This document shows, one piece after another, positions 1 to 64,000 of a DNA stretch of 64,000 nt. Numbering within the stretch: position 1 is the first letter of the stretch; each line of letters begins with the position of its first letter. The DNA is from Elusimicrobiota bacterium (GTDB lineage: Bacteria > Elusimicrobiota > Elusimicrobia > FEN-1173), in NCBI GenBank assembly GCA_016788905.1, contig JAEURZ010000010.1:1-64000 (forward strand), in the 5' to 3' direction. The notes beneath the pieces were generated by a model. It made no database searches and had not been told where the DNA came from. It worked only from the letters and a program-made list of their open reading frames with translations. The position numbers and the translations under genes are program-made.

Positions 1-360
1 TCGCGGGGACTACGGACAAACTTTTTTGGGAAGGAAAAAGGTCCGGATTTTTCGTCGAATCCCGCGATCCAACTGAAAATTACAGGCTAGTCTGCATCTG
101 GGTATTGAGGAAGGGGGAGGCTCGCGACAGCCGTGACAATAAATCGAGCGCCGTCTGATTTCCTCTTATTGGGCAACGACTAAGAAGAAGTTCAGACGTT
201 TCTCCCTCTCCCGCTCGCGGGAGAGGGTCGGGGAGAGGGTGGTGTTTTCCAATAAGGAAACGATCGATAATTTTATTGGTTTAAATTCGAACCCGTTCGG
301 TGGCCATTTCAGACCAAAATGACCAGTCGCCCACTCGAGGACAAGAAATAAGGAATCCCG
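1..360. other. Gene-free left end
   Basis: No open reading frame here resembles a real gene. The stretch follows the end of ppc, which is read leftwards. It holds one palindromic repeat, listed separately at 204-244. I see no convincing terminator, RNA gene or promoter. Confidence 0.6.
204..244. repeat. Dispersed palindromic repeat, copy 1
   Basis: A perfect 11-base inverted repeat (CCCTCTCCCGC, two-base spacer, GCGGGAGAGGG) at 204-227 is followed by a G-rich tail (GGGGAGAGGG type) to about 244. The same core with a similar tail occurs at 41335-41371 and 54043-54079, and related forms occur at 33067-33122, 33475-33531 and 33741-33787. This is a REP-like family. Confidence 0.85.
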
Positions 361-3036
361 TTACCCCGTACTTTTCATGCCCGCGGCGAGACCGTTCACG
401 GTGAGAAGAAGGATTCTCAAAATCCGCTCTTGTTCCGATGCGGAAAGTCCTGGACGACGCCAAAGGGCCAAATGCCTGACTTGAAGAGCGTTCAGAGAAT
501 CCACGTAAGGGTTTCGAACCCGGATGGACTCGCGCAGGACTGGATGGCCCGACAAAAGGCCCGGGTGGCCCGTCACACGGCGAACCGATCGCACCGTCCG
601 ATTGTATTCGTCGTGGATACGCCCAAAAACAATATCGCGAACGCGGGCGTCCTTGACCAACGCCGCGTACCGCGCGGCGATCGTCATGTCGGCCTTGGCT
701 AAAGACAACTCCAGATTATCAACAAGCGCCGCAAAAAAGGGCCAACGCCGATACATTTCCTGAAGGTCCTCCCATCCCCGTGACCGTTCGTCCCCTAAAC
801 TTTCCAACGCGCTCCCGGCCCCGAACCACGCGGGAAGAAGCACACGGGACTGTGTCCAGGAAAACACCCAGGGGATGGCCCGCATTCCGTCTAAAGACCG
901 CGCTCCACCGCGAAACACCGGCCGGGAAGCGATGCGCACCCGTTCAATCAAATCAATGGGAGTGGCCTCAAAAAAATACGGAGCGAAATCCGGTGTGTCG
1001 TAAACGAGAGCGCGGTAATGGGCGCGGGATCGGTCCGCCAAATCCGCCAAGAGGGGCTCATACTTTGCCTGAAGAACTCCCGCCAAATTCTTTTGAGGAG
1101 GTTCGAGGGCCGCCCCCAACACCGCGTTGGCCATTTGTTCGAAATTTCGACGGGCAATGGAAGGATGCCCGTATTTAAAAGCGATCACTTCCCCTTGCTC
1201 CGTGATGCGCAATTGAAGGTTCGGCGTGGCCGCGGGCGCCGCGCGAATGGCCCGGTGAGCCGGCCCGCCGCCGCGATCGATGGTCCCTCCTTTCCCATGA
1301 AAAAAATGAAGGTGAACTCCCACTTTCTCTGCCTCACGACAAAGGGCCCGTTGGGCCCGATACAAATGGGCGTTGGCGGCCAAATAACCGGCGTCCTTGT
1401 TGGAATCGGAGTATCCCAACATGATTTCCTGAACATCCCCCCGGGCCGTGATCAGCCCCCGGTAAACGGGATCTCGCCACAACCCCGCCATCAAAGAAGG
1501 GGCCCGTTCTAAATCTTCAACTGTTTCAAAGAGCGGAACAATATCGACACCAGACCGCCAACCTCCACGTACGGGGTGAAGGAGCCCCGCTTGCCGAGCC
1601 AGATAAATCGCCGCCCACAGATGCTCCGGGCTGTGGGTCATAGAGAGGATGTAGTGATTGGCCGCCCCTTCACCAAAGAGCTTTTGAATCGTGGCCAACA
1701 TCTTCATCTCTTGAAAAGCCAGCCCCCCGCGGGTTCGCCCCACCTGCGAGAGCCCCTTTCGCACCAACCGCGGCCAATCGGAAGAGGCCGGGGAAGTCCC
1801 CAGAACATCCAGAGCCGATTCCCAAACTTTCTGGGAATGTTGTCGAAAATCCAACCGAGCGAAATGAAAACCGAACACCTCCGACTGCCGCTCCAACACT
1901 GTCAAGGAACCTCTTGCGGTTCGGTCATACCCACGCCTCTCCAAGTAATCGTGAACCAACCGAAGATCCGCGCGAAACGCTTCCGGCGTTTCGTATCCTC
2001 CCGATCGACGCGCTTGACTCCGCGCCAGCCTCGCCTCCACGGCCCACATTTTAGCCCGCACGATTTCCCCGGGCTCCCAAACCGCCCAAGACTTTTCAAG
2101 CTCGGGCAACTCCCGCCTGTCTTTTGCCAGGGAGGTTTCCAAGGCGCCCCCTGGGCCCGACCGGTCTTCCCGAACGGTCAACAAGGAAGCCAAGCGCGAC
2201 ACGGAAGCTCGGTAAAATTGGAGGACAGATTTTCTCTGTTCGGTTATCGTCCAGAGCGAAAGGCCTGGCGTCACCGCAGGGTTGCCATCACGATCTCCGC
2301 CCACCCACGTGCCGAACCGAATCATTCCCGGCGGAGTGGGAAAACCCGCCTCCGCTAAAGTCCGGGAGGTCGCGTCCCAAAATTCAGCCACGACCGCGGG
2401 GACAGAGGTGGAAAGATAAAAGAGGATATTCCGGACTTCGTCTTGAACGGTCAGCGATCGCGCGCGCGTCTGACGCGTGTTCCACAGGATTTCCAGTGTC
2501 TCTAAAATTTTAGCATCGCATTGGGCCCGTTCTTGGGGGGTTAAATCCGGCCGAGAATGAATGTCCCACAGGGAAGAAACCCGGTTCAAATGGCGAAGCA
2601 CCGTCCGCCGTTTCGCCTCGGTGGGATGGGCCGTAAACACGGGTTCCAGGCTCAGGCGAGAGAGGGCTTCACTAAACTTTTTACGACCCGCACCGCGGCC
2701 CCATCGATCCACCGCTTCAGCGAAAGACAAGGCGGGCGATCGTCCCTCTCGTTCGTGGTCGCGCAAGCGTTCGCGACGTTGCCTTTCCTCGGCCAAGTTC
2801 ACCAATTGGAAATACAGCGTAAAAGCGCGGACCATCCGAAAGGCTTCTTCTCCCGAAAGCCCCTGCACCAAACGATTGAGGTGCCCTTCGGCCGGTCGGG
2901 AGGAATTTCGGGCCTGCTTTGCCAAATGACGAAGCCGTTCCAAACGCGAGAAAAAGACATTCCCTTCCCGTTCCCGAATGACCTGGCCCAGCCAGGTGGT
3001 CAAGGTTCGAACGTCTGTTGAGAGCCGAGGATCCAT
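361..3036 (-). CDS. ppc: Phosphoenolpyruvate carboxylase
   Basis: The gene encodes an 891-residue phosphoenolpyruvate carboxylase, which adds bicarbonate to PEP to give oxaloacetate and refills the TCA pool. Diagnostic motifs run in order: VFTAHPTEAKRRT with the catalytic His near residue 137, GGDRDGNP, GYSDSNKDAGY, FHGKGGTIDRGGGP, and the conserved C-terminal tail ending NGLAAGMKSTG. The length is normal for bacterial enzymes. I chose the ATG at 3036 (MDPRLSTDV) because the 23 residues upstream look untranslated; no strong ribosome site is visible. The gene is separated from hemW by about 280 bases and is probably transcribed alone. It competes with PTS enzyme I, encoded nearby, for PEP. Confidence 0.97.
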   Translation of the reverse strand: MDPRLSTDVRTLTTWLGQVIREREGNVFFSRLERLRHLAKQARNSSRPAEGHLNRLVQGLSGEEAFRMVRAFTLYFQLVNLAEERQRRERLRDHEREGRSPALSFAEAVDRWGRGAGRKKFSEALSRLSLEPVFTAHPTEAKRRTVLRHLNRVSSLWDIHSRPDLTPQERAQCDAKILETLEILWNTRQTRARSLTVQDEVRNILFYLSTSVPAVVAEFWDATSRTLAEAGFPTPPGMIRFGTWVGGDRDGNPAVTPGLSLWTITEQRKSVLQFYRASVSRLASLLTVREDRSGPGGALETSLAKDRRELPELEKSWAVWEPGEIVRAKMWAVEARLARSQARRSGGYETPEAFRADLRLVHDYLERRGYDRTARGSLTVLERQSEVFGFHFARLDFRQHSQKVWESALDVLGTSPASSDWPRLVRKGLSQVGRTRGGLAFQEMKMLATIQKLFGEGAANHYILSMTHSPEHLWAAIYLARQAGLLHPVRGGWRSGVDIVPLFETVEDLERAPSLMAGLWRDPVYRGLITARGDVQEIMLGYSDSNKDAGYLAANAHLYRAQRALCREAEKVGVHLHFFHGKGGTIDRGGGPAHRAIRAAPAATPNLQLRITEQGEVIAFKYGHPSIARRNFEQMANAVLGAALEPPQKNLAGVLQAKYEPLLADLADRSRAHYRALVYDTPDFAPYFFEATPIDLIERVRIASRPVFRGGARSLDGMRAIPWVFSWTQSRVLLPAWFGAGSALESLGDERSRGWEDLQEMYRRWPFFAALVDNLELSLAKADMTIAARYAALVKDARVRDIVFGRIHDEYNRTVRSVRRVTGHPGLLSGHPVLRESIRVRNPYVDSLNALQVRHLALWRRPGLSASEQERILRILLLTVNGLAAGMKSTG

Positions 3037-3313
3037 GGGTGAGATTTTAGAATTTATCCGAAAGGGGTCTATGATAATTTTGAAGCGGAACGAAACTCTG
3101 ACCACAAGGACAGCACCCGTCTTCTGCCGAAAAAGGGAAAAACTATTTCAGTCTGGCCCCGCCCCATCCAGGGAAAGGAGTCCCACAAGAATATGGGGTC
3201 AAGTCTTGATTTTCCATTCATTCACCATTAAGCCCCTCCCTATCCAGACCGCTCCACAAGGAATCCCTACCCCAAGCGAGATCCGTGCGGAGGTTCGATA
3301 ACGAAAGCTAAAC

Positions 3314-4441
3314 TTAAACCTCACTTTCGATCGAAGGCCCAAGAAGTCCAACGAAAATCCGGTTGGATAACTGCCACCCTCGGCAGGTGGGTCGATACCG
3401 ATCTCCCTCCCGAACCAACAGTCCCTCTTGAACACAACGGTCAAGCCCCTTCCCATAGAGGGTCAACCCTCGCGGGGAAGGAACCACCCCTTCTTGAAGT
3501 CGAAGCCCGAGCATTACATTTTCTCCCTCACGTTCGTCCGGAGAAAGGGAAACAGTATCGAACTGCGGACGACCACCCGTCAATACCGACTCGATGTACG
3601 TTGTCAGATCGTGAGTGTTCGTGTGGCGTCGAACCCCGTCGTACCAAGCCGAAGAAACTCCCGCCCCCAAACATTCTTGGTTTCGCCAATAACGTAAGTT
3701 GTGCCGGCATTCAAACCCCGGCCGGGCAAAATTAGAAATTTCATAATGAACATAGCCGGCGGAATCCAGAAGGTCCACCGCGGCCTCATACATATCGGCT
3801 TGCAGGTCGTCGTCCGATTGAACACCCGACCGGTGGTAATAAGTGGATTCCTCCACTTGAAGCCCATAGGCGGAAAGATGGTCCGGATTCGTTTCCAACA
3901 CGCCCCGTAAAGTTTTGATCCACCCCTCGACAGACTGACCAGGAAGTCCATACATAAGATCGACATTGATATTGCGAAACCCCCGAGCGCGAGCGGCGCT
4001 CAAAACCCGAACATAATCGTCGTAAGAATGCGTTCGCCCCAGTGACGCCAAAAGAGGCGGCTCGTCAGTTTGTAAACCAAAACTCAAACGATTCATCCCC
4101 GAATCCTTCCACGCCCTCAGTTTTTCATGATTCACGCCATCTGGATTACATTCCAACGTGGCTTCCCAATCCGGCAAAACCTCAAAACGATCCCGCACCA
4201 CAGCCAAAAGAGAACTCCAATCCTTAGGTTCTAAGAGCGAAGGGGTCCCCCCCCCCACATAAAGGGTATTAAGAACAACGCGGGGGACCTTCTCCGTGAT
4301 CACGTGAATGTCTTTATGCAACGCTTGAAGATAGAGAGGGATATCGTTTCGGCGCCCTGGGAAGGCCGCGAAATCACAGAACCGACATTTAACGGAACAG
4401 AAGGGGATGTGGAGGTAAAGTCCGGTCGGGTTGAGGCTCAA
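3314..4441 (-). CDS. hemW: Radical SAM HemW-like protein (heme chaperone family)
   Basis: A 375-residue protein of the HemW/CPO-like radical SAM family. The iron-sulfur motif CxxxCxxC is at Cys15, Cys19 and Cys22 (HIPFCSVKCRFC), followed by the glycine-rich SAM motif YVGGGTPS and the family's C-terminal domain (ECLGAGVSSAW region). HemW members are heme-binding proteins often misannotated as coproporphyrinogen III oxidases. The start is a TTG at 4441, three bases after the lepB stop; no ATG gives a full N-terminus, since the family begins just before HIPFC. It is the last gene of the long minus-strand block after lepA and lepB, an order seen in many bacteria. Confidence 0.9.
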   Translation of the reverse strand: MSLNPTGLYLHIPFCSVKCRFCDFAAFPGRRNDIPLYLQALHKDIHVITEKVPRVVLNTLYVGGGTPSLLEPKDWSSLLAVVRDRFEVLPDWEATLECNPDGVNHEKLRAWKDSGMNRLSFGLQTDEPPLLASLGRTHSYDDYVRVLSAARARGFRNINVDLMYGLPGQSVEGWIKTLRGVLETNPDHLSAYGLQVEESTYYHRSGVQSDDDLQADMYEAAVDLLDSAGYVHYEISNFARPGFECRHNLRYWRNQECLGAGVSSAWYDGVRRHTNTHDLTTYIESVLTGGRPQFDTVSLSPDEREGENVMLGLRLQEGVVPSPRGLTLYGKGLDRCVQEGLLVREGDRYRPTCRGWQLSNRIFVGLLGPSIESEV

Positions 4442-4444
4442 GCG

Positions 4445-5722
4445 CTAACGAATAACCTTCCACCGGGAAAACGGAAGATAAAGCAACCACGCCCGCCCTT
4501 TCAGATTCGCGTCCGGCATGGGTCCCCAAAACCGACCGTCAAAGGAGCGGTCTCGGTTGTCCCCCATAACGAAATAATTTCCAGGCGGAACAACGATCGG
4601 CCCAAAATTATCTCGCACGTTCTCCCCCGTCAAGGACCGCTCCATCCATCGGCTCTGCCAGAGTTCCTGAACCACCTGGGGATCCTTAAGAAGAGGCACC
4701 GGACCGGGATAAACCAAATGATCTTCAAATTGGGCGTAGGATTCCGTCTGCTCCACCCCATTCACAAACACCCGTTTGTCTTTAATCTCGATCGTATCCC
4801 CCGGAACACCGATGGCCCGTTTAATGAAATCTTTTCCATAGTGGGGATTCTCTTTCTCGTCCGCTGGAAACCGAAAGACGATGATATCCCCCCGCTGAAC
4901 TTCCCGCCACCGAAAGATTCGCTGACCTGTGTAGGGAACCCGCAACCCATAAATAAACTTATTAACGAAGAGGTGATCCCCTTCCAACAGAGTGCTCCGC
5001 ATGGACCCCGACGGAATTTTAAACGCTTGAACCACGAAAAACATGATCGTGGCGGCTAAGAGGATGGCGGAAAACCCCGTGTCCGCCCATTCCAAACTCT
5101 CGCGAAGAAGAACACCGTTTTCTTCCGCCGACCATTTCACGCGGGGGCGCCAGGTGTTGCCCAAATAGTAGCCGCCCGCTCCTAAAAAGACCATCGTCCA
5201 AAGGGATGGCCCCCCCGCCCCCGCACTGGAAAACCAATACCCGGCCAACGCGCCCTGGGCCGCCAAAAACCCGGCTACAGAAGCTCGGCCCACAGACACC
5301 GTCGTGTTCCGCGCCAAAACCCCCGCCCCTCCGCCCAAAAGACCGATACCCAAAACCCCCGTGATCCATCCCGCCCGTTCGATTCCCAACACCCCCCCCA
5401 AGGCCCCTGTCAATAAGACCCCCTGGAGCGACCAGAGAAACGGAATAGCCCCCCGCTTAACTTGAATCGGGAGTCCCCAAAGTACCCCCAGGATCCCCCC
5501 CGCCAGAGCACACGCCATCCCTAACGGAACGGAGAGCGTATTGAGTTCTTTATAAGAGGCAATCAGGAATCCCGCCGCCAGACCCACGAAAGCCCAAAAA
5601 AGTCCATTGAGCAATAGAACGCGCGTGGATTGTTCCAAGCGTTTCGGGACTCGCAAGAACAGCTTGAACGCCAGGGCGTAGCCCCCACTCACCAACGAAA
5701 TCCAAAACAGTTTTTCTTCCAT
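4445..5722 (-). CDS. lepB: Signal peptidase I with a long N-terminal multi-membrane domain
   Basis: The C-terminal half (about residues 212-425) is signal peptidase I, which cleaves Sec and Tat signal peptides at the outer face of the inner membrane. The catalytic Ser240 lies in IPSGSMRSTLLEGD right after a membrane segment, the general base Lys301 in DFIKRAIGVPGD, and the late family motif is GDNRDRSFDGR. Unusually, about 210 residues come first, with several glycine/alanine-rich hydrophobic stretches (roughly residues 5-25, 37-55, 64-83, 94-137, 147-165 and 173-190). Bacterial enzymes normally have one to three membrane segments and fewer than 330 residues. I do not recognise the extra domain. 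The gene is three bases from both lepA and hemW, so it is translated in an operon with them. Confidence 0.93.
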   Translation of the reverse strand: MEEKLFWISLVSGGYALAFKLFLRVPKRLEQSTRVLLLNGLFWAFVGLAAGFLIASYKELNTLSVPLGMACALAGGILGVLWGLPIQVKRGAIPFLWSLQGVLLTGALGGVLGIERAGWITGVLGIGLLGGGAGVLARNTTVSVGRASVAGFLAAQGALAGYWFSSAGAGGPSLWTMVFLGAGGYYLGNTWRPRVKWSAEENGVLLRESLEWADTGFSAILLAATIMFFVVQAFKIPSGSMRSTLLEGDHLFVNKFIYGLRVPYTGQRIFRWREVQRGDIIVFRFPADEKENPHYGKDFIKRAIGVPGDTIEIKDKRVFVNGVEQTESYAQFEDHLVYPGPVPLLKDPQVVQELWQSRWMERSLTGENVRDNFGPIVVPPGNYFVMGDNRDRSFDGRFWGPMPDANLKGRAWLLYLPFSRWKVIR

Positions 5723-5725
5723 GGG

Positions 5726-7537
5726 TTATTCCTTTTTGGGCCCGCCGTCGTCCCGACGAAGGACCGCCAGAAACGCTTCTTGGGGGATTTCCACCGCACC
5801 AAACTGACGCATCCGCTTTTTCCCTTCTTTCTGCTTTTCCAAAAGTTTTCGTTTACGTGAAATATCGCCCCCGTAACATTTCGCCAAAACGTCCTTGCGC
5901 ATGGCACGCACGGTTTCTCGCGCGATGATCCGCCCGCCCAACTTCGCTTGAATGGGAATCTCAAACATTTGCCGGGGAATCAGTTCCCGTAATTTCTCGC
6001 AAATTTCCCGCCCCCGATAGGCCGCCACGGCCGCCGGAACCACAAAAGAAAAAGCGTCCACTTCTTCCTCGTCAATAAGGATGTCCATGCGCAACAGATC
6101 GCCGGGACGATAGCCCACGTGTTCGTAATCAAACGACGCATAGCCTTTCGAAATAGATTTCAACGCGTCGTAAAAATCCACAACCACTTCCGCCAAAGGG
6201 GTCTCGTATTTCAAGACCACCCGTGTGGGTGTTAAATATTTCATGTCCAGGAATTGACCCCGGCGCTCCTGACACAATTGCATGACCGGCCCCACGAATT
6301 CAGACGGCACCACAACCGTGGCGAGCACATAGGGTTCCTCAATCTCTTTTATGTCCCCGTAGGCAGGAAACTTGGCCGGGCTGTCGTATTCAGCGGTTGC
6401 CCCGTTTTGCGTCGTGACGCGATAAATGACGGTCGGTGCTGTCACGAGGATATCCACGTTAAATTCCCGCCTGACCCGTTCTTGAATAATGTCCATGTGC
6501 AACAATCCCAAAAACCCACAGCGGAAACCGAACCCCAACGCCACGGAAGTCTCGGGCTGGTGAAAGAAAGCCGCGTCTTCCAAATGAAGTTTGTCGATGG
6601 CCTTTTTTAAACTTTCGTAGTCCGCCTGGGCGATAGGGTAAAACCCCGCAAAAACGAACGGTTTCATTTCCCGATACCCCACATGGGGCGTCAGGGTGGG
6701 ACGCAAATGCTCCGTGATCGTGTCCCCCACTTGGACCTGGTGAATGTCTTTGATCCCGCAAACCACATACCCCGCTTCACCAGCGGAGAGGGACTCCGCC
6801 TTCACGTATTTCAGTTGAAGGTGGCCCACCTCTTCCACCTCATCCACGTCCCCCGACCCCATGAACCGGACTTTTTGACCTGGTTTAAGAACCCCATCAA
6901 TGATTCGAACGTAGACAATAACCCCACGATACGCATCGTAAACAGAATCAAAAACTAGAGCCGCTAAAGGCTTCTCCGGATCTCCCGTGGGAGCGGGAAT
7001 CCGCTCCACAATGGCCTGAAGAATTTCCGGAATCCCTTTTCCCGCCTTGGCACTCGCGGGAATCCCAGGGATATCCAGTCCCAAAAATTCATGAATTTCA
7101 TTTTGAACACTGACGGGATCCGCGGAGGGAAGATCAATTTTATTAATGATCGGAATCAGTTGGAGTCCCGCGTCAATGGCCAGTTGAGCGTTGGCCAACG
7201 TCTGCGCCTCAACCCCTTGGCTGGCGTCCACCAAGAGAAGAGCCCCTTCACACGCCGCCATCGCGCGGCTCACTTCATAGGTAAAATCCACATGCCCCGG
7301 GGTGTCAATCAAATTCAGGAGATAGGTCTTCCCCTGAGACGTCCAGTTCATCCGGACAGCTTTGGCTTTGATGGTGATCCCGCGCTCCCGCTCCAATTCC
7401 ATCCCGTCCAATATTTGGGCCCGCATTTCACGGACCTGTACCGTCCCCGTCGCCTCTAAGAGTCGGTCGGCCAGGGTGCTTTTCCCGTGGTCGATGTGGG
7501 CGATGATGCAAAAGTTTCGGATATCGGCGGTTTCCAT
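5726..7537 (-). CDS. lepA: Elongation factor 4 (LepA)
   Basis: A 603-residue translational GTPase of the LepA/EF4 family, which acts on the ribosome. The G1 motif AHIDHGKST is near residues 14-22, DTPGH forms G3 and [10 protein letters not shown] forms G4. The family-specific C-terminal domain is present, ending in the basic segment [20 protein letters not shown]. Length and domain order are standard. It lies between ptsI (13-base gap) and lepB (3-base gap); lepA-lepB pairing is widespread. Confidence 0.98.
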
Positions 7538-7550
7538 GGAAGAAGGACGG

Positions 7551-9308
7551 TTAACGGTTTCGGAACCGACGAAGGATGTTTTGAACGTTCTCCGAGGAAG
7601 GATCTTTCATCATCTCCACCGCAAGGGAGTGACATTCCGCGTAATTCGTTTCTCGAATCACCTTCTTAATTTTGGGAACCATTCCAGAAGAGACAGAAAG
7701 TTCGTCCAACCCCAACCCCAAAAGGATCGGCGTCAGTTCCGCGTCGCCGGCCATTTCACCGCACATGCCAACCCATTTCCCCGCGGCGTGGCCGGCCTGC
7801 ACTGTCTGCAAAATCAAGCGAAGGATCGCCGGGTGCAAGGGCTCGTAGAGATGAGAAACTTCATCGTTCACCCGGTCCACCGCCAAGGTGTATTGAATCA
7901 GGTCGTTGGTCCCGATGGACATGAAATCCGCTTCCCGGGCCAAATAGTCCACCACCAGAGCCGCGGAGGGAACCTCGATCATGAGCCCCACTTCAATTTT
8001 ATCATCAAAAGAAATTTTCTTATGGCGGAGCTCCGTCATGCATTCCGTTACTATTTTTCGCGCCTCCCGAAATTCTTCGAGCCCGGAAATCATGGGAAAC
8101 ATCACCCGCACTTTCCCGTGGGCGGACGCCCGCAAAATAGCGCGGATCTGTGTGCGAAACATGTCCGGATGCCGCAACGCCAGGCGAATCCCCCGAAGAC
8201 CCAAAAACGGGTTGGGCTCGCTTTTGCCCATCCCCGGAAACCCCAGATCCATCAGCTTGTCGCCCCCGATATCGAGGGTGCGCAGAATCACGGGATGGGG
8301 CAACATGGATTCAGCGACCTTGGCGTAAAAATGGTAGTGATCGTCTTCCGTGGGAAGGGTGGTCCGGTTCAAATAGAGGAACTCGGTCCGATAGAGCCCC
8401 ACCCCTTCGGCCCCATTGGCCAAAATATTTTTGATTTCGCTCGGGGAATCGATATTGGCCGCCAACGCAATCCGATGCCCGTCCAGCGTTTGGGCGGGCT
8501 GATCCCGTAACCGTTCCAAATCACGCCGTTCAGCTCCCCGAATGTCCCGTTCCCGCCGATAGTTATCCACCACGTCGGGCAGGGGGTTCAGGATCACCGT
8601 CCCGGTCCGACCGTCCACGATCATCATATCCCCGGGGCGAACGTGGCGTGTGATCTCATGCAACCCCACCACCGCGGGGATTTCCAGGGAGTTGGCTAAA
8701 ATGGCGGTGTGACTGGTTCGCCCCCCAATGTCCGTGGCAAACCCTTCGGCGAATTGGGCTTTCATGTGAATGGTATCCGAAGGAGTCAAATTTCGCGCCA
8801 CGATCACGGACGGTTCATCCAAATCTTCCAAATCATGGGGTTCATGCCCCAAGAGGTGAAGCAAAATTTTTCGTCCCACGTCCAACACGTCGTGCCGCCT
8901 CTCCCGGAAATATTCGTCGGTGGCGGATTCCAACGTTTTAACGGCGCCGGCCACCGCTTCGGACAGGGCGTATTCGGCGTTGACCCGATTGGTCGTAATG
9001 TTTTTTACCACGTCTTTTGAAATCAAGGGATCTTCCAAAATCAGCAAATAAGCTTCGATCAAGCGCGCGTGGCTTTTTCCCAAAAGTTTCAAAATCTTTT
9101 GTTGGGTCCCCACCATCTCTTTCCGCGTGTCGGCCACCGCTCCACGAAACCGGGACACTTCCGCCTTCACGGCTTCCGGAGGAACTTGCCAACGGCCCAC
9201 CGCCAGGTCCATATCTTCCAAGACAAACGCCTTCCCAATGGCAATCCCCGGCGAAGCCGAGATCCCTTTAAAAACACGTGTTTCAGGCGGAGTGGCGGAG
9301 GACACCAA
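7551..9308 (-). CDS. ptsI: PTS enzyme I (PEP-protein phosphotransferase)
   Basis: A 585-residue enzyme I, which takes phosphate from PEP and passes it to HPr in the cytoplasm. The phosphorylated histidine is His200 in [10 protein letters not shown]. The PEP-binding C-terminal barrel is complete, including [21 protein letters not shown] and the catalytic cysteine in GMCGEMAGD. The start is TTG at 9308 (a GTG follows three bases later), preceded by GAGGAA that overlaps the ptsH stop. The gene lies four bases after ptsH. With ptsH and the EIIA-D genes it makes a complete phosphorelay. Confidence 0.97.
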
Positions 9309-9312
9309 GGGA

Positions 9313-9579
9313 TTATTCCTCGTGAACCTGATCGTTAAAGAATTGGGTCATATTGTCCATGACAGCTTGCTCATCGGGTCCCTCGGCGATGATGGTCAGT
9401 TTGGATCCGTATTCCGCCGTCAGGGTGAGAATCCCCATGATGCTCTTCCCATCAACTTCCTGGTCCTCTTTGCGAAGAAGAATCTCGCTCTCGAATTTTT
9501 GGAGCGCCGTGACCATGGCGGCCGCGGGTCGGGCGTGAAGACCCATTTTATTTTGAACCGTAAATGTACGCTCAATCAT
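9313..9579 (-). CDS. ptsH: HPr phosphocarrier protein
   Basis: An 88-residue HPr. It has the enzyme I-dependent site His15 (GLHARPAA) and the HPr-kinase target Ser46 (DGKSIMG), so it can serve both in sugar transport and as a signal for the HPr kinase encoded four kilobases upstream. I chose the ATG at 9579, which overlaps the EIID stop as ATGA and gives exact family length; an in-frame upstream extension belongs to the EIID region. It is the link between EI (downstream) and the EII proteins (upstream). Confidence 0.97.
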   Translation of the reverse strand: MIERTFTVQNKMGLHARPAAAMVTALQKFESEILLRKEDQEVDGKSIMGILTLTAEYGSKLTIIAEGPDEQAVMDNMTQFFNDQVHEE

Positions 9580-10319
9580 AGAAGAACCTTTCCCCAAGAG
9601 TAGGCCACGGCAGCTCCCGCAACCCCCATCGCCAAAATGGATGGTCGAACACCCAGTTTGAGCGTACCCCAAAATAAACCCACCCATAAAAAGCTTTGAA
9701 CGGTTGAAAACCCCCGGAGCGGCACCAACCCTCCGCGCAAAAGAACCAACCCCATCCCCAACGCCGCCACCAACGGCAGGAGAACCTGAACCCGCACCGA
9801 AGCCAAGTGGGGGACTACTTCCGTTTTCCATCGGTACCCCAGCCATAATCCCGCTCCCCTCACCACCACGTGGGGGAGATTAAACAACAGCAAAAAAAGA
9901 ATCGGCGCTCCGTTCACGCAGGACGGCCGGAAGGTCCCGGCCACAAGCGCCACCGCGAGACAAAAGGGAAGCCACGTTCCCCAGAAAAACCCTTCGCCCA
10001 ACGCCGCCAGGGGGCCCGACATGGCCGAACGGGCCGAGAGAATCACCTCAGACGATGGTCCTTGCCCCAAAGATCGGTCCTCCTCCAGACCCACCACAAC
10101 CCCTATCAGGACGCCGGCCGTGTAAGGATGCGTACTGAAATATCCCGCGTGCGCCCGGGCCACAACCGCACGATCTTCCCGGCGCGGATAGAACCGACGA
10201 AACGCAGGCCACACACTGTACAAATACCCTAAATTCTGTGCCCGTTGCGTGGTCCAGAGACCTTGAATCAAAAAAGACCGAAAAAAGATTCGAACCAGGT
10301 CCTCCCATTTTAACTTCAT
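9576..10319 (-). CDS. PTS mannose-family EIID component
   Basis: A 247-residue membrane protein of the mannose-family EIID type, which with EIIC forms the sugar channel. The N-terminal region (residues 1-30, ending FLIQGLWTTQRAQNLGY) and the segment HPYTAGVLIGVVVGLEE match the family. Several hydrophobic segments follow, as expected of the C-terminal membrane part. I chose the ATG at 10319 because it overlaps the EIIC stop (ATGA) and gives the standard N-terminus MKLKWEDLVRIFFRS. Sugar specificity cannot be told from sequence. Confidence 0.88.
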   Translation of the reverse strand: MKLKWEDLVRIFFRSFLIQGLWTTQRAQNLGYLYSVWPAFRRFYPRREDRAVVARAHAGYFSTHPYTAGVLIGVVVGLEEDRSLGQGPSSEVILSARSAMSGPLAALGEGFFWGTWLPFCLAVALVAGTFRPSCVNGAPILFLLLFNLPHVVVRGAGLWLGYRWKTEVVPHLASVRVQVLLPLVAALGMGLVLLRGGLVPLRGFSTVQSFLWVGLFWGTLKLGVRPSILAMGVAGAAVAYSWGKVLL

Positions 10320-10975
10320 GAGGGTCCTCCAGACACCAGGGACCAACCGCTTCGGCGAAGTCGTGATGAAAAATGATGAAGGAGCGCGGCCAACCCCAAC
10401 GCAGGCCAGAGCCGCCAGGCGAGAGACAACCCCTCCTCCCAGGGGCCAGCCAGGAGAGGAAGTAAACCATGAAAAACGCCTCCCCCTAACGATTGCGCCA
10501 GGAAAAAAATCACCAGACTTTTAAACCCCCACAAAACAGCGCCAAAGATCAGGCCATAACGAAGGGGGCCCACCACCCCCCGTTCCACTCCCGCCAGAGC
10601 TCGAACGGCGAAGACTCGCGTGTGACGGCGCATCCAATGGTCCACCCGCCGCCCCACCACCGCAAAGGGAATCGACAAAATGAAAGCCAAGGCCAATTCC
10701 GATCCCTTAACCCGGGCGCCGACAGTCCCCTCAAAAGCCCAAACACCGGCTAAGGCCACGGCCAACCCCACGTCCCATTGCCCCGCGCCCGAGGGGGGGA
10801 CCATCACCCAAAGACATTCAGCGAAAAGACCTAAAGCAACACCCTGGGCCGGATTCCCAAACAAAAACCCGACCACCCCCCCCAGAACCAACGGACGAGA
10901 AAGCAGGAAAGGCCCCACCGAAAAATGGTCCAACGAAAATATTCCGTAGGTCAACGCCGAGAGGAGAGCGGCCAT
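10316..10975 (-). CDS. PTS mannose/sorbose-family EIIC component
   Basis: A 219-residue polytopic membrane protein. Its position between EIIB and EIID and its conserved N-terminal segment (RPLVLGGVVGFLFGNPAQGV, around residues 27-46) identify it as EIIC of the mannose family. The following LFAECLWVMVPPSGA segment is typical of the sugar-path region. It is shorter than many EIIC proteins (about 260 residues), so some divergence is likely. It is coupled to EIID by an ATGA overlap and lies one base after EIIB. Confidence 0.82.
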   Translation of the reverse strand: MAALLSALTYGIFSLDHFSVGPFLLSRPLVLGGVVGFLFGNPAQGVALGLFAECLWVMVPPSGAGQWDVGLAVALAGVWAFEGTVGARVKGSELALAFILSIPFAVVGRRVDHWMRRHTRVFAVRALAGVERGVVGPLRYGLIFGAVLWGFKSLVIFFLAQSLGGGVFHGLLPLLAGPWEEGLSLAWRLWPALGLAALLHHFSSRLRRSGWSLVSGGPS

Positions 10976-10976
10976 A

Positions 10977-11465
10977 TTAGCCTTTCCTCAGTTGAGAAAG
11001 GTAGTCTTCCAAAGGAACCGGCACGTCCCCCGGAAGGGGACGAGTCTCAAATGAAATCCCCTCGGTCACCAACCGTGCCAACACTTCTTTTTCCTCCCGC
11101 GTAAACGCCAAATGGGGCGCCACCATGCGACGCCCGGGAGCGTCGTGCACCCCCCCCAGGTTCACCTGGGTCACTGGGGCACCCAAGGTCACAAAGTGAG
11201 CCAGTTCAAGAACCCCGGAAATAAGGAGCATCACCCGTTCGGTTCCCCAGGCTCCAGCTTTTAATGCCGTCGCGGCTTTCTCCAAGGGCAAAACATCGAC
11301 GGCCACATGGTCCGGCACGGCCATCCGCATTAATCCTATTTGAAAGGGATCCGCCGCGGCCCGGTCAGACGCCACCACAATCCGCTCGGCTTGAATGACC
11401 GGCAACCAACCGCCGACCACCTGGCCGTGAATCAAACGATCATCGATACGAACGAGAACCAGCAT
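10977..11465 (-). CDS. PTS mannose-family EIIB component
   Basis: A 162-residue cytoplasmic EIIB of the mannose/sorbose family, which carries phosphate from EIIA to the incoming sugar. The phosphorylated residue is His13 in the diagnostic motif RIDDRLIHGQVV. The later VNLGGVH segment and length match the family. Because His13 is kept, the system looks competent for transport and not just for regulation. Confidence 0.93.
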   Translation of the reverse strand: MLVLVRIDDRLIHGQVVGGWLPVIQAERIVVASDRAAADPFQIGLMRMAVPDHVAVDVLPLEKAATALKAGAWGTERVMLLISGVLELAHFVTLGAPVTQVNLGGVHDAPGRRMVAPHLAFTREEKEVLARLVTEGISFETRPLPGDVPVPLEDYLSQLRKG

Positions 11466-11466
11466 T

Positions 11467-11889
11467 TCATCCGGCCTGCGAGAGATGATCCCTTAACCGC
11501 TGAAGAGGTCGTTGCGCGCTCCGGGACATGTCGTCCACCAACTTTTGAGCCAGTTGGGCCAGGGGCATGTAGTGACGGTTCGCCAGCGCTGTAATGAGCA
11601 TAGGCAAGTTGACGCCCGTCACCAGTTCAAAATGGCACCCCGGGTCCCGGGCCAGCCGCAAACACACGTTGCACGGGGTTCCGCCCAACATATCCGACAA
11701 AACGAGAATTCCCGCGTTGGTCTCCATCGTTGCCAACGCCGCGCGAAGTCGCCCCTCAAATCCATCGGGAGACTCTGTTCCCTCCACCCCAAGAGCGAGA
11801 AGGGCGGATTGCTTTCCCACCACATTCTCCGCACACACCATCAATTCTTTGCCCAACCCACTGTGCGTCACCACCAAGACACCAATCAT
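11467..11889 (-). CDS. PTS mannose-family EIIA component
   Basis: A 140-residue EIIA domain protein. The phosphorylated histidine is His9 (VVTHSGLGKEL), and the second signature SDMLGGTPCNV is present near residues 64-74. Stand-alone EIIA-Man proteins next to HPr kinase can be regulatory, but here EIIB, EIIC and EIID follow at once, so this is likely part of a working transporter. The start overlaps the end of rapZ (ATGA). Confidence 0.94.
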   Translation of the reverse strand: MIGVLVVTHSGLGKELMVCAENVVGKQSALLALGVEGTESPDGFEGRLRAALATMETNAGILVLSDMLGGTPCNVCLRLARDPGCHFELVTGVNLPMLITALANRHYMPLAQLAQKLVDDMSRSAQRPLQRLRDHLSQAG

Positions 11890-12794
11890 CGAGGCAACTC
11901 CTTTTCTCGGGTCGAATCCCGGTGATGAACGCGAACATCAAACCGTCCGTTCTTTCGAATGATCTCTGCAAGGGCTTCCGCCACCGCCACACTCCGATGT
12001 CGTCCTCCCGTACACCCCACCGCCAACGTCAAATAACTTTTTCCTTCCTGAGAAAAACGGTCCAAAAGGAAATCCTGCAAGGGAGCCAAATGTTCGAGAA
12101 AACGTTTCGTGAGCGGATTCTCCAAAACGTAACGGGACACCTTGGGGCTCAACCCCGTCAGGTTCCGCAAGGGGGCGACGTAGTTCGGGTTTGGCAGGAA
12201 GCGCACGTCCCAAACCACATCCGCGTCCAAGGGAACGCCATGCTTGTAACCGAACGATTCCACCACCACCGCCATCCCACGCGGGTGCTGAAGACCGAGA
12301 GTTTGCAGCACCATTTCCTTCACTTCAGGGGGCGTCAAATGGGAGGTATCAATGGTCTTGTCGGCCAAGGCCGCCACGTCATGAAGCATGCGACGCTCCC
12401 GTCGGATTCCATTGACCACCGAACCGGCCAAAGGGTGACGACGCCGGGTTTCAGAAAAACGCCGCAAAAGGGTGTTGTTGTCCGCGTTCATAAAAAGAAC
12501 CCGCGGGGAAATATTTTGGTGGGTCAAATCCCCAATGGATCTCCGAAAAACTCGCGCGGGAAGACCGGTCCGAACATCGACGCCCACCGCGATCTTGGTC
12601 AACGCCTGGCCCCAATTTTGATACAACCGGATCAATGGGGGCAACAGGGAAAGGGGCAAATTGTCCACGCAAAAATAGCCCATATCTTCCAAGGCGCGCA
12701 GGGCGGTGGTTTTCCCAGCCCCCGAAAGACCGGAAACGACCACGCAGTCCATCCGGCGGGCGACCTTTTTTTTCGACCTACGCGGCGGGGCCAT
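11886..12794 (-). CDS. rapZ: RapZ-family nucleotide-binding protein
   Basis: A 302-residue RapZ (YvcJ/YhbJ) protein. The N-terminal P-loop is SGLSGAGKTTALRALED (near residues 21-37), and the C-terminal domain keeps the family motif AVGCTGGRHRSVAVAE. In enterobacteria RapZ steers decay of small RNAs that set glucosamine-6-phosphate synthase levels; in other groups its role is less clear. It is coupled by overlaps to hprK upstream and EIIA downstream. A basic N-terminal tail (PPRRSKKKVARR) comes before the usual start of the family; a later internal start (ATG at Met15) is also possible. Confidence 0.94.
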   Translation of the reverse strand: MAPPRRSKKKVARRMDCVVVSGLSGAGKTTALRALEDMGYFCVDNLPLSLLPPLIRLYQNWGQALTKIAVGVDVRTGLPARVFRRSIGDLTHQNISPRVLFMNADNNTLLRRFSETRRRHPLAGSVVNGIRRERRMLHDVAALADKTIDTSHLTPPEVKEMVLQTLGLQHPRGMAVVVESFGYKHGVPLDADVVWDVRFLPNPNYVAPLRNLTGLSPKVSRYVLENPLTKRFLEHLAPLQDFLLDRFSQEGKSYLTLAVGCTGGRHRSVAVAEALAEIIRKNGRFDVRVHHRDSTREKELPR

Positions 12795-13780
12795 CAGGGA
12801 CGGTTCTGGGCCCGCGCGCTGTGGCCCGACATGCGTTGAATAAGGCGCTCGTTCAATTCCCGAGCCGAGTGCACCCCGTGTTGCTTTAAGCGCTGGTTCA
12901 AGGTGGCCACTTCAATCAACGCGCCCAAATTTCGTCCCGGTTGAACGGGGACCCTGATTTCAGGGACGGCCACACCCAACAACGTGGTGCTTTTTTCTTC
13001 AAGGCCCATACGGTCATACTCTTTTTTGTTGTCCCATGTTTCCAAATAAATAACCAGTTCGATTAACGACCGTTTTAGGACAGCACCCACACCAAAAATT
13101 TTCCAAACGTCAATGATCCCCAGCCCGCGGACTTCCATGTGATGCTGAACCAACTGGTGTCCCGCGCCAACCAAAATACCGCCAGGCTTGTGGCGAACCT
13201 CCACGCGATCGTCCGCCACCAACATGTGGCTCCGTTTCAACAATTCCAAAGCGCACTCCGATTTCCCGATGCCCGACGAACCCAGGATCAAAACGCCCAT
13301 GCCATACACGTTCACCAATGTTCCGTGCAGAGAAGTGGTGGGGGCCAAGCGCTCTTCCAAATAGGCCGTGAGTTCCCCGATGAAACGAGCGGTTTCCCAT
13401 TGGGATTGAAAGAGGGGGATTTTGTAATGGTCACACTGCTCCAACATCTCGCGCACCGGCTCTCGGCCGTGGGTCAGGATAACGCAGGGGAGATCCGAAG
13501 CGGAGAGAAGCCGGTCAAAAATTTCCATGCGTTGAGCGCTCGACAACGTGGCGGTAAAAGCGGACTCTCCCATCCCAAACACCTGCATCCGTTCGCCCCG
13601 GTAGAACTCAAAAAACCCAGCGAGGGTGAGCCCCGGCCGATTGATGTCGGCCACGCGAATCAACCGTTGAAATCCTTCTTGCCCCGCCAAGAGAGAAAGG
13701 CGAAGGGGCTCCGCTTGGCTTTTCCAAAGTTCCTCGACGTGTAGGGGCGGGGGCTTCCCCGCGGCCGCGTCGGGAGGCAT
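12794..13780 (-). CDS. hprK: HPr kinase/phosphorylase
   Basis: A 328-residue bifunctional HPr(Ser) kinase/phosphorylase, which modifies Ser46 of HPr according to metabolite levels. The N-terminal half is the regulatory domain; the P-loop GSSGIGKS is at about residues 167-174, and the family signature RGLGIIDVWKIFGVGAV follows near residue 223. It overlaps ptsN and rapZ by one base each. Presence of Ser46 in the HPr of the same cluster supports a working pair. Confidence 0.97.
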   Translation of the reverse strand: MPPDAAAGKPPPLHVEELWKSQAEPLRLSLLAGQEGFQRLIRVADINRPGLTLAGFFEFYRGERMQVFGMGESAFTATLSSAQRMEIFDRLLSASDLPCVILTHGREPVREMLEQCDHYKIPLFQSQWETARFIGELTAYLEERLAPTTSLHGTLVNVYGMGVLILGSSGIGKSECALELLKRSHMLVADDRVEVRHKPGGILVGAGHQLVQHHMEVRGLGIIDVWKIFGVGAVLKRSLIELVIYLETWDNKKEYDRMGLEEKSTTLLGVAVPEIRVPVQPGRNLGALIEVATLNQRLKQHGVHSARELNERLIQRMSGHSARAQNRP

Positions 13781-14238
13781 CAGTACTCGTCTTCTTCGCG
13801 AATGATCTTCAGGATTTCGTCGGCGCTCTTGGAATCTTTCAACGCTTGTCGAAAAAATTTATCCTTCAACAAACGAGAGACTTTCGCCAACGCTTTTAAA
13901 TGATTTCCCGCCGCGTCCGGTGGAGCGATGAGAAGAAAAACGATATGCACCGGTTCCCCATCCAAGGAATCGAAATCCACCCCCCGCCGTGAAATCCCCA
14001 GAGCGGCGGCTTGGGCTTTAATCGACGGCGCTTTCCCGTGCGGAATGGCCACCCCTTGCCCAATGCCGGTGGAGCCGAGGGCTTCGCGTTCTTCGAGGAT
14101 GTGAACCATAGCTTTTGGATCTGGCAGTTTTCCAGCTTTCCCCAACAGGGCACAGAGCTCTTCCAAAACTTCTTTTTTGGAGGCGGCCGACAACTCGACA
14201 GAGATGGCGTTGGAAGGGAGGATATCAACGAGTTTCAT
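13780..14238 (-). CDS. ptsN: PTS EIIA-Ntr/fructose-type regulatory domain
   Basis: A 152-residue EIIA domain of the nitrogen-PTS/fructose family, with phosphorylatable His67 in GVAIPHGK. In many proteobacteria PtsN sits beside hpf and hprK and controls potassium transport, stress and cell-envelope functions. I chose the ATG at 14238 (MKLVDILPSNA), which fits the family N-terminus; the longer reading frame upstream overlaps hpf. It lies 19 bases after hpf and shares one base with hprK. Confidence 0.93.
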   Translation of the reverse strand: MKLVDILPSNAISVELSAASKKEVLEELCALLGKAGKLPDPKAMVHILEEREALGSTGIGQGVAIPHGKAPSIKAQAAALGISRRGVDFDSLDGEPVHIVFLLIAPPDAAGNHLKALAKVSRLLKDKFFRQALKDSKSADEILKIIREEDEY

Positions 14239-14257
14239 AGGGAAAGTCCTTAAAAGG

Positions 14258-14779
14258 CTAGAGGTTGGGCTCAAGCAGCCCGAATGTGGCATCCTGCCGT
14301 CGATAGATAATTCGAACAGCGTCGTCATCCCCCAAAAACAGGAGAAAATCCATGTCGGTATCGTCCAACGCACGGGAAGCCTCGGCAACGGAAAGGGTGC
14401 GGGGGGTGACTCGACTGATCCGCGTGATCACAGGCTCCTTGGAGGGCTCGGGAAGGGGGTCAACCTCCGGACGAGATTTCTCCCCCCGACGACCGCGAAC
14501 CCGGCGATCCTTCTCGCGGGAAAAGTGCAACTGAAGTTTCTCCACCGCCAAGTCAATGGCGGCGTAGAGGTCACCCGCCACTTCGCGGGCGCGGAAATCA
14601 TGATGCCCTTGAGCGTGGACAACCACTTCAGCGATGTGACGGTGTTTTTCAACGCCCAATATCACTTGGGCGCGCAAGACGATTTCGAAATGGCGGGCAA
14701 TGCGTTCCAGCTTCTTGCGTGTGTGTTCGGCCAAGGCCGGGGTTAATTCGATGTGGCGGGCGGTAATATGAATTTGCAT
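14258..14779 (-). CDS. hpf: Long-form ribosome hibernation promoting factor
   Basis: A 173-residue long-form HPF. The N-terminal S30AE domain (residues 1-95, beginning MQIHITARHIELTPAL) binds the ribosomal decoding region; a charged linker leads to a C-terminal dimerisation domain (about residues 117-173). The long form makes 100S ribosome dimers by itself. It is the first gene behind a recognisable promoter (14815-14843) and precedes ptsN, a widespread order. The rpoN gene that often lies between lptB and hpf is missing. Confidence 0.95.
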   Translation of the reverse strand: MQIHITARHIELTPALAEHTRKKLERIARHFEIVLRAQVILGVEKHRHIAEVVVHAQGHHDFRAREVAGDLYAAIDLAVEKLQLHFSREKDRRVRGRRGEKSRPEVDPLPEPSKEPVITRISRVTPRTLSVAEASRALDDTDMDFLLFLGDDDAVRIIYRRQDATFGLLEPNL

Positions 14780-14814
14780 AGGGGTCCCTATGAATCAGTA
14801 TTGGTTAAAACTCA

Positions 14815-14843
14815 ATTTAACATTTACAACGGAAGAGTGTCAA
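14815..14843 (-). promoter_or_regulatory. Sigma-70-type promoter before hpf-ptsN-hprK
   Basis: On the minus strand a perfect TTGACA (14838-14843) is followed after 17 bases by TTAAAT (14815-14820), four of six matches to the -10 consensus. The start of transcription would fall near 14808, giving a leader of about 30 bases before hpf. It sits in the only gap over 80 bases inside the long kdsA-hemW block. Confidence 0.6.
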
Positions 14844-14865
14844 TTTCAAGCCGTTGATTTCAGGG

Positions 14866-15585
14866 TCATAACCGAAACTTTTCACCCAGATAGAGCCGCC
14901 GAGCTTCCGGAGATTTCATCAGATCGTGGGCCCCTCCGTGGACCAGAATGCGTCCGGCGTGAATGATGTAAGCCCGATCGACTATTTCAAGGGTCGCCCG
15001 AACATTGTGGTCCGTGATCAGCAAACCCAGCCCTTTTGATTTCAGTTGACCTAAAACCTCTTGAATATCGTTCACCGCTAAGGGGTCAATTCCCACAAAC
15101 GGCTCGTCCAGGAGCAGGTAGCGCGGGTCGGTCACCAACGCTCGAGCGATTTCCGTCCGACGCTTTTCTCCCCCCGAAAGGGTGTAGGCCATCTGCTTGG
15201 CCAATCGGGTCAACCCCAGATCGGACAAAAGCCCATCACGTTTGGCGACTTTTTCCTCCGGGGTTAAGGGAAGATGCTCTAAAATGGCGTCCAGATTATC
15301 ACGGACCGACAACCGTCGAAAAATGGAGGGTTCTTGAGCCAGATACCCCAACCCCGCCCGAGCCCGCTTAAACATCGGGAGGTCTGAAACATCTTTTCCA
15401 TCGATTGAAATCCGGCCCCCGTCCGGACGAAGCAGCCCCACCGCCATATGAAAACTGGTTGTCTTCCCAGCCCCGTTGGGCCCCAAAAGGCCCACGATTT
15501 CACCGGGATTGACCTCCACGGTGACACCGTCCACCACAAGGCGCGCGCCATAGGCCTTCTTTAAATTTTCAGCGATTAGAGACAC
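14866..15585 (-). CDS. lptB: LPS export ABC transporter ATPase LptB
   Basis: A 239-residue ABC ATPase that powers extraction of LPS from the inner membrane. Walker A is GPNGAGKTT, the signature is LSGGEKRRTEIARAL, and Walker B is YLLLDEPFVGIDP. Closest in pattern to LptB (SIDGKDVSDLPMFKRARAG region) and it directly follows lptC and lptA. The start is a GTG at 15585, overlapping lptA by 17 bases. LptF/LptG permease genes are not in the window. Confidence 0.95.
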   Translation of the reverse strand: MSLIAENLKKAYGARLVVDGVTVEVNPGEIVGLLGPNGAGKTTSFHMAVGLLRPDGGRISIDGKDVSDLPMFKRARAGLGYLAQEPSIFRRLSVRDNLDAILEHLPLTPEEKVAKRDGLLSDLGLTRLAKQMAYTLSGGEKRRTEIARALVTDPRYLLLDEPFVGIDPLAVNDIQEVLGQLKSKGLGLLITDHNVRATLEIVDRAYIIHAGRILVHGGAHDLMKSPEARRLYLGEKFRL

Positions 15586-16444
15586 CGGTGTTCCCTCCTT
15601 CCCTTGATTCCCCCGCGGGAGTCGTCACAGCGGATTCATACAGGAGATCGGCCCGCACCCTTTTTTCCACCACCAGACGCCGATCCGTCGGATGCATATC
15701 GATGAGGAGGCCCCTTAACTCCCGCTTATCCCACCCGTGAATCTGCCGGGCGTAAGGTCGATCCAACGCGGGGGGAGGGCCCCCAGGAACCGCCATTCCC
15801 GACCAAGGAACGAAAGCGCCTTCCAGCCGAAACCGATCCAACGGGCCATCAAAATCCACTCGGTCGGACCATAACTCTGTCAGCCGATCGACCGGTCCCC
15901 GTTCGACACTCCTTAAGTAAACCCCGCCACTTCCCTGAACCACCCCAGCGGAGACCCCCGCGGAAGAGGTGGATCGTTCCACCCGAGCCAACGTGATCTG
16001 AGGGGATTCCATATCCACGGTCCCCCCGGACACACGACCCTTCACTTCCGGCGTCCGCCGCGCCCGGGCCGGACGGCCCTTCCCCCACAAGGTCCCGGAA
16101 GCGGTCTGCGTGTCGTAAACCGCCCGGTCTCCCCAGGCTTCCCACAGCACCGGCTGGTCCGAACTTTCCCGTCGAAAAAAAACACTCCCCCACGCACGAG
16201 CGAACGTGTTCTTTTCTTCCGTAACCAGACGATCCGCCGATAAAAAATCGCTCCCCCGCGTCAACGTCACTTTGCCCAGAAACTCCACCGATTCACCTTT
16301 CCCGATCACCCGAGCCGATTCACTCGTGATGATGGTCTTGGGAAGATCCGTGGACACCACCACTGGATTCTCCGCCGCTAAAACGCCCCCTCCCAACCCG
16401 AGAGCCATAATCAGCGCCCCCCCCAAAAAAGAGGCCTGGTTCAT
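15569..16444 (-). CDS. lptA: LptA/OstA-like periplasmic LPS transport protein
   Basis: A 291-residue secreted protein (signal peptide about 1-24, ending GGVLAAEN). The OstA-like beta-jelly-roll fold is suggested by repeated short beta strands such as VEFLGKVTLTRGSDFLSADRL, where the family has its bridging strands. It is longer than the typical LptA of 160-200 residues and may carry a second jelly-roll unit. Placement between lptC and lptB, with overlaps to both, supports the call. The protein would carry LPS across the periplasm. Confidence 0.85.
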   Translation of the reverse strand: MNQASFLGGALIMALGLGGGVLAAENPVVVSTDLPKTIITSESARVIGKGESVEFLGKVTLTRGSDFLSADRLVTEEKNTFARAWGSVFFRRESSDQPVLWEAWGDRAVYDTQTASGTLWGKGRPARARRTPEVKGRVSGGTVDMESPQITLARVERSTSSAGVSAGVVQGSGGVYLRSVERGPVDRLTELWSDRVDFDGPLDRFRLEGAFVPWSGMAVPGGPPPALDRPYARQIHGWDKRELRGLLIDMHPTDRRLVVEKRVRADLLYESAVTTPAGESREGGNTGVSNR

Positions 16445-17004
16445 TTCTTTTTAAAAATCCGATTGTCTTCCGGGGCAATTTCTCCCCGTTGGTTCCGGAT
16501 CACCAAATCCGAAAGGTCCGACCGTGCCTCCCACCCGATCCCCTTGACCACCGATCGCCCCCGTGTCACAGTGACAGGCGCGGTGGACACAAAACGATCC
16601 GCCGCCTTTTCATACTGAACCCAATCACTCTCCAGGCGAACGCCTTGGGCGGACACCATCACCACCCCGCCCCCCGCCCAAAAGTCCTTTGACGCGGTGT
16701 CCATACGCCCCTGGGCGGCGGTGACCGTTGAACTGGGCCGTCCCTCCGTGAAAAATTGGACTTGAGGCGTCTCCAAATCCACCCGGTGTTCAGTATCAAA
16801 AAGATCGGCGTGAGGGGAAAACAACGTCCAATGGTGCGTGCCCCCCTGAAAAGAGTCCATGGAAAATTTCCCCAACGTCTGATCCGGCGGTCCACCGCCA
16901 GGATCGGCTTCGCGAGACGTGACCGGGCCCCTCCCACACGCCGCCAAGGAGACCAACACGATCGCCGCGACGTTACGGGTTCGGCCGACGGTCCGGGTTC
17001 TCAT
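16441..17004 (-). CDS. lptC: LptC-like lipoprotein
   Basis: A 187-residue protein with a lipoprotein signal: a basic start (MRTRTVGRTRN), a hydrophobic stretch and the lipobox SLAACG near residue 23. The rest has the LptC/OstA-like pattern (TVTAAQGRMDTASKDFWAGG, GIGWEARSDLSDLVIRNQ). LptC in E. coli is membrane-anchored and passes LPS from LptB2FG to LptA; a lipid-anchored version is plausible here. Its stop overlaps the lptA start (ATGA), and its start lies inside the end of kdsC. Confidence 0.82.
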   Translation of the reverse strand: MRTRTVGRTRNVAAIVLVSLAACGRGPVTSREADPGGGPPDQTLGKFSMDSFQGGTHHWTLFSPHADLFDTEHRVDLETPQVQFFTEGRPSSTVTAAQGRMDTASKDFWAGGGVVMVSAQGVRLESDWVQYEKAADRFVSTAPVTVTRGRSVVKGIGWEARSDLSDLVIRNQRGEIAPEDNRIFKKK

Positions 17005-17560
17005 AGTGTTCCAGTAACGGCCCCAGAAGTCCTTGGGATTCCAGAACGAAATCAACCACCTCCCGCACCGCACCCCGTCCGCCCGCCGCCCGCGTCACCC
17101 AGTGGCACACTTTTTTAATTTCGGGATGCGCGTCAGCGGGACACACCGCCAACCCGGCCCGCCGCAGGGCGGGCAAGTCCACCAAATCGTCCCCCACGAA
17201 AAGGGTTTCCGAACTTTTGACTTTCACGTCCGCCATGGTGGACTCGAGCGCGATCCCTTTGTGATCACAGTTCTGATGAAGGACAGCCACCCCCACTTCT
17301 TTGGCGCGGGCTTCCACCTGGCGGGATTTGCGTCCCGTGATCCAGGCCAGACGGAACCGTTCTCCGAACTTTTTTAACATGAAGAAAGCGATTCGGTCCT
17401 TCACGTTCCAAAACTTAATTTCTTCCCCTGACTCCAGAAGAATGATGGATCCCTCGGTCAAAACGCCATCCACGTCCATGGCGAACAACCGGATGGCGCG
17501 GGCGCGGGCGCGCAACGCCCGGGTCGTTAAAATCTGTCGCTTCGATTTTTTAAGAGACAA
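16973..17560 (-). CDS. kdsC: Kdo-8-phosphate phosphatase
   Basis: A 195-residue HAD-family phosphatase that releases Kdo from Kdo-8-phosphate. The nucleophile motif is FAMDVDGVLTEGSI, motif 2 is WITGRKS, and the end motif FVGDDLVDLPAL carries the metal ligands. It is a little longer than the classical enzyme because of a basic N-terminal tail. The start must lie before the DVDG motif; a TTG at 17560 preceded by GGAGGAAGG fits best and overlaps the last 11 bases of kdsD. Confidence 0.92.
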   Translation of the reverse strand: MSLKKSKRQILTTRALRARARAIRLFAMDVDGVLTEGSIILLESGEEIKFWNVKDRIAFFMLKKFGERFRLAWITGRKSRQVEARAKEVGVAVLHQNCDHKGIALESTMADVKVKSSETLFVGDDLVDLPALRRAGLAVCPADAHPEIKKVCHWVTRAAGGRGAVREVVDFVLESQGLLGPLLEHYENPDRRPNP

Positions 17561-18542
17561 GTCCTTCCTCCAGAAGATCTTTTTCGTCCAAAACGCCCAC
17601 GGGTCGTTTCCGTCCGTCCACCACGGGGAAATTGTCCAACCCAAACTTCCGAAAGAGGATGGCCACATCGGACGCCAACTCTTCGGGTGACAAGGTCCGG
17701 GGCCGGCGGGTCATGACCGACGAAAGGGTCCGGGTGAGCAAGGCCGGGTCCTCCTGCAGTTTCCGCCGAAGATCTCCGTCTGTAAACACCCCCACCAACC
17801 GGCCGCGTTTGTCCACCACCGAGGCGGCCCCCAACCGGGTCTTCGTCATCACGGCCAAAGCATCGTCCACCCGGCGGGATTCCAGAACAAGAGGATTATC
17901 CGAACCCTTCCGCATCAAATCGCCCACCCGGAGCGTCAATTTTTTTCCCAAGGTCCCCGCGGGATGCAAGCGGGCAAAGTCTTCCCGACCAAACCCCCGC
18001 ATTTCCATAACGAGCAGAGCCAAGGCATCGCCTAGGGCCAACATGGCCGTGGTCGAAGCGGTGGGGGTAATATTGAAGGGACAGGCTTCGCTGGAGACCG
18101 CGGTGTTGATCACCACCTGGGCCGCGCGCCCTAACGGAGAGCGGGGCCGCCCCGTCATGGCAATGAGGAAAACCCGCAAGGTCCGTAGCGTCCCCAGAAT
18201 TTTTTTCAGCTCCTCCGTTTCACCGGAATGGGACAACGCCAGAACGGTGTCTCCAGGGAGCAGCATCCCCACATCGCCATGCAACCCCTCCGTGGGATGA
18301 ACAAAAAACGACGCGGTTCCAGTCGACGATAGAGTGGCGGCCAATTTTCGCCCGATCAGTCCTGATTTTCCAATGCCCATGACCACCACACGACCCCGGG
18401 TCCGAATCAGACGCTCCGCCGCCTGAAGAAATGACCGGTCCAAATGGCGCGCTTGTTCGGCCACCGCGCGAGATTCAATGAGAAGGGTTCGACGCGCACG
18501 GGCCAGCCAGCGCGCGGCCGATTGAGGGGAGGGTTTTTTCAT
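17550..18542 (-). CDS. kdsD: Arabinose-5-phosphate isomerase (SIS-CBS protein)
   Basis: A 330-residue isomerase that turns ribulose-5-phosphate into arabinose-5-phosphate, the first step to Kdo. A sugar-isomerase (SIS) domain spans about residues 40-175 (VVMGIGKSGLIGRKLAATLSST, then ALSHSGETEELKK), followed by two CBS repeats (about 205-325). Domain order and length are exact for KdsD/KpsF. It lies between the small membrane protein and kdsC. Confidence 0.97.
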   Translation of the reverse strand: MKKPSPQSAARWLARARRTLLIESRAVAEQARHLDRSFLQAAERLIRTRGRVVVMGIGKSGLIGRKLAATLSSTGTASFFVHPTEGLHGDVGMLLPGDTVLALSHSGETEELKKILGTLRTLRVFLIAMTGRPRSPLGRAAQVVINTAVSSEACPFNITPTASTTAMLALGDALALLVMEMRGFGREDFARLHPAGTLGKKLTLRVGDLMRKGSDNPLVLESRRVDDALAVMTKTRLGAASVVDKRGRLVGVFTDGDLRRKLQEDPALLTRTLSSVMTRRPRTLSPEELASDVAILFRKFGLDNFPVVDGRKRPVGVLDEKDLLEEGLVS

Positions 18543-18549
18543 TTCAAAA

Positions 18550-18771
18550 CTACTTTTTTAACCAGGGGGTCAATTCCACGGGGATGTCCCGCAACGCGTA
18601 GGGCTCCGGGAGCGAAGAAAGCCACCTGTCGACGGCCAAATAAAAAATAGCGCAGAACACATAGATGCCCACCAGGGCTTTCAAATGCCACCGCCACGTG
18701 GGCCGCCACGGTGCGGTCAGAGGTGCCACCCCAGGGGCAGAGGGCATTTTCGGGGAGTCGTATTTTTTCAT
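18550..18771 (-). CDS. Small single-span membrane protein, unknown
   Basis: A 73-residue protein with a start codon and spacing consistent with translation in the kds operon (10 bases after kdsA, 7 before kdsD). Residues 1-28 are polar and proline-rich; residues 30-46 (LKALVGIYVFCAIFYLA) form one likely membrane span; the C-terminus (about 27 residues, ending ELTPWLKK) is amphipathic. I do not recognise a family. Conservation of its place between kdsA and kdsD would support a role in Kdo or LPS assembly. Confidence 0.65.
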   Translation of the reverse strand: MKKYDSPKMPSAPGVAPLTAPWRPTWRWHLKALVGIYVFCAIFYLAVDRWLSSLPEPYALRDIPVELTPWLKK

Positions 18772-18781
18772 GGAACCCTCT

Positions 18782-19639
18782 CTAGAGGAAATTGTTGCGG
18801 GTGAACCCGCGCCCTTTGACCACCCGGTCGAGGGCTTGAAGCCGTTTCAAAAGTTCCGGCACATGGGCCAAACGAACCGCGTTGGGACCATCGGAAAGCG
18901 CTTTTTCGGGGTCAGGATGCACCTCCATAAAAACCGCCGCCACCCCCACCGCCACAGCGGCCCGGGCCAAGGGATAAATAAACTCCCGTTGCCCACCCGA
19001 CGCCGTACCTTTCCCCCCTGGCAACTGAACCGAATGGGTCGCGTCAAACACCACCGGCGATCCGAACCCCCGCAGCACATCGAGACTCCGCATGTCCACC
19101 ACCAAATTGTTGTAACCGAAAGAGGCCCCACGCTCGGTGAGAAGCAAACGATCAGACCCCGCGTCCCGCACTTTCTCAACAATATTTTTTGTGTCCCAAG
19201 GGGAGAGGAACTGTCCCTTTTTCACGTTGATCACCCGACCCGATTGGGCCGCGGCCACCACCAAATCCGTTTGACGGCACAGGAAAGCGGGGATCTGTAA
19301 GATGTCCGCCACCGTCGCTGCGGCCGGAATTTCAGAAACGGAATGAACATCGGTCAGGATGGGCAAGCCCCACTCCCGTTTGACTTTGGCCAAGACCGCC
19401 AACCCTTCCGAAGCCCCCCTCCCGCGAAAAGAAGTGGAAGAAGAGCGGTTGGCCTTATCGTAAGAAGCCTTAAAGATAACAGGCACACGCAACCGGCGAC
19501 CGATCTCGTGAAGTCGGGCGGCAATCCGTAACGTGAGCGCTTCGCTTTCAACCACGCAAGGCCCCGCGATGAGGACAAACGGACGGTCGTTAGAAATTTT
19601 GATGGAGCCCAAGGAAACGGTGGTTTGTTTGTTTTTCAT
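18782..19639 (-). CDS. kdsA: Kdo-8-phosphate synthase
   Basis: A 285-residue 3-deoxy-manno-octulosonate-8-phosphate synthase, which joins PEP and arabinose-5-phosphate. Motifs include AGPCVVESE near the start, [12 protein letters not shown], the LTDVHS segment, [13 protein letters not shown] and [12 protein letters not shown]. The ATG at 19639 is preferred to the GTG nine bases upstream because the extra MSP residues add nothing. It opens the long block of Kdo, Lpt and PTS genes; the csp terminator lies directly upstream. Confidence 0.97.
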
Positions 19640-19657
19640 AGGGGACACATTATACCT

Positions 19658-19700
19658 AAAAAAAGAGAAAGGCCCCCACCGGCAAAACCGATGGGAGCCT
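19658..19700 (-). terminator. Rho-independent terminator after csp
   Basis: On the minus strand GGCTCCCATCGG, loop TTTTG, CCGGTGGGGGCC forms a 12-base stem with a few mismatches, followed by a T-rich run (TTTCTCTTTTTTT). It starts about 20 bases after the cold-shock gene and separates it from kdsA. Confidence 0.8.
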
Positions 19701-19720
19701 TTCCTAACGAAGCCTATTGG

Positions 19721-19921
19721 TTACAACGGGCGAACGTTGGCGGCCTGCAAGCCTTTGGGGCCTTTGGTCACCTCGAGCTCCACCGCTTGACCATCATTCA
19801 GGGACTTGTAGCCTTCCCCTTGAATGGCCGAGAAGTGTACAAACACGTCCTCCGCACCACCCTCGGGGGTAATGAAACCAAACCCTTTGGATGCGTTGAA
19901 CCATTTCACTGTGCCTTTCAT
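19721..19921 (-). CDS. Cold-shock-domain protein
   Basis: A 66-residue single cold-shock domain, an RNA-binding OB fold. RNP1 is KGFGFITPE and RNP2 is DVFVHFSAI; the start [13 protein letters not shown] is typical. I chose the ATG at 19921 over one 18 bases upstream, because family members begin at this residue. It is a monocistronic unit with its own promoter (20074-20101), a leader of about 145 bases and a terminator. Long leaders are common for cold-inducible csp genes, where they act as temperature-sensing RNA. Confidence 0.97.
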
Positions 19922-20073
19922 TGAAACATCACCGTCCATGTAAGATAGTTTCTGAAGCGCATTCCTGAGCGAATCTCACGCGAAAAAAAGCCGCGAGGAC
20001 GTTTGTCCACACGGCCTGTTACGATGATGTTCCACCGACGTACCGGAAGCCAAACTTCAATCTTACGGCCTTC

Positions 20074-20101
20074 ATTATGCCATGTCTACAGATTTTGTCA
20101 A
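20074..20101 (-). promoter_or_regulatory. Promoter of the cold-shock gene
   Basis: Minus strand TTGACA (20096-20101), 16-base spacer, CATAAT (20074-20079). Transcription would begin near 20067, leaving an untranslated leader of about 145 bases before the ATG at 19921. Confidence 0.75.
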
Positions 20102-20129
20102 GTCTTTTTTGAAGCAACCTAAAGCCCTA

Positions 20130-21581
20130 TCACTCCAACTTCCGAATGGTCCCGATGAGATAACCCAAGTTTCGCAAAGGACTGTCCGGGTTCTTTTTCT
20201 CGATAATTTTCACCGCCGCATCCACCCGTTCCCGCCCATATTGGCTTTCCAAACGAATCAACTGTTCCATCCCCTTCACATCGGAATCTTCAAACACCTC
20301 GGCGGCGGCCTTCCGGGCCCGGTCAAACGCCTCGTCCCCATAGCGCAAGGAGAGGGATTGCATCTTTTTTTTCAACTCCAACGGGTCGTAAAGCGCGTTG
20401 GGGGTGTAAAAAGTCGGCTTCCGAGGGATATCCGCTCCCGTGTAAGGCGCGTATTCAATCTCCAACAGGTTCCGCCGCCGAAGCCCTGTGGCTCCCTGAC
20501 CAAAAAACCAACGCGAGGCCCCGTAACGACGGGTTAAGACCTTGTGCGCCACCGACCACCGGGGACGACGCGTGGACACCGCGGACTCATATTGAGAAAC
20601 GAGATAAAAACTTTTTTCTCGAAAAAGGAGTTCCCGATCCCAGCCCAAAGACCAATAGGGCAGAGGGATAAAGGCCGAACGTGGGCCAGACCAAGGGGTG
20701 AGACTCACCGCCACGTGATGGGGGCCCGGTGTGAAGGAGAGAAGCCCATAGGAATTCTGAAGTTTCGTCATTATTTTCCTATTTTCACGACGATAAGACG
20801 AAGGTTTTCGCGTGGAGGTTCCCAACGCTTGCGCCAGTTTCAAATCATCCAATAAGAAGGAAACCCCAAAGGGAAGGTCCCGGGTGGCCTGCTCTTTGAG
20901 AAGAAACAGGTACAGATCAAACGCCCGCGCGTCCTGCCGCCTCACCATACGCCCAAACAGGTCCGGCTTTTCGAGAAACGCCCCCGGCACCTCCACGCCT
21001 TCCCTTTCGTTCTGGGGCAAGGGGTCCTGCTGGGGGATAGCCCGAACGCTGGCCAAGACATCCCGCGCCACGTCGGTGGACCGAACGATGACGTTCGCCT
21101 CAACATTCCGGTTAAAAGCCGAATCCGTCCAATTGGAGGATCCCAAAAGAACGGTTATTCCGTCGATCACCACCACTTTCGAATGGGTATAAGTGGACGG
21201 GCTGTCGAAATAAACGGGAATCCCCTGCGCCCGCAGGAATTGATAAGCCGGCGTGTTCTTCCCTTCGGACAAATCCCCCGTTCCCAAGAAATCGATGTTT
21301 TGATCCAGAAGAACTTCCACATGAACCCCACGATCATGGGCTCTCTTGAGGGCATGAGCCAATGCAAACACCGGCGACTCCGATTGATGGGGCCGAAAGG
21401 TAAAGGAGTAAAGACAAACCGTAATCGAGGAAGTCGCCTGCCCTAGTTCCGATTCAACCGTCTGAAAATATTCCCGAGCCGGCACAAACCGAACCTCGCC
21501 CCCCCAACCCACTCCAGAGCAAACCGAAATCCAGAAACAAACCCACCCAAAGAAAAGCCGTCCCCTCCGTCTCTTCAACAA
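20130..21581 (-). CDS. Secreted phospholipase D-like protein with one HKD motif
   Basis: A 483-residue protein with a signal peptide (about 1-28). Residues 30-180 form a PLD-type domain resembling Nuc/Vpf endonuclease-like proteins, with a single HKD motif, His133-x-Lys135-x4-Asp140 (THSKVVVID) followed by GSSNWTDSAFNRN. One-motif enzymes usually work as dimers. The remaining 300 residues are an unrecognised domain rich in Arg and Tyr. Most likely a periplasmic phosphodiesterase or nuclease; the substrate is unknown. It is read away from the cold-shock promoter region and stands alone. Confidence 0.82.
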   Translation of the reverse strand: MLKRRRGRLFFGWVCFWISVCSGVGWGGEVRFVPAREYFQTVESELGQATSSITVCLYSFTFRPHQSESPVFALAHALKRAHDRGVHVEVLLDQNIDFLGTGDLSEGKNTPAYQFLRAQGIPVYFDSPSTYTHSKVVVIDGITVLLGSSNWTDSAFNRNVEANVIVRSTDVARDVLASVRAIPQQDPLPQNEREGVEVPGAFLEKPDLFGRMVRRQDARAFDLYLFLLKEQATRDLPFGVSFLLDDLKLAQALGTSTRKPSSYRRENRKIMTKLQNSYGLLSFTPGPHHVAVSLTPWSGPRSAFIPLPYWSLGWDRELLFREKSFYLVSQYESAVSTRRPRWSVAHKVLTRRYGASRWFFGQGATGLRRRNLLEIEYAPYTGADIPRKPTFYTPNALYDPLELKKKMQSLSLRYGDEAFDRARKAAAEVFEDSDVKGMEQLIRLESQYGRERVDAAVKIIEKKNPDSPLRNLGYLIGTIRKLE

Positions 21582-21815
21582 GAGATCCCTCCGATTTACA
21601 GTGTTTTATACTCCAGCATTTAGGGGAGGTTGTGTCAAAATCGTGGGTGTAAATCCCGCGTTCCGCTTCGCCTTCTTCACCATTTCTTCCACCATCCCTG
21701 CCTCCTCGCGGAGGCCTTTGGGAGGGGATCTCTAGATGAGTATCGGGTTAACTGGTCCAAAAATTCATCCGACGAGAAACATGGGAATGATAAAACTGAA
21801 CCCGGACTTATATAC

Positions 21816-22247
21816 CTAGGACTCCACGATCTCCAACCGATCAATTCCATGGGTTTCCGTTTCGGCCTGGTATCTTTCTTCCAAGGGACGAAGGGCCCGT
21901 AACTGTTGATCCGGGGACATCTTTTCTAAAGCGTCTTGACCTTTGTCCTCCTCCACATCCCGAATCGCCATTCGGGTGACCAATTCTTCCCAAAAGGTCT
22001 CATCATTGTATTCGTCCAATACCCCGTGAAACTTCTCCTCCAAGTTTTGCGAGGGGACATAGACGTTCTCTTTTCCGTTGAAGGTCACCCAGTCTCCACA
22101 CCCCGCCGCCTTGGCCTCTTTATATATTTTCTGTTCAAGGGAATACGGATTCACCGTTGAATCGGGTTCCGCGTGTGCGTTTTTCACCCAATCGGCCAAA
22201 CAAACCATTTCAAGCAACTTCCTGAATTCAGCTTCTGAAAATTCCAT
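21816..22247 (-). CDS. Acidic conserved-looking hypothetical protein
   Basis: A 143-residue acidic soluble protein with no signal peptide and no membrane segment. I favour the ATG at 22247 (MEFSEAEFRKLLEMV), placed about nine bases after GGAGGGAAGG; GTG and ATG codons just upstream are alternatives. The protein looks mainly helical, with charged segments (YNDETFWEELVTRMAIRD, EEDKGQDALEKM). Codon use and a clear ribosome site argue that it is real. I do not recognise a family. It lies 50 bases before pcrA in the same direction. Confidence 0.65.
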   Translation of the reverse strand: MEFSEAEFRKLLEMVCLADWVKNAHAEPDSTVNPYSLEQKIYKEAKAAGCGDWVTFNGKENVYVPSQNLEEKFHGVLDEYNDETFWEELVTRMAIRDVEEDKGQDALEKMSPDQQLRALRPLEERYQAETETHGIDRLEIVES

Positions 22248-22300
22248 TTGAACCATCCTTCCCTCCACTGAGTCACGTTTTTAGGAAATTTTTAAAAAAG

Positions 22301-24538
22301 TTAAGCGGGCTCGAAGTTGGCGTAGCGGGCTAAAATTTGTTTTCGCGCTCCGGAATCGAAGAGGACCGTGACTTTAACGTTTTCCCCGGTCCCGGATTTG
22401 TCCAAGATCTTTCCTTCCCCAAAGAGGGGATGGCGAACCCGTTGTCCCGAACGAAGGGGATTGGGGCCCTTGGCGAGTGTGGGAACTGTGGCGTCCTCAT
22501 CGGGATCATAGGACCCCAGCGGAGCGGGGGCGGTGGCCCCCCGCGATGGGGAAAAGCCCCGTGACTCTTGCCCCCAAGAAGAAGACGTGGAAGCCCGGGG
22601 CATGGGAGCCTCGATCAACCCCGCTTCGGTAACAAATCGGGACGGGACGTTCCAGTGGGACCTCCCATAAATACGACGGGAAGAAGCCGAGGTCAGCGTC
22701 AAAAGTTCCCGGGCGCGCGTGATGGCCACGTAAGCCAGCCGCCGTTCCTCTTCCAACTCTTTTTCATCAAAGGAAGATTCACCGATGGGGAACAACCCCT
22801 CTTCCAAACCCGTCACATAGACAATGGGAAACTCAAGGCCCTTGGCCAAATGAACCGTCATAAGAGTGACCGAGCCGCCATCTTCCTTAAGAGCATCCAG
22901 CCCCGAAGCTAATGAAACCTTCTCGAGGAAAGACGCCACAGTTTTGTCTTCCATGGCTTCCTCAAATTCTTTAGCCGCGTTCACCAGTTCCTGCAGGTTG
23001 TCCAGTCGGTGCGCGGCTTCCGGGTCCGACCCAGCCTGTTCTTCCCAATAAGCCCAGTAACCCGCCGACTCTAAGACGGTTTGAACCATAAAAGCCGCCG
23101 TGCCCGTGGGCAGGGCGGCTTGCAAGGACTTCATGATATCCAAAAACTTGTTTAAATTTCCCCGGGCACCGGAGGGAGCCTCGGGATTCTGGGCCATGAC
23201 GGTGACCGCGTCATAAAAACTGACACCACGGACGGCGGCATCTGCTTCCAGCGCCTGAAGGGTCGTTTTCCCTATCCCCCGCGTCGGGACGTTAATGATG
23301 CGTTTGACCGCTACAGAATCGGCCGGGTTCACCGCCACGCGCAAATAGGCCAAAACATCTTTTACTTCCATCCGCTCGTAAAACCGCAAGCTTCCCACCA
23401 GCGTGTAGGGAATATTTTCCCGACGGAACGCATCTTCCAAAACCCGAGACTGGGCGTTCGTGCGATAAAACACAGCGATGTCCGACCGCCGCCGGCCCTC
23501 GGCCAAATACCGGGCCGACTCTCGCGCAATAAACCCCGCCTCTTGAAGTTCGTCCGCAAATTCCTGAAACCGAACGGGCTCTCCCTCCCCTTTGTCTGTC
23601 CACAATTGTTTGTCTTTCCGGAACTTATTCTTGGAGATCACGTTGTGGGCAACGGTCAGAATGGGTTGCGTGGAGCGATAATTCTGCTCCAACTTTACCA
23701 CTTTGGCTCCAGAATAATCCCGCTCGTATTCCAAGATATTGCGCACATCCGCCCCACGGAAAGAGTAGATGGATTGGTCATCGTCCCCCACCACACAGAG
23801 ATTCTTGGGAGGAGCCACCAAATGTTTCGCCAACAAATATTGGGCGTGATTGGTGTCTTGGTACTCATCCACCATCACATGGCGGAACCGGGCCTGGTAT
23901 TTCTGCCGAAGAGGGATATTGTCCCGCAACGCCACCGAAACGCGCAGGATCAGGTCACCAAAATCCAAAGCGTTCGCCCGGATCAGTTTTTTCTGGTAGT
24001 GCCCGTAAAGAGTGGCAGCCACTTGGCGAAAAGGATCGTTTTGAGCCATGGCATGGATCGCGTAGGATTCCGCGTCCAGGAGGTCATCTTTGGCACGGGA
24101 AATAACACCCAAGACCTGGTTTGGTTTGTATTTTTTCTCGTCCAATTTCAATTCGCGGAGAACTTCTTTCAACACCTGGGCCTGATCGTTGGAATCGTAG
24201 ATCACATAGTGCGGGTCCAACCCCACCGCGGCCGCTTCCACCCGGAGAAACTGGGCACAAAAAGCGTGGAACGTGGATATCCAAACCCCCCGCCCCGCCC
24301 CGCCCGTAAGCTCGTCCACCCGGTGCCGCATTTCGGCCGCCGCCTTATTGGTAAAGGTGACGGCAAGAATGTTCCAAGCCGGAACGCCCTCCGACAACAA
24401 ATGAGCGATCCGGAAGGTAATGACCCGTGTTTTTCCCGACCCAGCACCGGCCAAAATCAGCAGGGGCCCTTCCCCATGGGTCACGGCTTCCCGTTGAGGA
24501 GGATTCAATGTATCAAGGAGTTGCGGATCGAGGGCCAT
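22301..24538 (-). CDS. pcrA: UvrD/PcrA-type DNA helicase
   Basis: A 745-residue superfamily 1A helicase that unwinds DNA 3' to 5' in repair and replication restart. Motif I is LAGAGSGKTRVI, motif II DEYQDTN, motif III GDDDQSIYSFRGAD, motif IV region QNYRST, and motif VI VAITRARELL. The C-terminal Tudor-like domain (GQRVRHPLFGEGKILD) is typical of PcrA. The ATG at 24538 (MALDPQLLDTLNPPQ) matches the family start; the longer frame overlaps a TATAAT-like sequence. Confidence 0.95.
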   Translation of the reverse strand: MALDPQLLDTLNPPQREAVTHGEGPLLILAGAGSGKTRVITFRIAHLLSEGVPAWNILAVTFTNKAAAEMRHRVDELTGGAGRGVWISTFHAFCAQFLRVEAAAVGLDPHYVIYDSNDQAQVLKEVLRELKLDEKKYKPNQVLGVISRAKDDLLDAESYAIHAMAQNDPFRQVAATLYGHYQKKLIRANALDFGDLILRVSVALRDNIPLRQKYQARFRHVMVDEYQDTNHAQYLLAKHLVAPPKNLCVVGDDDQSIYSFRGADVRNILEYERDYSGAKVVKLEQNYRSTQPILTVAHNVISKNKFRKDKQLWTDKGEGEPVRFQEFADELQEAGFIARESARYLAEGRRRSDIAVFYRTNAQSRVLEDAFRRENIPYTLVGSLRFYERMEVKDVLAYLRVAVNPADSVAVKRIINVPTRGIGKTTLQALEADAAVRGVSFYDAVTVMAQNPEAPSGARGNLNKFLDIMKSLQAALPTGTAAFMVQTVLESAGYWAYWEEQAGSDPEAAHRLDNLQELVNAAKEFEEAMEDKTVASFLEKVSLASGLDALKEDGGSVTLMTVHLAKGLEFPIVYVTGLEEGLFPIGESSFDEKELEEERRLAYVAITRARELLTLTSASSRRIYGRSHWNVPSRFVTEAGLIEAPMPRASTSSSWGQESRGFSPSRGATAPAPLGSYDPDEDATVPTLAKGPNPLRSGQRVRHPLFGEGKILDKSGTGENVKVTVLFDSGARKQILARYANFEPA

Positions 24539-24640
24539 GGCTGGAAGGCGCATTATACCAGATGAAACCCCAGAACGTGGGGATGGGAGTTTATTTAATA
24601 CCTGCAAGGAATCCCCGCTTTAGATAGAATGTGTCCGATC

Positions 24641-25924
24641 ATGAATCGAACGATCCGTTTTGTTCCACTTCTTATCGCGTTCTCTATCTCTGCGAGAGCG
24701 GGCGATCTGCCGTCCCCACGAACAGGGCAGGCGTTTGACCTGAAGTACTGTTACCAGCTTGCCGCTGAAAAAAGTGAGCCGCTCAAACGCCAGAAAGAAT
24801 CCATCCGTCAGTCCGCGCTCCAGGCCCAGGCGGCCCTGGGGGGTATTTTTCCCCGCTTTTCCTGGGATTGGAGAGACATCCGACAGGAGAGCAGCGGAAT
24901 GAATTCCGGGTTATTGGGCGAGGGGCAGGAAAAAAATCAAGTGGAATCCAAATTCATGCTGGAGCAACCCCTTTTTACGGGCCTGAGAGAATTTTCCGCC
25001 TATTCCGGATTTAAGAAACAGCAAGCCCGGGACCAGTGGCGGTTGCGTCAATCGGAACTTCAACTCTATAACGAGGTCGCCCAGGCCTATTTCGATATTT
25101 TGTCTCTGGAAACCGCCCAGGCCAACGGCACCACTTCTGTAAAATTAGCCCAGGAACGAGTGGACGAACTGAAATCCTTTTTCCGGCTCGGCAAGTCCCG
25201 GGAAGGAGAAGTCTTGAGCGCGGAATCGCAACTGGCCGCCTTGAAAGCCGTCCAGGTTCACTTGAAGGGACAAATCCTCGTGGCCCGTGAAACCCTCACG
25301 TTCTTGCTCGGCCAGAACCTGGGCCCTCTCCCAATTTCCCCTCCCGAGAGGGGAGATCCCCCATCCCCTTTGAACACCTATTTAAACCTGGCCGCCCAAC
25401 GGCCAGACCTGGAAGCCCAACGGGAGGAAATTTTAGGCCAAGCGCTTCGGGTTCGCTACGAAAAGGGTTCCTACTGGCCCAGCGCCAAGGTCGCGGGAAA
25501 TTATTACACCCAACGGCCCTCGGTTTACGATTCCATCCATTGGGACGTGATGCTGAACTTGAACGTCCCCCTCTTCCAGGGGGGAACCGTCAAAGCCCGC
25601 GTGAACGAAGCCCGCTCCATCCTGACACAAGCCCAATTGACATTGGAACAAGCGGAACGGAGCGTTCAAAGCGACGTTAAAAAGGCCTACGCCGCTTGGA
25701 CGTCCTCTCTTGACGAAGCCCCGCCCCTGGCGGAAGCCTACCGGACCGCCCAAAAAAGTTACGAAGCCCAACGGCGAGAATACCGGCTCGGGTTGGTGAC
25801 CAATCTCGACGTTTTGAACGCCATGAACTTAATGCAAGCCGCCAAACGCGCCCTGGATGACGCGAGCGTGGAATCCCAACGTCGGCAGGTGGCCTTAGGG
25901 GTCGCCACGGGGACCTTACCATGA
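24641..25924 (+). CDS. TolC-family outer-membrane efflux protein
   Basis: A 427-residue outer-membrane factor with a signal peptide (about residues 1-20, ending ISARAG). It has two OEP repeats of long amphipathic helices (for example QLYNEVAQAYFDILSLETAQANG and SVQSDVKKAYAAWTSSLDEAPP). It would form a trimeric channel for the RND pump whose gene overlaps its stop by four bases (ATGA). I prefer the ATG at 24641; an ATG 12 bases upstream is in frame. Confidence 0.92.
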   Translation: MNRTIRFVPLLIAFSISARAGDLPSPRTGQAFDLKYCYQLAAEKSEPLKRQKESIRQSALQAQAALGGIFPRFSWDWRDIRQESSGMNSGLLGEGQEKNQVESKFMLEQPLFTGLREFSAYSGFKKQQARDQWRLRQSELQLYNEVAQAYFDILSLETAQANGTTSVKLAQERVDELKSFFRLGKSREGEVLSAESQLAALKAVQVHLKGQILVARETLTFLLGQNLGPLPISPPERGDPPSPLNTYLNLAAQRPDLEAQREEILGQALRVRYEKGSYWPSAKVAGNYYTQRPSVYDSIHWDVMLNLNVPLFQGGTVKARVNEARSILTQAQLTLEQAERSVQSDVKKAYAAWTSSLDEAPPLAEAYRTAQKSYEAQRREYRLGLVTNLDVLNAMNLMQAAKRALDDASVESQRRQVALGVATGTLP

Positions 25925-28900
25925 AACTTTCCGACATCGCCATAAAAAATCCTGTGTTTGCCTGGATGCTCATGGCAGGGATGATCATCTTTGGCATCAT
26001 CAGCTTTTTCTCCATTGGAAAAAGTCAGTTGCCCGATGTGGATTTCCCCATCATCAGCGTGATGACCCGCTGGGAAGGGGCCTCACCCGAAGTGATGGAA
26101 ACAGACGTGGTGGACGTGATTGAAGATGCCGTTACCTCCGTCAAGGGCGTGAAGAAAATAAATTCCACGTCCCGGCTTGGCCAAGCGTCCATCATTATCG
26201 AATTTGATTTAAAAACGGATGTGGATGTGGCCCTCCAAGAAGTTCAAAGCACCATCTCCCAGGCCCAATTCAACCTGCCGAAAGATTTGGATCCCCCAAT
26301 CATTGCCAAGTTCAATCCAGAGGATCAGCCGTTCATGTGGTTGTCGGTTTCGGGAGACCGGCCCCTGCGCTACTTGATGGAGTTGGTGCGGGACAACCTG
26401 AAACAAGAGTTCACCACCATTCCCGGTGTCGGAAACGTCTTCCTGGGTGGCTATGTGGAACCGTCCCTGCGGGTGTGGTTGGATCCTCAAAAAATGAGAG
26501 ACACGGAAATCACCGTCCAGGACGTGGTGGCCGCCGTTCAAAGTGAACACAGCGAAAGACCCGCGGGGTATTTAACCTCCCCCACGGTAGAATGGAACCT
26601 CCGGGTGATGGGGGAGATCTCGGACCCGGCGGAATTCAAAAACCTCATTATTCCCACCCGAAATGGAGCACCGGTTTATCGACCGTTCCGATTGAAAGAC
26701 GTGGCCACGGTGGAAGACGGCTTGGCCGACGCCCGAGCCATCTCCCGCGTCAATCAGAAACCCGCCGTGGGGTTGGGGATCTTGAAACAGCGGAACGCGA
26801 ACATGGTGGAAGTGGGCGAACGCGTCATCAAAAAAGTGGAAGCCCTTCAAAAAACCCTTCCGGAAGGCATCTTCTTGGCGGTCAACTTTGACGGCACAGC
26901 GTTTGTGAAACAGTCCACCCACGAGCTGAACTTTAACCTCATTCTTGCGGCGGCCCTCACCTCCCTCATCTGTTGGCTCTTCTTGGGTTCATGGAGTTCC
27001 GCCATGAACATCATCCTGGCGATCCCCACATCCATTCTGGGGACCTTCATTATTCTCCAAATGCTGGGGTTCACCCAAAACACGTTTACCCTTTTAGGCC
27101 TGACCCTGGTCGTCGGTGTCGTTGTGGACGACGCGATCATGGTCTTGGAAAACATCGTTCGGCACCGGGAAATGGGCGAACCACGGGTGCAAGCGTCCAT
27201 CTTGGGCGCGCGGGAAATCTATTTCGCCGCTATGGCCACCTCAGTGGCCATCCTGGCCATCTTCGTCCCCGTGGTGTTTATCAAAGGGGTGATTGGCAAG
27301 TATTTCTTCCAGTTCGGGATGACCATTTCGGTGGCCGTCATGCTTTCCCTTTTAGAAGCCCTCACCTTAGCTCCCATGCGCTGTTCCCAATTTCTGGAAG
27401 TGGGCCAAGGGGGCATCGTTTCCCGAGGGATGGATCGGCTCATGGGTGTTCTCTCCCAGGGGTATACCACCGCGTTGCAACTCTGCCTGCGAAATCGATG
27501 GAAAGTGGTGGTCCTTTCGATCGTCCTTTTTTCCGCTTCTCTCTACCTTTTCAAACCCATTAAGAAAGAGCTGATGCCTCCCCAAGACCAAAGCATGCTT
27601 TTCGTACGCCTGCAAACCCCGGTGGGGTCCTCCTTGGCTTTTACCGATGAAACATTAAAAAAAGCGGAAGACTTCACCCTTTCGCGCGGCGAAGTGGAAC
27701 GGTACTACGCCGCCGTGGGCGGTTTTGAAGGCGGTGAAATCAACTCCGCCTTCATGTTTATTACCCTCAAGCAACCGAACGATCGCCCTGTTCCCTCGGG
27801 CCGGAAAAAATCGTTCACCCAACAGGAACTCATGGACATTTTCCGGGACGAATTAAACAAGCTCCCTGGCGTTGAAAAAGCTCTTTTGCAAGACCTCTCC
27901 GTGGCCGGAGGCGGCGCGGAACCCGGGTTTCCCGTGGACCTCTCGCTGCGAGGCCGAGACTGGGACGAACTGGCGGAGGTCAGCGAAAAAGTCAAAACCC
28001 GGATGATCGAAACAGGTCTCATGGTGGATGTCGATTCCAACTACGAACTCGGCATGCCGGAAGTCCAAATATTTCCAAACCGCAAGGCCGCGGCGGAACG
28101 CGGCGTCAGTATCTCGGCCATTGGAGAGGTTGTCAATGCCACCCTGGGCGGTCAACGGGTGGGCAAATTTTCCCGGGGAGGACGACGCTACGACATCCGG
28201 GTTCGGTTCCCCGAACGCTATCGGGACAACCCCTCCGACATCCAAAAAATCAGCGTGCGGAACAACCGCGGCCAGGTGGTTCCTTTAACCGACGTGACCA
28301 CGGTCCAAGAACGAAAAACACTGCTTACCATCACCCGGGAAAATCGCTCTCGAGCCATTCGCCTTTTTGCCAACGTCGCCACGGGAAAATCCCAGGCCGA
28401 CGCCATGGCCGCCATGCGGAAAATCGAAAAAGAGGTCGTTCCAGAAGGCGTGAAGATGGTTTTCACCGGCGCCTCAGAAACGTTTCAAGAAGCCTTCCTG
28501 GGCCTCGTGGTCGCCCTGGTTTTGGGCGTGCTCATCGCCTACATGGTCATGGGGTCCCAATTCAACAGTTTCATTCACCCCGCGTTGGTCTTGATCGCGC
28601 TCCCCTTTAGTGTTACAGGCGCCGTCTTGGCCCTCTGGCTCGGGGGCCAGTCGCTCAACATGTTCAGTATGATTGGGATTGTGCTCTTAATGGGTATCGT
28701 GAAGAAAAACGCGATCATGCTGGTGGATTTCACCAATGAACGGCGAACCAAAAAAGGTCTCAATGTACAAGACGCCCTCATGGAAGCCTGTCCCATTCGA
28801 CTTCGCCCCATTCTCATGACAACAGTGGCCACCGTGGCCGCCGCCATTCCCCCCGCCCTGGCCCTGGGCCCGGGCGCCGAAACCCGGGTCCCCATGGCCC

Positions 28901-29046
28901 TCGTCATCATCGGTGGTGTTTTGGTCTCCGCGCTCCTGACCCTCTTCGTCGTCCCCTGCGCGTACAGCCTCACCGCCAAACTCGAAAGCCACAAACACGA
29001 CGCCGACCTCAAAGAAGCCCTCAAACAGTTGGGCGAACTTCCGTAA
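25921..29046 (+). CDS. RND efflux pump (HAE1 family)
   Basis: A 1041-residue inner-membrane proton-driven exporter of the hydrophobe/amphiphile (AcrB-like) family. Twelve membrane spans in two halves are visible, with two large periplasmic loops. The proton-relay acidic pair is in VVGVVVDDAIMVLENI (about residues 398-413), and the second half contains GIVLLMGIVKKNAIMLVDF. Length is normal. Such pumps need a periplasmic adaptor of the HlyD/AcrA type, but only the TolC gene precedes it and the next gene downstream is unrelated. Confidence 0.95.
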   Translation: MKLSDIAIKNPVFAWMLMAGMIIFGIISFFSIGKSQLPDVDFPIISVMTRWEGASPEVMETDVVDVIEDAVTSVKGVKKINSTSRLGQASIIIEFDLKTDVDVALQEVQSTISQAQFNLPKDLDPPIIAKFNPEDQPFMWLSVSGDRPLRYLMELVRDNLKQEFTTIPGVGNVFLGGYVEPSLRVWLDPQKMRDTEITVQDVVAAVQSEHSERPAGYLTSPTVEWNLRVMGEISDPAEFKNLIIPTRNGAPVYRPFRLKDVATVEDGLADARAISRVNQKPAVGLGILKQRNANMVEVGERVIKKVEALQKTLPEGIFLAVNFDGTAFVKQSTHELNFNLILAAALTSLICWLFLGSWSSAMNIILAIPTSILGTFIILQMLGFTQNTFTLLGLTLVVGVVVDDAIMVLENIVRHREMGEPRVQASILGAREIYFAAMATSVAILAIFVPVVFIKGVIGKYFFQFGMTISVAVMLSLLEALTLAPMRCSQFLEVGQGGIVSRGMDRLMGVLSQGYTTALQLCLRNRWKVVVLSIVLFSASLYLFKPIKKELMPPQDQSMLFVRLQTPVGSSLAFTDETLKKAEDFTLSRGEVERYYAAVGGFEGGEINSAFMFITLKQPNDRPVPSGRKKSFTQQELMDIFRDELNKLPGVEKALLQDLSVAGGGAEPGFPVDLSLRGRDWDELAEVSEKVKTRMIETGLMVDVDSNYELGMPEVQIFPNRKAAAERGVSISAIGEVVNATLGGQRVGKFSRGGRRYDIRVRFPERYRDNPSDIQKISVRNNRGQVVPLTDVTTVQERKTLLTITRENRSRAIRLFANVATGKSQADAMAAMRKIEKEVVPEGVKMVFTGASETFQEAFLGLVVALVLGVLIAYMVMGSQFNSFIHPALVLIALPFSVTGAVLALWLGGQSLNMFSMIGIVLLMGIVKKNAIMLVDFTNERRTKKGLNVQDALMEACPIRLRPILMTTVATVAAAIPPALALGPGAETRVPMALVIIGGVLVSALLTLFVVPCAYSLTAKLESHKHDADLKEALKQLGELP

Positions 29047-29057
29047 TTCGAATCTCT

Positions 29058-30233
29058 TTACCTTTTTGAAAGGTTTTCCCTTTTATTCAAAAACACAACG
29101 GTTTCCACATGGGGCGTGTGCGGAAAAAGGTCCACCACCTGAACACTATCGATGCGGTAGGTCGACGCGAGAGAAACCAGATCCTTCGCGAGTGATTCCG
29201 GATTGCACGACACGTAAATCCATTGTTCAATGGGGTGGTCCAGCAAAAGTTTTCTCACATCGGGTTGAAGTCCCGGCCGGGGCGGATCCAAGACCGCCCG
29301 GGCGCCGGGGGATTTCCACCTTTCCAGGAATTCCGCTGATTGAGCAAACGTGGAGGCATCCATGGCGTGAAATTCCGTTTGGGAAACCCCGAAAGATTCG
29401 GCGTTGGATCGGGCATCCGCCACGGCTTGGGGATTGAGTTCAATCCCGATGACGTGCTTCACGCGATCCGCACAATAGAGCCCAATCGATCCAGAACCAC
29501 AATAAAGATCAAAAAGTGTTCCCCCAGAGGTCGGAAGACCTCCTTTGATCACCTGATACAGTCGTTCCGCCCCCCGGGTATTGGTTTGAAAAAATGTCCG
29601 GGGCGATATCCGGAAAGTCAGATCCCCCAATTTGTCTTCGATAAAACCGGGTCCCAAAAGGACCGCCCGTTCTTCCCCCCACGCCACATCCGATAAGCCC
29701 GCGTTCACGCTCCAGACCACCGTGTCCACCCGCGCTTCGGAAGACCGAAGGGCCGCCAAGAAAGATTCCCGAGGGATTTCCCCCTCGCTGGTGACCAAAC
29801 ACACCATCCGTTGCCCCGTGTTCTTCCCTTCCCGCACCACAAGGTAACGTAAGAAACCCCGGTGGGATTTTAAATGATAGGTGGGAAGTTTTTCTTGAAT
29901 GGCCCAGGCCCGTACCGCCGCAAGAAGGGGCCCCACCTCCGGGGATTGGAGCCGACATTCGGTCAGATCGACTATTCGATCGAATTTCCCTTTCTGACGA
30001 AGTCCCAAGAGCGGCGGTTGATCCTTCAACCCACCAAACGCGAATTCCATTTTATTGCGGTAATAAACGGTATCCGGGGAAGGAAGAATTGGGAGGAAAG
30101 CCGCGGGAGAAAAGGGAGCGAGCACACGTCGCACCAAATCCTCTTTGAACGCCAACTGATCCCCGTAGGCTTGATCTTGTGTGGCGCACCCCCCGCAAAC
30201 CCCAAAATGGGGGCAAAGATCCGAATCGGTCAA
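29058..30233 (-). CDS. TrmA-family 23S rRNA/tRNA uracil-5 methyltransferase
   Basis: A 391-residue SAM-dependent RNA m5U methyltransferase. An N-terminal cysteine cluster (CPHFGVCGGC, near residues 7-16) with a further Cys in the family pattern suggests an iron-sulfur site as in RlmD. The SAM site is LFDLYCGSGSIGLYCA, and the catalytic motifs are LDPPRPG and the nucleophile Cys in YVSCNPESLAKDL. No TRAM domain is evident. The start is a TTG at 30233, the earliest possible codon. It could be RlmD, RlmC or a broader-specificity RlmCD. Confidence 0.92.
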   Translation of the reverse strand: MTDSDLCPHFGVCGGCATQDQAYGDQLAFKEDLVRRVLAPFSPAAFLPILPSPDTVYYRNKMEFAFGGLKDQPPLLGLRQKGKFDRIVDLTECRLQSPEVGPLLAAVRAWAIQEKLPTYHLKSHRGFLRYLVVREGKNTGQRMVCLVTSEGEIPRESFLAALRSSEARVDTVVWSVNAGLSDVAWGEERAVLLGPGFIEDKLGDLTFRISPRTFFQTNTRGAERLYQVIKGGLPTSGGTLFDLYCGSGSIGLYCADRVKHVIGIELNPQAVADARSNAESFGVSQTEFHAMDASTFAQSAEFLERWKSPGARAVLDPPRPGLQPDVRKLLLDHPIEQWIYVSCNPESLAKDLVSLASTYRIDSVQVVDLFPHTPHVETVVFLNKRENLSKR

Positions 30234-30266
30234 TGGAAGAGAATGGAAAAAGCGGAGAGGTTTTGA

Positions 30267-31412
30267 CTATTCAAAAATTTCCCCATCCCAGAGCCGGGTT
30301 AAAAAATGGGGCACCGTCCAAACATCCCCGTGGGAAGACACGCGATCTCGATCTCCTAAAAAGACACCTAAGCATTTTACCCGCGACCCCAGTTCCTCCC
30401 GGATTCGACGCAGACCCTGTCCATAGCGGTCTTCCCACCTTGAAGCACTTTTTATTTCCAGGGCCAAATATCCACGTTGGGTTTCGAAGAGAACATCCAC
30501 TTCCACCCCATCGTGACTTCTCCAGAACGACAGGGGATAATGGAGGCGGTGATAGGAAAGATAGGCGCGCAGTTCACTCAGGAGAAGCGTTTCAACCAGA
30601 AATCCTTTTTCCTCCGGCTGAACCGGATAGGCGGCCCGCTCCGATAAAGCACGGGCCACCCCGGGATCAAAAAAATAAAACTTAGGATGTGTCGCTTGTT
30701 TGGTGGCCCGTTTTAATTTCCAGGCCGGCAACCAAAACCCCATCAAGGTATCGATCAACACCTCAAAAAAACCCTGTACGGTTTGTCGAGCCACAAGCGC
30801 GTCTCGTGAAATATTTGAAACATTGGTGACCTGCCCGTTTTGGCGAGCCGCCACTTCTAAAAAACGAGCAAAACCACCCAAGTTTCGAGTCAGAGCCTCG
30901 CTTTTGACTTCTTCCTGCAGGTAGGTTTGGGTGTATCCCCTCAAAAAGGTGGCTGGATCTTCACTGTGCCAAGACAGGGGGAGAGTTCCAAACCGGAGAG
31001 CCCGCTCGACATCAAACCGATGGCCCAATTCACGGGAAACCAAGGGGAACAGGCTGAGCGGAATCGCCCGCCCCCCAAGCAAATTGGCTGCTCCCCGTCG
31101 GAGCTTTCGTGCGCTGGACCCCGACATTAAAAACCGAAAATGTTTTTCCTCCATGAGGCGGTGAACATCATCTAAAAGGGATGGGACTTTCTGAATTTCA
31201 TCGAGGATAATCCAGGATCCTGGTTTTTTCCCAACCAGTTCCCGGTACAGGAGTCCCGGTTCCTTCCCCAAACGGAGGGATTTCTGGGCATCCAACAGGT
31301 CGTAGGAGATCCCTTTCGGGCCTTGGGCTTTCAACCACGTCGACTTCCCGGTTCCCCGCGGACCGAAAAGGAAAGCCGACGCTCGAGGAGGAGATAATAA
31401 TCTGTTAAGCAT
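30267..31412 (-). CDS. DUF4143-type AAA+ ATPase
   Basis: A 381-residue P-loop ATPase of the AAA_14/DUF4143 family. Walker A is LFGPRGTGKSTWL (near residues 16-28), Walker B is SWIILDEIQKV, and the sensor-like segment is FLMSGSSARKL. The C-terminal DUF4143 part has a nuclease-like segment (DVLFETQRGYLALEIKSA). These proteins are scattered across bacteria and archaea, often horizontally acquired; their job is not established. It lies 33 bases before the methyltransferase gene. Confidence 0.9.
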   Translation of the reverse strand: MLNRLLSPPRASAFLFGPRGTGKSTWLKAQGPKGISYDLLDAQKSLRLGKEPGLLYRELVGKKPGSWIILDEIQKVPSLLDDVHRLMEEKHFRFLMSGSSARKLRRGAANLLGGRAIPLSLFPLVSRELGHRFDVERALRFGTLPLSWHSEDPATFLRGYTQTYLQEEVKSEALTRNLGGFARFLEVAARQNGQVTNVSNISRDALVARQTVQGFFEVLIDTLMGFWLPAWKLKRATKQATHPKFYFFDPGVARALSERAAYPVQPEEKGFLVETLLLSELRAYLSYHRLHYPLSFWRSHDGVEVDVLFETQRGYLALEIKSASRWEDRYGQGLRRIREELGSRVKCLGVFLGDRDRVSSHGDVWTVPHFLTRLWDGEIFE

Positions 31413-31456
31413 GTCGGCAATTATACCGGAAAATTGCCGGCGATGTATACAGATAT

Positions 31457-31858
31457 TTATTGTCCCGTTTTCGTTCCTTCCGACGTACGGGACATCCGAA
31501 AGCGCACGAAAACGGAAAGCACCAGTGCCGCGCCCAAAGAATCCAACGCCACATCCCGGACTTTACCGTACCGTCCCGGAACAAAGGTTTGGTGCCATTC
31601 ATCGGAAGCGGCATAGAGGACGCAGAGCAACAACCCCACCCATAACACCCGCTGAACAGGCCACCCGGTCCCGGCCAGAGCCCGCGCCAACAAATAGGCC
31701 AAGAGACCGTATTCAAAAAGATGCGCAAACTTTCGAATCATGAGTTCGGGGAGTTCCGATCCCACGGTCCGCTGATCCGGCAGAGCGGAAATAAAAAATA
31801 TGACACCCGCCCAAAGAATCACGGGCCCCCACAACGATAACCAACGGAAAAATTTCAC
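31457..31858 (-). CDS. VanZ-like membrane protein
   Basis: A 133-residue protein with four likely membrane spans and the VanZ family signature (FAHLFEYGLLAYLL, ASDEWHQTFVPGR, DVALDSLGAAL). VanZ members are linked to teicoplanin resistance in one context, but most are of unknown function. The GTG start at 31858 overlaps the radC stop (GTGA), so the two are translationally coupled. Confidence 0.9.
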   Translation of the reverse strand: MKFFRWLSLWGPVILWAGVIFFISALPDQRTVGSELPELMIRKFAHLFEYGLLAYLLARALAGTGWPVQRVLWVGLLLCVLYAASDEWHQTFVPGRYGKVRDVALDSLGAALVLSVFVRFRMSRTSEGTKTGQ

Positions 31859-32607
31859 AAGAGCCCCACATTCCGAAAACTGAACGATCGTCCATTTCCC
31901 ACAATAATGTGATCCAAGACCGTGATCCCCACCGTTTTGGCCGCTTGGGCCAACAGGGTGGTCAAACGCTTGTCTTCCGGCGACGGGGTGGGGTCACCGG
32001 ACGGATGATTGTGAACGAAAATTAAACCCGCCGCGTTGGCCGCCAGGGCGCCCGCCACCACACGGCGCGGATACACAGCCGCTTGATCAATGGTCCCTTC
32101 CGCAAGACGCTCCTTTCGAAGGACTCGGTTTTTAGTGGAAAGATAAATCACTTCAAAAACTTCGTTTTTTAATCCCTCCAGGGACGCCCGACAATAGGCC
32201 AAAACGGCCTCGGGTGAATTCAGCAAATCCGACTGACGGGCTTCCGTTTCAAAATAACGCTCCATCACGCCTCGAATCAAGGACACGAAGGATCCTGTTC
32301 CACCCCCCGCACCGTCGACCTGGGCCAATTGGTCCGGCGTGGCGTCCAACACACCTTTCAGAGATCCAAACTTTTCCATTAATCTTTTGGCCAAGGGTTT
32401 GGTGTCACAACGGGAAAATACATACGTAAGGAGGAGTTCCAGTATTTCATAATCGGCAAACCCTTTCCCACCGGAGGTTTCCCACCGCAACCGAAGGCGC
32501 TTGCGGTGCCCCAAATGATCGGGTTCCCCATCCAAAACAGTCTCCGTTGATTTCGGGACAACCGAGCCGCTCAAGGACAACACCCCCGATTCCCGTGCTT
32601 TCACCAT
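31855..32607 (-). CDS. radC: RadC-family JAB metalloprotease-like protein
   Basis: A 250-residue RadC protein. The N-terminal helix-hairpin-helix-like region (LTYVFSRCDTKPLAKRLMEKFGS) precedes the JAB1/MPN-like domain with metal motif HNHPSGDPTPSPEDK. The name is historical; the protein is not needed for DNA repair in E. coli, and it is often found in mobile elements. It lies four bases after the thioesterase gene. Confidence 0.95.
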   Translation of the reverse strand: MVKARESGVLSLSGSVVPKSTETVLDGEPDHLGHRKRLRLRWETSGGKGFADYEILELLLTYVFSRCDTKPLAKRLMEKFGSLKGVLDATPDQLAQVDGAGGGTGSFVSLIRGVMERYFETEARQSDLLNSPEAVLAYCRASLEGLKNEVFEVIYLSTKNRVLRKERLAEGTIDQAAVYPRRVVAGALAANAAGLIFVHNHPSGDPTPSPEDKRLTTLLAQAAKTVGITVLDHIIVGNGRSFSFRNVGLL

Positions 32608-32611
32608 CGGG

Positions 32612-33037
32612 TCAGATTCCGTTCACCGGAGTGGGGTCCATGGCCTTCAGAAGAATTTCTTTAACCGATGGGGGCACCCGGACCGGTTTCCAGGATTTGT
32701 TCACGAAGGGATGTTTCGTATACCCCATGGCCATGGGTTTCCCGGAATCGACGTTGACCAGCTCATAGGAAAACGTCAGGGAGGCACGGCCCAGCTCCGT
32801 GATGCGGGAACGAATTTTAATCAGGTCGTCGTAATGGGCCGGAGCCAAATAGTTCACCTTCGTCTCCATGACCGGAAGATAAATCTCTTTCTCTTCCAGA
32901 TCACGATACCGAATCCCCAGTTCACGCATAAACTCTGTCCGACCCCGCTCAAAGAGAACCAGGTAATTGGCGTAATAAACAACGCCCATCCGATCCGTGT
33001 CCGCGTAAGAAACCCGAAAATCCATCTCATGGATCAT
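32612..33037 (-). CDS. YbgC-like acyl-CoA thioesterase
   Basis: A 141-residue hotdog-fold protein of the 4-hydroxybenzoyl-CoA thioesterase/YbgC family. The motif YADTDRMGVVYYANYLVLFERGR (key residues Asp-13 region, Gly, Tyr, Glu) is diagnostic. YbgC is usually encoded at the start of tol-pal operons; here it precedes radC, far from the ExbB/TonB-like genes. The start at 33037 has GAGGAAAG eight bases upstream. Confidence 0.92.
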   Translation of the reverse strand: MIHEMDFRVSYADTDRMGVVYYANYLVLFERGRTEFMRELGIRYRDLEEKEIYLPVMETKVNYLAPAHYDDLIKIRSRITELGRASLTFSYELVNVDSGKPMAMGYTKHPFVNKSWKPVRVPPSVKEILLKAMDPTPVNGI

Positions 33038-33061
33038 AACGATCTTTCCTCAATGATTGTC

Positions 33062-33472
33062 TTAATCCCTCTCCCCCCGCGAAGCGGGTGGGAGAGGTGG
33101 CACAAAGTGCCGGTGAGGGGGGCTTAATGCCTCCTCCACTTTATTTAAAATAATCTCCGCGTGATCATAAACATCCATATTCCAAAACCGAAGAACCCGA
33201 AACCCGCGAGCTTCGAGATCGGATGTTCTTTGACTGTCCGACTCTGTTCGCTCAGCGTGTTGCCCACCATCGAGTTCAACAATCAGCCTTTTCTCCACAC
33301 AACAAAAATCTGCTATAAACGGCCCAAGAATCAGCTGACGACGAAATTTATAGCCGCTCAGTCGCCGAGATCGGAGAAGGGACCAAAGGCGTTTTTCTGC
33401 GTCGGTTTGTTCGCGCCGTAAACGACGCGCCTGAATTCTTAGCCATGGACGATCGGGTGAAGCACGGCCCAT
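33062..33472 (-). CDS. DUF559 (Vsr-like) endonuclease-domain protein inside inverted repeats
   Basis: A 136-residue DUF559 protein of the restriction-endonuclease-like/Vsr fold. Conserved features are RREQTDAEKRLWSLLR, GYKFRRQLILGPFIADFCC, IVELDGGQHAE (likely catalytic Asp/Gln-x-His region) and GFRVLRFWNMDVY. The core ends near residue 113. The last 22 or so residues (SPPHRHFVPPLPPASRGERD) are encoded by the left palindromic repeat, and the start codon abuts the right repeat. The gene lies 24 bases before the thioesterase gene. I infer a mobile or repeat-mobilising nuclease, not a housekeeping gene. Confidence 0.85.
   Translation of the reverse strand: MGRASPDRPWLRIQARRLRREQTDAEKRLWSLLRSRRLSGYKFRRQLILGPFIADFCCVEKRLIVELDGGQHAERTESDSQRTSDLEARGFRVLRFWNMDVYDHAEIILNKVEEALSPPHRHFVPPLPPASRGERD
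33067..33122 (-). repeat. Inverted palindromic repeat, left of DUF559
   Basis: A 56-base palindrome-rich repeat with internal stems (CCCCCGC/GCGGGTG and GGCAC/GTGCC). It matches the repeat at 33475-33531 in inverted orientation, differing mainly in the loop (AAAGT against CCGTTG). It carries the C-terminal codons and stop of the DUF559 gene. Confidence 0.85.
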
Positions 33473-33474
33473 CC

Positions 33475-33531
33475 CCCCCCCTCACCGGCCCGTTGGGCCA
33501 CCTCTCCCACCCGCTTCGCGGGGGGAGAGGG
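33475..33531 (+). repeat. Inverted palindromic repeat, right of DUF559
   Basis: A 57-base repeat, the inverted partner of 33067-33122. Outer ends read CCCTCTCC...; inner ends read CCCCCTCACCGGC. The DUF559 start codon lies directly left of it. Confidence 0.85.
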
Positions 33532-33577
33532 AGTAATAGAATTCGCTAACCCATCTTTCAAAATCCCATCCGCCGGA

Positions 33578-33692
33578 TTCGGACCGTCGCAGTGCTCCGG
33601 TCACCTGGGGCGGCAGAGCCGCTGTTTCGGACCGTCTAAGTGCTCCGGTCACCTGGGGCGGCAGAGCCGCTGTTTCGGACCGTCTAAGTGCT
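33578..33692. repeat. 48-base tandem repeat, 2.4 copies
   Basis: Units start at 33578, 33626 and 33674 (last one 19 bases). Units 1 and 2 differ only at GC/TA near base 12 (CCGTCGCAG against CCGTCTAAG). There are no spacers, so this is not a CRISPR array. It lies between the DUF559 element and the palindrome at 33741, in a gene-free stretch. Confidence 0.9.
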
Positions 33693-33740
33693 GCTGATCC
33701 GAAAGTGCTCCCATTTTTTTGGATGGAAGCTGTTTGAATT

Positions 33741-33787
33741 TCCTTCTCCCCGCTGTGGGAGAAGGTCCCCGAAGGGGGGATGAGGGG
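33741..33787. repeat. Dispersed palindromic repeat, variant copy
   Basis: CCTTCTCCCC, GCTGT spacer, GGGAGAAGG forms a near-perfect palindrome, followed by TCCCCGAAGGGGGGA and GAGGGG. It is a diverged relative of the CCCTCTCCCGC family, placed just after the pfp stop. Confidence 0.7.
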
Positions 33788-33801
33788 TCCTTCTGATCCC
33801 C

Positions 33802-35463
33802 CTAAGATTCCAGCTGAAGAGTCTTGGTCGTGAGGTCCGTGACCGACGCTGGACCAAAATATTGAATGGGTCCCGGGTAAACGTAACCGTCTTCCGCCAC
33901 CAGGGAATCCCGAAGTTTGGCGTGGGCGCGGAACGGCGCACCGTCAAGTTTCACCAACGCCTTCTGGATCACAGGCTTCTCTTTTCCCTTTCGGCGTTCC
34001 ACGTTCATCATCATCGTGAGCGGAACCCCGCCCGGAGCCCATTGGGCGGAAGGTTTGGTGAGATTTTTAATGGACGACACGTAACCCGTCAAACCGTTTA
34101 AGGCCAACACCGCGGCGTTATACCCGAGCGCGTAACAATAGGTGGCGTCAAAGTTCGACGGGGCCCCACAGCGCCCCTCGTAGCCAAAGAAATGCGTGAT
34201 GGCGGAGAATTTCCCCACGAACGATCCCTCTTTTTTTAACAGGGACAAACGTTTCTTCACCATCTCCACCAACAATTTCTCGGTTTCAATTTGGGACACC
34301 TGAACGTTCCCGTGAGGATCCCGATCCAACATCAGTTGGGCTTGAATCCCCGCGGGAAGCGAATTCAGAAGGTCCGCCAAGGGCGCCGGCAAGGCGGCCG
34401 CCACGATCGCCCGCTTTTCGTCAAAATTCGCAACCGAGGACAAGCGGGACTCGTTTGCGGCGAGGACGTCATTCAAGGAGGAAATGAGTTCTTTCATTTC
34501 CGGAATAAATTCGATGAGCCCCTCGGGAATCAAAAGAACCCCATAGTTCTTTTTCGCCTTGGCACGAAGAGTCACAGCCTGAACCACGGTGTCCACCACT
34601 TGAGCCAACGTCATTTTCTTGGCCAATACCTCTTCGCCAATCAAGGCCACGTTGGGCCGCGTTTTCAAAGCGACCTCAAGAGTGATATGGGACGCGCTCC
34701 GCCCCATCAGACGAATGAAATGCCAATATTTTTGGGCCGAGAGCACGTCCCGTGAAATATTCCCCACCACTTCCGCGTAGATTTTAGTGGCGGTGTCGAA
34801 CCCGAAAGACGCTTCGATGTCATCGTTCTTCAAGTCCCCGTCAATGGTTTTCGGAACCCCCACCACGCTCAGGGAAAGCCCCTCCGCTTTGAAATATTCC
34901 GCTAAGAGAGCGGCGTTGGTGTTGGAATCGTCTCCCCCCACCACCACCAAGGCATCCAATCGGTTGGTCTCCAGCGTTTTCTTTGCGGCGGTAAATTGTT
35001 CCGGGGATTCAATTTTCGTTCGCCCGGATTGAATCATATCGAACCCGCCGGTGTTCCGGTACTGGTCCACAATGCCCGCGGTGATTTCGATCCATTTATT
35101 CTCCAGAATTCCTGAAGGGCCTCCCTGGAAACCGATCAATTTGTTTTTCGGGTTCGCCCGCTTTAATCCGTCAAAAAGGCCCGCCAAGACATTGTGCCCC
35201 CCCGGCGCTTGCCCTCCGGAAAGAACCACTCCCAACCGAAGTGCTTTTTTACCAATTGAAGCGTTGCGTCCCTTCGTCAACTTCGCCAAAGGGAGCCCGT
35301 AGGTCTGGGGAAAAATAGCTTTCAACGCGGCCTGATCCGACAGACTTTGTGTCGGACGCCCCAACCGCGGAACAACACCGGTGGGTCCAGATCGCAACAC
35401 CATCGGGAGGGTGGGTTTAAATTTGGATCGTTCAATTTGAAGTTCGGATTTTAGGGTTGGCAT
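33802..35463 (-). CDS. pfp: Pyrophosphate-dependent 6-phosphofructokinase (long form)
   Basis: A 553-residue phosphofructokinase of the long PPi-dependent group. Nucleotide/PPi-loop motifs are VVLSGGQAPGGHN and VVGGDDSNTNA, where Asp replaces the Gly of ATP enzymes, and substrate motifs are PKTIDGDLKN and HFFGYEGRCGAPS. The enzyme works reversibly between fructose-6-phosphate and the 1,6-bisphosphate. Start ATG at 35463 has GAGG nine bases upstream. It follows fbaB on the same strand, so two successive glycolytic steps are grouped. Confidence 0.95.
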   Translation of the reverse strand: MPTLKSELQIERSKFKPTLPMVLRSGPTGVVPRLGRPTQSLSDQAALKAIFPQTYGLPLAKLTKGRNASIGKKALRLGVVLSGGQAPGGHNVLAGLFDGLKRANPKNKLIGFQGGPSGILENKWIEITAGIVDQYRNTGGFDMIQSGRTKIESPEQFTAAKKTLETNRLDALVVVGGDDSNTNAALLAEYFKAEGLSLSVVGVPKTIDGDLKNDDIEASFGFDTATKIYAEVVGNISRDVLSAQKYWHFIRLMGRSASHITLEVALKTRPNVALIGEEVLAKKMTLAQVVDTVVQAVTLRAKAKKNYGVLLIPEGLIEFIPEMKELISSLNDVLAANESRLSSVANFDEKRAIVAAALPAPLADLLNSLPAGIQAQLMLDRDPHGNVQVSQIETEKLLVEMVKKRLSLLKKEGSFVGKFSAITHFFGYEGRCGAPSNFDATYCYALGYNAAVLALNGLTGYVSSIKNLTKPSAQWAPGGVPLTMMMNVERRKGKEKPVIQKALVKLDGAPFRAHAKLRDSLVAEDGYVYPGPIQYFGPASVTDLTTKTLQLES

Positions 35464-35504
35464 GGATTTAGACCTCAGTGGAGTGAGCGACACCACACAA
35501 ACCG

Positions 35505-35541
35505 CTCGCGCGCCGTCCTCAATTCAGGATCGGCGCGCGAG
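35505..35541. other. Strong hairpin between fbaB and pfp
   Basis: CTCGCGCGCC (35505-35514) pairs perfectly with GGCGCGCGAG (35532-35541), and the loop contains a further small palindrome (TCCT...AGGA). There is no T-run on either strand, so it is more likely an mRNA processing or stability hairpin than an intrinsic terminator. Confidence 0.7.
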
Positions 35542-35566
35542 GGTCGTGCGGACAGTGAAGAATTAT

Positions 35567-36646
<1,080 letters not shown>

Positions 36647-36659
36647 CGGTAGATCCTCC

Positions 36660-37715
36660 TCAAGTTTTAGAACGTTTTTTTGGGGATGGGGATTTTTTGG
36701 TGCGAACAGGTGCCACTCGTGCCTTATCGGTCGTTGAAAATTGGCCAATGACACGAAATTTCTCGTAACGTTTGTTCAACAGATCCTTCGAAGGGATGGC
36801 GCGAACTTCAGCCAGGTGGCGTAGGAGAGTTCCCTTCACCGTGGCCATCACGACGTCCACATCGCGATGGGCCCCCCCCAGAGGTTCGGGAATCATTTCA
36901 TCAATCACCCCCAACTCTTTCAAATCAACAGCCGTAATTTTAAGGGCCCGAGCGGCTTCTTGAGCTTTTGACGCGTCATGGTAAAGGATTGAAGCGCACC
37001 CTTCCGGAGAGATCACGGAATAGTAAGCGTTCTCCAACATTAAAATTCGGTCCGCGACTCCCAGCGCCAAAGCGCCGCCGGATCCCCCTTCGCCAATCAC
37101 ACAGGTGAGGATCGGGACATTAAATTGGGACATTTCACGTAAGTTTTCCGCAATAGCGGTGGCTTGCCCCCGTTCTTCAGCTCCAATTCCAGGGTAGGCC
37201 CCCGCGGTGTCGATAAAGGTCACAATAGGAACCCTGAACTTATCGGCCAGTTTCATCAAACGGAGCGCTTTCCGATATCCTTCCGGATGGGGCATCCCAA
37301 AGTTTCGCGCCATGGAGTCCTGAAGCGTTCGCCCTTTTTGGTGGCCCATGACAACAACAGGCCGCCCTTCCAAATAAGCCAACCCACCGACAATCGCTTT
37401 ATCGTCAGAATAATGACGGTCGCCGTGCAACTCGATAAACCCTGTAAAAAGGTGTTCAATATAATCCAGAGTGTAGGGGCGGCGCGGATGGCGGGCCATC
37501 TGCACCCGTTGCCAAGGAAGAAGGGTCCCATAAACCTCACGACGGACCTCGTCCAAACGCTTAAGAAGGCGGTCCTTCTGGGCCGTTGAGTCAAGGGAGG
37601 GATCTTCAGAACCCGCCCTCTCTAATTCCCGAAGCTCTTCTTCCAGATCCAAAACGGGTTTTTCGAAATCAAACCCTTTAAAAGTTGTTGTGTGTTCGGC
37701 CAAGGCTGTTGTCAT
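36660..37715 (-). CDS. accA: Acetyl-CoA carboxylase carboxyltransferase alpha subunit
   Basis: A 351-residue AccA, one half of the carboxyltransferase that makes malonyl-CoA for fatty acids. Family segments include [24 protein letters not shown], the GHQKGR motif, [18 protein letters not shown] and [17 protein letters not shown]. The C-terminal basic tail ([12 protein letters not shown]) is an extension. The first ATG (37715) directly follows AAGGAGG with no gap, so initiation may be inefficient or use the TTG 12 bases on. accD is not nearby. Confidence 0.95.
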
Positions 37716-37720
37716 CCTCC

Positions 37721-38416
37721 TTAAAAACCTCCCGAATAAACCAAACGAACAATGCGTTCAGGCCGGCGGCGCGGCCCGCCTAAATCGCGACCGGCAAGCT
37801 CCACCGCAAAGCTGGGGGTCATCCACCACCCCAAACCCACGTTCAGCCGGCTGTCCCGCCCCACACGGATGTTGTCCCACTCCGCATTCAAAGCCACCAC
37901 ATCACGGAACAAATAGCGGAAACCCATGAACCCATACACGTGATCTTCGGTGAAATCATACACATTTATGCCCCCATGAAGGCTTAAATCTGGAACAATG
38001 ATTTCTCCGCTCCCCACCAAAAACAGCCCTTTTTCCCGCTGGGCGTATTTGTCGGTGGATTTATTAAAGAAGAGCCCCTGCCCATCATACCCCAAAGCCA
38101 GGGCCGGCAAATTTCTCTGTCCATCGAAAAAACGGAACCGAACATTCAGGGTGGGTTTATGCAAATCCACCGATTCGTTCCCGACGAACCCATCGGCGTC
38201 CAACCCGAACCCCACGTTCAATCGTGGGAAAACACCGAAATGGGTTTTGACCAACACCCCGCCTTCGGAATAGAATCGGTAAGAAGAATCAAATCCATAG
38301 CGATCAAGGACTTCCGCGGTGGGCACGTCAATGACCTCCATCAGGGGAGCCCCCGCCTGGGCGTTAAAAACTCCCAACAGGAGAAGCAACAGGAATAAAG
38401 ATGCAATTTTTTTCAT
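37721..38416 (-). CDS. Small outer-membrane beta-barrel-like protein, unknown
   Basis: A 231-residue secreted protein (signal peptide 1-22, ending FNAQAG). After that come alternating amphipathic strands such as NVRFRFFDGQRNLPALALGYD and GFMGFRYLFRDVVALNAEWD, ending in an aromatic residue (Phe), as outer-membrane barrels do. GAGG lies 6 bases before the ATG at 38416. It is five bases upstream of accA. No family is certain; it resembles outer-membrane proteins of exopolysaccharide loci (YjbH-like) in pattern only. Confidence 0.7.
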   Translation of the reverse strand: MKKIASLFLLLLLLGVFNAQAGAPLMEVIDVPTAEVLDRYGFDSSYRFYSEGGVLVKTHFGVFPRLNVGFGLDADGFVGNESVDLHKPTLNVRFRFFDGQRNLPALALGYDGQGLFFNKSTDKYAQREKGLFLVGSGEIIVPDLSLHGGINVYDFTEDHVYGFMGFRYLFRDVVALNAEWDNIRVGRDSRLNVGLGWWMTPSFAVELAGRDLGGPRRRPERIVRLVYSGGF

Positions 38417-38488
38417 TGTTTTCCTCACGATGATTCGGCTCATTTTATCACATCCCCCCGGGTTGTCAATGCGACGGAGACGTTTCCC

Positions 38489-40285
38489 CTATTGGTCTTG
38501 GCTGAGCGCGGTCTGAATCTCTGCCAATTCCGTTTGACACTTCTTTAAAGCCAAATCCAACTCCGTCAGCTTTTGGTAGTCGCTTTGAATGAAGACGGAA
38601 CTCATTTGGTGGTTGAGGTCCTCTATTTCTTCTTCAACCTCTCGGAGACGGGCGTTCCGTTTCTTTCGCCGTTTGGAACGAGCCTTTTCGGCTTCCCGAA
38701 TATTTTTCAAATCGTCGGAAGACGACTTCACCCAGGTCGGTGTGCCCAAGGTCTTACCGGACACCACGGCTTTTTTTACCCCATCATCCCCCGCCGAGAG
38801 TCGGGCCGACAACCGGAGGAAATCGTCATGGTTCCCCGTATACAGTTTGACCCGGCCCTGATCCACATGGGCCACATGGTTGGCCAAGGCGTTCACGAAA
38901 TAGAGATCGTGACTGATAAAACAAATCGAGCCCTCGAAATTGTGAAGGGCGTCCACCAGCGCGTCCACGCTCGCCATGTCCAGGTGGGTGGTGGGTTCAT
39001 CCAGGAGGAGAAGATTGGGCGGATCCAAAAGAAGTCGGGCGAGGGCCAGACGACTTTTTTCTCCTCCGCTCAAAACGTCCACCGTTTTAAACACCGCGTT
39101 GTCTCGAAAGAGAAAAGTCCCTAACACCGTTCGAACCAGGAGGTCCGGGTTCATCCGTTTCGTTGCCATGGCTTCCTGAAGGACCGTCCTCCCCGAAGTG
39201 AGGGTTTCCCACCGATGTTGAGAAAAGTAGCCCGACTCCACGTTTAACCCAAGCGTTCGCTCTCCCCGATCGAAAGGAAGTACCCCCGCCAACATTTTAA
39301 GCAGGGTCGACTTTCCCGCACCGTTCGGCCCCACAAACGCCACTTTCTGGCCTCGTTCCAGTTCGAAATCCACGTTCTCGTAAACTTTCACATCCCCGTA
39401 GGATTTGGCCACCCCTTTCAATGACATCATTTTGACCCCGGTTTTACTTGGTTGCGGGAAATGAATTTTAATCTTTTTAATTTCGGGGGGGATTTTGATC
39501 CGTTCCATTTTATCAAGCATCTTGATCCGACTTTGAACCTGGGGAGCCTTGGACGCCTGGGCCCGAAACCGGTTAATGAATTCCTGGGCGTCCTCGATAT
39601 CTTTTTGTTGTTTTTTGTAGGCCGCCACCAACTGATCTTGCTCCATTTGTCGCAGGGAAAGGAATTTCTCAAAGTCCCCCACATAGCGGAAAATCTTTTG
39701 ATCCCGCAGGTCCAAGATGCCCTGAGCGACCGCGTTCACAAAAGAACGATCGTGGGAAATCAAAAGGATAGAGCTTTTGGAGCGTTGGAGGTAATCCTGA
39801 AACCAAAAGAGGGACTCCAAATCCAAATGGTTCGTGGGTTCGTCCAAAAGCAGGAGATCCGGCTCTTGCAAGAGAAGTCGCGCGATGGCGACCCGCATGC
39901 GCCACCCCCCCGACATGGTCGAAGCCAGCCGATCAAAATCCGTCACACGGAACCCCAGTCCCATCAAAATTTTCTTGGCTTCGGCGGTTCGCCGTTCCGG
40001 TGTCACCTCCGCGGAATGATCCCCCGTGAGCGTCTCTTCTAAAACGGATCCCTCCCCTAAATCCGCGGTTTCCTGGGGTAAATACCCGATCCGCACCCCA
40101 CGGGGGAAAGTGATGGTCCCTTCGTCCGGAAGGTCGAGCCCACGAAGAATTTTAAATAGTGTGGATTTCCCAGCGCCATTGGGCCCCATCAGAGCAAAAC
40201 GATCCCCGGCATTCAGCTGAAGAGACACCCCTTCAAAAATAACCTGTTGGCCAAATGCCTTGTGTAAGTTCTGTACGGTAAGCAA
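38489..40285 (-). CDS. ABC-F family ATPase
   Basis: A 598-residue soluble protein with two ABC domains: Walker A GPNGAGKSTL near residue 35 and again near residue 350, and signatures MSGGWRMRVAIA and LSGGEKSRLALA. The region between them is a basic linker (about residues 240-300), and the C-terminus is a coiled coil (KARSKRRKKRNARLREVEEEI). ABC-F proteins act on ribosomes, some giving antibiotic protection; the subgroup is not resolved here. The start is a TTG at 40285 with AAGGGG six bases upstream. Confidence 0.94.
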   Translation of the reverse strand: MLTVQNLHKAFGQQVIFEGVSLQLNAGDRFALMGPNGAGKSTLFKILRGLDLPDEGTITFPRGVRIGYLPQETADLGEGSVLEETLTGDHSAEVTPERRTAEAKKILMGLGFRVTDFDRLASTMSGGWRMRVAIARLLLQEPDLLLLDEPTNHLDLESLFWFQDYLQRSKSSILLISHDRSFVNAVAQGILDLRDQKIFRYVGDFEKFLSLRQMEQDQLVAAYKKQQKDIEDAQEFINRFRAQASKAPQVQSRIKMLDKMERIKIPPEIKKIKIHFPQPSKTGVKMMSLKGVAKSYGDVKVYENVDFELERGQKVAFVGPNGAGKSTLLKMLAGVLPFDRGERTLGLNVESGYFSQHRWETLTSGRTVLQEAMATKRMNPDLLVRTVLGTFLFRDNAVFKTVDVLSGGEKSRLALARLLLDPPNLLLLDEPTTHLDMASVDALVDALHNFEGSICFISHDLYFVNALANHVAHVDQGRVKLYTGNHDDFLRLSARLSAGDDGVKKAVVSGKTLGTPTWVKSSSDDLKNIREAEKARSKRRKKRNARLREVEEEIEDLNHQMSSVFIQSDYQKLTELDLALKKCQTELAEIQTALSQDQ

Positions 40286-40295
40286 ATTATTCCCC

Positions 40296-40324
40296 TTGAA
40301 ATAAATCGATTTAACCCTTATAAA
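40296..40324 (+). promoter_or_regulatory. Promoter of the hemerythrin gene, probably leaderless
   Basis: TTGAAA (40296-40301), 17-base spacer, TATAAA (40319-40324), then ATG at 40330. Transcription would start at or within a base of the start codon, so the mRNA would have no leader. No ribosome site precedes the ATG, which fits. Confidence 0.65.
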
Positions 40325-40329
40325 TCATC

Positions 40330-40803
40330 ATGTCGATTATCGAACGGTTTTTGGAAGACCACCGATTTTTTCGTCAACACATGGAAGAGGCCCGAAAAAC
40401 AGCTGAAAGGCTTCCCGCGGGCGCGCCTCCTCCCATCCTTTCCGATGTCGATCGGGAGTTCACCCAACGACTTCGACGCCACGCCCGGATGGAGGCAGAA
40501 TTACTCTTTCCTTGCCTTCAGCGAGCCTCCCCGGAAGACGTCCGGCACGAAACGGTCAAAAAATATCTTGACCATGGAACAGACGAACACGCCTCCGTCG
40601 CCAAACGCCACGCCACGCTCACCGAGACAGTTAATCCGTCGTCTCACCTACGAGAGGAATGGCGATCCGCCCTGCACCATTTCGCGGAGGGATTGGAACG
40701 TCACATGGAAATGGAAGAACGGGAAATCTTTCCAGACGCCGCAAGACTGTTGACTCCCGAAATCCTTGCCGAACTCAATAAAAAAGCCGATCTCATTCCT
40801 TAA
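40330..40803 (+). CDS. Hemerythrin/HHE-domain protein
   Basis: A 157-residue four-helix protein of the HHE cation-binding family. Paired His/Glu motifs lie in DHRFFRQHMEEAR (near residue 10), RRHARMEAELLFP, DEHASVAKRH and LERHMEMEEREIFP, the expected ligands for a di-iron site. Likely roles are oxygen, nitric-oxide or oxidative-stress sensing. It is on the plus strand, divergent from the ABC-F gene, and its promoter sits directly before the ATG. Confidence 0.92.
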   Translation: MSIIERFLEDHRFFRQHMEEARKTAERLPAGAPPPILSDVDREFTQRLRRHARMEAELLFPCLQRASPEDVRHETVKKYLDHGTDEHASVAKRHATLTETVNPSSHLREEWRSALHHFAEGLERHMEMEEREIFPDAARLLTPEILAELNKKADLIP

Positions 40804-40808
40804 AACCA

Positions 40809-40848
40809 CAAATGGTCGGGGTGACTGGACTTGAACCAGCGGCCTCCT
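40809..40848 (-). pseudogene. 3' half copy of tRNA-Pro
   Basis: Forty bases are identical to 41010-41049, the CCA end, acceptor 3' side, whole T arm and part of the variable region of the intact tRNA. The match stops inside the 3' side of the anticodon stem, and unrelated hairpin sequence follows. No matching 5' half is present, so this cannot be an ordinary tRNA. Confidence 0.9.
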
Positions 40849-41000
40849 CCCCTTCGGGGCCAGTCCGGCTGAAGCCGGGCGCGCCAAACGTGTGCCCCAT
40901 GGCACACGGCGCCCCACGCAGGCGACCGCGCTAGCGGAAGTGGCTCGCGGGAGAGCCCGACCGCGCTAGCGGAAGTGCCTCACGGGAGAGGCCGACTTCT
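40849..41000. repeat. Hairpin cluster with a 35-base direct repeat
   Basis: Contains CCGGC-TGAA-GCCGG (40865-40878), a seven-base stem at 40890-40907, and two direct repeats of 35 bases (40925-40959, 40960-40994), each with CCGC-GCTA-GCGG followed by a second stem whose bases covary (GGCTC/GAGCC, GCCTC/GAGGC). It lies between the 3' half copy and the intact tRNA. Confidence 0.8.
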
Positions 41001-41013
41001 TACTTCAACCAAA

Positions 41014-41090
41014 TGGTCGGGGTGACTGGACTTGAACCAGCGGCCTCCTGCTCCCAAAGCAGGCGCTCTAGCCAACTGAGCTACACCCCG
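41014..41090 (-). tRNA. tRNA-Pro (anticodon TGG)
   Basis: A 77-base cloverleaf on the minus strand: acceptor CGGGGTG/CACCCCG, D arm with GCTCAGTTGGCTAGAGC, anticodon stem CCTGC/GCAGG with loop TTTGGGA (TGG anticodon), T arm CTGGTTCAAGTCCAG, discriminator A and encoded CCA. It should read CCA and, with wobble, other proline codons. The likely promoter is 41400-41428, about 310 bases upstream. Confidence 0.96.
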
Positions 41091-41151
41091 TCTTTCTTGT
41101 TCTTTCCGCCTTCTTAAAATTTGTCGCAGGAGGCCGGCCTCCTCCTTCCCC
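41053..41151 (-). repeat. 99-base direct repeat, copy containing the intact tRNA 5' half
   Basis: Identical over 99 bases to 41221-41319. It covers the 5' half of the intact tRNA-Pro up to the anticodon loop and 61 bases of upstream leader, including the 16-base palindrome AGGAGGCCGGCCTCCT. Confidence 0.95.
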
Positions 41152-41220
41152 TCGCCTAGCGGCGAGACTCAGGCCAGGGTGCTAGCGCACCCGTGAACAG
41201 TGCCTAAGGGCACTCTTCAC
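41151..41220. repeat. Three 16-base hairpins in the tRNA leader
   Basis: Three stems of six bases with four-base loops: CTCGCC-TAGC-GGCGAG (41151-41166), GGGTGC-TAGC-GCACCC (41177-41192) and AGTGCC-TAAG-GGCACT (41199-41214). They separate the intact tRNA and its leader from the 5' half copy. Confidence 0.85.
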
Positions 41221-41258
41221 CCCAAAGCAGGCGCTCTAGCCAACTGAGCTACACCCCG
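41221..41258 (-). pseudogene. 5' half copy of tRNA-Pro
   Basis: Thirty-eight bases identical to the acceptor 5' side, D arm and anticodon arm of the intact tRNA, ending just after the anticodon. With the leader it forms the 99-base repeat 41221-41319. This broken copy is nearest to the promoter. Confidence 0.9.
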
Positions 41259-41334
41259 TCTTTCTTGTTCTTTCCGCCTTCTTAAAATTTGTCGCAGGAG
41301 GCCGGCCTCCTCCTTCCCCGGGTTCAAGGGGGTT

Positions 41335-41371
41335 CCCTCTCTCGCTTGCGGGAGAGGGGGAGGGAGAGGGG
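41335..41371. repeat. Dispersed palindromic repeat, copy 2
   Basis: CCCTCTCTCGC, TT, GCGGGAGAGGG (one mismatch in the stem), then the tail GGAGGGAGAGGGG. It sits between the tRNA promoter and the repeated leader. Core and tail match 54043-54079. Confidence 0.85.
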
Positions 41372-41399
41372 ATTTCCATTCGTTTCTTTTCCGTCGATG

Positions 41400-41428
41400 A
41401 TTATACTTGACGAACGCTAATTGGTCAA
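41400..41428 (-). promoter_or_regulatory. Promoter of the tRNA-Pro locus
   Basis: Minus strand TTGACC (41423-41428), 17-base spacer, TATAAT (41400-41405). It lies just after the LtaS-like gene and points toward the tRNA and its half copies. Confidence 0.7.
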
Positions 41429-41476
41429 ACGAAACCGATCCCTTCAGAGGGTTAGACCACGAAAGAAGACAACGGG

Positions 41477-43429
41477 TTAGTTCATTCGGCCGTTTTTAAG
41501 CCGAAGACGTCGCTGATCGTACAACTCATAGGCCGTCTGATACAGGGCGGCTCCATCGTTAACAAGATCATCATCCCCGGAATCGGGTTCAGCCAAATGG
41601 AACCGAAATTCCTGCCGATCGTAGAGATAAACCGTGGCCGATTTGTCCGGTCGATAGACCGCCAGACGGTCACCCCGGAGGAACCCCACATCCCGATCAT
41701 GCTGAAGAAGAGCGTACCCCTCCCCGGAAGGAACGTCAAACAGATCTCTCCCAAAAAACACGGATTGGATCGTCCAATCGGTCAACCCCACCAGGGTGGG
41801 AGCCACATCCATGGAGGAAGCCAGCGTGTCCACCCGCCCGGGCTTAACAAGGAACGGAGCATAAATCAGGAAAGGGACCTCATAGGAGTGAATGGGGATA
41901 AAGTCCGCCCCGTAGACCCGGGCGCCATGGTCGCCAATAACCACAAAAATCGTGTTCTTAAAAAAACCTTTTGATTGAGCGGCGTCAAAAAATTGGCCGA
42001 GAGCCCAATCCGCGTATTTAACAGCGTGCTCACGTTTCCGCCTAAGGGGATCCAAATCAATTCGGCCCGCTGGATAGGTGTAGGGCTTATGATTTGAAAC
42101 GGTCAAGACCATCGACAAAAAGGGCTTCCCCTGGGAATGGAATTGTTCAAATTCTTCCAAACCGCGTTGAAAAATATCCTCGTCCGAGACGCCCCAGGCG
42201 GTAGTAAATACGGGTGCCTTAAAATCTTTTTGTTCGATAAATCGATCAAACCCGTTGGCCCGCATGAACGACCCCATCCCGTCAAATATTCCCCGGCCCC
42301 CATAGACAAAAAGGGTTTCATAGCCCCGCGCCTTGACCACGTCGGCCAGAGTAAAAACATTTTCAGATTTGGACCGCTTTAAAATAGAAACCCCGGGAAT
42401 CGGGGGAAACCCGCACAAAATGGCTTCCAACCCCCGAACGGTCCGGGACCCGGTGGCGTAAAACCGGGTAAAAAGGAGCCCTTCCTTTGAGAGCCGATCA
42501 AAAGAGGGTGTGATTCCATCCGAACGCCCCCCCAAAACCCCCGTAAAACTCGCCCCAAAACTTTCCTCCACAATGATCACAAAGTTGGGTCGGGAAATCG
42601 TTCCGTCTTCGTGAAGAGATCTCTCCAGGGGGTTCGGTGCCCCCTCCAACGGAGGGCCTTCTTCCGATTCGGCCAACAACCTTTTTGTCCGGCGAAGAGC
42701 TTCCCCCTTATCCAATGTTTTGTAGAAAGCGTCGTAATTCAAATCGTTCGTCAATAGAGCTTGAAAAAAGGTAAGGACGCCATTGGACGCCACTTCATTT
42801 TGAACACGGTTCTGGCTGACGGACAGGGAGGAGAGGGGTGTGGTCAACCAGAGGATGACCAAGAGGACCCCGTGAAGGATCAATAGCTTTGCCGTCCACC
42901 CCGCCGATTGACGGAGCCCGCACTCCAAAGAGCGATGGGTGAAGAAGAAGATCACACCAGCCAAAAACCCCACCCCAACCAAAATCCAGAGAACGGGATA
43001 GGATTGCCAAATATTACCGGCCACTTCGGTGGGAAACAGCAAATAATCGACGGCAATATAGTTAAAGCGGGCGTTAAATTCATCAAAAAAAGCGACTTCC
43101 GTGGTTCCGATAAAGAGGAAAAGGAAGAGGCCCAGGAAGAAAGCCGCACGAAGGAGAGACACCCCCACCCGCCCCTGCCACAACCGCGCGGGCAGAACAC
43201 CCAGGCCGAGAGCCACTGGAAAAGAGAGCAAAAGCGCCGCCAGAAGATCCAACCGAATGCCCACCCATAGGGTCCGAGCCCAGACAAAGAACCCGGTTTC
43301 GAGCATCCCGTGAACCCAGACAGCCAAAACCAGTCGAAGGAGGAAAAAACCCAAAAGGAAAATGCCAGAAAGAATGAAACCAGGGCCCAGAAGGTTTCTC
43401 CGGTCCTGATCGTCACGTGTGTTCTTCAT
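41477..43429 (-). CDS. LtaS-like membrane sulfatase-family protein
   Basis: A 650-residue protein with about five membrane spans (residues 15-210) and a periplasmic alkaline-phosphatase/sulfatase domain (about 275-580). Metal and nucleophile motifs are VIIVEESFGAS (Glu ligand), the likely Thr nucleophile in GSRTVRGLEAI, and VVIGDHGARV. This is the fold of lipoteichoic-acid synthase and of phosphoglycerol or phosphoethanolamine transferases. In a diderm it is more likely a transferase modifying glycans or LPS. The ATG at 43429 follows TATAAT by six bases. Confidence 0.9.
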   Translation of the reverse strand: MKNTRDDQDRRNLLGPGFILSGIFLLGFFLLRLVLAVWVHGMLETGFFVWARTLWVGIRLDLLAALLLSFPVALGLGVLPARLWQGRVGVSLLRAAFFLGLFLFLFIGTTEVAFFDEFNARFNYIAVDYLLFPTEVAGNIWQSYPVLWILVGVGFLAGVIFFFTHRSLECGLRQSAGWTAKLLILHGVLLVILWLTTPLSSLSVSQNRVQNEVASNGVLTFFQALLTNDLNYDAFYKTLDKGEALRRTKRLLAESEEGPPLEGAPNPLERSLHEDGTISRPNFVIIVEESFGASFTGVLGGRSDGITPSFDRLSKEGLLFTRFYATGSRTVRGLEAILCGFPPIPGVSILKRSKSENVFTLADVVKARGYETLFVYGGRGIFDGMGSFMRANGFDRFIEQKDFKAPVFTTAWGVSDEDIFQRGLEEFEQFHSQGKPFLSMVLTVSNHKPYTYPAGRIDLDPLRRKREHAVKYADWALGQFFDAAQSKGFFKNTIFVVIGDHGARVYGADFIPIHSYEVPFLIYAPFLVKPGRVDTLASSMDVAPTLVGLTDWTIQSVFFGRDLFDVPSGEGYALLQHDRDVGFLRGDRLAVYRPDKSATVYLYDRQEFRFHLAEPDSGDDDLVNDGAALYQTAYELYDQRRLRLKNGRMN

Positions 43430-43505
43430 GAATCGATTATACGCTTTTCAAACGAGGACCGCCCCGGCCGCATCCGGAAACGGGTGGTGCCACGGGAAAG
43501 ATTTG

Positions 43506-44051
43506 TTACTTTGAGGCAGGGGCCCGGCGCCAGGACATCTCGATCTGGACGGGGACCTCCCGTTTGATGGCCATCCCCAACAGGGAAGGGGCGGGAATTT
43601 TAAAATCGTCAATATTTAAGGGGACCACCCCCGTGAACCGGAGGAGATCTCCCGAACGGTCGATAACGGCGAAAGGAACCGCCGCGTAAGTTGCTTTATG
43701 TCCGGAAAATTCGATGACCAAATCCGCTAAAAAAGGAGAGGTGTCCGGCACCTTCGGCAATGCAACCGACACCGTCACCATGGGAAAAGAAGCCCCCCGG
43801 GTGGTTTCCATCATGTGCAGGTCCCGATTCGTATCACCCGAAAGGAAACTGGCCACCGGAGCGGCCACGAGGAAACGACACCCCTCCTCCTGACAAATCC
43901 CTTTCCCACGGGCCACCGTGCTGGTTCCCTCCACCGTATGGAGTGTGTGTTTCACGTGGTAGGTTAGGGAAGATGTTTCCAACCCCCAGTTTTCCGCCCG
44001 AACGGTCAGAACCGTGCCCATCACCAGAAGACAAGAGAGAATTTTTTTCAT
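43506..44051 (-). CDS. YceI-family periplasmic protein
   Basis: A 181-residue secreted protein (signal peptide 1-19, ending TVRAEN) of the YceI lipocalin-like family, which binds isoprenoid-like lipids. Motifs are SSLTYHVKHTLHTVEGTS near the start and ASFPMVTVSVALPKV later. AGGAG lies before the ATG. It is about 10 bases downstream of a small membrane protein; YceI is often paired with a cytochrome b561-like partner. Confidence 0.9.
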   Translation of the reverse strand: MKKILSCLLVMGTVLTVRAENWGLETSSLTYHVKHTLHTVEGTSTVARGKGICQEEGCRFLVAAPVASFLSGDTNRDLHMMETTRGASFPMVTVSVALPKVPDTSPFLADLVIEFSGHKATYAAVPFAVIDRSGDLLRFTGVVPLNIDDFKIPAPSLLGMAIKREVPVQIEMSWRRAPASK

Positions 44052-44060
44052 GGAAGGCTC

Positions 44061-44624
44061 CTAGAAGTCCCAAACCATCACAAGGAGTGAAGCCATGTAC
44101 GCACCGTAGGCGACACCGGCCACGGTGGAATGGTGCTTGGCCGCGCCGTGAACTTCTTCCCCCCGATCCCGCTGCTTGTACGCTTGGTACCCCAGAAAGG
44201 GCGCGATGAGCATGGCCGGGAAATGAACCCAGGCCAGAGTCTTGTGGATTTTGGTAGCGCCCGTGGCCTTCTTTTCTTCGACTTCCGGCGCCAGGATGGA
44301 AAAGCTCGCGGTGGTAAAGTAAAGGGCCCCCGTCGCAATGCCGAGATTTTTATGCCTATCGGCCTTGGACCCGTTGGTGGAGTCATCCCCGGGCCCCGTA
44401 AAGAGTGTTGCCGTCATGGGCACCGCTGTGATCAACCCCAGGATCTGGTGGGTTTTTAGCATTTTGGACCGCTTATGCAACGTCGCCTGAGTCGCCGGGT
44501 CGGATTTCAGTTGATCCGCACTAAACCCCAAATCGTCAAGCGTCAGGTCCGCCGCCCGAAGTCGCCCCATTCCCGTTGCCGGGACAAAAATAGCCAACAC
44601 TAAAATCAGTCGCATCACTTTCAT
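44061..44624 (-). CDS. Four-span membrane protein with conserved histidines, possibly cytochrome b561-like
   Basis: A 187-residue protein with a signal-like first segment (MRLILVLAIFVPATGMGRLRA) and about four further spans. Histidines sit at span edges (MLKTHQILGLITAV, DRHKNLGIA, KIHKTLAWVHFPA, GAAKHHSTVAG), which could bind heme. Start ATG at 44624 has GAGG eight bases upstream; a start at 44678 is possible. It is directly upstream of yceI. The family is not certain; the b561 idea rests on the histidines and the YceI neighbour. Confidence 0.65.
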   Translation of the reverse strand: MKVMRLILVLAIFVPATGMGRLRAADLTLDDLGFSADQLKSDPATQATLHKRSKMLKTHQILGLITAVPMTATLFTGPGDDSTNGSKADRHKNLGIATGALYFTTASFSILAPEVEEKKATGATKIHKTLAWVHFPAMLIAPFLGYQAYKQRDRGEEVHGAAKHHSTVAGVAYGAYMASLLVMVWDF

Positions 44625-44701
44625 CAGGCGATCCTCACTTTGAGATTTACCGTCCATTTCTAACCTGTCGTCGATCATAGAATTTCCTTTAAAATGATTC
44701 A

Positions 44702-45943
44702 ATGATATCCCTCATGAATTCGGCCACACCCAAACACCACCCTCTTCCCCGAACGGTAAAGGTTTTGGGCGGGGTCAGCTTCTTGAACGACGCCGCCAGC
44801 GACATGATCTACCCGCTTCTCCCCCTCTTCCTCACCCAAACCTTAGGGGCCGGACCCGCCGCTCTGGGACTTATCGAAGGGGTGGCCGAATCCACCGCTT
44901 CCCTCTTCAAACTTTTTTCCGGGGCCATGTCCGACCGTTTCCGGAACCGAAAAGTTTGGATTCTCGGCGGATACAGCGCTTCAAATCTGGTCCGGCCTCT
45001 TATGGCCATTGTCACCGCCTGGCCCCAAATTCTCTTCCTCCGATTCGTTGACAGGATCGGGAAAGGAATTCGGACCTCCCCCCGAGACGCCCTGGTGACC
45101 GACGCCGTATCGTCGGATCAGAGGGGTCGCGCTTTTGGCTACCACCGCGCCATGGACCACGCGGGGGCCGTGGTGGGTCCCTTGCTGGCCGCCCTGTTCC
45201 TTGTGTTGTGGGACCAACCGCTCCGCACGTTGTTTCTCTTTTCGGCCATTCCTGGAACCCTATGCCTCCTCCTGGTCTTTTTTGGAATTAAACGGACCGA
45301 ACCTGTTCCCCACGCTCGCGCCCCCTTTCACGCCAAAGAAGCTTGGGACCAAGTCCCCCGCACGTTCAAAAAATATTTGGTCATCCTGTTCGTTTTCAGC
45401 CTGGGCAACGCCAGCGACGCGTTTTTGATTCTTAAGGCCAAAGATCTGGGGATCGCTGTCCCCGGAATCCTCACCTTATGGAGTTTTTTCCATATGGTAA
45501 AAAGCGCCACCTCCCTGGGGGGTGGCCGCTTCTCCGACCGGGTCGGTCGTCGGGGCATCCTCGTTGCAGGATGGGTGCTCTATGCCGCGGTCTACGTGGG
45601 CTTTGCTTCGGCGAATTCACCCGTCCACGTTTGGACCCTTTTTGCGGTTTACGGTCTTTTTTTTGGAATGACAGAAGGAGTGGAACGTGCCTTGGTGGCG
45701 GACTTAGCACCGAACTTCTTGCGCGGATCCGTTTTTGGCCTCTACCACCTAACGGCGGGGATCGGGGCCCTGTTGGCTTCCTTAATTTTTGGTGGCCTTT
45801 GGAAATGGGGCGGAAACACCTTGGCCTTTTACACGGGAGCCGGTTTTGCTCTCACCGCCGCCGTCGGTCTTACCTTTCTCTCTTTGCCCGGCCCGGTCAG
45901 CGGGTCTTTATCACAAACCGCAGGACATCGCTCCGATCTTTAA
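44702..45943 (+). CDS. MFS transporter
   Basis: A 413-residue major facilitator with about 12 spans. The loop 2-3 motif is SDRFRNRKVWIL, and the segment RFVDRIGKGIRTSPRDALVTD, with its Arg and Asp residues, is typical of a bacterial drug/unknown-substrate MFS group. It starts opposite the b561-like gene and its last 47 bases overlap the end of the OmpA-like gene on the other strand. Substrate unknown. The ATG at 44714 is an alternative start. Confidence 0.9.
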   Translation: MISLMNSATPKHHPLPRTVKVLGGVSFLNDAASDMIYPLLPLFLTQTLGAGPAALGLIEGVAESTASLFKLFSGAMSDRFRNRKVWILGGYSASNLVRPLMAIVTAWPQILFLRFVDRIGKGIRTSPRDALVTDAVSSDQRGRAFGYHRAMDHAGAVVGPLLAALFLVLWDQPLRTLFLFSAIPGTLCLLLVFFGIKRTEPVPHARAPFHAKEAWDQVPRTFKKYLVILFVFSLGNASDAFLILKAKDLGIAVPGILTLWSFFHMVKSATSLGGGRFSDRVGRRGILVAGWVLYAAVYVGFASANSPVHVWTLFAVYGLFFGMTEGVERALVADLAPNFLRGSVFGLYHLTAGIGALLASLIFGGLWKWGGNTLAFYTGAGFALTAAVGLTFLSLPGPVSGSLSQTAGHRSDL

Positions 45944-46898
45944 TCGGAGAGTAAGTGTATTTGATGCTGTCCGGAGAAAGTAAAAGATCGGCGGCGATTT
46001 TTTCGGTCACTAATTTTTGGCGACGTTTAACGGTCTCCCCTTCCGGTTCCAACGTTTGAAATTCCAGGGCGAACGGGTAGCCGGAATATTCCCGCAACAC
46101 ATCCATCGTTCGGTCCAGAATGGGGAGAGCGTCTGGGTTTATTTTGTCGTCATTAAAGAGGTAACTGGACGAAATTTCCACCACCACATTTTTTTTATCC
46201 TTATATTTTAAGTGGCGTAAAATAAAGGCCTTCCCCAACGTGGTGTGCGTGTCTTTAAACTCGTCCACGGTGATAAACCGAAACGAATACGCCGAGGAGA
46301 CCCGAATCATTTTCCCGTCCTTATTAAACCCGTCCCACACGATTTCTTTAACGGGGTTTCCCTTGCCCGAAAGGGTGTGAACAATGTCGCCTTTGTCATC
46401 GGCCACTTCCAACCGCCAGGCCACGACCGTGGTTTGGGCGGGAGCTGGTTGAAAACTAATGAGCGGGGGCTCCACCAGATCGGGCAACCACGGTCGAGCC
46501 GTCTGCTGGGAATCGATTCGATCGAACCGACGAAAATCCTCCTCAGAGGGGATCGGTCGGCTTTGCTCCAAGAGTTTCTCTGTTTTGTCTGTTACGGAAT
46601 CCACCAGTTCTTTAATATCCACTTTAATTTCCGGGGTCACTTTTTCGATGGCCACCTTGTCCTTGGCTTGGCCGGTGACTTCCATGGACCCCAGGTTTTC
46701 ACTTCCGGAAGAAGGGGGGGGAGGTGGCGGCACATCATTTTTGCGCGGTGCCGAAACGGGCTTGGAACTCTTTTGAGCTGGAGCCTCCTTCGGCGACGGG
46801 GGAGGTGGCGGGGATTTTTTTAAACTGGGCGTCGAATCGGACCATGACAGCCCCACTCCCAAAAACAAAATGATGATTGCCAGCGCACGTTGTCTCAT
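45897..46898 (-). CDS. OmpA-like protein with a FlgD-like Ig domain
   Basis: A 333-residue secreted protein. Signal peptide (1-20) is followed by two proline-rich runs (PPPPPSPKEAP, PPPPPPSSG), a linker, a FlgD-like Ig domain (about 150-215: VAWRLEVADDKGDIVHTLSG, IVWDGFNKDGKMI), and a C-terminal OmpA-like fold (about 240-333). The usual peptidoglycan-binding Asp and Arg are not plainly kept, so binding may differ. GAGGAGG lies before the ATG. It is the last gene of the ExbB-TonB group. Confidence 0.83.
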   Translation of the reverse strand: MRQRALAIIILFLGVGLSWSDSTPSLKKSPPPPPSPKEAPAQKSSKPVSAPRKNDVPPPPPPSSGSENLGSMEVTGQAKDKVAIEKVTPEIKVDIKELVDSVTDKTEKLLEQSRPIPSEEDFRRFDRIDSQQTARPWLPDLVEPPLISFQPAPAQTTVVAWRLEVADDKGDIVHTLSGKGNPVKEIVWDGFNKDGKMIRVSSAYSFRFITVDEFKDTHTTLGKAFILRHLKYKDKKNVVVEISSSYLFNDDKINPDALPILDRTMDVLREYSGYPFALEFQTLEPEGETVKRRQKLVTEKIAADLLLSPDSIKYTYSPIKDRSDVLRFVIKTR

Positions 46899-46920
46899 TC
46901 CAACCTCCTCAAAGGAACCA

Positions 46921-48093
46921 TTACAAAGCCTTAAACCTGAACGTAATTTGACCGTATTGTTCTTTGCCCTTCATGGACAAATCCAACGCTTCAAAGCGCC
47001 ATTGGTTGAGCGCTTCTTGGGCCAAGATGTCGATTTTTGAATAACCACAGGACCGGGACACAACCGTTTTATTGGTGTTAACTTCCCCGGTCTGACGCAC
47101 AAAAAAGTCCAAAATGACCGTGGCAAAAATACCCTTTTCCCGGGCCCATTCCGGGAAGACGGGCATCACCTGATAAAGGATCCGCCGGCCCGACAAAGGC
47201 CCGGAAATTTCGTAGGGAACCCTGGAAGAGGATGCCCCCGCGGTCCCACGATTCCCTCCTCCTGGTGTTCCCACCAACCCGCCCCCCGACGACGACGTCC
47301 CGGGGGCCCCGATAGGAGAAAACCCGCCCGACACCCCCACCAGGCCTCGTCCGCCTTCTTTATCTTTTAAATTTCCCCCACCCCCAGCGCCCGCCCCATC
47401 GCCGCCCCCGGTTCCCCCCCCTGTTCCAAAAAATGCGGTAGAGACCGTTTTGACTCTCTTGTCTGTTCGATTGGCCAAAGCAATTTGAGGGGCGTCTCCG
47501 TCAGATGAGGTCAGCCCCGCACCGCCCTTTTGAACCGCAAAGGGCAAATCACCCCGGGCGATCTTGAACCCCGAAGACTTATCTTTAATCGTTCCCCCAC
47601 CCCCCACTTTTTCTCCCGCGCCCAGTCCCACCCCGGCCAGGCCCCCGGCACTTTTGGTCTCAATTTTTCCCACATCAAAAGAACTGGCCAAACTTCGTTC
47701 TTTGTTCACCAATTTTGAATCCTTTTGAATGGCCTCGGCCGCCCGCGTAAGCGATTGGATTTGGTTGGGTGTCGAGGCGCCCACCAATTCCGCCTTGGGC
47801 TTTTCAGAAACGATCAGTTTGGGCATGGGTTTGGGCGTGCTCAACCCCACGGCTTCTTTCACGCGTTTAAAAAAGGTGTTATCTTCTTTTTTCTCTTCCA
47901 CAGGAGGAAGTGGGGCCGGCTTCTCAGGCACCACCTCTTCAACGGAGAAATCGATTTCCGCGATGGGATCGGCCAGGGACCCCACGATGGGTCGAGCTTG
48001 CCAAAAATAGAGCGGCACATGGATCGCCAAAGCCAGAGTCACACACAGGGTTTCCCGAAAACTCCCAAAAATATGTTCGTTGACCGCCAGCAT
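46921..48093 (-). CDS. TonB/TolA-like energy-transducing protein
   Basis: A 390-residue protein with one N-terminal membrane anchor (about 12-36, LCVTLALAIHVPLYFW), an acidic/proline-rich stretch (VVPEKPAPLPPVEEKKE), a long glycine/serine-rich linker, and a C-terminal domain (about 295-390) with TonB-like strands (SGRRILYQVMPVFPEWA, GIFATVILDFFV, ALNQWRFEAL). It would carry conformational energy from ExbB/ExbD to an outer-membrane partner. It shares one base with the upstream exbD (TAATG). Confidence 0.88.
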   Translation of the reverse strand: MLAVNEHIFGSFRETLCVTLALAIHVPLYFWQARPIVGSLADPIAEIDFSVEEVVPEKPAPLPPVEEKKEDNTFFKRVKEAVGLSTPKPMPKLIVSEKPKAELVGASTPNQIQSLTRAAEAIQKDSKLVNKERSLASSFDVGKIETKSAGGLAGVGLGAGEKVGGGGTIKDKSSGFKIARGDLPFAVQKGGAGLTSSDGDAPQIALANRTDKRVKTVSTAFFGTGGGTGGGDGAGAGGGGNLKDKEGGRGLVGVSGGFSPIGAPGTSSSGGGLVGTPGGGNRGTAGASSSRVPYEISGPLSGRRILYQVMPVFPEWAREKGIFATVILDFFVRQTGEVNTNKTVVSRSCGYSKIDILAQEALNQWRFEALDLSMKGKEQYGQITFRFKAL

Positions 48094-48515
48094 TACTTTT
48101 TCCCTGCCACAACCTGCTTCTGTTGTGTGGCCACGGCAATTTTCTTCGCGTGTGTCTTCATTTTAATGGTTTGGATCAAGTTCTCCACGCTCTCGTAATC
48201 CACATCTTTGTCCGCTCGAATGATCACTACCGAATTTGGTTTTTTCTTGAGGACTTTTGACAACAACCGGGGCAGATCTTCGATCAGAACTATTTTATCG
48301 TCGATGGCCACCCGCAGGTCTGTCCCCATCGAAACGGAAACGTTTTGATCTTTGGTCTCGGATGTGTAGGCTTCTGGCAATTCCACGGTCATGTTCGGGA
48401 TATTCAACACCGGCGCGGCCACCAACATAATGATGAGCAAGACGAGCGTGACATCAATGATCGGGGTAATGTTAATCCCCGAGACGGCGTTTCCCTGTTC
48501 CCGAACCTTTTTCAT
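48093..48515 (-). CDS. ExbD/TolR-family protein, first copy
   Basis: A 140-residue protein with one span (about 18-38) and the key membrane aspartate in NITPIIDVTLVLLIIMLV, which carries protons in stator-type motors. The periplasmic domain follows (VVIIRADKDVDYESVENLI), typical of ExbD. It shares a start/stop overlap with both the upstream exbD copy and tonB. It differs clearly from the second copy. Confidence 0.93.
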   Translation of the reverse strand: MKKVREQGNAVSGINITPIIDVTLVLLIIMLVAAPVLNIPNMTVELPEAYTSETKDQNVSVSMGTDLRVAIDDKIVLIEDLPRLLSKVLKKKPNSVVIIRADKDVDYESVENLIQTIKMKTHAKKIAVATQQKQVVAGKK

Positions 48516-48937
48516 CTCGTCGCCCGCTTCACCAACGAAAGTTTTCCAGCGCCCGCTTGTTTCGACATGTCCAACGCGGTCACCACCATCCCGTGCCGCA
48601 CCCCTTTGGCCGCGGTAATGATCACGGTGCGATCGTTTTTTCGGGACAGCTCTCCCGCCAAAAAGTTTTGGAGGGCCACCGCCGTTTCCATTTTGTTCTG
48701 GTTTAACCAGAATCCATCCGGACGAACTTCCACGATCAGGGGTTTTTCCGGGGAGGCGTCTTTGACCTTCACCGCCTTCGCGGACTGAGAGGCGGAGATG
48801 TTAATCATCGACTGCATCGCCATCGGCGTGATCAGCATGAGAATAATCAGGAGGACCAAAGAGATATCGGCCAAGGGGACGACGTTAATTTCCGAAATGT
48901 CTTCCCCTTCGCCTTTCTCAATGGACCCACGCCTCAT
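48512..48937 (-). CDS. ExbD/TolR-family protein, second copy
   Basis: A 141-residue ExbD/TolR relative with the aspartate in NVVPLADISLVLLIILML. Its C-terminal part (VIITAAKGVRHGMVVTALDMSKQAG) is TolR-like. It is 57 bases after exbB and overlaps the other copy by four bases. Two unlike ExbD proteins with one ExbB make a heteromeric stator plausible. Confidence 0.93.
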   Translation of the reverse strand: MRRGSIEKGEGEDISEINVVPLADISLVLLIILMLITPMAMQSMINISASQSAKAVKVKDASPEKPLIVEVRPDGFWLNQNKMETAVALQNFLAGELSRKNDRTVIITAAKGVRHGMVVTALDMSKQAGAGKLSLVKRATR

Positions 48938-48994
48938 GGCTTCCCCCTCCGAACCGGACTCATGAGGTTCGACACCGTCCGCCCATGAAAGTTC

Positions 48995-49618
48995 TTACCG
49001 CTTCTCGCCATAAATGGCCAGGAGCAGCCGCTGCCCATAGGTGTTCATCTCCACCAACGTGGCGCGAAGCCGGAAGTTGAAGTAGTTGTAAATAATGGCC
49101 GCGGGAACCGCCACCACCAACCCCGCCACCGTGGTGATCAAGGCTTCGGAAATACCCGCCGCCACCACCGAAGGACCGCCGGAGCCCGAACGCGCCAAAC
49201 TTTGAAAAGCGTGCAACACGCCCAACACGGTGCCCAGAAGGCCGATCAAAGGAGAGATGAAACTGATGGTGCCGAATAACCCCACCCGTTTTCTCAGCGT
49301 TTCCTGGCCTTCTTCTTTATCGATCACCATGCCGTCTTCCGCGTCCAACCGGGACACCAAGGATCCTTCCAATCCGGACCGAAACACCCGCGCGAAAACA
49401 CCCGGGCTTACTTCACACAACGCGATCGCGTCGCGGACCCGCTTCTCCCGCACCAAACCCAGGATGCGTTCCCAAAGGTCTTTCGGAAACTTGGCTTCTT
49501 TCCGGAAAACCCAGAACCGCTCCAGCGTGAAGGCCACGAGCAGCACCGACATCACCAGAATGGTGCTGATGATGGGGGGATTGATCATGAACCACTCTTT
49601 GAATCCCATCTGCATCAT
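48995..49618 (-). CDS. ExbB/TolQ-family proton channel protein
   Basis: A 207-residue MotA/TolQ/ExbB protein with three membrane spans: about 14-32 (ISTILVMSVLLVAFTLERF), 110-135 (GTISFISPLIGLLGTVLG) and 155-178 (ALITTVAGLVVAVPAAIIYN). The Gly/Pro-rich spans 2 and 3 are diagnostic. It begins one base after the TPR gene ends, then two exbD genes follow. Confidence 0.95.
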   Translation of the reverse strand: MMQMGFKEWFMINPPIISTILVMSVLLVAFTLERFWVFRKEAKFPKDLWERILGLVREKRVRDAIALCEVSPGVFARVFRSGLEGSLVSRLDAEDGMVIDKEEGQETLRKRVGLFGTISFISPLIGLLGTVLGVLHAFQSLARSGSGGPSVVAAGISEALITTVAGLVVAVPAAIIYNYFNFRLRATLVEMNTYGQRLLLAIYGEKR

Positions 49619-49619
49619 T

Positions 49620-52600
49620 TTACTTTCCTCCCTTGAGTTCCTTCACTTTTTGTTGGGCAATGGCCCGCCATTCCGCGTTATCGCTGAAGGAGGCAATGTC
49701 CGAATAAATTCCAATGGCTTGAGAAGCGTCGCCTTCCCGCTCATATATTTCCCCCAAGAGAGCCAACCCGGCCAAACGGAACGTGTTGTTCTTGGGAGAC
49801 AATTGCCGTAAGGTTTCATAGGCTTTCTTCTGTTCCGTTGGCGCTTTTAGTTTTTCGTAACAACGGCCCATGTTAAAGTTCGCTTCAAAAATATCCTGTT
49901 CATCCATCGGCACCTTTTTATAACTCTCTACCGCTTTCATGTAGTCCTCAGCGGTCTCGTAAAGCTGACCAATTTGCATTTGAACGTAACTGGCTTTTTC
50001 ATCGTTCGGATATCGCTTCAAAAACGCGCCGTAGGCGTCTATCGCCTGATAGGGTCGGTTGGCTTTTGTATAACAGACGGGGATATTGAGCGCGGCGTCC
50101 CGGGATTTCAGATCCGTCGGGTGAGCTTCCTGGTAATCGTTAAAAGCAATTCCCGCTTGCCCATAATCTTTCAAACTAAAATAGCTCACGGCCAACTTAA
50201 AGCGTGAATCTTTGGTGAGGGCGTCCTGGGGATAGTTGGCGATGAAATTCTTAAACGTGTTCACCGCCGCCGTGTAATTGCCCTTAAGGAAATTCGAATC
50301 GGCCTTGTAATAGAACGCCTGCATGGCTTGAGCCGAGTCCGGGAAATCCAAGATCAAACGCTCAAAGTAATCCAAAGCGCGATCGTAATCCTTGCGGTTG
50401 TAGGCCTCGGCCCCAAGTTCCCAATAGATGTCCGCCGTGAATTTGCTTTTGGGGAACTGGGTCACAAGGCCTTTCATGTCCCCATCCTTTTTCCCCTGTT
50501 TGTAGTACGCCATTTGGAGGAGTTCCTGAACTTCGTTCGACTTTTCGTCTTCCGGATACCTCTTCATGTAGGCGGTGTATTGATCAATGGCTCGGGGGAT
50601 GTCCCCGGAATTGTAGAAACACTGGCCCATTTGAAGCATGGCCTCTTTCGAGAGCGGGGATTCAGGATGTTGTTCCGTTAGCGTGCGGAAGGATTGGTAG
50701 GCTTGGTGATATTGACCCAATCCGAAAAAGGTACGGCCGGTTTGAAACAAAGCGTCTGGCGCGTATCGACTGGTTTTAAACCGGGCCAGGAGCGTGTTCC
50801 ATTTGGTGATGGCATCGGTGAAATATTCCTGGCGGTAGAGGGAAAGGCCCGCCTGGTAGAGGGCCCGTTCGGTCCGGGTGTCGTCCGGAAATTTCGTGAT
50901 GAACTCCTCGTAAAAACTGGACGCGCGTTCGTAGTCGCGCTTGTTAAAGAACACGTCGGCCGAATCCAGAATCCCCGTTTTCTTGGCGTCCGCCAACCCC
51001 AACTCCGACGACATATTCCGGGCGCGAGCCTGCATGTCCGCCGCCTCATCGTACATTCCCAATCGGGACAAACTCGCGGCCATCCCCAACATCGCACCGG
51101 GGACCAAGGGCGAACCACGGTAGTTTTTGGTGATCAACTCATAGGTTTCCTTGGCCAATTCAAATTGTTCAATGTTGTAGTAGGCCTCCGCCACCCAGTA
51201 ATAGGTTTCCGCCTGCCAGGGGCTCGGGGTCGCGGGGGCTCGCTTCAGGAACGTGTACACATGGGTAACCACTTCCGCGTAACGACGGTCTTGGGCCAGG
51301 GTCACCGCCATGAGATAGAGGGACTTGTCGAAATAAGCCGTGTTCGGGTATCGATCAATAATGAATTGAAAAGTGGGAATGGCTTCGTCGGGTTTCCCCA
51401 TCCGCATTTGGCAAAGCCCCTTCAAGAGGCTCACTTTCGCGTGAAGTTCTCCCCATTCAAAATCCTTAAGGAACCGGTCCGCCTTCGTAATGGCCACGTC
51501 GTACTGCCCTTGGACGGCCAGGCTCCAAATCACTTTGTACTGGGCATCCAAGGTGTAATCGTTGTTGGTCACCAAAGCGGAAAACCCAGGGATGGCTTTG
51601 GCCAACTCTCCCTGCCGCAACGAAATTTCCGCCAACAAATATTGCCCCGCTGGTCCCGAAAGATTTTGCGGAAACTCTTTCACCAGTTGGGTCCAATTCA
51701 ACGCCGCCTGCTCAAAGTTGCCGTTTTGAAAATCCACACATCCCATGCGGAACAAGGCAAAAGGGCGAAGGACACTTTGTAATTCATTCTTGTAAATCTT
51801 GCGAAACGAATCGTAGGCCAAGGGATATTCTTTGGATTGGAAGTAGGATTCCCCCATCTGGTAGAGGGCTCTGTCTGTCCACACCTTATCCACATCGTTG
51901 TCCAAAACCTCTTTGAGCAGAACGGCGGAAGCGATCACCCGATTCATTAACCGCTGGCAAACCCCTCGATAAAAGAGACACGCCGCGTCACTGGGCTCCC
52001 GTTCCAACAAAGTGATCGCGCTTTGATATTCCCCCCGCTCCATGTAGAGGAGAGCTAGGGGAACAATCACCCGAGGAAGTTTCGCGTAACCGGTGTGTGA
52101 CTCCAATAGTTTGACGAAGAAACTTTCAGCTTTCGCGTTTTCGCGACGGGCCAAATGACAATAGGCCGATCCCAACAAAGATTCCGCCCGCATCACGTCA
52201 TTTTTGGATTTCCCGACCCAGGCGAAATGGTCCAAAGCCGCCAAGTATTTTTTGAGGTTAAAGAGGCATTCCCCCATGCGAAACCGGGCGGAGATCACCA
52301 GGTTGGCGTTTTCGGAGCCACGATTGTTATCAATAAACTCTTTGAATTCCGCTGAGGCTTCCGGCCACCTTTTCTGCAAGAAGTAAGACTCGGCCTTAAT
52401 GTATTGGGCGGCGGCGGCTTTGGGGTGCCGGGGAAATTGGCGGAGAAAATTTCGGCTTTCCGCAATGGCGGATTCGTATTTCCCTGACTGGAAGGCTCCA
52501 GACAAAACAACGAACAATCGTTCGGCGTCCGGGTTCACAAAACCCGCGCGACTCACAGGGGGGAGTGCCACTCCCGAAAGAAGAAGCGCCACCGCCAGCC

Positions 52601-52625
52601 CAAGAACTCGACATCGTTTCATCAT
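49620..52625 (-). CDS. Large periplasmic TPR-repeat protein
   Basis: A 1001-residue secreted protein (signal peptide about 1-27, ending SRAG) built almost wholly of tetratricopeptide repeats, roughly 25 helix pairs of the Y-x-x-G-x8-Y-x2-A type (examples GESYFQSKEYPLAYDSF, MGQCFYNSGDIPRAIDQY). Such solenoids hold multi-protein complexes. A short YbgF-like TPR protein belongs to the Tol-Pal operon; this is much longer. Gap to exbB is one base. A second ATG lies three bases on. Confidence 0.9.
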   Translation of the reverse strand: MMKRCRVLGLAVALLLSGVALPPVSRAGFVNPDAERLFVVLSGAFQSGKYESAIAESRNFLRQFPRHPKAAAAQYIKAESYFLQKRWPEASAEFKEFIDNNRGSENANLVISARFRMGECLFNLKKYLAALDHFAWVGKSKNDVMRAESLLGSAYCHLARRENAKAESFFVKLLESHTGYAKLPRVIVPLALLYMERGEYQSAITLLEREPSDAACLFYRGVCQRLMNRVIASAVLLKEVLDNDVDKVWTDRALYQMGESYFQSKEYPLAYDSFRKIYKNELQSVLRPFALFRMGCVDFQNGNFEQAALNWTQLVKEFPQNLSGPAGQYLLAEISLRQGELAKAIPGFSALVTNNDYTLDAQYKVIWSLAVQGQYDVAITKADRFLKDFEWGELHAKVSLLKGLCQMRMGKPDEAIPTFQFIIDRYPNTAYFDKSLYLMAVTLAQDRRYAEVVTHVYTFLKRAPATPSPWQAETYYWVAEAYYNIEQFELAKETYELITKNYRGSPLVPGAMLGMAASLSRLGMYDEAADMQARARNMSSELGLADAKKTGILDSADVFFNKRDYERASSFYEEFITKFPDDTRTERALYQAGLSLYRQEYFTDAITKWNTLLARFKTSRYAPDALFQTGRTFFGLGQYHQAYQSFRTLTEQHPESPLSKEAMLQMGQCFYNSGDIPRAIDQYTAYMKRYPEDEKSNEVQELLQMAYYKQGKKDGDMKGLVTQFPKSKFTADIYWELGAEAYNRKDYDRALDYFERLILDFPDSAQAMQAFYYKADSNFLKGNYTAAVNTFKNFIANYPQDALTKDSRFKLAVSYFSLKDYGQAGIAFNDYQEAHPTDLKSRDAALNIPVCYTKANRPYQAIDAYGAFLKRYPNDEKASYVQMQIGQLYETAEDYMKAVESYKKVPMDEQDIFEANFNMGRCYEKLKAPTEQKKAYETLRQLSPKNNTFRLAGLALLGEIYEREGDASQAIGIYSDIASFSDNAEWRAIAQQKVKELKGGK

Positions 52626-52640
52626 GGTGTCCCTCGATCC

Positions 52641-54107
52641 TTAATTTGGCGTTACCGTGCCGGCACTGTCCAAGGTTGGAACAGGTTCCGGGGTCGGCAC
52701 CGGGGGTGTGATAGGGGCAAACTGGGGCGCGGGATCCGCGCCTTCCAGCCCGCCCGGAACCCGCATGCGCAACTCAACCTCCGGAACGATATTGGTCTTA
52801 TAGTCCAGCCGGAACTTGCCCCGCTCTTCCCACACCTTACCTGATTTGTATTCAATCGCAAATCGGTAACGGTAGAGGCCACGCTTCACCGGCCGACCGT
52901 TTTCGTCAGTCATGTCCCACAAAAGGGCCGATCCGGGATGATAGTGTTCCGACATACTTCGCACCACTTTCCCCTCCTCATCACTGACCATCAATGTCCA
53001 GTGGGCAATCTTCAACTTGGGCACATCCACCGCAAATCGGACTTCGTTTCGGAGCCCTTCTATATATATCGAATCCGAATTAGGCGCAAGGCCAACGGGC
53101 GTAATTTTCGCCCGATAAATGTTGCCCCAACGGAACGTGAGAGACACTTGGTTCGTCGCCCCCAACGCTTCCTGATTGACAAAAGCATAGTCAAAACGGA
53201 GGTTTCGCAGAGTGACGCCCATCCCCACGGTCACGTCCTTATTTTGGTCCCACCCGGTCCGAAGGCTCAAGAGGGGGACAGGATTGTATTCGAGACCGGA
53301 CACGAAATAGACGCTTTGTTGTTCCGTTTTGTTCGCGTCGAAGGAAAGGATAAAGAGGTCCCGCGGTGCCCGGTAAGCCAACCCCAGCCGCGTGTGAGCC
53401 CGGAATTCATCCGCGTCGTTTCCGACAGTGATCGACGGTTTGTTCAGGTTATTAAAGGTCGCCCCCGCGCTGATCCCGTTCCACGGGCGGGAATAGGCGG
53501 AGAGGTCTACCCCCATGGCGCTCCCTGAATCAGAAAGAATATTTTGCTGAAGGAATCGTAACCGCGCGCCTAAAGACCAGAGATCCATAAAGGAGCGTCC
53601 GTAGGAGAGGGAGACCGCGTTATGGGAAACATCCCCATTTCCTCCGGTCCTAAAATTAAGTTCGTCTCTCCTTTGAAATCCATCGGAACGGAGCGACAAA
53701 GCCGAAAGACCCAAGGTTCCCAACCGGGTTCCCATGGGCGCCCCAAAACCCATGTAATAGAGGTTCGACCCCATTCCGAACGGGGCGTACATGGTTTGAA
53801 ATTGATATTCGTCCAAATAGGCCAAGGCGGCCGGATTCCAATAATCGGCCGACACATCGTCCGCCACTGCCGTAAACGCCCCCCCCATCCCCAAGGACCG
53901 CGCCCCCGCCCCATACCGCAAATAATCCCCCGCCTCTCCAAAACTCGTGTCCGCCCCACCCGAAAGAGGAAGTGCCCAAATAACCAACCCCATAAGTATT
54001 GCACGCCCCCAAGGACCAAGGGATTTCTTAAATAAGGGATTTCCCTCTCCCGCCTGCGGGAGAGGGGGAGGGAGAGGGGATTTTTGAAATTGTCTTAGGC
54101 TTCTCAT
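52641..54107 (-). CDS. PorV/UPF0164-like outer-membrane protein with a FlgD-like tail
   Basis: A 488-residue protein. Residues 50-345 are an outer-membrane barrel of the PorV/UPF0164 type (GAGARSLGMGGAFTAVADD, SADYWNPAALA). PorV is a shuttle protein of type IX secretion in Bacteroidota. A FlgD-like Ig domain follows (about 375-445, LLWDMTDENGRPVKRGLYRY), then a Pro/Thr-rich tail. The ATG at 54107 overlaps the stop of the giant gene. Between the start and the hydrophobic signal core, about 17 residues (SPLPPPLPQAGEGNPLF) are encoded by an inserted palindromic repeat. Confidence 0.87.
   Translation of the reverse strand: MRSLRQFQKSPLPPPLPQAGEGNPLFKKSLGPWGRAILMGLVIWALPLSGGADTSFGEAGDYLRYGAGARSLGMGGAFTAVADDVSADYWNPAALAYLDEYQFQTMYAPFGMGSNLYYMGFGAPMGTRLGTLGLSALSLRSDGFQRRDELNFRTGGNGDVSHNAVSLSYGRSFMDLWSLGARLRFLQQNILSDSGSAMGVDLSAYSRPWNGISAGATFNNLNKPSITVGNDADEFRAHTRLGLAYRAPRDLFILSFDANKTEQQSVYFVSGLEYNPVPLLSLRTGWDQNKDVTVGMGVTLRNLRFDYAFVNQEALGATNQVSLTFRWGNIYRAKITPVGLAPNSDSIYIEGLRNEVRFAVDVPKLKIAHWTLMVSDEEGKVVRSMSEHYHPGSALLWDMTDENGRPVKRGLYRYRFAIEYKSGKVWEERGKFRLDYKTNIVPEVELRMRVPGGLEGADPAPQFAPITPPVPTPEPVPTLDSAGTVTPN
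54043..54079. repeat. Dispersed palindromic repeat, copy 3, inside a coding sequence
   Basis: CCCTCTCCCGC, CT, GCGGGAGAGGG, then GGAGGGAGAGGGG. It is inserted in frame between the start codon and the signal-peptide core of the PorV-like gene, and on the minus strand is read as a Pro/Leu-rich peptide. Confidence 0.9.
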
Positions 54108-57100
54108 TTGCTCACCGCAATTTTCCGTTTTAACGTCTGTCCATTCGTCGCTTCCAAAATCGCCACATACCCACCGTTCCCCACCACCACCCCATCCGCG
54201 TTCTTCCCATCCCAAGAAACCCGGTTCAGACCAGAAGAGCCGCCCACTTCTCCCTGAGAGTAACTTTTCTCCCGCACCCGATGCCCCATCATGTCGTAGA
54301 TGACCAGGCGAACCCCCGCGTCCGATGTGAGATTGTATTCCAAGAAGGTCAGATCCCTCCCCGCGCGGAAGGGATTGGGGTAGTTCACCAATCCCTCTTC
54401 CAGGGTCGTCACGGCGGAGACAAAAAAGGTCTTACTGGTTTTCACCGTTTCTTGATGGGCCAATCCCGACTGGGTTTCCCCAAAATATTCGATGGTGTAC
54501 AACCCCTCAGTAGTGATTCCGGCCAAGGGCCCAAACGTCACTAAACCAGAGGGCAGGGTCGTAAAGGGTCCAAAACTGGTGACGAGTTCGCCCCCATTAA
54601 CGGAATAGCTCACACTCGTCAACGTGGTCCCCGGCTCCACCGCGATATCCATGTAAATCGGGTCCCCCGGTTTAAGGGCATACCCTTTCCCCTCTTCCAC
54701 CCCAAGCCCACCGACACGAAGACTGGTTGTGGGCGGTCCCAGCAAGCGAAACGATTGGGATAGAGACTTTGACCCCGACGTGGCCAGAAAGGTCCCCAAC
54801 CCGGACTTCTGTCCGCTTGTGGCAAAAACGGTTGGAGCTTGACCAAATACGTTGGACACTCCGGAAGCGGTGGAGAGGGTCCCCAACGACGCGTTGGAGA
54901 GAGCAAACCCCACGGTCTGATTGGGAATCGGGTTCGAAAAAGCATCAAGAAGGGTCACCATCACCGTCTGGCTACTCCCCGCCTCAAGAGTAGCAGGAAG
55001 GTCGGTGGTCATGGCCGCCAACGGACCCGACAAAAAGTTCATGGCGGAACTGGAAGACGTTCGAACACCGTCCGTCACACTGAAAAAGAACACCCCCGAC
55101 TGAGAAAACGCCTGTTGAAAAGTGACCGCGCCCCCGCTCACCGTTTGAGCCGTCACCTGAAGAGTTCCCGTCACAGGAATCGCCGCGGGACTTACGGCAG
55201 CAATCGTCACGGCTTGGTTCCAATTTTTAGCAGTGGTCAAGGTATCCACATCCTGCGGCGTGATGGTCATGGAAAAAGTGTCCGGCGGCCCCACCCGACT
55301 CTCCACCGGGGTCGTCGCCACATATTCCACATTTCGAGGAATAAAGTGAATGGAAGAACTGAATCCCTGCCATCCGTCCTCATCATAAAACCGAAAGATA
55401 ACATCCTCGGCGACCCGATAACCTAAAGTTAAGTTCAGGACACCGCCAGGATCCATCCGCACCATGTTCGGTTCGTTGGGATCAGGAATGGTCGGGCTCA
55501 CAATCACCACATTGCTGATGGGCAACGGTTGAAAAGAAGGCGTGAGAGCCACCACGTAAACCTTCCCAGTGTATCCTGAAACCACCGTCCCCGTTGTGGA
55601 GTTAACGTACCGCCTCAAAGTAAGGTCCACATCAAAATCCCTGGGAGGACCACTGTAAAAATCGGCCCCAAAATTGGACGTCACCGTAGGGACATAGGCC
55701 CGCCCCGTTACAGGGATCACGACGGACTGAGGGAATAGGCTAGAACTGGAAGTGTCCGTGGCCGTCACGGTCACTTGGGGAGGAGTCGCCAAGGTTAAAC
55801 CCGAAAACAAAGCCTGTCCGTTGGCAAACCCTTGAAGAGACACCGTGGTGAGGGACCCATCCGAAGCGGACAACCGAACGGCGGGAGTGTTCGGTGTGTT
55901 CACAGCGGACACCACATTCCAATACCGGTCCACCGCATTCACGGTCAAGGCAAAGGATTCGTTGGCCGCCTGAGGGAGCAGACCGGAAGAATCTTTACCT
56001 GTTAAGGAAGGTCTGCCGGGAACAGAGACCTCCCCTGGGGCTAAAATCTGAACCTTCACGTATGCCCCGGGCAAAATATCCATGTCTTTGAGACCCGAAA
56101 TCGAAGAAAATCCAGCCACCGTTCCCGACGCACGCACAACGATATGTTCCGCTTTGGTGTAGCTGAAGTTAAACGACGCTTCCCCCAGGGAAAACGTGGC
56201 CGCAGAAACGGGCGAACTCCCGACCGCAGGAAGGCCCCCCGACTCAACCCACAAATTGAAAGTGTGCTGATAACTCGAACTCCGAATGGGGTAGGCGTCT
56301 TGAACTGTGTCATAGAGCCCCACCGCAACAGGAAACGTATCGTCCGTTGTTTTTGTCGCGGGCAGAGTGATCACGTATTTTAATCCGTTAGGAACCACCG
56401 TGATATTGCCCGAATTAGATAACCGGTTAAAACTGTCGGTCACACGGATTTTAATGGTTTCCACGTGGCTGTAACTTTGTTGAAACGTAACAGACCCATT
56501 ACTCAAGGTGGCCGCCGCGACACCGATGGGAACCGTGGCGGCTGTCCCCGACGACAAGAACGCCTGCATAAAGACGGAATTGTTCGCCCCCACCATGGGT
56601 AAGCCGGTGTTGGGATCAATCAGATCCACCGTCATTGAAAAGAGCGCCCCCACCGTTGCCGTGGAAGGAACGGTCACCACATACGTTGCACCCGGCGTTA
56701 CCGGGACATCGGAATAGGACGTCTTCGAAATATCGGATTGGTCGGTGCCTGTAACGCGAACGGTCGATGGGTTGGGTAGGTTTCCCTTCAAAAACACGTT
56801 GGAGACGGTGGTGGATCCACTGTTCACGGCAATATTGGAGAGAGCAATGGCCCCATCGTTGGACGTCAACGAGATGTTGTTTCCGGAATAGGTCGTATCC
56901 CGATTGTAATACCGATCACACGCAAAAACAGCGTAGGACATCGATGTATTGGCTTGCACGGACGAGATCGCCCCAGTGTTTTTTCCCGGCGCTGAAGGAG
57001 AGCCTGGGAGAAGGGTTTCCCCGGGAGCCAATAACACCAATCGCCCCGTGCTCGCCGCGTAAGACCCCACGGAAATGGTGGCGTTGGAAGAATCGTTGAA

Positions 57101-60037
57101 CCCGTTGGCCGTCACGGAGGCCACGAGAACGGAAGACCCAGCTGTATACACCTGGACGAACCCTACCCCTTGCCCCTGAGCCAGGGTCACCTGGGCTGGC
57201 GAACCCAAATTAGAAAAAACGTTTGCGGTTGGAACGGACAGGTCCGCCACCGCGGCCCGATCCACTTTGTTCCCATAACTGTCCACCGCCGTCACGGTCA
57301 CCGCAAAGGAATTCCCCGCAAGGATCGTGGCGGCCGATCCCGTTTTGTAGGGAGCCCCCAAACCGGGTTGACGAACTTCCCCCGACAGGGTGACGACCAC
57401 ATCCGACCAGGTCGATAATTCTTTCACACTAAAAAAAGCGCTAAATCCCTCACGCATGGTCGGTGAAGTAACAAAGGCCCGCACTTGAAGGTTATCGGCC
57501 CCATTGCCCAGAGACTGCCCCGCGTAAGTGATGGTAATGGGTTGGTCCGGAACCACCCCCCCCGTTACGGGGTGAGCCACAAAATTCACACTGGAGGGAG
57601 AAATCGTTCCCCCATAGGAGAGGGGGGACCCATTTTCCCAAAGCTCTAATTGAACGGCTCCACTAAAGTTAGTGGCCACGTTGCCCAGGCTGTCAAACGC
57701 CTTAAATGTTAAATTAAAAGGAACCCCAGCCGTTTGAATCGGGATGCTATCGGCGACGATAGAACCCGAATTGGGTGTAACCAAAAATCGCGTCACATTT
57801 CCCGGGGTGACTTCAATGGTTTGGTTCACACTTTTCGGGGCGGGGCTCGTGTCCACCACCCGCAGGATATTCGCCCCCAGCGTCCCCAACCCTAATTGGT
57901 TGGAAAAAGTCCCGCTGGTCATGGGAAACGGGTTCGCGAAGGGAAAAGTGACCACTCCGCCAGAGGGGGAGGTCAAAGAAAAGGTTAAGGAAGGCCAAAG
58001 ACTCCCAGCCAGGGGGGGGTTAATAATGGGATTGAAATAGGAGTCCGTGAGGTAAACCCCAACAGGGAAATTGACGTTGACCACCTGAGTGGTGGGCAAG
58101 CCCGTTTTTCCATCCGGTTCTATCCCGGTTTGAATGCCTGAAGCCAAGGTCTCCCCGGGGGAAACGAAAACGACTTGAGTGTAGGCCCCGGGGTTCACCG
58201 TCAGAAGGTTGCTCCGGCCTGTGAGACCCGACATGCGGGCCACCAAGCGACCATTCCCCGCGGGATACGCCGTACGAAGAAGGACGTTGGTCACATTGGC
58301 AAAGGCCCCCGAGGCCGGCATATTGGGTGTGCCACCGTTCAGATCCACGTAACCCGGCACCCCCGCATCACTTTCCAAACTGAGGACCACGGGGCCAACG
58401 GTCCATCCTCCCGTCACGTTGTCGATGACGTTCCACCCTTGATCCACCACAAAAACCTGGGCTGCAATAGAAGTCCCCGCCGGCTGGGTGGTGGGTACCG
58501 CGGGAGCGTTACCGGGGTACTGACCCGGGGTGAACGCTTGTCCCGGCAACACCACATGCAAACTAATCACACTTCCATAAATAATTTGGAAGGGAGCGGA
58601 CTCGCCAAACCGACCGACCCCATCATCAAATTTAATACACACGGGATTAGCTCGGGGAAAGGCCACCACGGCCCCGTTGAAGAGCCCGGAAGCGAACGCC
58701 ACCGTGGATTGGGCTCCCACCGTCACAGGATCCCCATCAAGAGTCCCGGGCAACAGATTGGTGCCAGAACAGTTGGTTAACGCAATGGAGACGGCACCGT
58801 TGTAGGACGTCACCGTGTTCGCCGCCGGGGTCCCATCCACCACCCGGGCAGACACCAAGAACGATTGTCCGGGAACCTGAGGGCTAGGCACGGCCGACAC
58901 TTCAATCAAATTCGCGGCACCGCTATTCACCAACACACTGGTCACACTATTTTTCCCTGGATCCGCAAAATCATAGACACGAACCTGATGCGTTTGATTG
59001 GCAATGTAAAAAACAAATTCTCCATTTGCCACCACATTGTTTCCCGTGTTAATAATTTTGAGGCCTGGCACGGAATCGTTGGGCGGACGGGGTGCGTTTG
59101 GATAACTCAACGACTCGAAAGCCAGGGTCACGGCGGAGGGAGGGGTGATAATGGGGTTGTTGAATTGGTCAACTAAAAAAACCGTCACGTTGGGAACCGC
59201 CAAGTTTGCGGTGGCCGCGTTGGCAGATCCACTTTTCCCGCTGGGAATCAATATTTTCCCCGGTGTCAAGGTTTCTCCCGGGAAGAGCATGGTCACATGG
59301 TCATAGGCCCCGGGATTGATGTTGACATCAACAAAACCAGACGCCAACCCCAAACTGAAGTAATTTATTGTGGCGGTCACAAAAATCCGGTTGGTCCGCG
59401 TATTGGGATCGGTTCCACGCAACATCACGTTCACCACCGCTTCCCCGTTCACGAAATCACCACCACTCACGATGTTGCTTGCGCCGTTCACCACCACATC
59501 CCCAGTGGAAGCCGAAACGATAATATTGTCGTTGAACCCGGTAACCACGGCTCCCCCCCCGTTTAATCCGTCCTTGGCCCGGACCGTCATTTGGAACTGA
59601 ACCCCCGCTGTCCCCGTAAAACCAGAGGGAGGTACGATTTCAAAACTTTTGACAGTGTTTTGGAGATTAAAATTCTTTTGGGATGTCACGGGCGAGGCCG
59701 CAAAAGATTCCGTGACAATGATGGGGGTATTTCCTGGGCTCACGGCGTTGCCCGCGAAAAGCCCCCAGGTGGCTACGGAGGACCAATCCACCCCCCCCGG
59801 AGGATCCGCCAAGGGACTTTCTGAAAGACCCGTGGGAAGCGTGATATACACATTGTGAGGAGTAAAATCGGGGGCGGCTCCGGAATAGGGGGTCACCGTG
59901 AACGTCACATCGGGATCCCCTTTCATAACATTGGTGGGGATATTAATTAGGTAGGAATCATAGGCTAAAACAGATGCCGCTATTCCAACAATTCCTACGG
60001 CGAGGGAAAAGCCTTTCCGGAACCTTTGGAAAATCAT
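54104..60037 (-). CDS. Giant secreted Ig-like repeat protein with FlgD/sorting-like C-terminus
   Basis: A 1977-residue protein with a signal peptide (about 1-25). It is made of Ig/cadherin-like beta modules; at least five repeat a PGETL-x-PG motif (near residues 252, 497, 622, 1002 and 1331) followed by a (V/I)D-x-(Y/F/W)-x-N strand. The last ~95 residues (from YPNPFRAG near 1885) form a FlgD-like/type IX C-terminal domain (LVIYDMMGHRVREK, WDGKNADGVVV). It likely sits on or is exported to the cell surface. Its first ~235 residues match the upstream gene. It overlaps both neighbours by ATGA. Confidence 0.88.
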   Translation of the reverse strand: MIFQRFRKGFSLAVGIVGIAASVLAYDSYLINIPTNVMKGDPDVTFTVTPYSGAAPDFTPHNVYITLPTGLSESPLADPPGGVDWSSVATWGLFAGNAVSPGNTPIIVTESFAASPVTSQKNFNLQNTVKSFEIVPPSGFTGTAGVQFQMTVRAKDGLNGGGAVVTGFNDNIIVSASTGDVVVNGASNIVSGGDFVNGEAVVNVMLRGTDPNTRTNRIFVTATINYFSLGLASGFVDVNINPGAYDHVTMLFPGETLTPGKILIPSGKSGSANAATANLAVPNVTVFLVDQFNNPIITPPSAVTLAFESLSYPNAPRPPNDSVPGLKIINTGNNVVANGEFVFYIANQTHQVRVYDFADPGKNSVTSVLVNSGAANLIEVSAVPSPQVPGQSFLVSARVVDGTPAANTVTSYNGAVSIALTNCSGTNLLPGTLDGDPVTVGAQSTVAFASGLFNGAVVAFPRANPVCIKFDDGVGRFGESAPFQIIYGSVISLHVVLPGQAFTPGQYPGNAPAVPTTQPAGTSIAAQVFVVDQGWNVIDNVTGGWTVGPVVLSLESDAGVPGYVDLNGGTPNMPASGAFANVTNVLLRTAYPAGNGRLVARMSGLTGRSNLLTVNPGAYTQVVFVSPGETLASGIQTGIEPDGKTGLPTTQVVNVNFPVGVYLTDSYFNPIINPPLAGSLWPSLTFSLTSPSGGVVTFPFANPFPMTSGTFSNQLGLGTLGANILRVVDTSPAPKSVNQTIEVTPGNVTRFLVTPNSGSIVADSIPIQTAGVPFNLTFKAFDSLGNVATNFSGAVQLELWENGSPLSYGGTISPSSVNFVAHPVTGGVVPDQPITITYAGQSLGNGADNLQVRAFVTSPTMREGFSAFFSVKELSTWSDVVVTLSGEVRQPGLGAPYKTGSAATILAGNSFAVTVTAVDSYGNKVDRAAVADLSVPTANVFSNLGSPAQVTLAQGQGVGFVQVYTAGSSVLVASVTANGFNDSSNATISVGSYAASTGRLVLLAPGETLLPGSPSAPGKNTGAISSVQANTSMSYAVFACDRYYNRDTTYSGNNISLTSNDGAIALSNIAVNSGSTTVSNVFLKGNLPNPSTVRVTGTDQSDISKTSYSDVPVTPGATYVVTVPSTATVGALFSMTVDLIDPNTGLPMVGANNSVFMQAFLSSGTAATVPIGVAAATLSNGSVTFQQSYSHVETIKIRVTDSFNRLSNSGNITVVPNGLKYVITLPATKTTDDTFPVAVGLYDTVQDAYPIRSSSYQHTFNLWVESGGLPAVGSSPVSAATFSLGEASFNFSYTKAEHIVVRASGTVAGFSSISGLKDMDILPGAYVKVQILAPGEVSVPGRPSLTGKDSSGLLPQAANESFALTVNAVDRYWNVVSAVNTPNTPAVRLSASDGSLTTVSLQGFANGQALFSGLTLATPPQVTVTATDTSSSSLFPQSVVIPVTGRAYVPTVTSNFGADFYSGPPRDFDVDLTLRRYVNSTTGTVVSGYTGKVYVVALTPSFQPLPISNVVIVSPTIPDPNEPNMVRMDPGGVLNLTLGYRVAEDVIFRFYDEDGWQGFSSSIHFIPRNVEYVATTPVESRVGPPDTFSMTITPQDVDTLTTAKNWNQAVTIAAVSPAAIPVTGTLQVTAQTVSGGAVTFQQAFSQSGVFFFSVTDGVRTSSSSAMNFLSGPLAAMTTDLPATLEAGSSQTVMVTLLDAFSNPIPNQTVGFALSNASLGTLSTASGVSNVFGQAPTVFATSGQKSGLGTFLATSGSKSLSQSFRLLGPPTTSLRVGGLGVEEGKGYALKPGDPIYMDIAVEPGTTLTSVSYSVNGGELVTSFGPFTTLPSGLVTFGPLAGITTEGLYTIEYFGETQSGLAHQETVKTSKTFFVSAVTTLEEGLVNYPNPFRAGRDLTFLEYNLTSDAGVRLVIYDMMGHRVREKSYSQGEVGGSSGLNRVSWDGKNADGVVVGNGGYVAILEATNGQTLKRKIAVSK

Positions 60038-60753
60038 TGTGCCTTCGCTCCAACGGTCAATTCAACAATCCCCGTCGCCTTTTCCCGCTGGCCTGGGTAA
60101 AGCCGTGCGGCCGACACTTTCAATTGATTTAATCGACCGGGAGGATCCGCCTCGCTAAAGAGGACCTCGGCCAAGGCCACCCCATCGTTAAATAGGTCTC
60201 CCGACAGGAAAGGCTCCTGGACGGATCCAAAAAGCGCCACCAATTCCACCGGGCTTTTGTAAGACCGAACGATGGCCCCCGCCGAATCCATGGCCACAAT
60301 CTGAAAAGGGAAGGGGACCCCCACCTGGGGGGCGGTCATTCCCGCGGGAGTCATCTGGAAGTGGTCCACCCTGTTTTCAATAATAAAAAACCCAGTCCCC
60401 CGAACGTCAGGGTCCCCAACCTTCTGAACACGACAAACAATACGTGTTGGGGAGAGAGTGGAATCCAGGGAAACTCGGAATCGCGTAGCCCCAGTGGCAA
60501 AGAGGGGGGAAGAGGCCCCTGACAGGGACTCAATTCGAACCCCGCTGGGCAACCCCAGGAAAGAAATGGCGTGAGGGGAAAGATCCACTTCCCCTTCTGA
60601 CAACGGGGTCACGGTGACAAAGATTTCCGAGTCCCCCACCATAACAAACCGTGGAACATCCAAAACATACCGATCCACCGCTAAGCCTTTGCCCACCAGG
60701 CCAAGGAAAAGGGATAGACAGAGGATCCCATTCTGAAAAAAGGATTTATTCAT
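60034..60753 (-). CDS. Secreted protein, short paralogue of the giant protein N-terminus
   Basis: A 239-residue secreted protein (signal peptide about 1-26, ending GLAVD). It aligns by eye with residues 26-240 of the next gene: RYVLDVPRFVMVGDSEIFVTV matches SYLINIPTNVMKGDPDVTFTV, and the later SGDLFNDGVALAEVLF matches SGGDFVNGEAVVNVML. It has no FlgD-like tail. I chose the ATG at 60753 because it begins the signal peptide; an ATG 24 bases upstream is in frame. It is the first gene of the envelope group. Confidence 0.8.
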   Translation of the reverse strand: MNKSFFQNGILCLSLFLGLVGKGLAVDRYVLDVPRFVMVGDSEIFVTVTPLSEGEVDLSPHAISFLGLPSGVRIESLSGASSPLFATGATRFRVSLDSTLSPTRIVCRVQKVGDPDVRGTGFFIIENRVDHFQMTPAGMTAPQVGVPFPFQIVAMDSAGAIVRSYKSPVELVALFGSVQEPFLSGDLFNDGVALAEVLFSEADPPGRLNQLKVSAARLYPGQREKATGIVELTVGAKAQ

Positions 60754-60777
60754 GGGAAAGGTCACACCCACCTTCAT

Positions 60778-61021
60778 GCACCACTATGGCCAAACCAAAG
60801 TTGATCGAGCGTCCAAGCTGTCGATAAGAATTCAATTACGCCCTCCACCGGCAAAGTGTGTGAAATTCCGCAACTGTAGCAAGCCTAACCCCTGAATCAC
60901 TGTTTTGCAAGGTTTTTTTAGGAAATATTTTAGGGTTTAGGTTTAGGGGACGTAGTTTAGGGGATGTTGCTTATAGTGTGTACAGATGGATTCCCCTCTG
61001 ATGGGGATCCTGTTCAAAAAT
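60778..61021. other. Gap between the envelope group and the metal ATPase
   Basis: Both neighbours are on the minus strand. About 240 bases, AT-rich in the middle (60900-60960), with a run of TTTAGGG-like heptamers on the plus strand. It should hold the promoter of the giant-protein operon, but no clear -35/-10 pair is visible. Confidence 0.5.
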
Positions 61022-63295
61022 TTAAAGTTTAATTTTCCTCAACCTCAGGGCATTGGTGATGACGGAGACGGAGCTAAAACTCATGGCCGCGGCCGCGATC
61101 ATGGGGGACAACATCCAACCAAAGAATGGATAGAGAATCCCCGCCGCAAGGGGCACTCCCAAAACATTGTAAAAAAATGCGAAGAATAGATTCTGCCGTA
61201 TGTTCCGCATCACCGACTGAGAAAGAGAGCGCGCCTTCGCCAATCCGCGTAAATCGCCTTTCACCAACGTCACCCCGGCCGATTCCATGGCCACGTCCGT
61301 TCCGGTCCCCATGGCCACTCCCACGTGGGCCAAAGCCAAGGCGGGGGCGTCATTCACACCGTCTCCCGCCATGGCCACGATCGCCCCTTCGCCTTTCAAT
61401 TCTTTAATAATTTCCGCTTTCTCCTCGGGCAAAACACCCGCTCGGACGTCGTCGATCCCCAATTCCTTTGCCACGGCTTGGGCCGTGATCTCGTTATCGC
61501 CCGTGGCTAGAATGACCCTCACCCTCATCCCACGAAGAAGGACCAGGGCTTCGGCCGTTGATGCTTTGATCGGGTCGGCCACCCCGATCATTCCCACCAA
61601 CGCCTTTCTTTCCGAGAGGAACATGACGGTTTGACCCTTTCCACGGAGAGGTTGAACCTGATCCCTCCACCTCTCAAGGGAAACACCCTGACTGTCCATC
61701 AAGGCCTCGTTTCCCAGGGATACCTCAATACCATCCACTTTTCCCCGCACCCCTTTCCCCGTGAGGGAAGAAAAATCTTTCACCCCCACAGGGGACAATC
61801 CCTTTCCCTTAGACGCTTTCAGAATCGCCGCCGCCAAGGGATGTTCACTCCCCACCTCCAGCCCCGCCGCCAAGGAAAGGAGTGAGTCCTCATTCCGTCC
61901 CTCCATCGGGAGGAGGGAGACCACGCGGGGTTTCCCTTCCGTTAACGTTCCTGTTTTGTCCACCACCACCACATTCACTTTCTCCAACAGTTCAAGGGCT
62001 TCCGCGCTCCGAATCAAAACCCCATCCAGGGCGCCCCGGCCGACACCCACCATGATGGACATGGGCGTGGCCAATCCCAAGGCACAGGGGCAAGCAATAA
62101 TTAATACCGCCACCGCCGAGATCAACGCGTAAGCCAGCCGAGGTTCAGGTCCGAAAAGTGACCAAACTACAAAGGAAATCAAAGCCACCCCGACCACGCT
62201 GGGCACAAAGACAGCGGACACTTTATCCGCCAGCCCTTGAATGGGAGCGCGCGTCCGTTGGGCGTCGGACACCCTCTTGACAATGCGGGACAGTAACGTC
62301 TCCGCACCCACTTTTTCGGCGCGTACCACCAGCCCACCCGTTCCGTTCACGGTGCCCCCCGTAACCGGATCCCCCGGTCCCTTCTCGATGGGAATAGGCT
62401 CCCCTGAAATCATGGACTCATCCACAGAACTTCGTCCCTCTTCCACGACCCCATCCACCGGAACACTCTCCCCCGGCCTCACCCGAAGCCGGTCCCCTTT
62501 CTGCACCGACGCCAGGGACACATCTTCTTCCCGCCCGTCTGACCCAATTCGTCGGGCTGTTCGGGGAGACAGATTCATTAATTTCTTAATGGCATCGGAC
62601 GTTCGATCTCGAGCCCTCAATTCCATGACCTGTCCCAGAAGCACCAAGGTCACGATCACCGCGGCGGCTTCGAAGTAGAGTCCCACACGCCCGGCCTCGT
62701 CCCGAAACACCGCTGGGAACACATTCGGGAATAATGTCGCCACCATACTGTAGAGGTAAGCCACCCCCGTTCCCAAGCCAATGAGCGTAAACATGTTGGG
62801 GCTCCGTCGAACGAGGGACGCCCATCCCCGGACAAAAAACGGACCGCCCCCCCAAAGGACAACCGGGGTGGCCAAAAGGAATTGAGCCCACCCCGTCAAC
62901 CCACCGTGCCGCCCGACCACTGCACCCGACATTTCCAGGAGAAAGAGCGGCAAGGAAAGCCCTGCGCTCCACCAAAACCGGCGCGTCATGTCCTCCAATT
63001 CCCGGTTTGGTTTTTCCGCGACGGAAATGGTTTTGGGTTCCAGGGCCATCCCACATTTGGGACAGATCCCAGGCCCCACCTGGACAACCTCGGGGTCCAT
63101 GGGACAGGTGTATTCCCCGTCCCGATGATCCTCCGGAACGATCGCCTTATTCCCCTTCCCTCCGCTGTAGGGCTCGGGATCGGAGAGGAATTTCTCCCGG
63201 CATTTCGGATTGCAAAAACCGAATTGTTTTCCGTTCCACTCCGTCGCAATCGTGGGCGGTTCAAGAACCGTCATTCCACAAACGGGATCGATCAT
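61022..63295 (-). CDS. Copper/heavy-metal P1B-type ATPase with YHS domain
   Basis: A 757-residue metal-exporting ATPase. Residues 1-45 are a YHS metal-binding domain ([17 protein letters not shown]), residues 60-90 a second Cys-rich heavy-metal-binding domain ([19 protein letters not shown]). The membrane part carries [13 protein letters not shown] (Cys-Pro-Cys ion site), [11 protein letters not shown] is the phosphorylation site, and [11 protein letters not shown] the hinge. Most likely CopA-like (copper or silver). The ATG at 63295 has GGGGGAAAG upstream. Confidence 0.95.
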
Positions 63296-63362
63296 GACGC
63301 TTTCCCCCTTATCGCCCAACAAGGTCCAATCCAAAATACCGCGACGGGAAACATCGCGTTCC

Positions 63363-63755
63363 TTATTTGGACCCTTTTTTAATTTTTTTTATGTCGGTCA
63401 ATTTGTAATCGGCCCCCATCCCCATCTGATCGGCAGAAACCTTTAACGCCTCTTGCAGTTGGGCCACCTGAACTTCTTTGTTCACCAATACCGCAAAGCG
63501 AACCGTTCCCTCCTTCGGGTCCACCTGGGCCGCTCCGATCCCCGGAACCTGGCGCATTGTCTTTTCGATCGTCGGGCCACATCCGCCGCACGTGATCGCC
63601 CCGATTTTAGCCGTGTAATAACCCGGGGAGAGGGTTGGGACACCCGGCAAAACGGGGTCATTCCCATGGGCGGGGTGGGTTTGGGATGATCCCGCCCACA
63701 ACGTACCCACCATCATTCCCACGGTCAGAACTATACTTACTTTTTTTGTCCACAT
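63363..63755 (-). CDS. Periplasmic heavy-metal-associated (HMA) protein
   Basis: A 130-residue secreted protein (signal peptide about 1-23) with one HMA domain; the metal motif is [13 protein letters not shown]. Similar proteins carry mercury, copper or silver to efflux systems. AGGAGG lies nine bases before the ATG at 63755. It sits between the P-type ATPase and the CusA-like gene in the same direction. Confidence 0.9.
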
Positions 63756-63784
63756 AGGTTCAATCCTCCTCTTGTTTTTTAAAA

Positions 63785-64000
63785 TCATGCCCCGTGCCCC
63801 CGTGTTTCTGAGCGGGCCAATTTCGACACATCCACCGTGCCGTGTTTCATTTCATAGCGCCACTTCCAAATGGAATAGAGCGGGGGATAAACCAAAAGTT
63901 CCAGGATGAAACTGGTCACGAGTCCACCAATCATAGGCGCGGCCACACGTTTCATCATATCCGCCCCTGTCCCCGCCGACCACATGATGGGGACCAATCC
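63785..64000 (-). CDS. CusA-like heavy-metal RND pump, C-terminal end (partial)
   Basis: The visible 72 or so residues are the C-terminus of a heavy-metal RND exporter: VPIMWSAGTGADMMKRVAAP and FILELLVYPPLYSIWKW are typical of CusA/CzcA. The rest lies beyond the right edge. It is 29 bases before the HMA gene. The cluster exports copper/silver-type ions. Confidence 0.88.
   Translation of the reverse strand, partial: GLVPIMWSAGTGADMMKRVAAPMIGGLVTSFILELLVYPPLYSIWKWRYEMKHGTVDVSKLARSETRGHGA

What the first reader, a model, noticed from the sequence alone, without database searches (positions are those of the whole stretch)
33062..33531. DUF559 nuclease gene bounded by inverted palindromes it partly encodes: a possible repeat-mobilising element
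Seen: two 56-57-base palindrome-rich repeats in inverted orientation enclose only a DUF559 (Vsr-like endonuclease) gene; the start abuts one repeat and the last 20-odd codons and stop lie inside the other. Related palindromes lie elsewhere in the window. Known: RAYT-type transposases spread REP palindromes in other bacteria; DUF559 has the restriction-nuclease fold but no settled role. Inferred: DUF559 could be the nuclease of a REP-like family, with the solo palindromes as its non-autonomous forms.
Basis: partly seen in the sequence, partly recalled or inferred. Interest (0 to 1): 0.75.

Follow-up and report, generated by a model that had tools for sequence, protein, structure and literature searches.

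The report
Nuclease gene bounded by BoxC repeats
A small DNA-cutting enzyme gene (DUF559) sits between two mirror-image copies of a repeat called BoxC, not only here but in most relatives across many bacterial phyla, which makes it the likely missing engine that spreads these widespread repeats of unknown origin.

Summary
The DUF559 gene at 33062-33472 lies between 67-nt inverted repeats (91% alike). The repeats are BoxC / PIT / 'intrastrand triplex' motifs, known since the 1990s and in over 260 genomes; a 2015 study found no transposase or integrase near them. In 80 DUF559 loci from many phyla, 72 have inverted palindromes on both sides, against 5 of 426 control positions in the same loci. 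Among 60 relatives, BoxC is abundant (>=9 copies) in 11 of 15 genomes with stand-alone DUF559 and in 2 of 45 without. Arm variants track the protein sequence and, in one genome tested, the host's own repeats. Empty sites exist: pfp-ybgC, occupied here, has neither gene nor BoxC in two family members; purL-purQ, occupied in another family member (G004), is empty here. The predicted fold matches homing endonuclease I-Bth0305I and Vsr, with the catalytic residues present. Best reading: a mobile unit whose Vsr/homing-type nuclease is the dedicated BoxC enzyme, working like RAYT/REPIN but with unrelated chemistry. Cleavage of BoxC by DUF559 is inferred, not shown.

The parts
33062..33472 (-). DUF559 (PF04480) Vsr/homing-type PD-(D/E)XK nuclease gene, 136 aa; putative active site E26, D55, E66, D68, H72, D79
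   Evidence: Pfam E 2.9e-40; conserved columns; AlphaFold2 model pLDDT 86; Foldseek 3hrl, 3r3p, Vsr
33476..33542 (-). upstream BoxC-type arm (tag GGTGAGGGG facing the gene), 4 nt from the start codon
   Evidence: inverted repeat I1; pattern; two hairpins
33056..33122 (+). downstream BoxC-type arm (tag facing the gene); encodes the last ~20 codons and stop of DUF559
33742..33786 (+). solo BoxC-type motif of the CCTTCTCCC..GGGAGAAGG..GGATGAGGG subtype between DUF559 and pfp
204..239 (+). solo BoxC-type motif (GC-N2-GC loop, GGGAGAGGG tag)
54043..54078 (+). solo BoxC-type motif (GC-N2-GC loop, GGGAGAGGG tag)
32612..33037 (-). YbgC-like thioesterase gene, one side of the insertion site; adjacent to pfp in relatives G001 and G003
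33802..35496 (-). diphosphate-dependent phosphofructokinase (pfp) gene, other side of the insertion site

Best explanation
[BoxC arm]-DUF559-[inverted BoxC arm] is a minimal mobile unit, and DUF559 is the dedicated nuclease of the BoxC/PIT/triplex-motif repeats. Shown here: the association, the arm layout, the presence/absence of the whole unit at gene junctions, and the match of arm variant to the protein (and, in G018, to the host's own repeats). Inferred: the nuclease recognises the BoxC hairpin or triplex (single-stranded at the replication fork, or extruded) and nicks or cuts at or near the hairpin-tag boundary. Because it hydrolyses DNA rather than joining it, spread is completed by host repair: broken ends carrying BoxC sequence pair with the two inverted arms of the unit and gap repair copies it. 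Inward pairs and solo BoxC are gene-less products or targets of the same reaction, maintained in trans, as REPINs are by RAYTs.
For: 72/80 loci over many phyla have inverted palindromes vs 5/426 offset controls; both arms tag-inward 48/97, both outward 7/97, offset control 1/317. Arms match within a locus (median 27) better than between loci (11.5). BoxC count >=9 in 11/15 genomes with stand-alone DUF559 vs 2/45 without, p 2.7e-7, same direction inside families f1, f3, f4, f6. The variant arm of G018 occurs at 9 places in G018, 2 in same-family G009, 0 in ten others. Arm similarity follows protein similarity (Mantel r 0.26, p 0.0005; GC-partialled 0.25). Empty sites: pfp-ybgC in G001 and G003 without DUF559 or BoxC; purL-purQ occupied in G004, stop-to-start 2 nt in G000, also adjacent in G001, G003, G005. 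Four genera of one family carry it at four different gene junctions. E. coli BoxC pairs have the same inward layout without the gene and vary between strains. Fold: I-Bth0305I and Vsr.
Against: No cleavage data. In the window's genome most solo BoxC belong to another subfamily than the arms. No nucleotide-level clean insertion of the DUF559 unit with target duplication was found; the empty sites are synteny-level (about 53-74% aa identity of the flanking genes). DUF559 is usually single-copy and stays put within a species (Azospirillum; E. coli ycjD). BoxC persists in E. coli lineages without ycjD. About 10% of DUF559 loci lack arms. The correlation across genomes is phylogenetically confounded despite the within-family contrasts.
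Confidence: 0.62

Rival explanations
1. Homing parasite: BoxC repeats spread by other means, and DUF559 is a free-standing homing endonuclease whose target is an inward BoxC pair; it cuts pairs that lack it and is copied in by gap repair using the two arms. BoxC is then the landing site, not the cargo.
For: Closest catalytic fold with a known mobility role is homing endonuclease I-Bth0305I. Gene-less inward pairs of the expected layout exist. Arms face inward.
Against: The empty pfp-ybgC and purL-purQ sites carry no BoxC pair, so the arms seem to have come with the gene. BoxC is rare in genomes without DUF559, which pure parasitism does not predict.
Confidence: 0.18
2. Vsr-type mismatch repair: DUF559 is a housekeeping nickase for T:G mismatches, and the flanking BoxC motifs are incidental, for instance terminators or recombination scars.
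For: Vsr-like fold; Caulobacter VsrA (DUF559) causes SOS when cytosine methylation is lost and is proposed to be a VSP repair enzyme (PMC12907096).
Against: Does not explain 72/80 flanking inverted repeats across phyla, the match of arms to protein, or different insertion sites per genus. Maher's group found no terminator activity for PIT elements, as cited in PMC4666352. The Caulobacter authors call the activity unproven.
Confidence: 0.1
3. Passive cargo: the arms were brought by a RAYT or insertion sequence acting on BoxC, with DUF559 trapped between copies.
For: BoxC pairs also occur inside IS-like repeats in G010.
Against: The enclosed gene is DUF559 again and again across phyla; the only gene-sized inward pair found in BoxC-centred loci also encloses DUF559 (n=1).
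Confidence: 0.06

Closest known systems
BoxC / PIT / intrastrand triplex motif (TM) repeats (Holder et al. 2015, PMC4666352)
   Same: Arms and solo motifs have the defining layout: pyrimidine tract, purine tract, linker, second purine tract (CCCTCTCCC..GGGAGAGGG..GGGTGAGGG); inward pairs as in E. coli; many copies per genome.
   Different: No partner gene has been reported; that paper has no occurrence of DUF559, ycjD or nuclease and found no mobility gene near E. coli copies. Here a dedicated nuclease gene is enclosed. In the window's arms the linker is itself a hairpin, longer than in the E. coli motif.
RAYT (TnpA-REP) and REP/REPIN elements
   Same: Single-copy enzyme gene between inverted palindromes; palindrome variants match the enzyme; gene-less inward pairs elsewhere.
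   Different: RAYT is a Y1 HUH transposase acting on GTAG-tagged REPs (own knowledge; PMC3733652); DUF559 is a PD-(D/E)XK hydrolase, the tag is GGGTGAGGG-like, and the palindrome is a polypurine/polypyrimidine triplex motif.
EDxHD homing endonuclease I-Bth0305I (PDB 3r3p) and Vsr (1vsr, 1cw0)
   Same: Fold and, by published mapping, position of the catalytic acidic residues and histidine.
   Different: I-Bth0305I rides in an intron and Vsr in a methylation-linked repair pair; neither is known to be bounded by palindromic repeats.
E. coli YcjD (DUF559)
   Same: Family member; BoxC remnant at its 3' end and an intact BoxC about 190 nt further.
   Different: Only degenerate arms; no function assigned; alternates with eefRABCD between sapF and fabI (PMC12817139).

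Membership tests
PF04480 DUF559 / PD-(D/E)XK Vsr-like nucleases | profile match over the curated cut-off | tested here: met
   136.9 bits vs cut-off 20.6
PF04480 DUF559 / PD-(D/E)XK Vsr-like nucleases | catalytic residues (Vsr E25, D51, H69 equivalents) present | tested here: met
   E26, D55, E66, D68, H72, D79 conserved in 17 relatives; mapping to VsrA/Vsr as given in PMC12907096
PF04480 DUF559 / PD-(D/E)XK Vsr-like nucleases | nuclease activity | not testable with these tools
   no biochemical data on this protein
BoxC / PIT / TM repeats | Y-tract, R-tract, third R-tract, dispersed in many copies | tested here: met
   38 matches vs 3 reversed control in this genome, 27 vs 0 in E. coli H240
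BoxC / PIT / TM repeats | short (1-6 nt) loop between the R-tract and the third strand | tested here: not met
   solo motifs meet it, but the two arms of the window have a 13-14 nt hairpin linker there; Holder et al. searched 1-6 nt loops
BoxC / PIT / TM repeats | triplex formed in vitro | not testable with these tools
   shown for the E. coli motif only (PMC4666352)
REP/RAYT system | HUH Y1 transposase | tested here: not met
   the only enclosed gene matches DUF559 and MTES_1575
REP/RAYT system | GTAG (or CGTC) tag at the foot of the palindrome | tested here: not met
   tag is GGTGAGGG/GGATGAGGG in the arms; consensus from PMC3733652
RAYT-like organisation (works like, not membership) | inverted palindromes around the enzyme gene, variant-matched solo copies in the same genome | tested here: met
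   weaker in the window's own genome
Homing endonuclease element | occupied and unoccupied alleles of one site, target site present in the empty allele | tested here: inconclusive
   empty alleles exist but carry no BoxC target
Classical insertion sequence | target-site duplication | tested here: inconclusive
   none visible by eye at the window locus; the E. coli BoxC-pair empty site differs by ~12 nt rather than showing a clean duplication

The most novel reading that the evidence does not exclude
A pan-bacterial class of mobile element in which a single-domain Vsr/homing-type hydrolase, with no strand-transfer chemistry, recognises triplex-forming palindromes and spreads both itself and short non-autonomous BoxC pairs by cut-and-repair copying; BoxC/PIT/triplex repeats in E. 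coli and many other bacteria are its footprint.
Probability: 0.4. Interest if true: 0.9.

Novelty: new variant of a known kind. Interest (0 to 1): 0.8.

Why it matters
BoxC/PIT/triplex repeats are found in hundreds of genomes, including the E. coli laboratory strains, and are linked to genome instability. How they spread has been open: the largest study reports no mobility gene near them. DUF559 is a large family with no settled role. Tying the two gives each a candidate explanation and makes the question directly testable in E. coli K-12 (ycjD and 23 mapped BoxC copies) with a gene deletion and a cleavage assay. If right, it adds a second, chemically unrelated solution to the RAYT/REPIN way of spreading palindromes.

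Tried and rejected
RAYT membership: rejected, no HUH transposase. Defence system: PADLOC gives only a weak partial DpdF match (E 0.026). Known RNA element: no Rfam match. Phage cargo: only 3 weak matches in 50,697 phage records. Pair-unit boundaries from four near-identical copies in G010: the copies lie inside a larger IS-like repeat, so uninformative; two other G010 pairs (L263, L264) share only the motif, with unrelated flanks. Azospirillum strains: all occupied at the same site, no empty allele. E. coli sapF-fabI: the alternative allele carries eefRABCD, so it is not an empty site. E. coli gcvP-ygfF: strains without the BoxC pair differ over the whole junction (ygfF replaced by bglA next to gcvP), uninformative. 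P. aeruginosa gtrS-DUF559: no arms visible in the stretch read.

Full report
The observation. The window holds a 136-aa DUF559 gene (33062-33472, minus strand; PF04480, E 2.9e-40) between two inverted repeats at 33056-33122 and 33476-33542 (67 nt, 91%). The ATG is 4 nt from one arm; the last ~20 codons and the stop lie in the other. The palindrome pattern is not expected by chance. Each arm is CCTCTCCC-stem-loop-GGGAGAGG, then a second hairpin, then GGTGAGGGG; both arms fold better than shuffles, and hairpin 2 differs between the arms by a compensated pair (GGCAC/GTGCC against GGCCC/GGGCC). Three further motifs lie in the window and 38 matches in the genome against 3 for the reversed pattern. 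The genome has a single DUF559.

Is it general? In 60 relatives, DUF559 occurs in 24. Most of the strong loci show the same anatomy with locus-specific repeat variants. I then drew 80 DUF559 loci from a collection with one genome per species (Proteobacteria, Chloroflexota, Omnitrophota, Nitrospirota, Planctomycetota, Aminicenantes and others; these are the 80 best matches, so they lean towards relatives of the window's own protein group). With 300-nt flanks, 72/80 have an inverted repeat scoring at least 14 against 5 of 426 positions shifted within the same loci; at 20 or more, 58/80 against 2/426. Where the motif can be oriented, both tags face the gene in 48/97 loci and both face away in 7; the shifted control has 1/317. 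In 44 of 67 loci the reading frame ends in or beyond the downstream arm, so a C-terminus made of repeat is usual.

What the repeats are. In E. coli the same motif (CCCTCGCCCCTTTGGGGAGAGGGTTAGGGTGAGGG) occurs 27 times in strain H240, none for the reversed pattern. It is BoxC, re-described as PIT elements and as intrastrand triplex motifs (Holder et al. 2015, PMC4666352): more than 260 genomes, 23 copies in MG1655, five inverted pairs, variable among strains, and no transposase or integrase activity found near them. That paper does not mention DUF559 or ycjD. The held open-access library has no paper with DUF559 and inverted repeats, and the two with DUF559 and palindromic repeats are on other subjects. 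Subscription papers could not be searched.

Links between enzyme and repeat. (a) Copy number: at least 9 BoxC in 11 of 15 relatives with a stand-alone DUF559 and 2 of 45 without (p 2.7e-7), in the same direction inside four families; related genomes are not independent, so the p-value overstates. (b) Specificity: the odd arm of G018 (CCTCCCCAC..GTGGGGAGG) is at 9 places in G018, 2 in same-family G009 and none in ten others. (c) Arm similarity follows protein similarity over 57 loci (Mantel r 0.26, p 0.0005; nearly unchanged after GC); shared descent alone would also give some of this. (d) Arms within a locus resemble each other (median 27) far more than arms of different loci (11.5). Against this, in the window's own genome most solo motifs are of another subfamily than the arms.

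Mobility. In family f1 the unit sits at four different junctions: pfp/ybgC (this window), gyrA/rtcB (G001), a LeuA-like gene/sdhC (G002) and purL/purQ (G004) (gene names from reading the translations). pfp and ybgC are adjacent without DUF559 or BoxC in G001 and in G003, where only about 29 nt separate them. purL and purQ are separated by about 620 nt with the unit in G004, by 2 nt in G000, and are close together in G001, G003 and G005. Insertion of the whole unit, arms included, is the simple reading. Gene-less E. coli pairs have the same inward layout with 18-29 nt between and come and go: the hrpB-mrcB pair is complete in H240, reduced to one hairpin in O111, absent in Nissle and A10. The Nissle allele differs by about 12 nt at the junction, so the event was not a clean insertion with target duplication.

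The enzyme. The AlphaFold2 model (pLDDT 86) matches NGO0050 (3hrl), the catalytic domain of homing endonuclease I-Bth0305I (3r3p), and E. coli Vsr; the profile also finds 3r3p by sequence (E 7.6e-5). Residues E26, D55, E66, D68, H72 and D79 are conserved and correspond to the site proposed for Caulobacter VsrA and Vsr (the mapping onto the window's protein is mine). VsrA, a DUF559 protein, is needed for the SOS response seen when cytosine methylation is lost (PMC12907096), so members can damage DNA in cells. This family hydrolyses DNA and has no known strand-transfer step, hence the proposal that host repair completes the copying.

Judgement. Association and insertion polymorphism: shown. Nuclease acting on BoxC: likely, not shown. 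Mobilisation of solo BoxC in trans: plausible, about even. It works like RAYT/REPIN but is not a member: the HUH enzyme and the GTAG tag are absent. The homing-parasite reading is the main rival; the BoxC-free empty sites weigh against it.

Noticed in passing
window 33578-33692: Two and a half tandem copies of a 48-nt unit (TTCGGACCGTCNNAGTGCTCCGGTCACCTGGGGCGGCAGAGCCGCTGT) lie between the DUF559 unit and pfp.
   Followed up: no
L042 1325-1460 (G001, pfp-ybgC gap): The empty site in G001 holds its own different repeat (AGGGATGAATA-like units with an inverted counterpart), so this junction seems to collect repeats.
   Followed up: no
L256-L259 and L260-L262 (G010): Inward BoxC pairs carried inside two larger IS-like dispersed repeats.
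   Followed up: partly
E. coli sapF-fabI (L151, L155-L160): ycjD (DUF559) and the eefRABCD efflux operon are alternative contents of one junction; an inverted repeat CACCTCATTCTGACAA..TTGTCAGAATGAGGTG directly precedes ycjD.
   Followed up: partly
E. coli genomes: Strains such as LF82 show 1-3 matching places with the same query that gives 6-13 in many other strains; LF82-type lineages are expected to lack ycjD. Confounded by lineage, worth a proper test.
   Followed up: no
L161-L187 (E. coli H240): BoxC type A copies share a conserved outer flank (about GTGCNCGGACGGTC) and inner flank (GAACAGGCCGGCAC), so the unit is longer than the 37-nt triplex core.
   Followed up: partly
L219 2000-2290 (P. 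aeruginosa plasmid): Chromosome-like gltR-gtrS segment with a DUF559 that looks frameshifted and has no visible arms.
   Followed up: no
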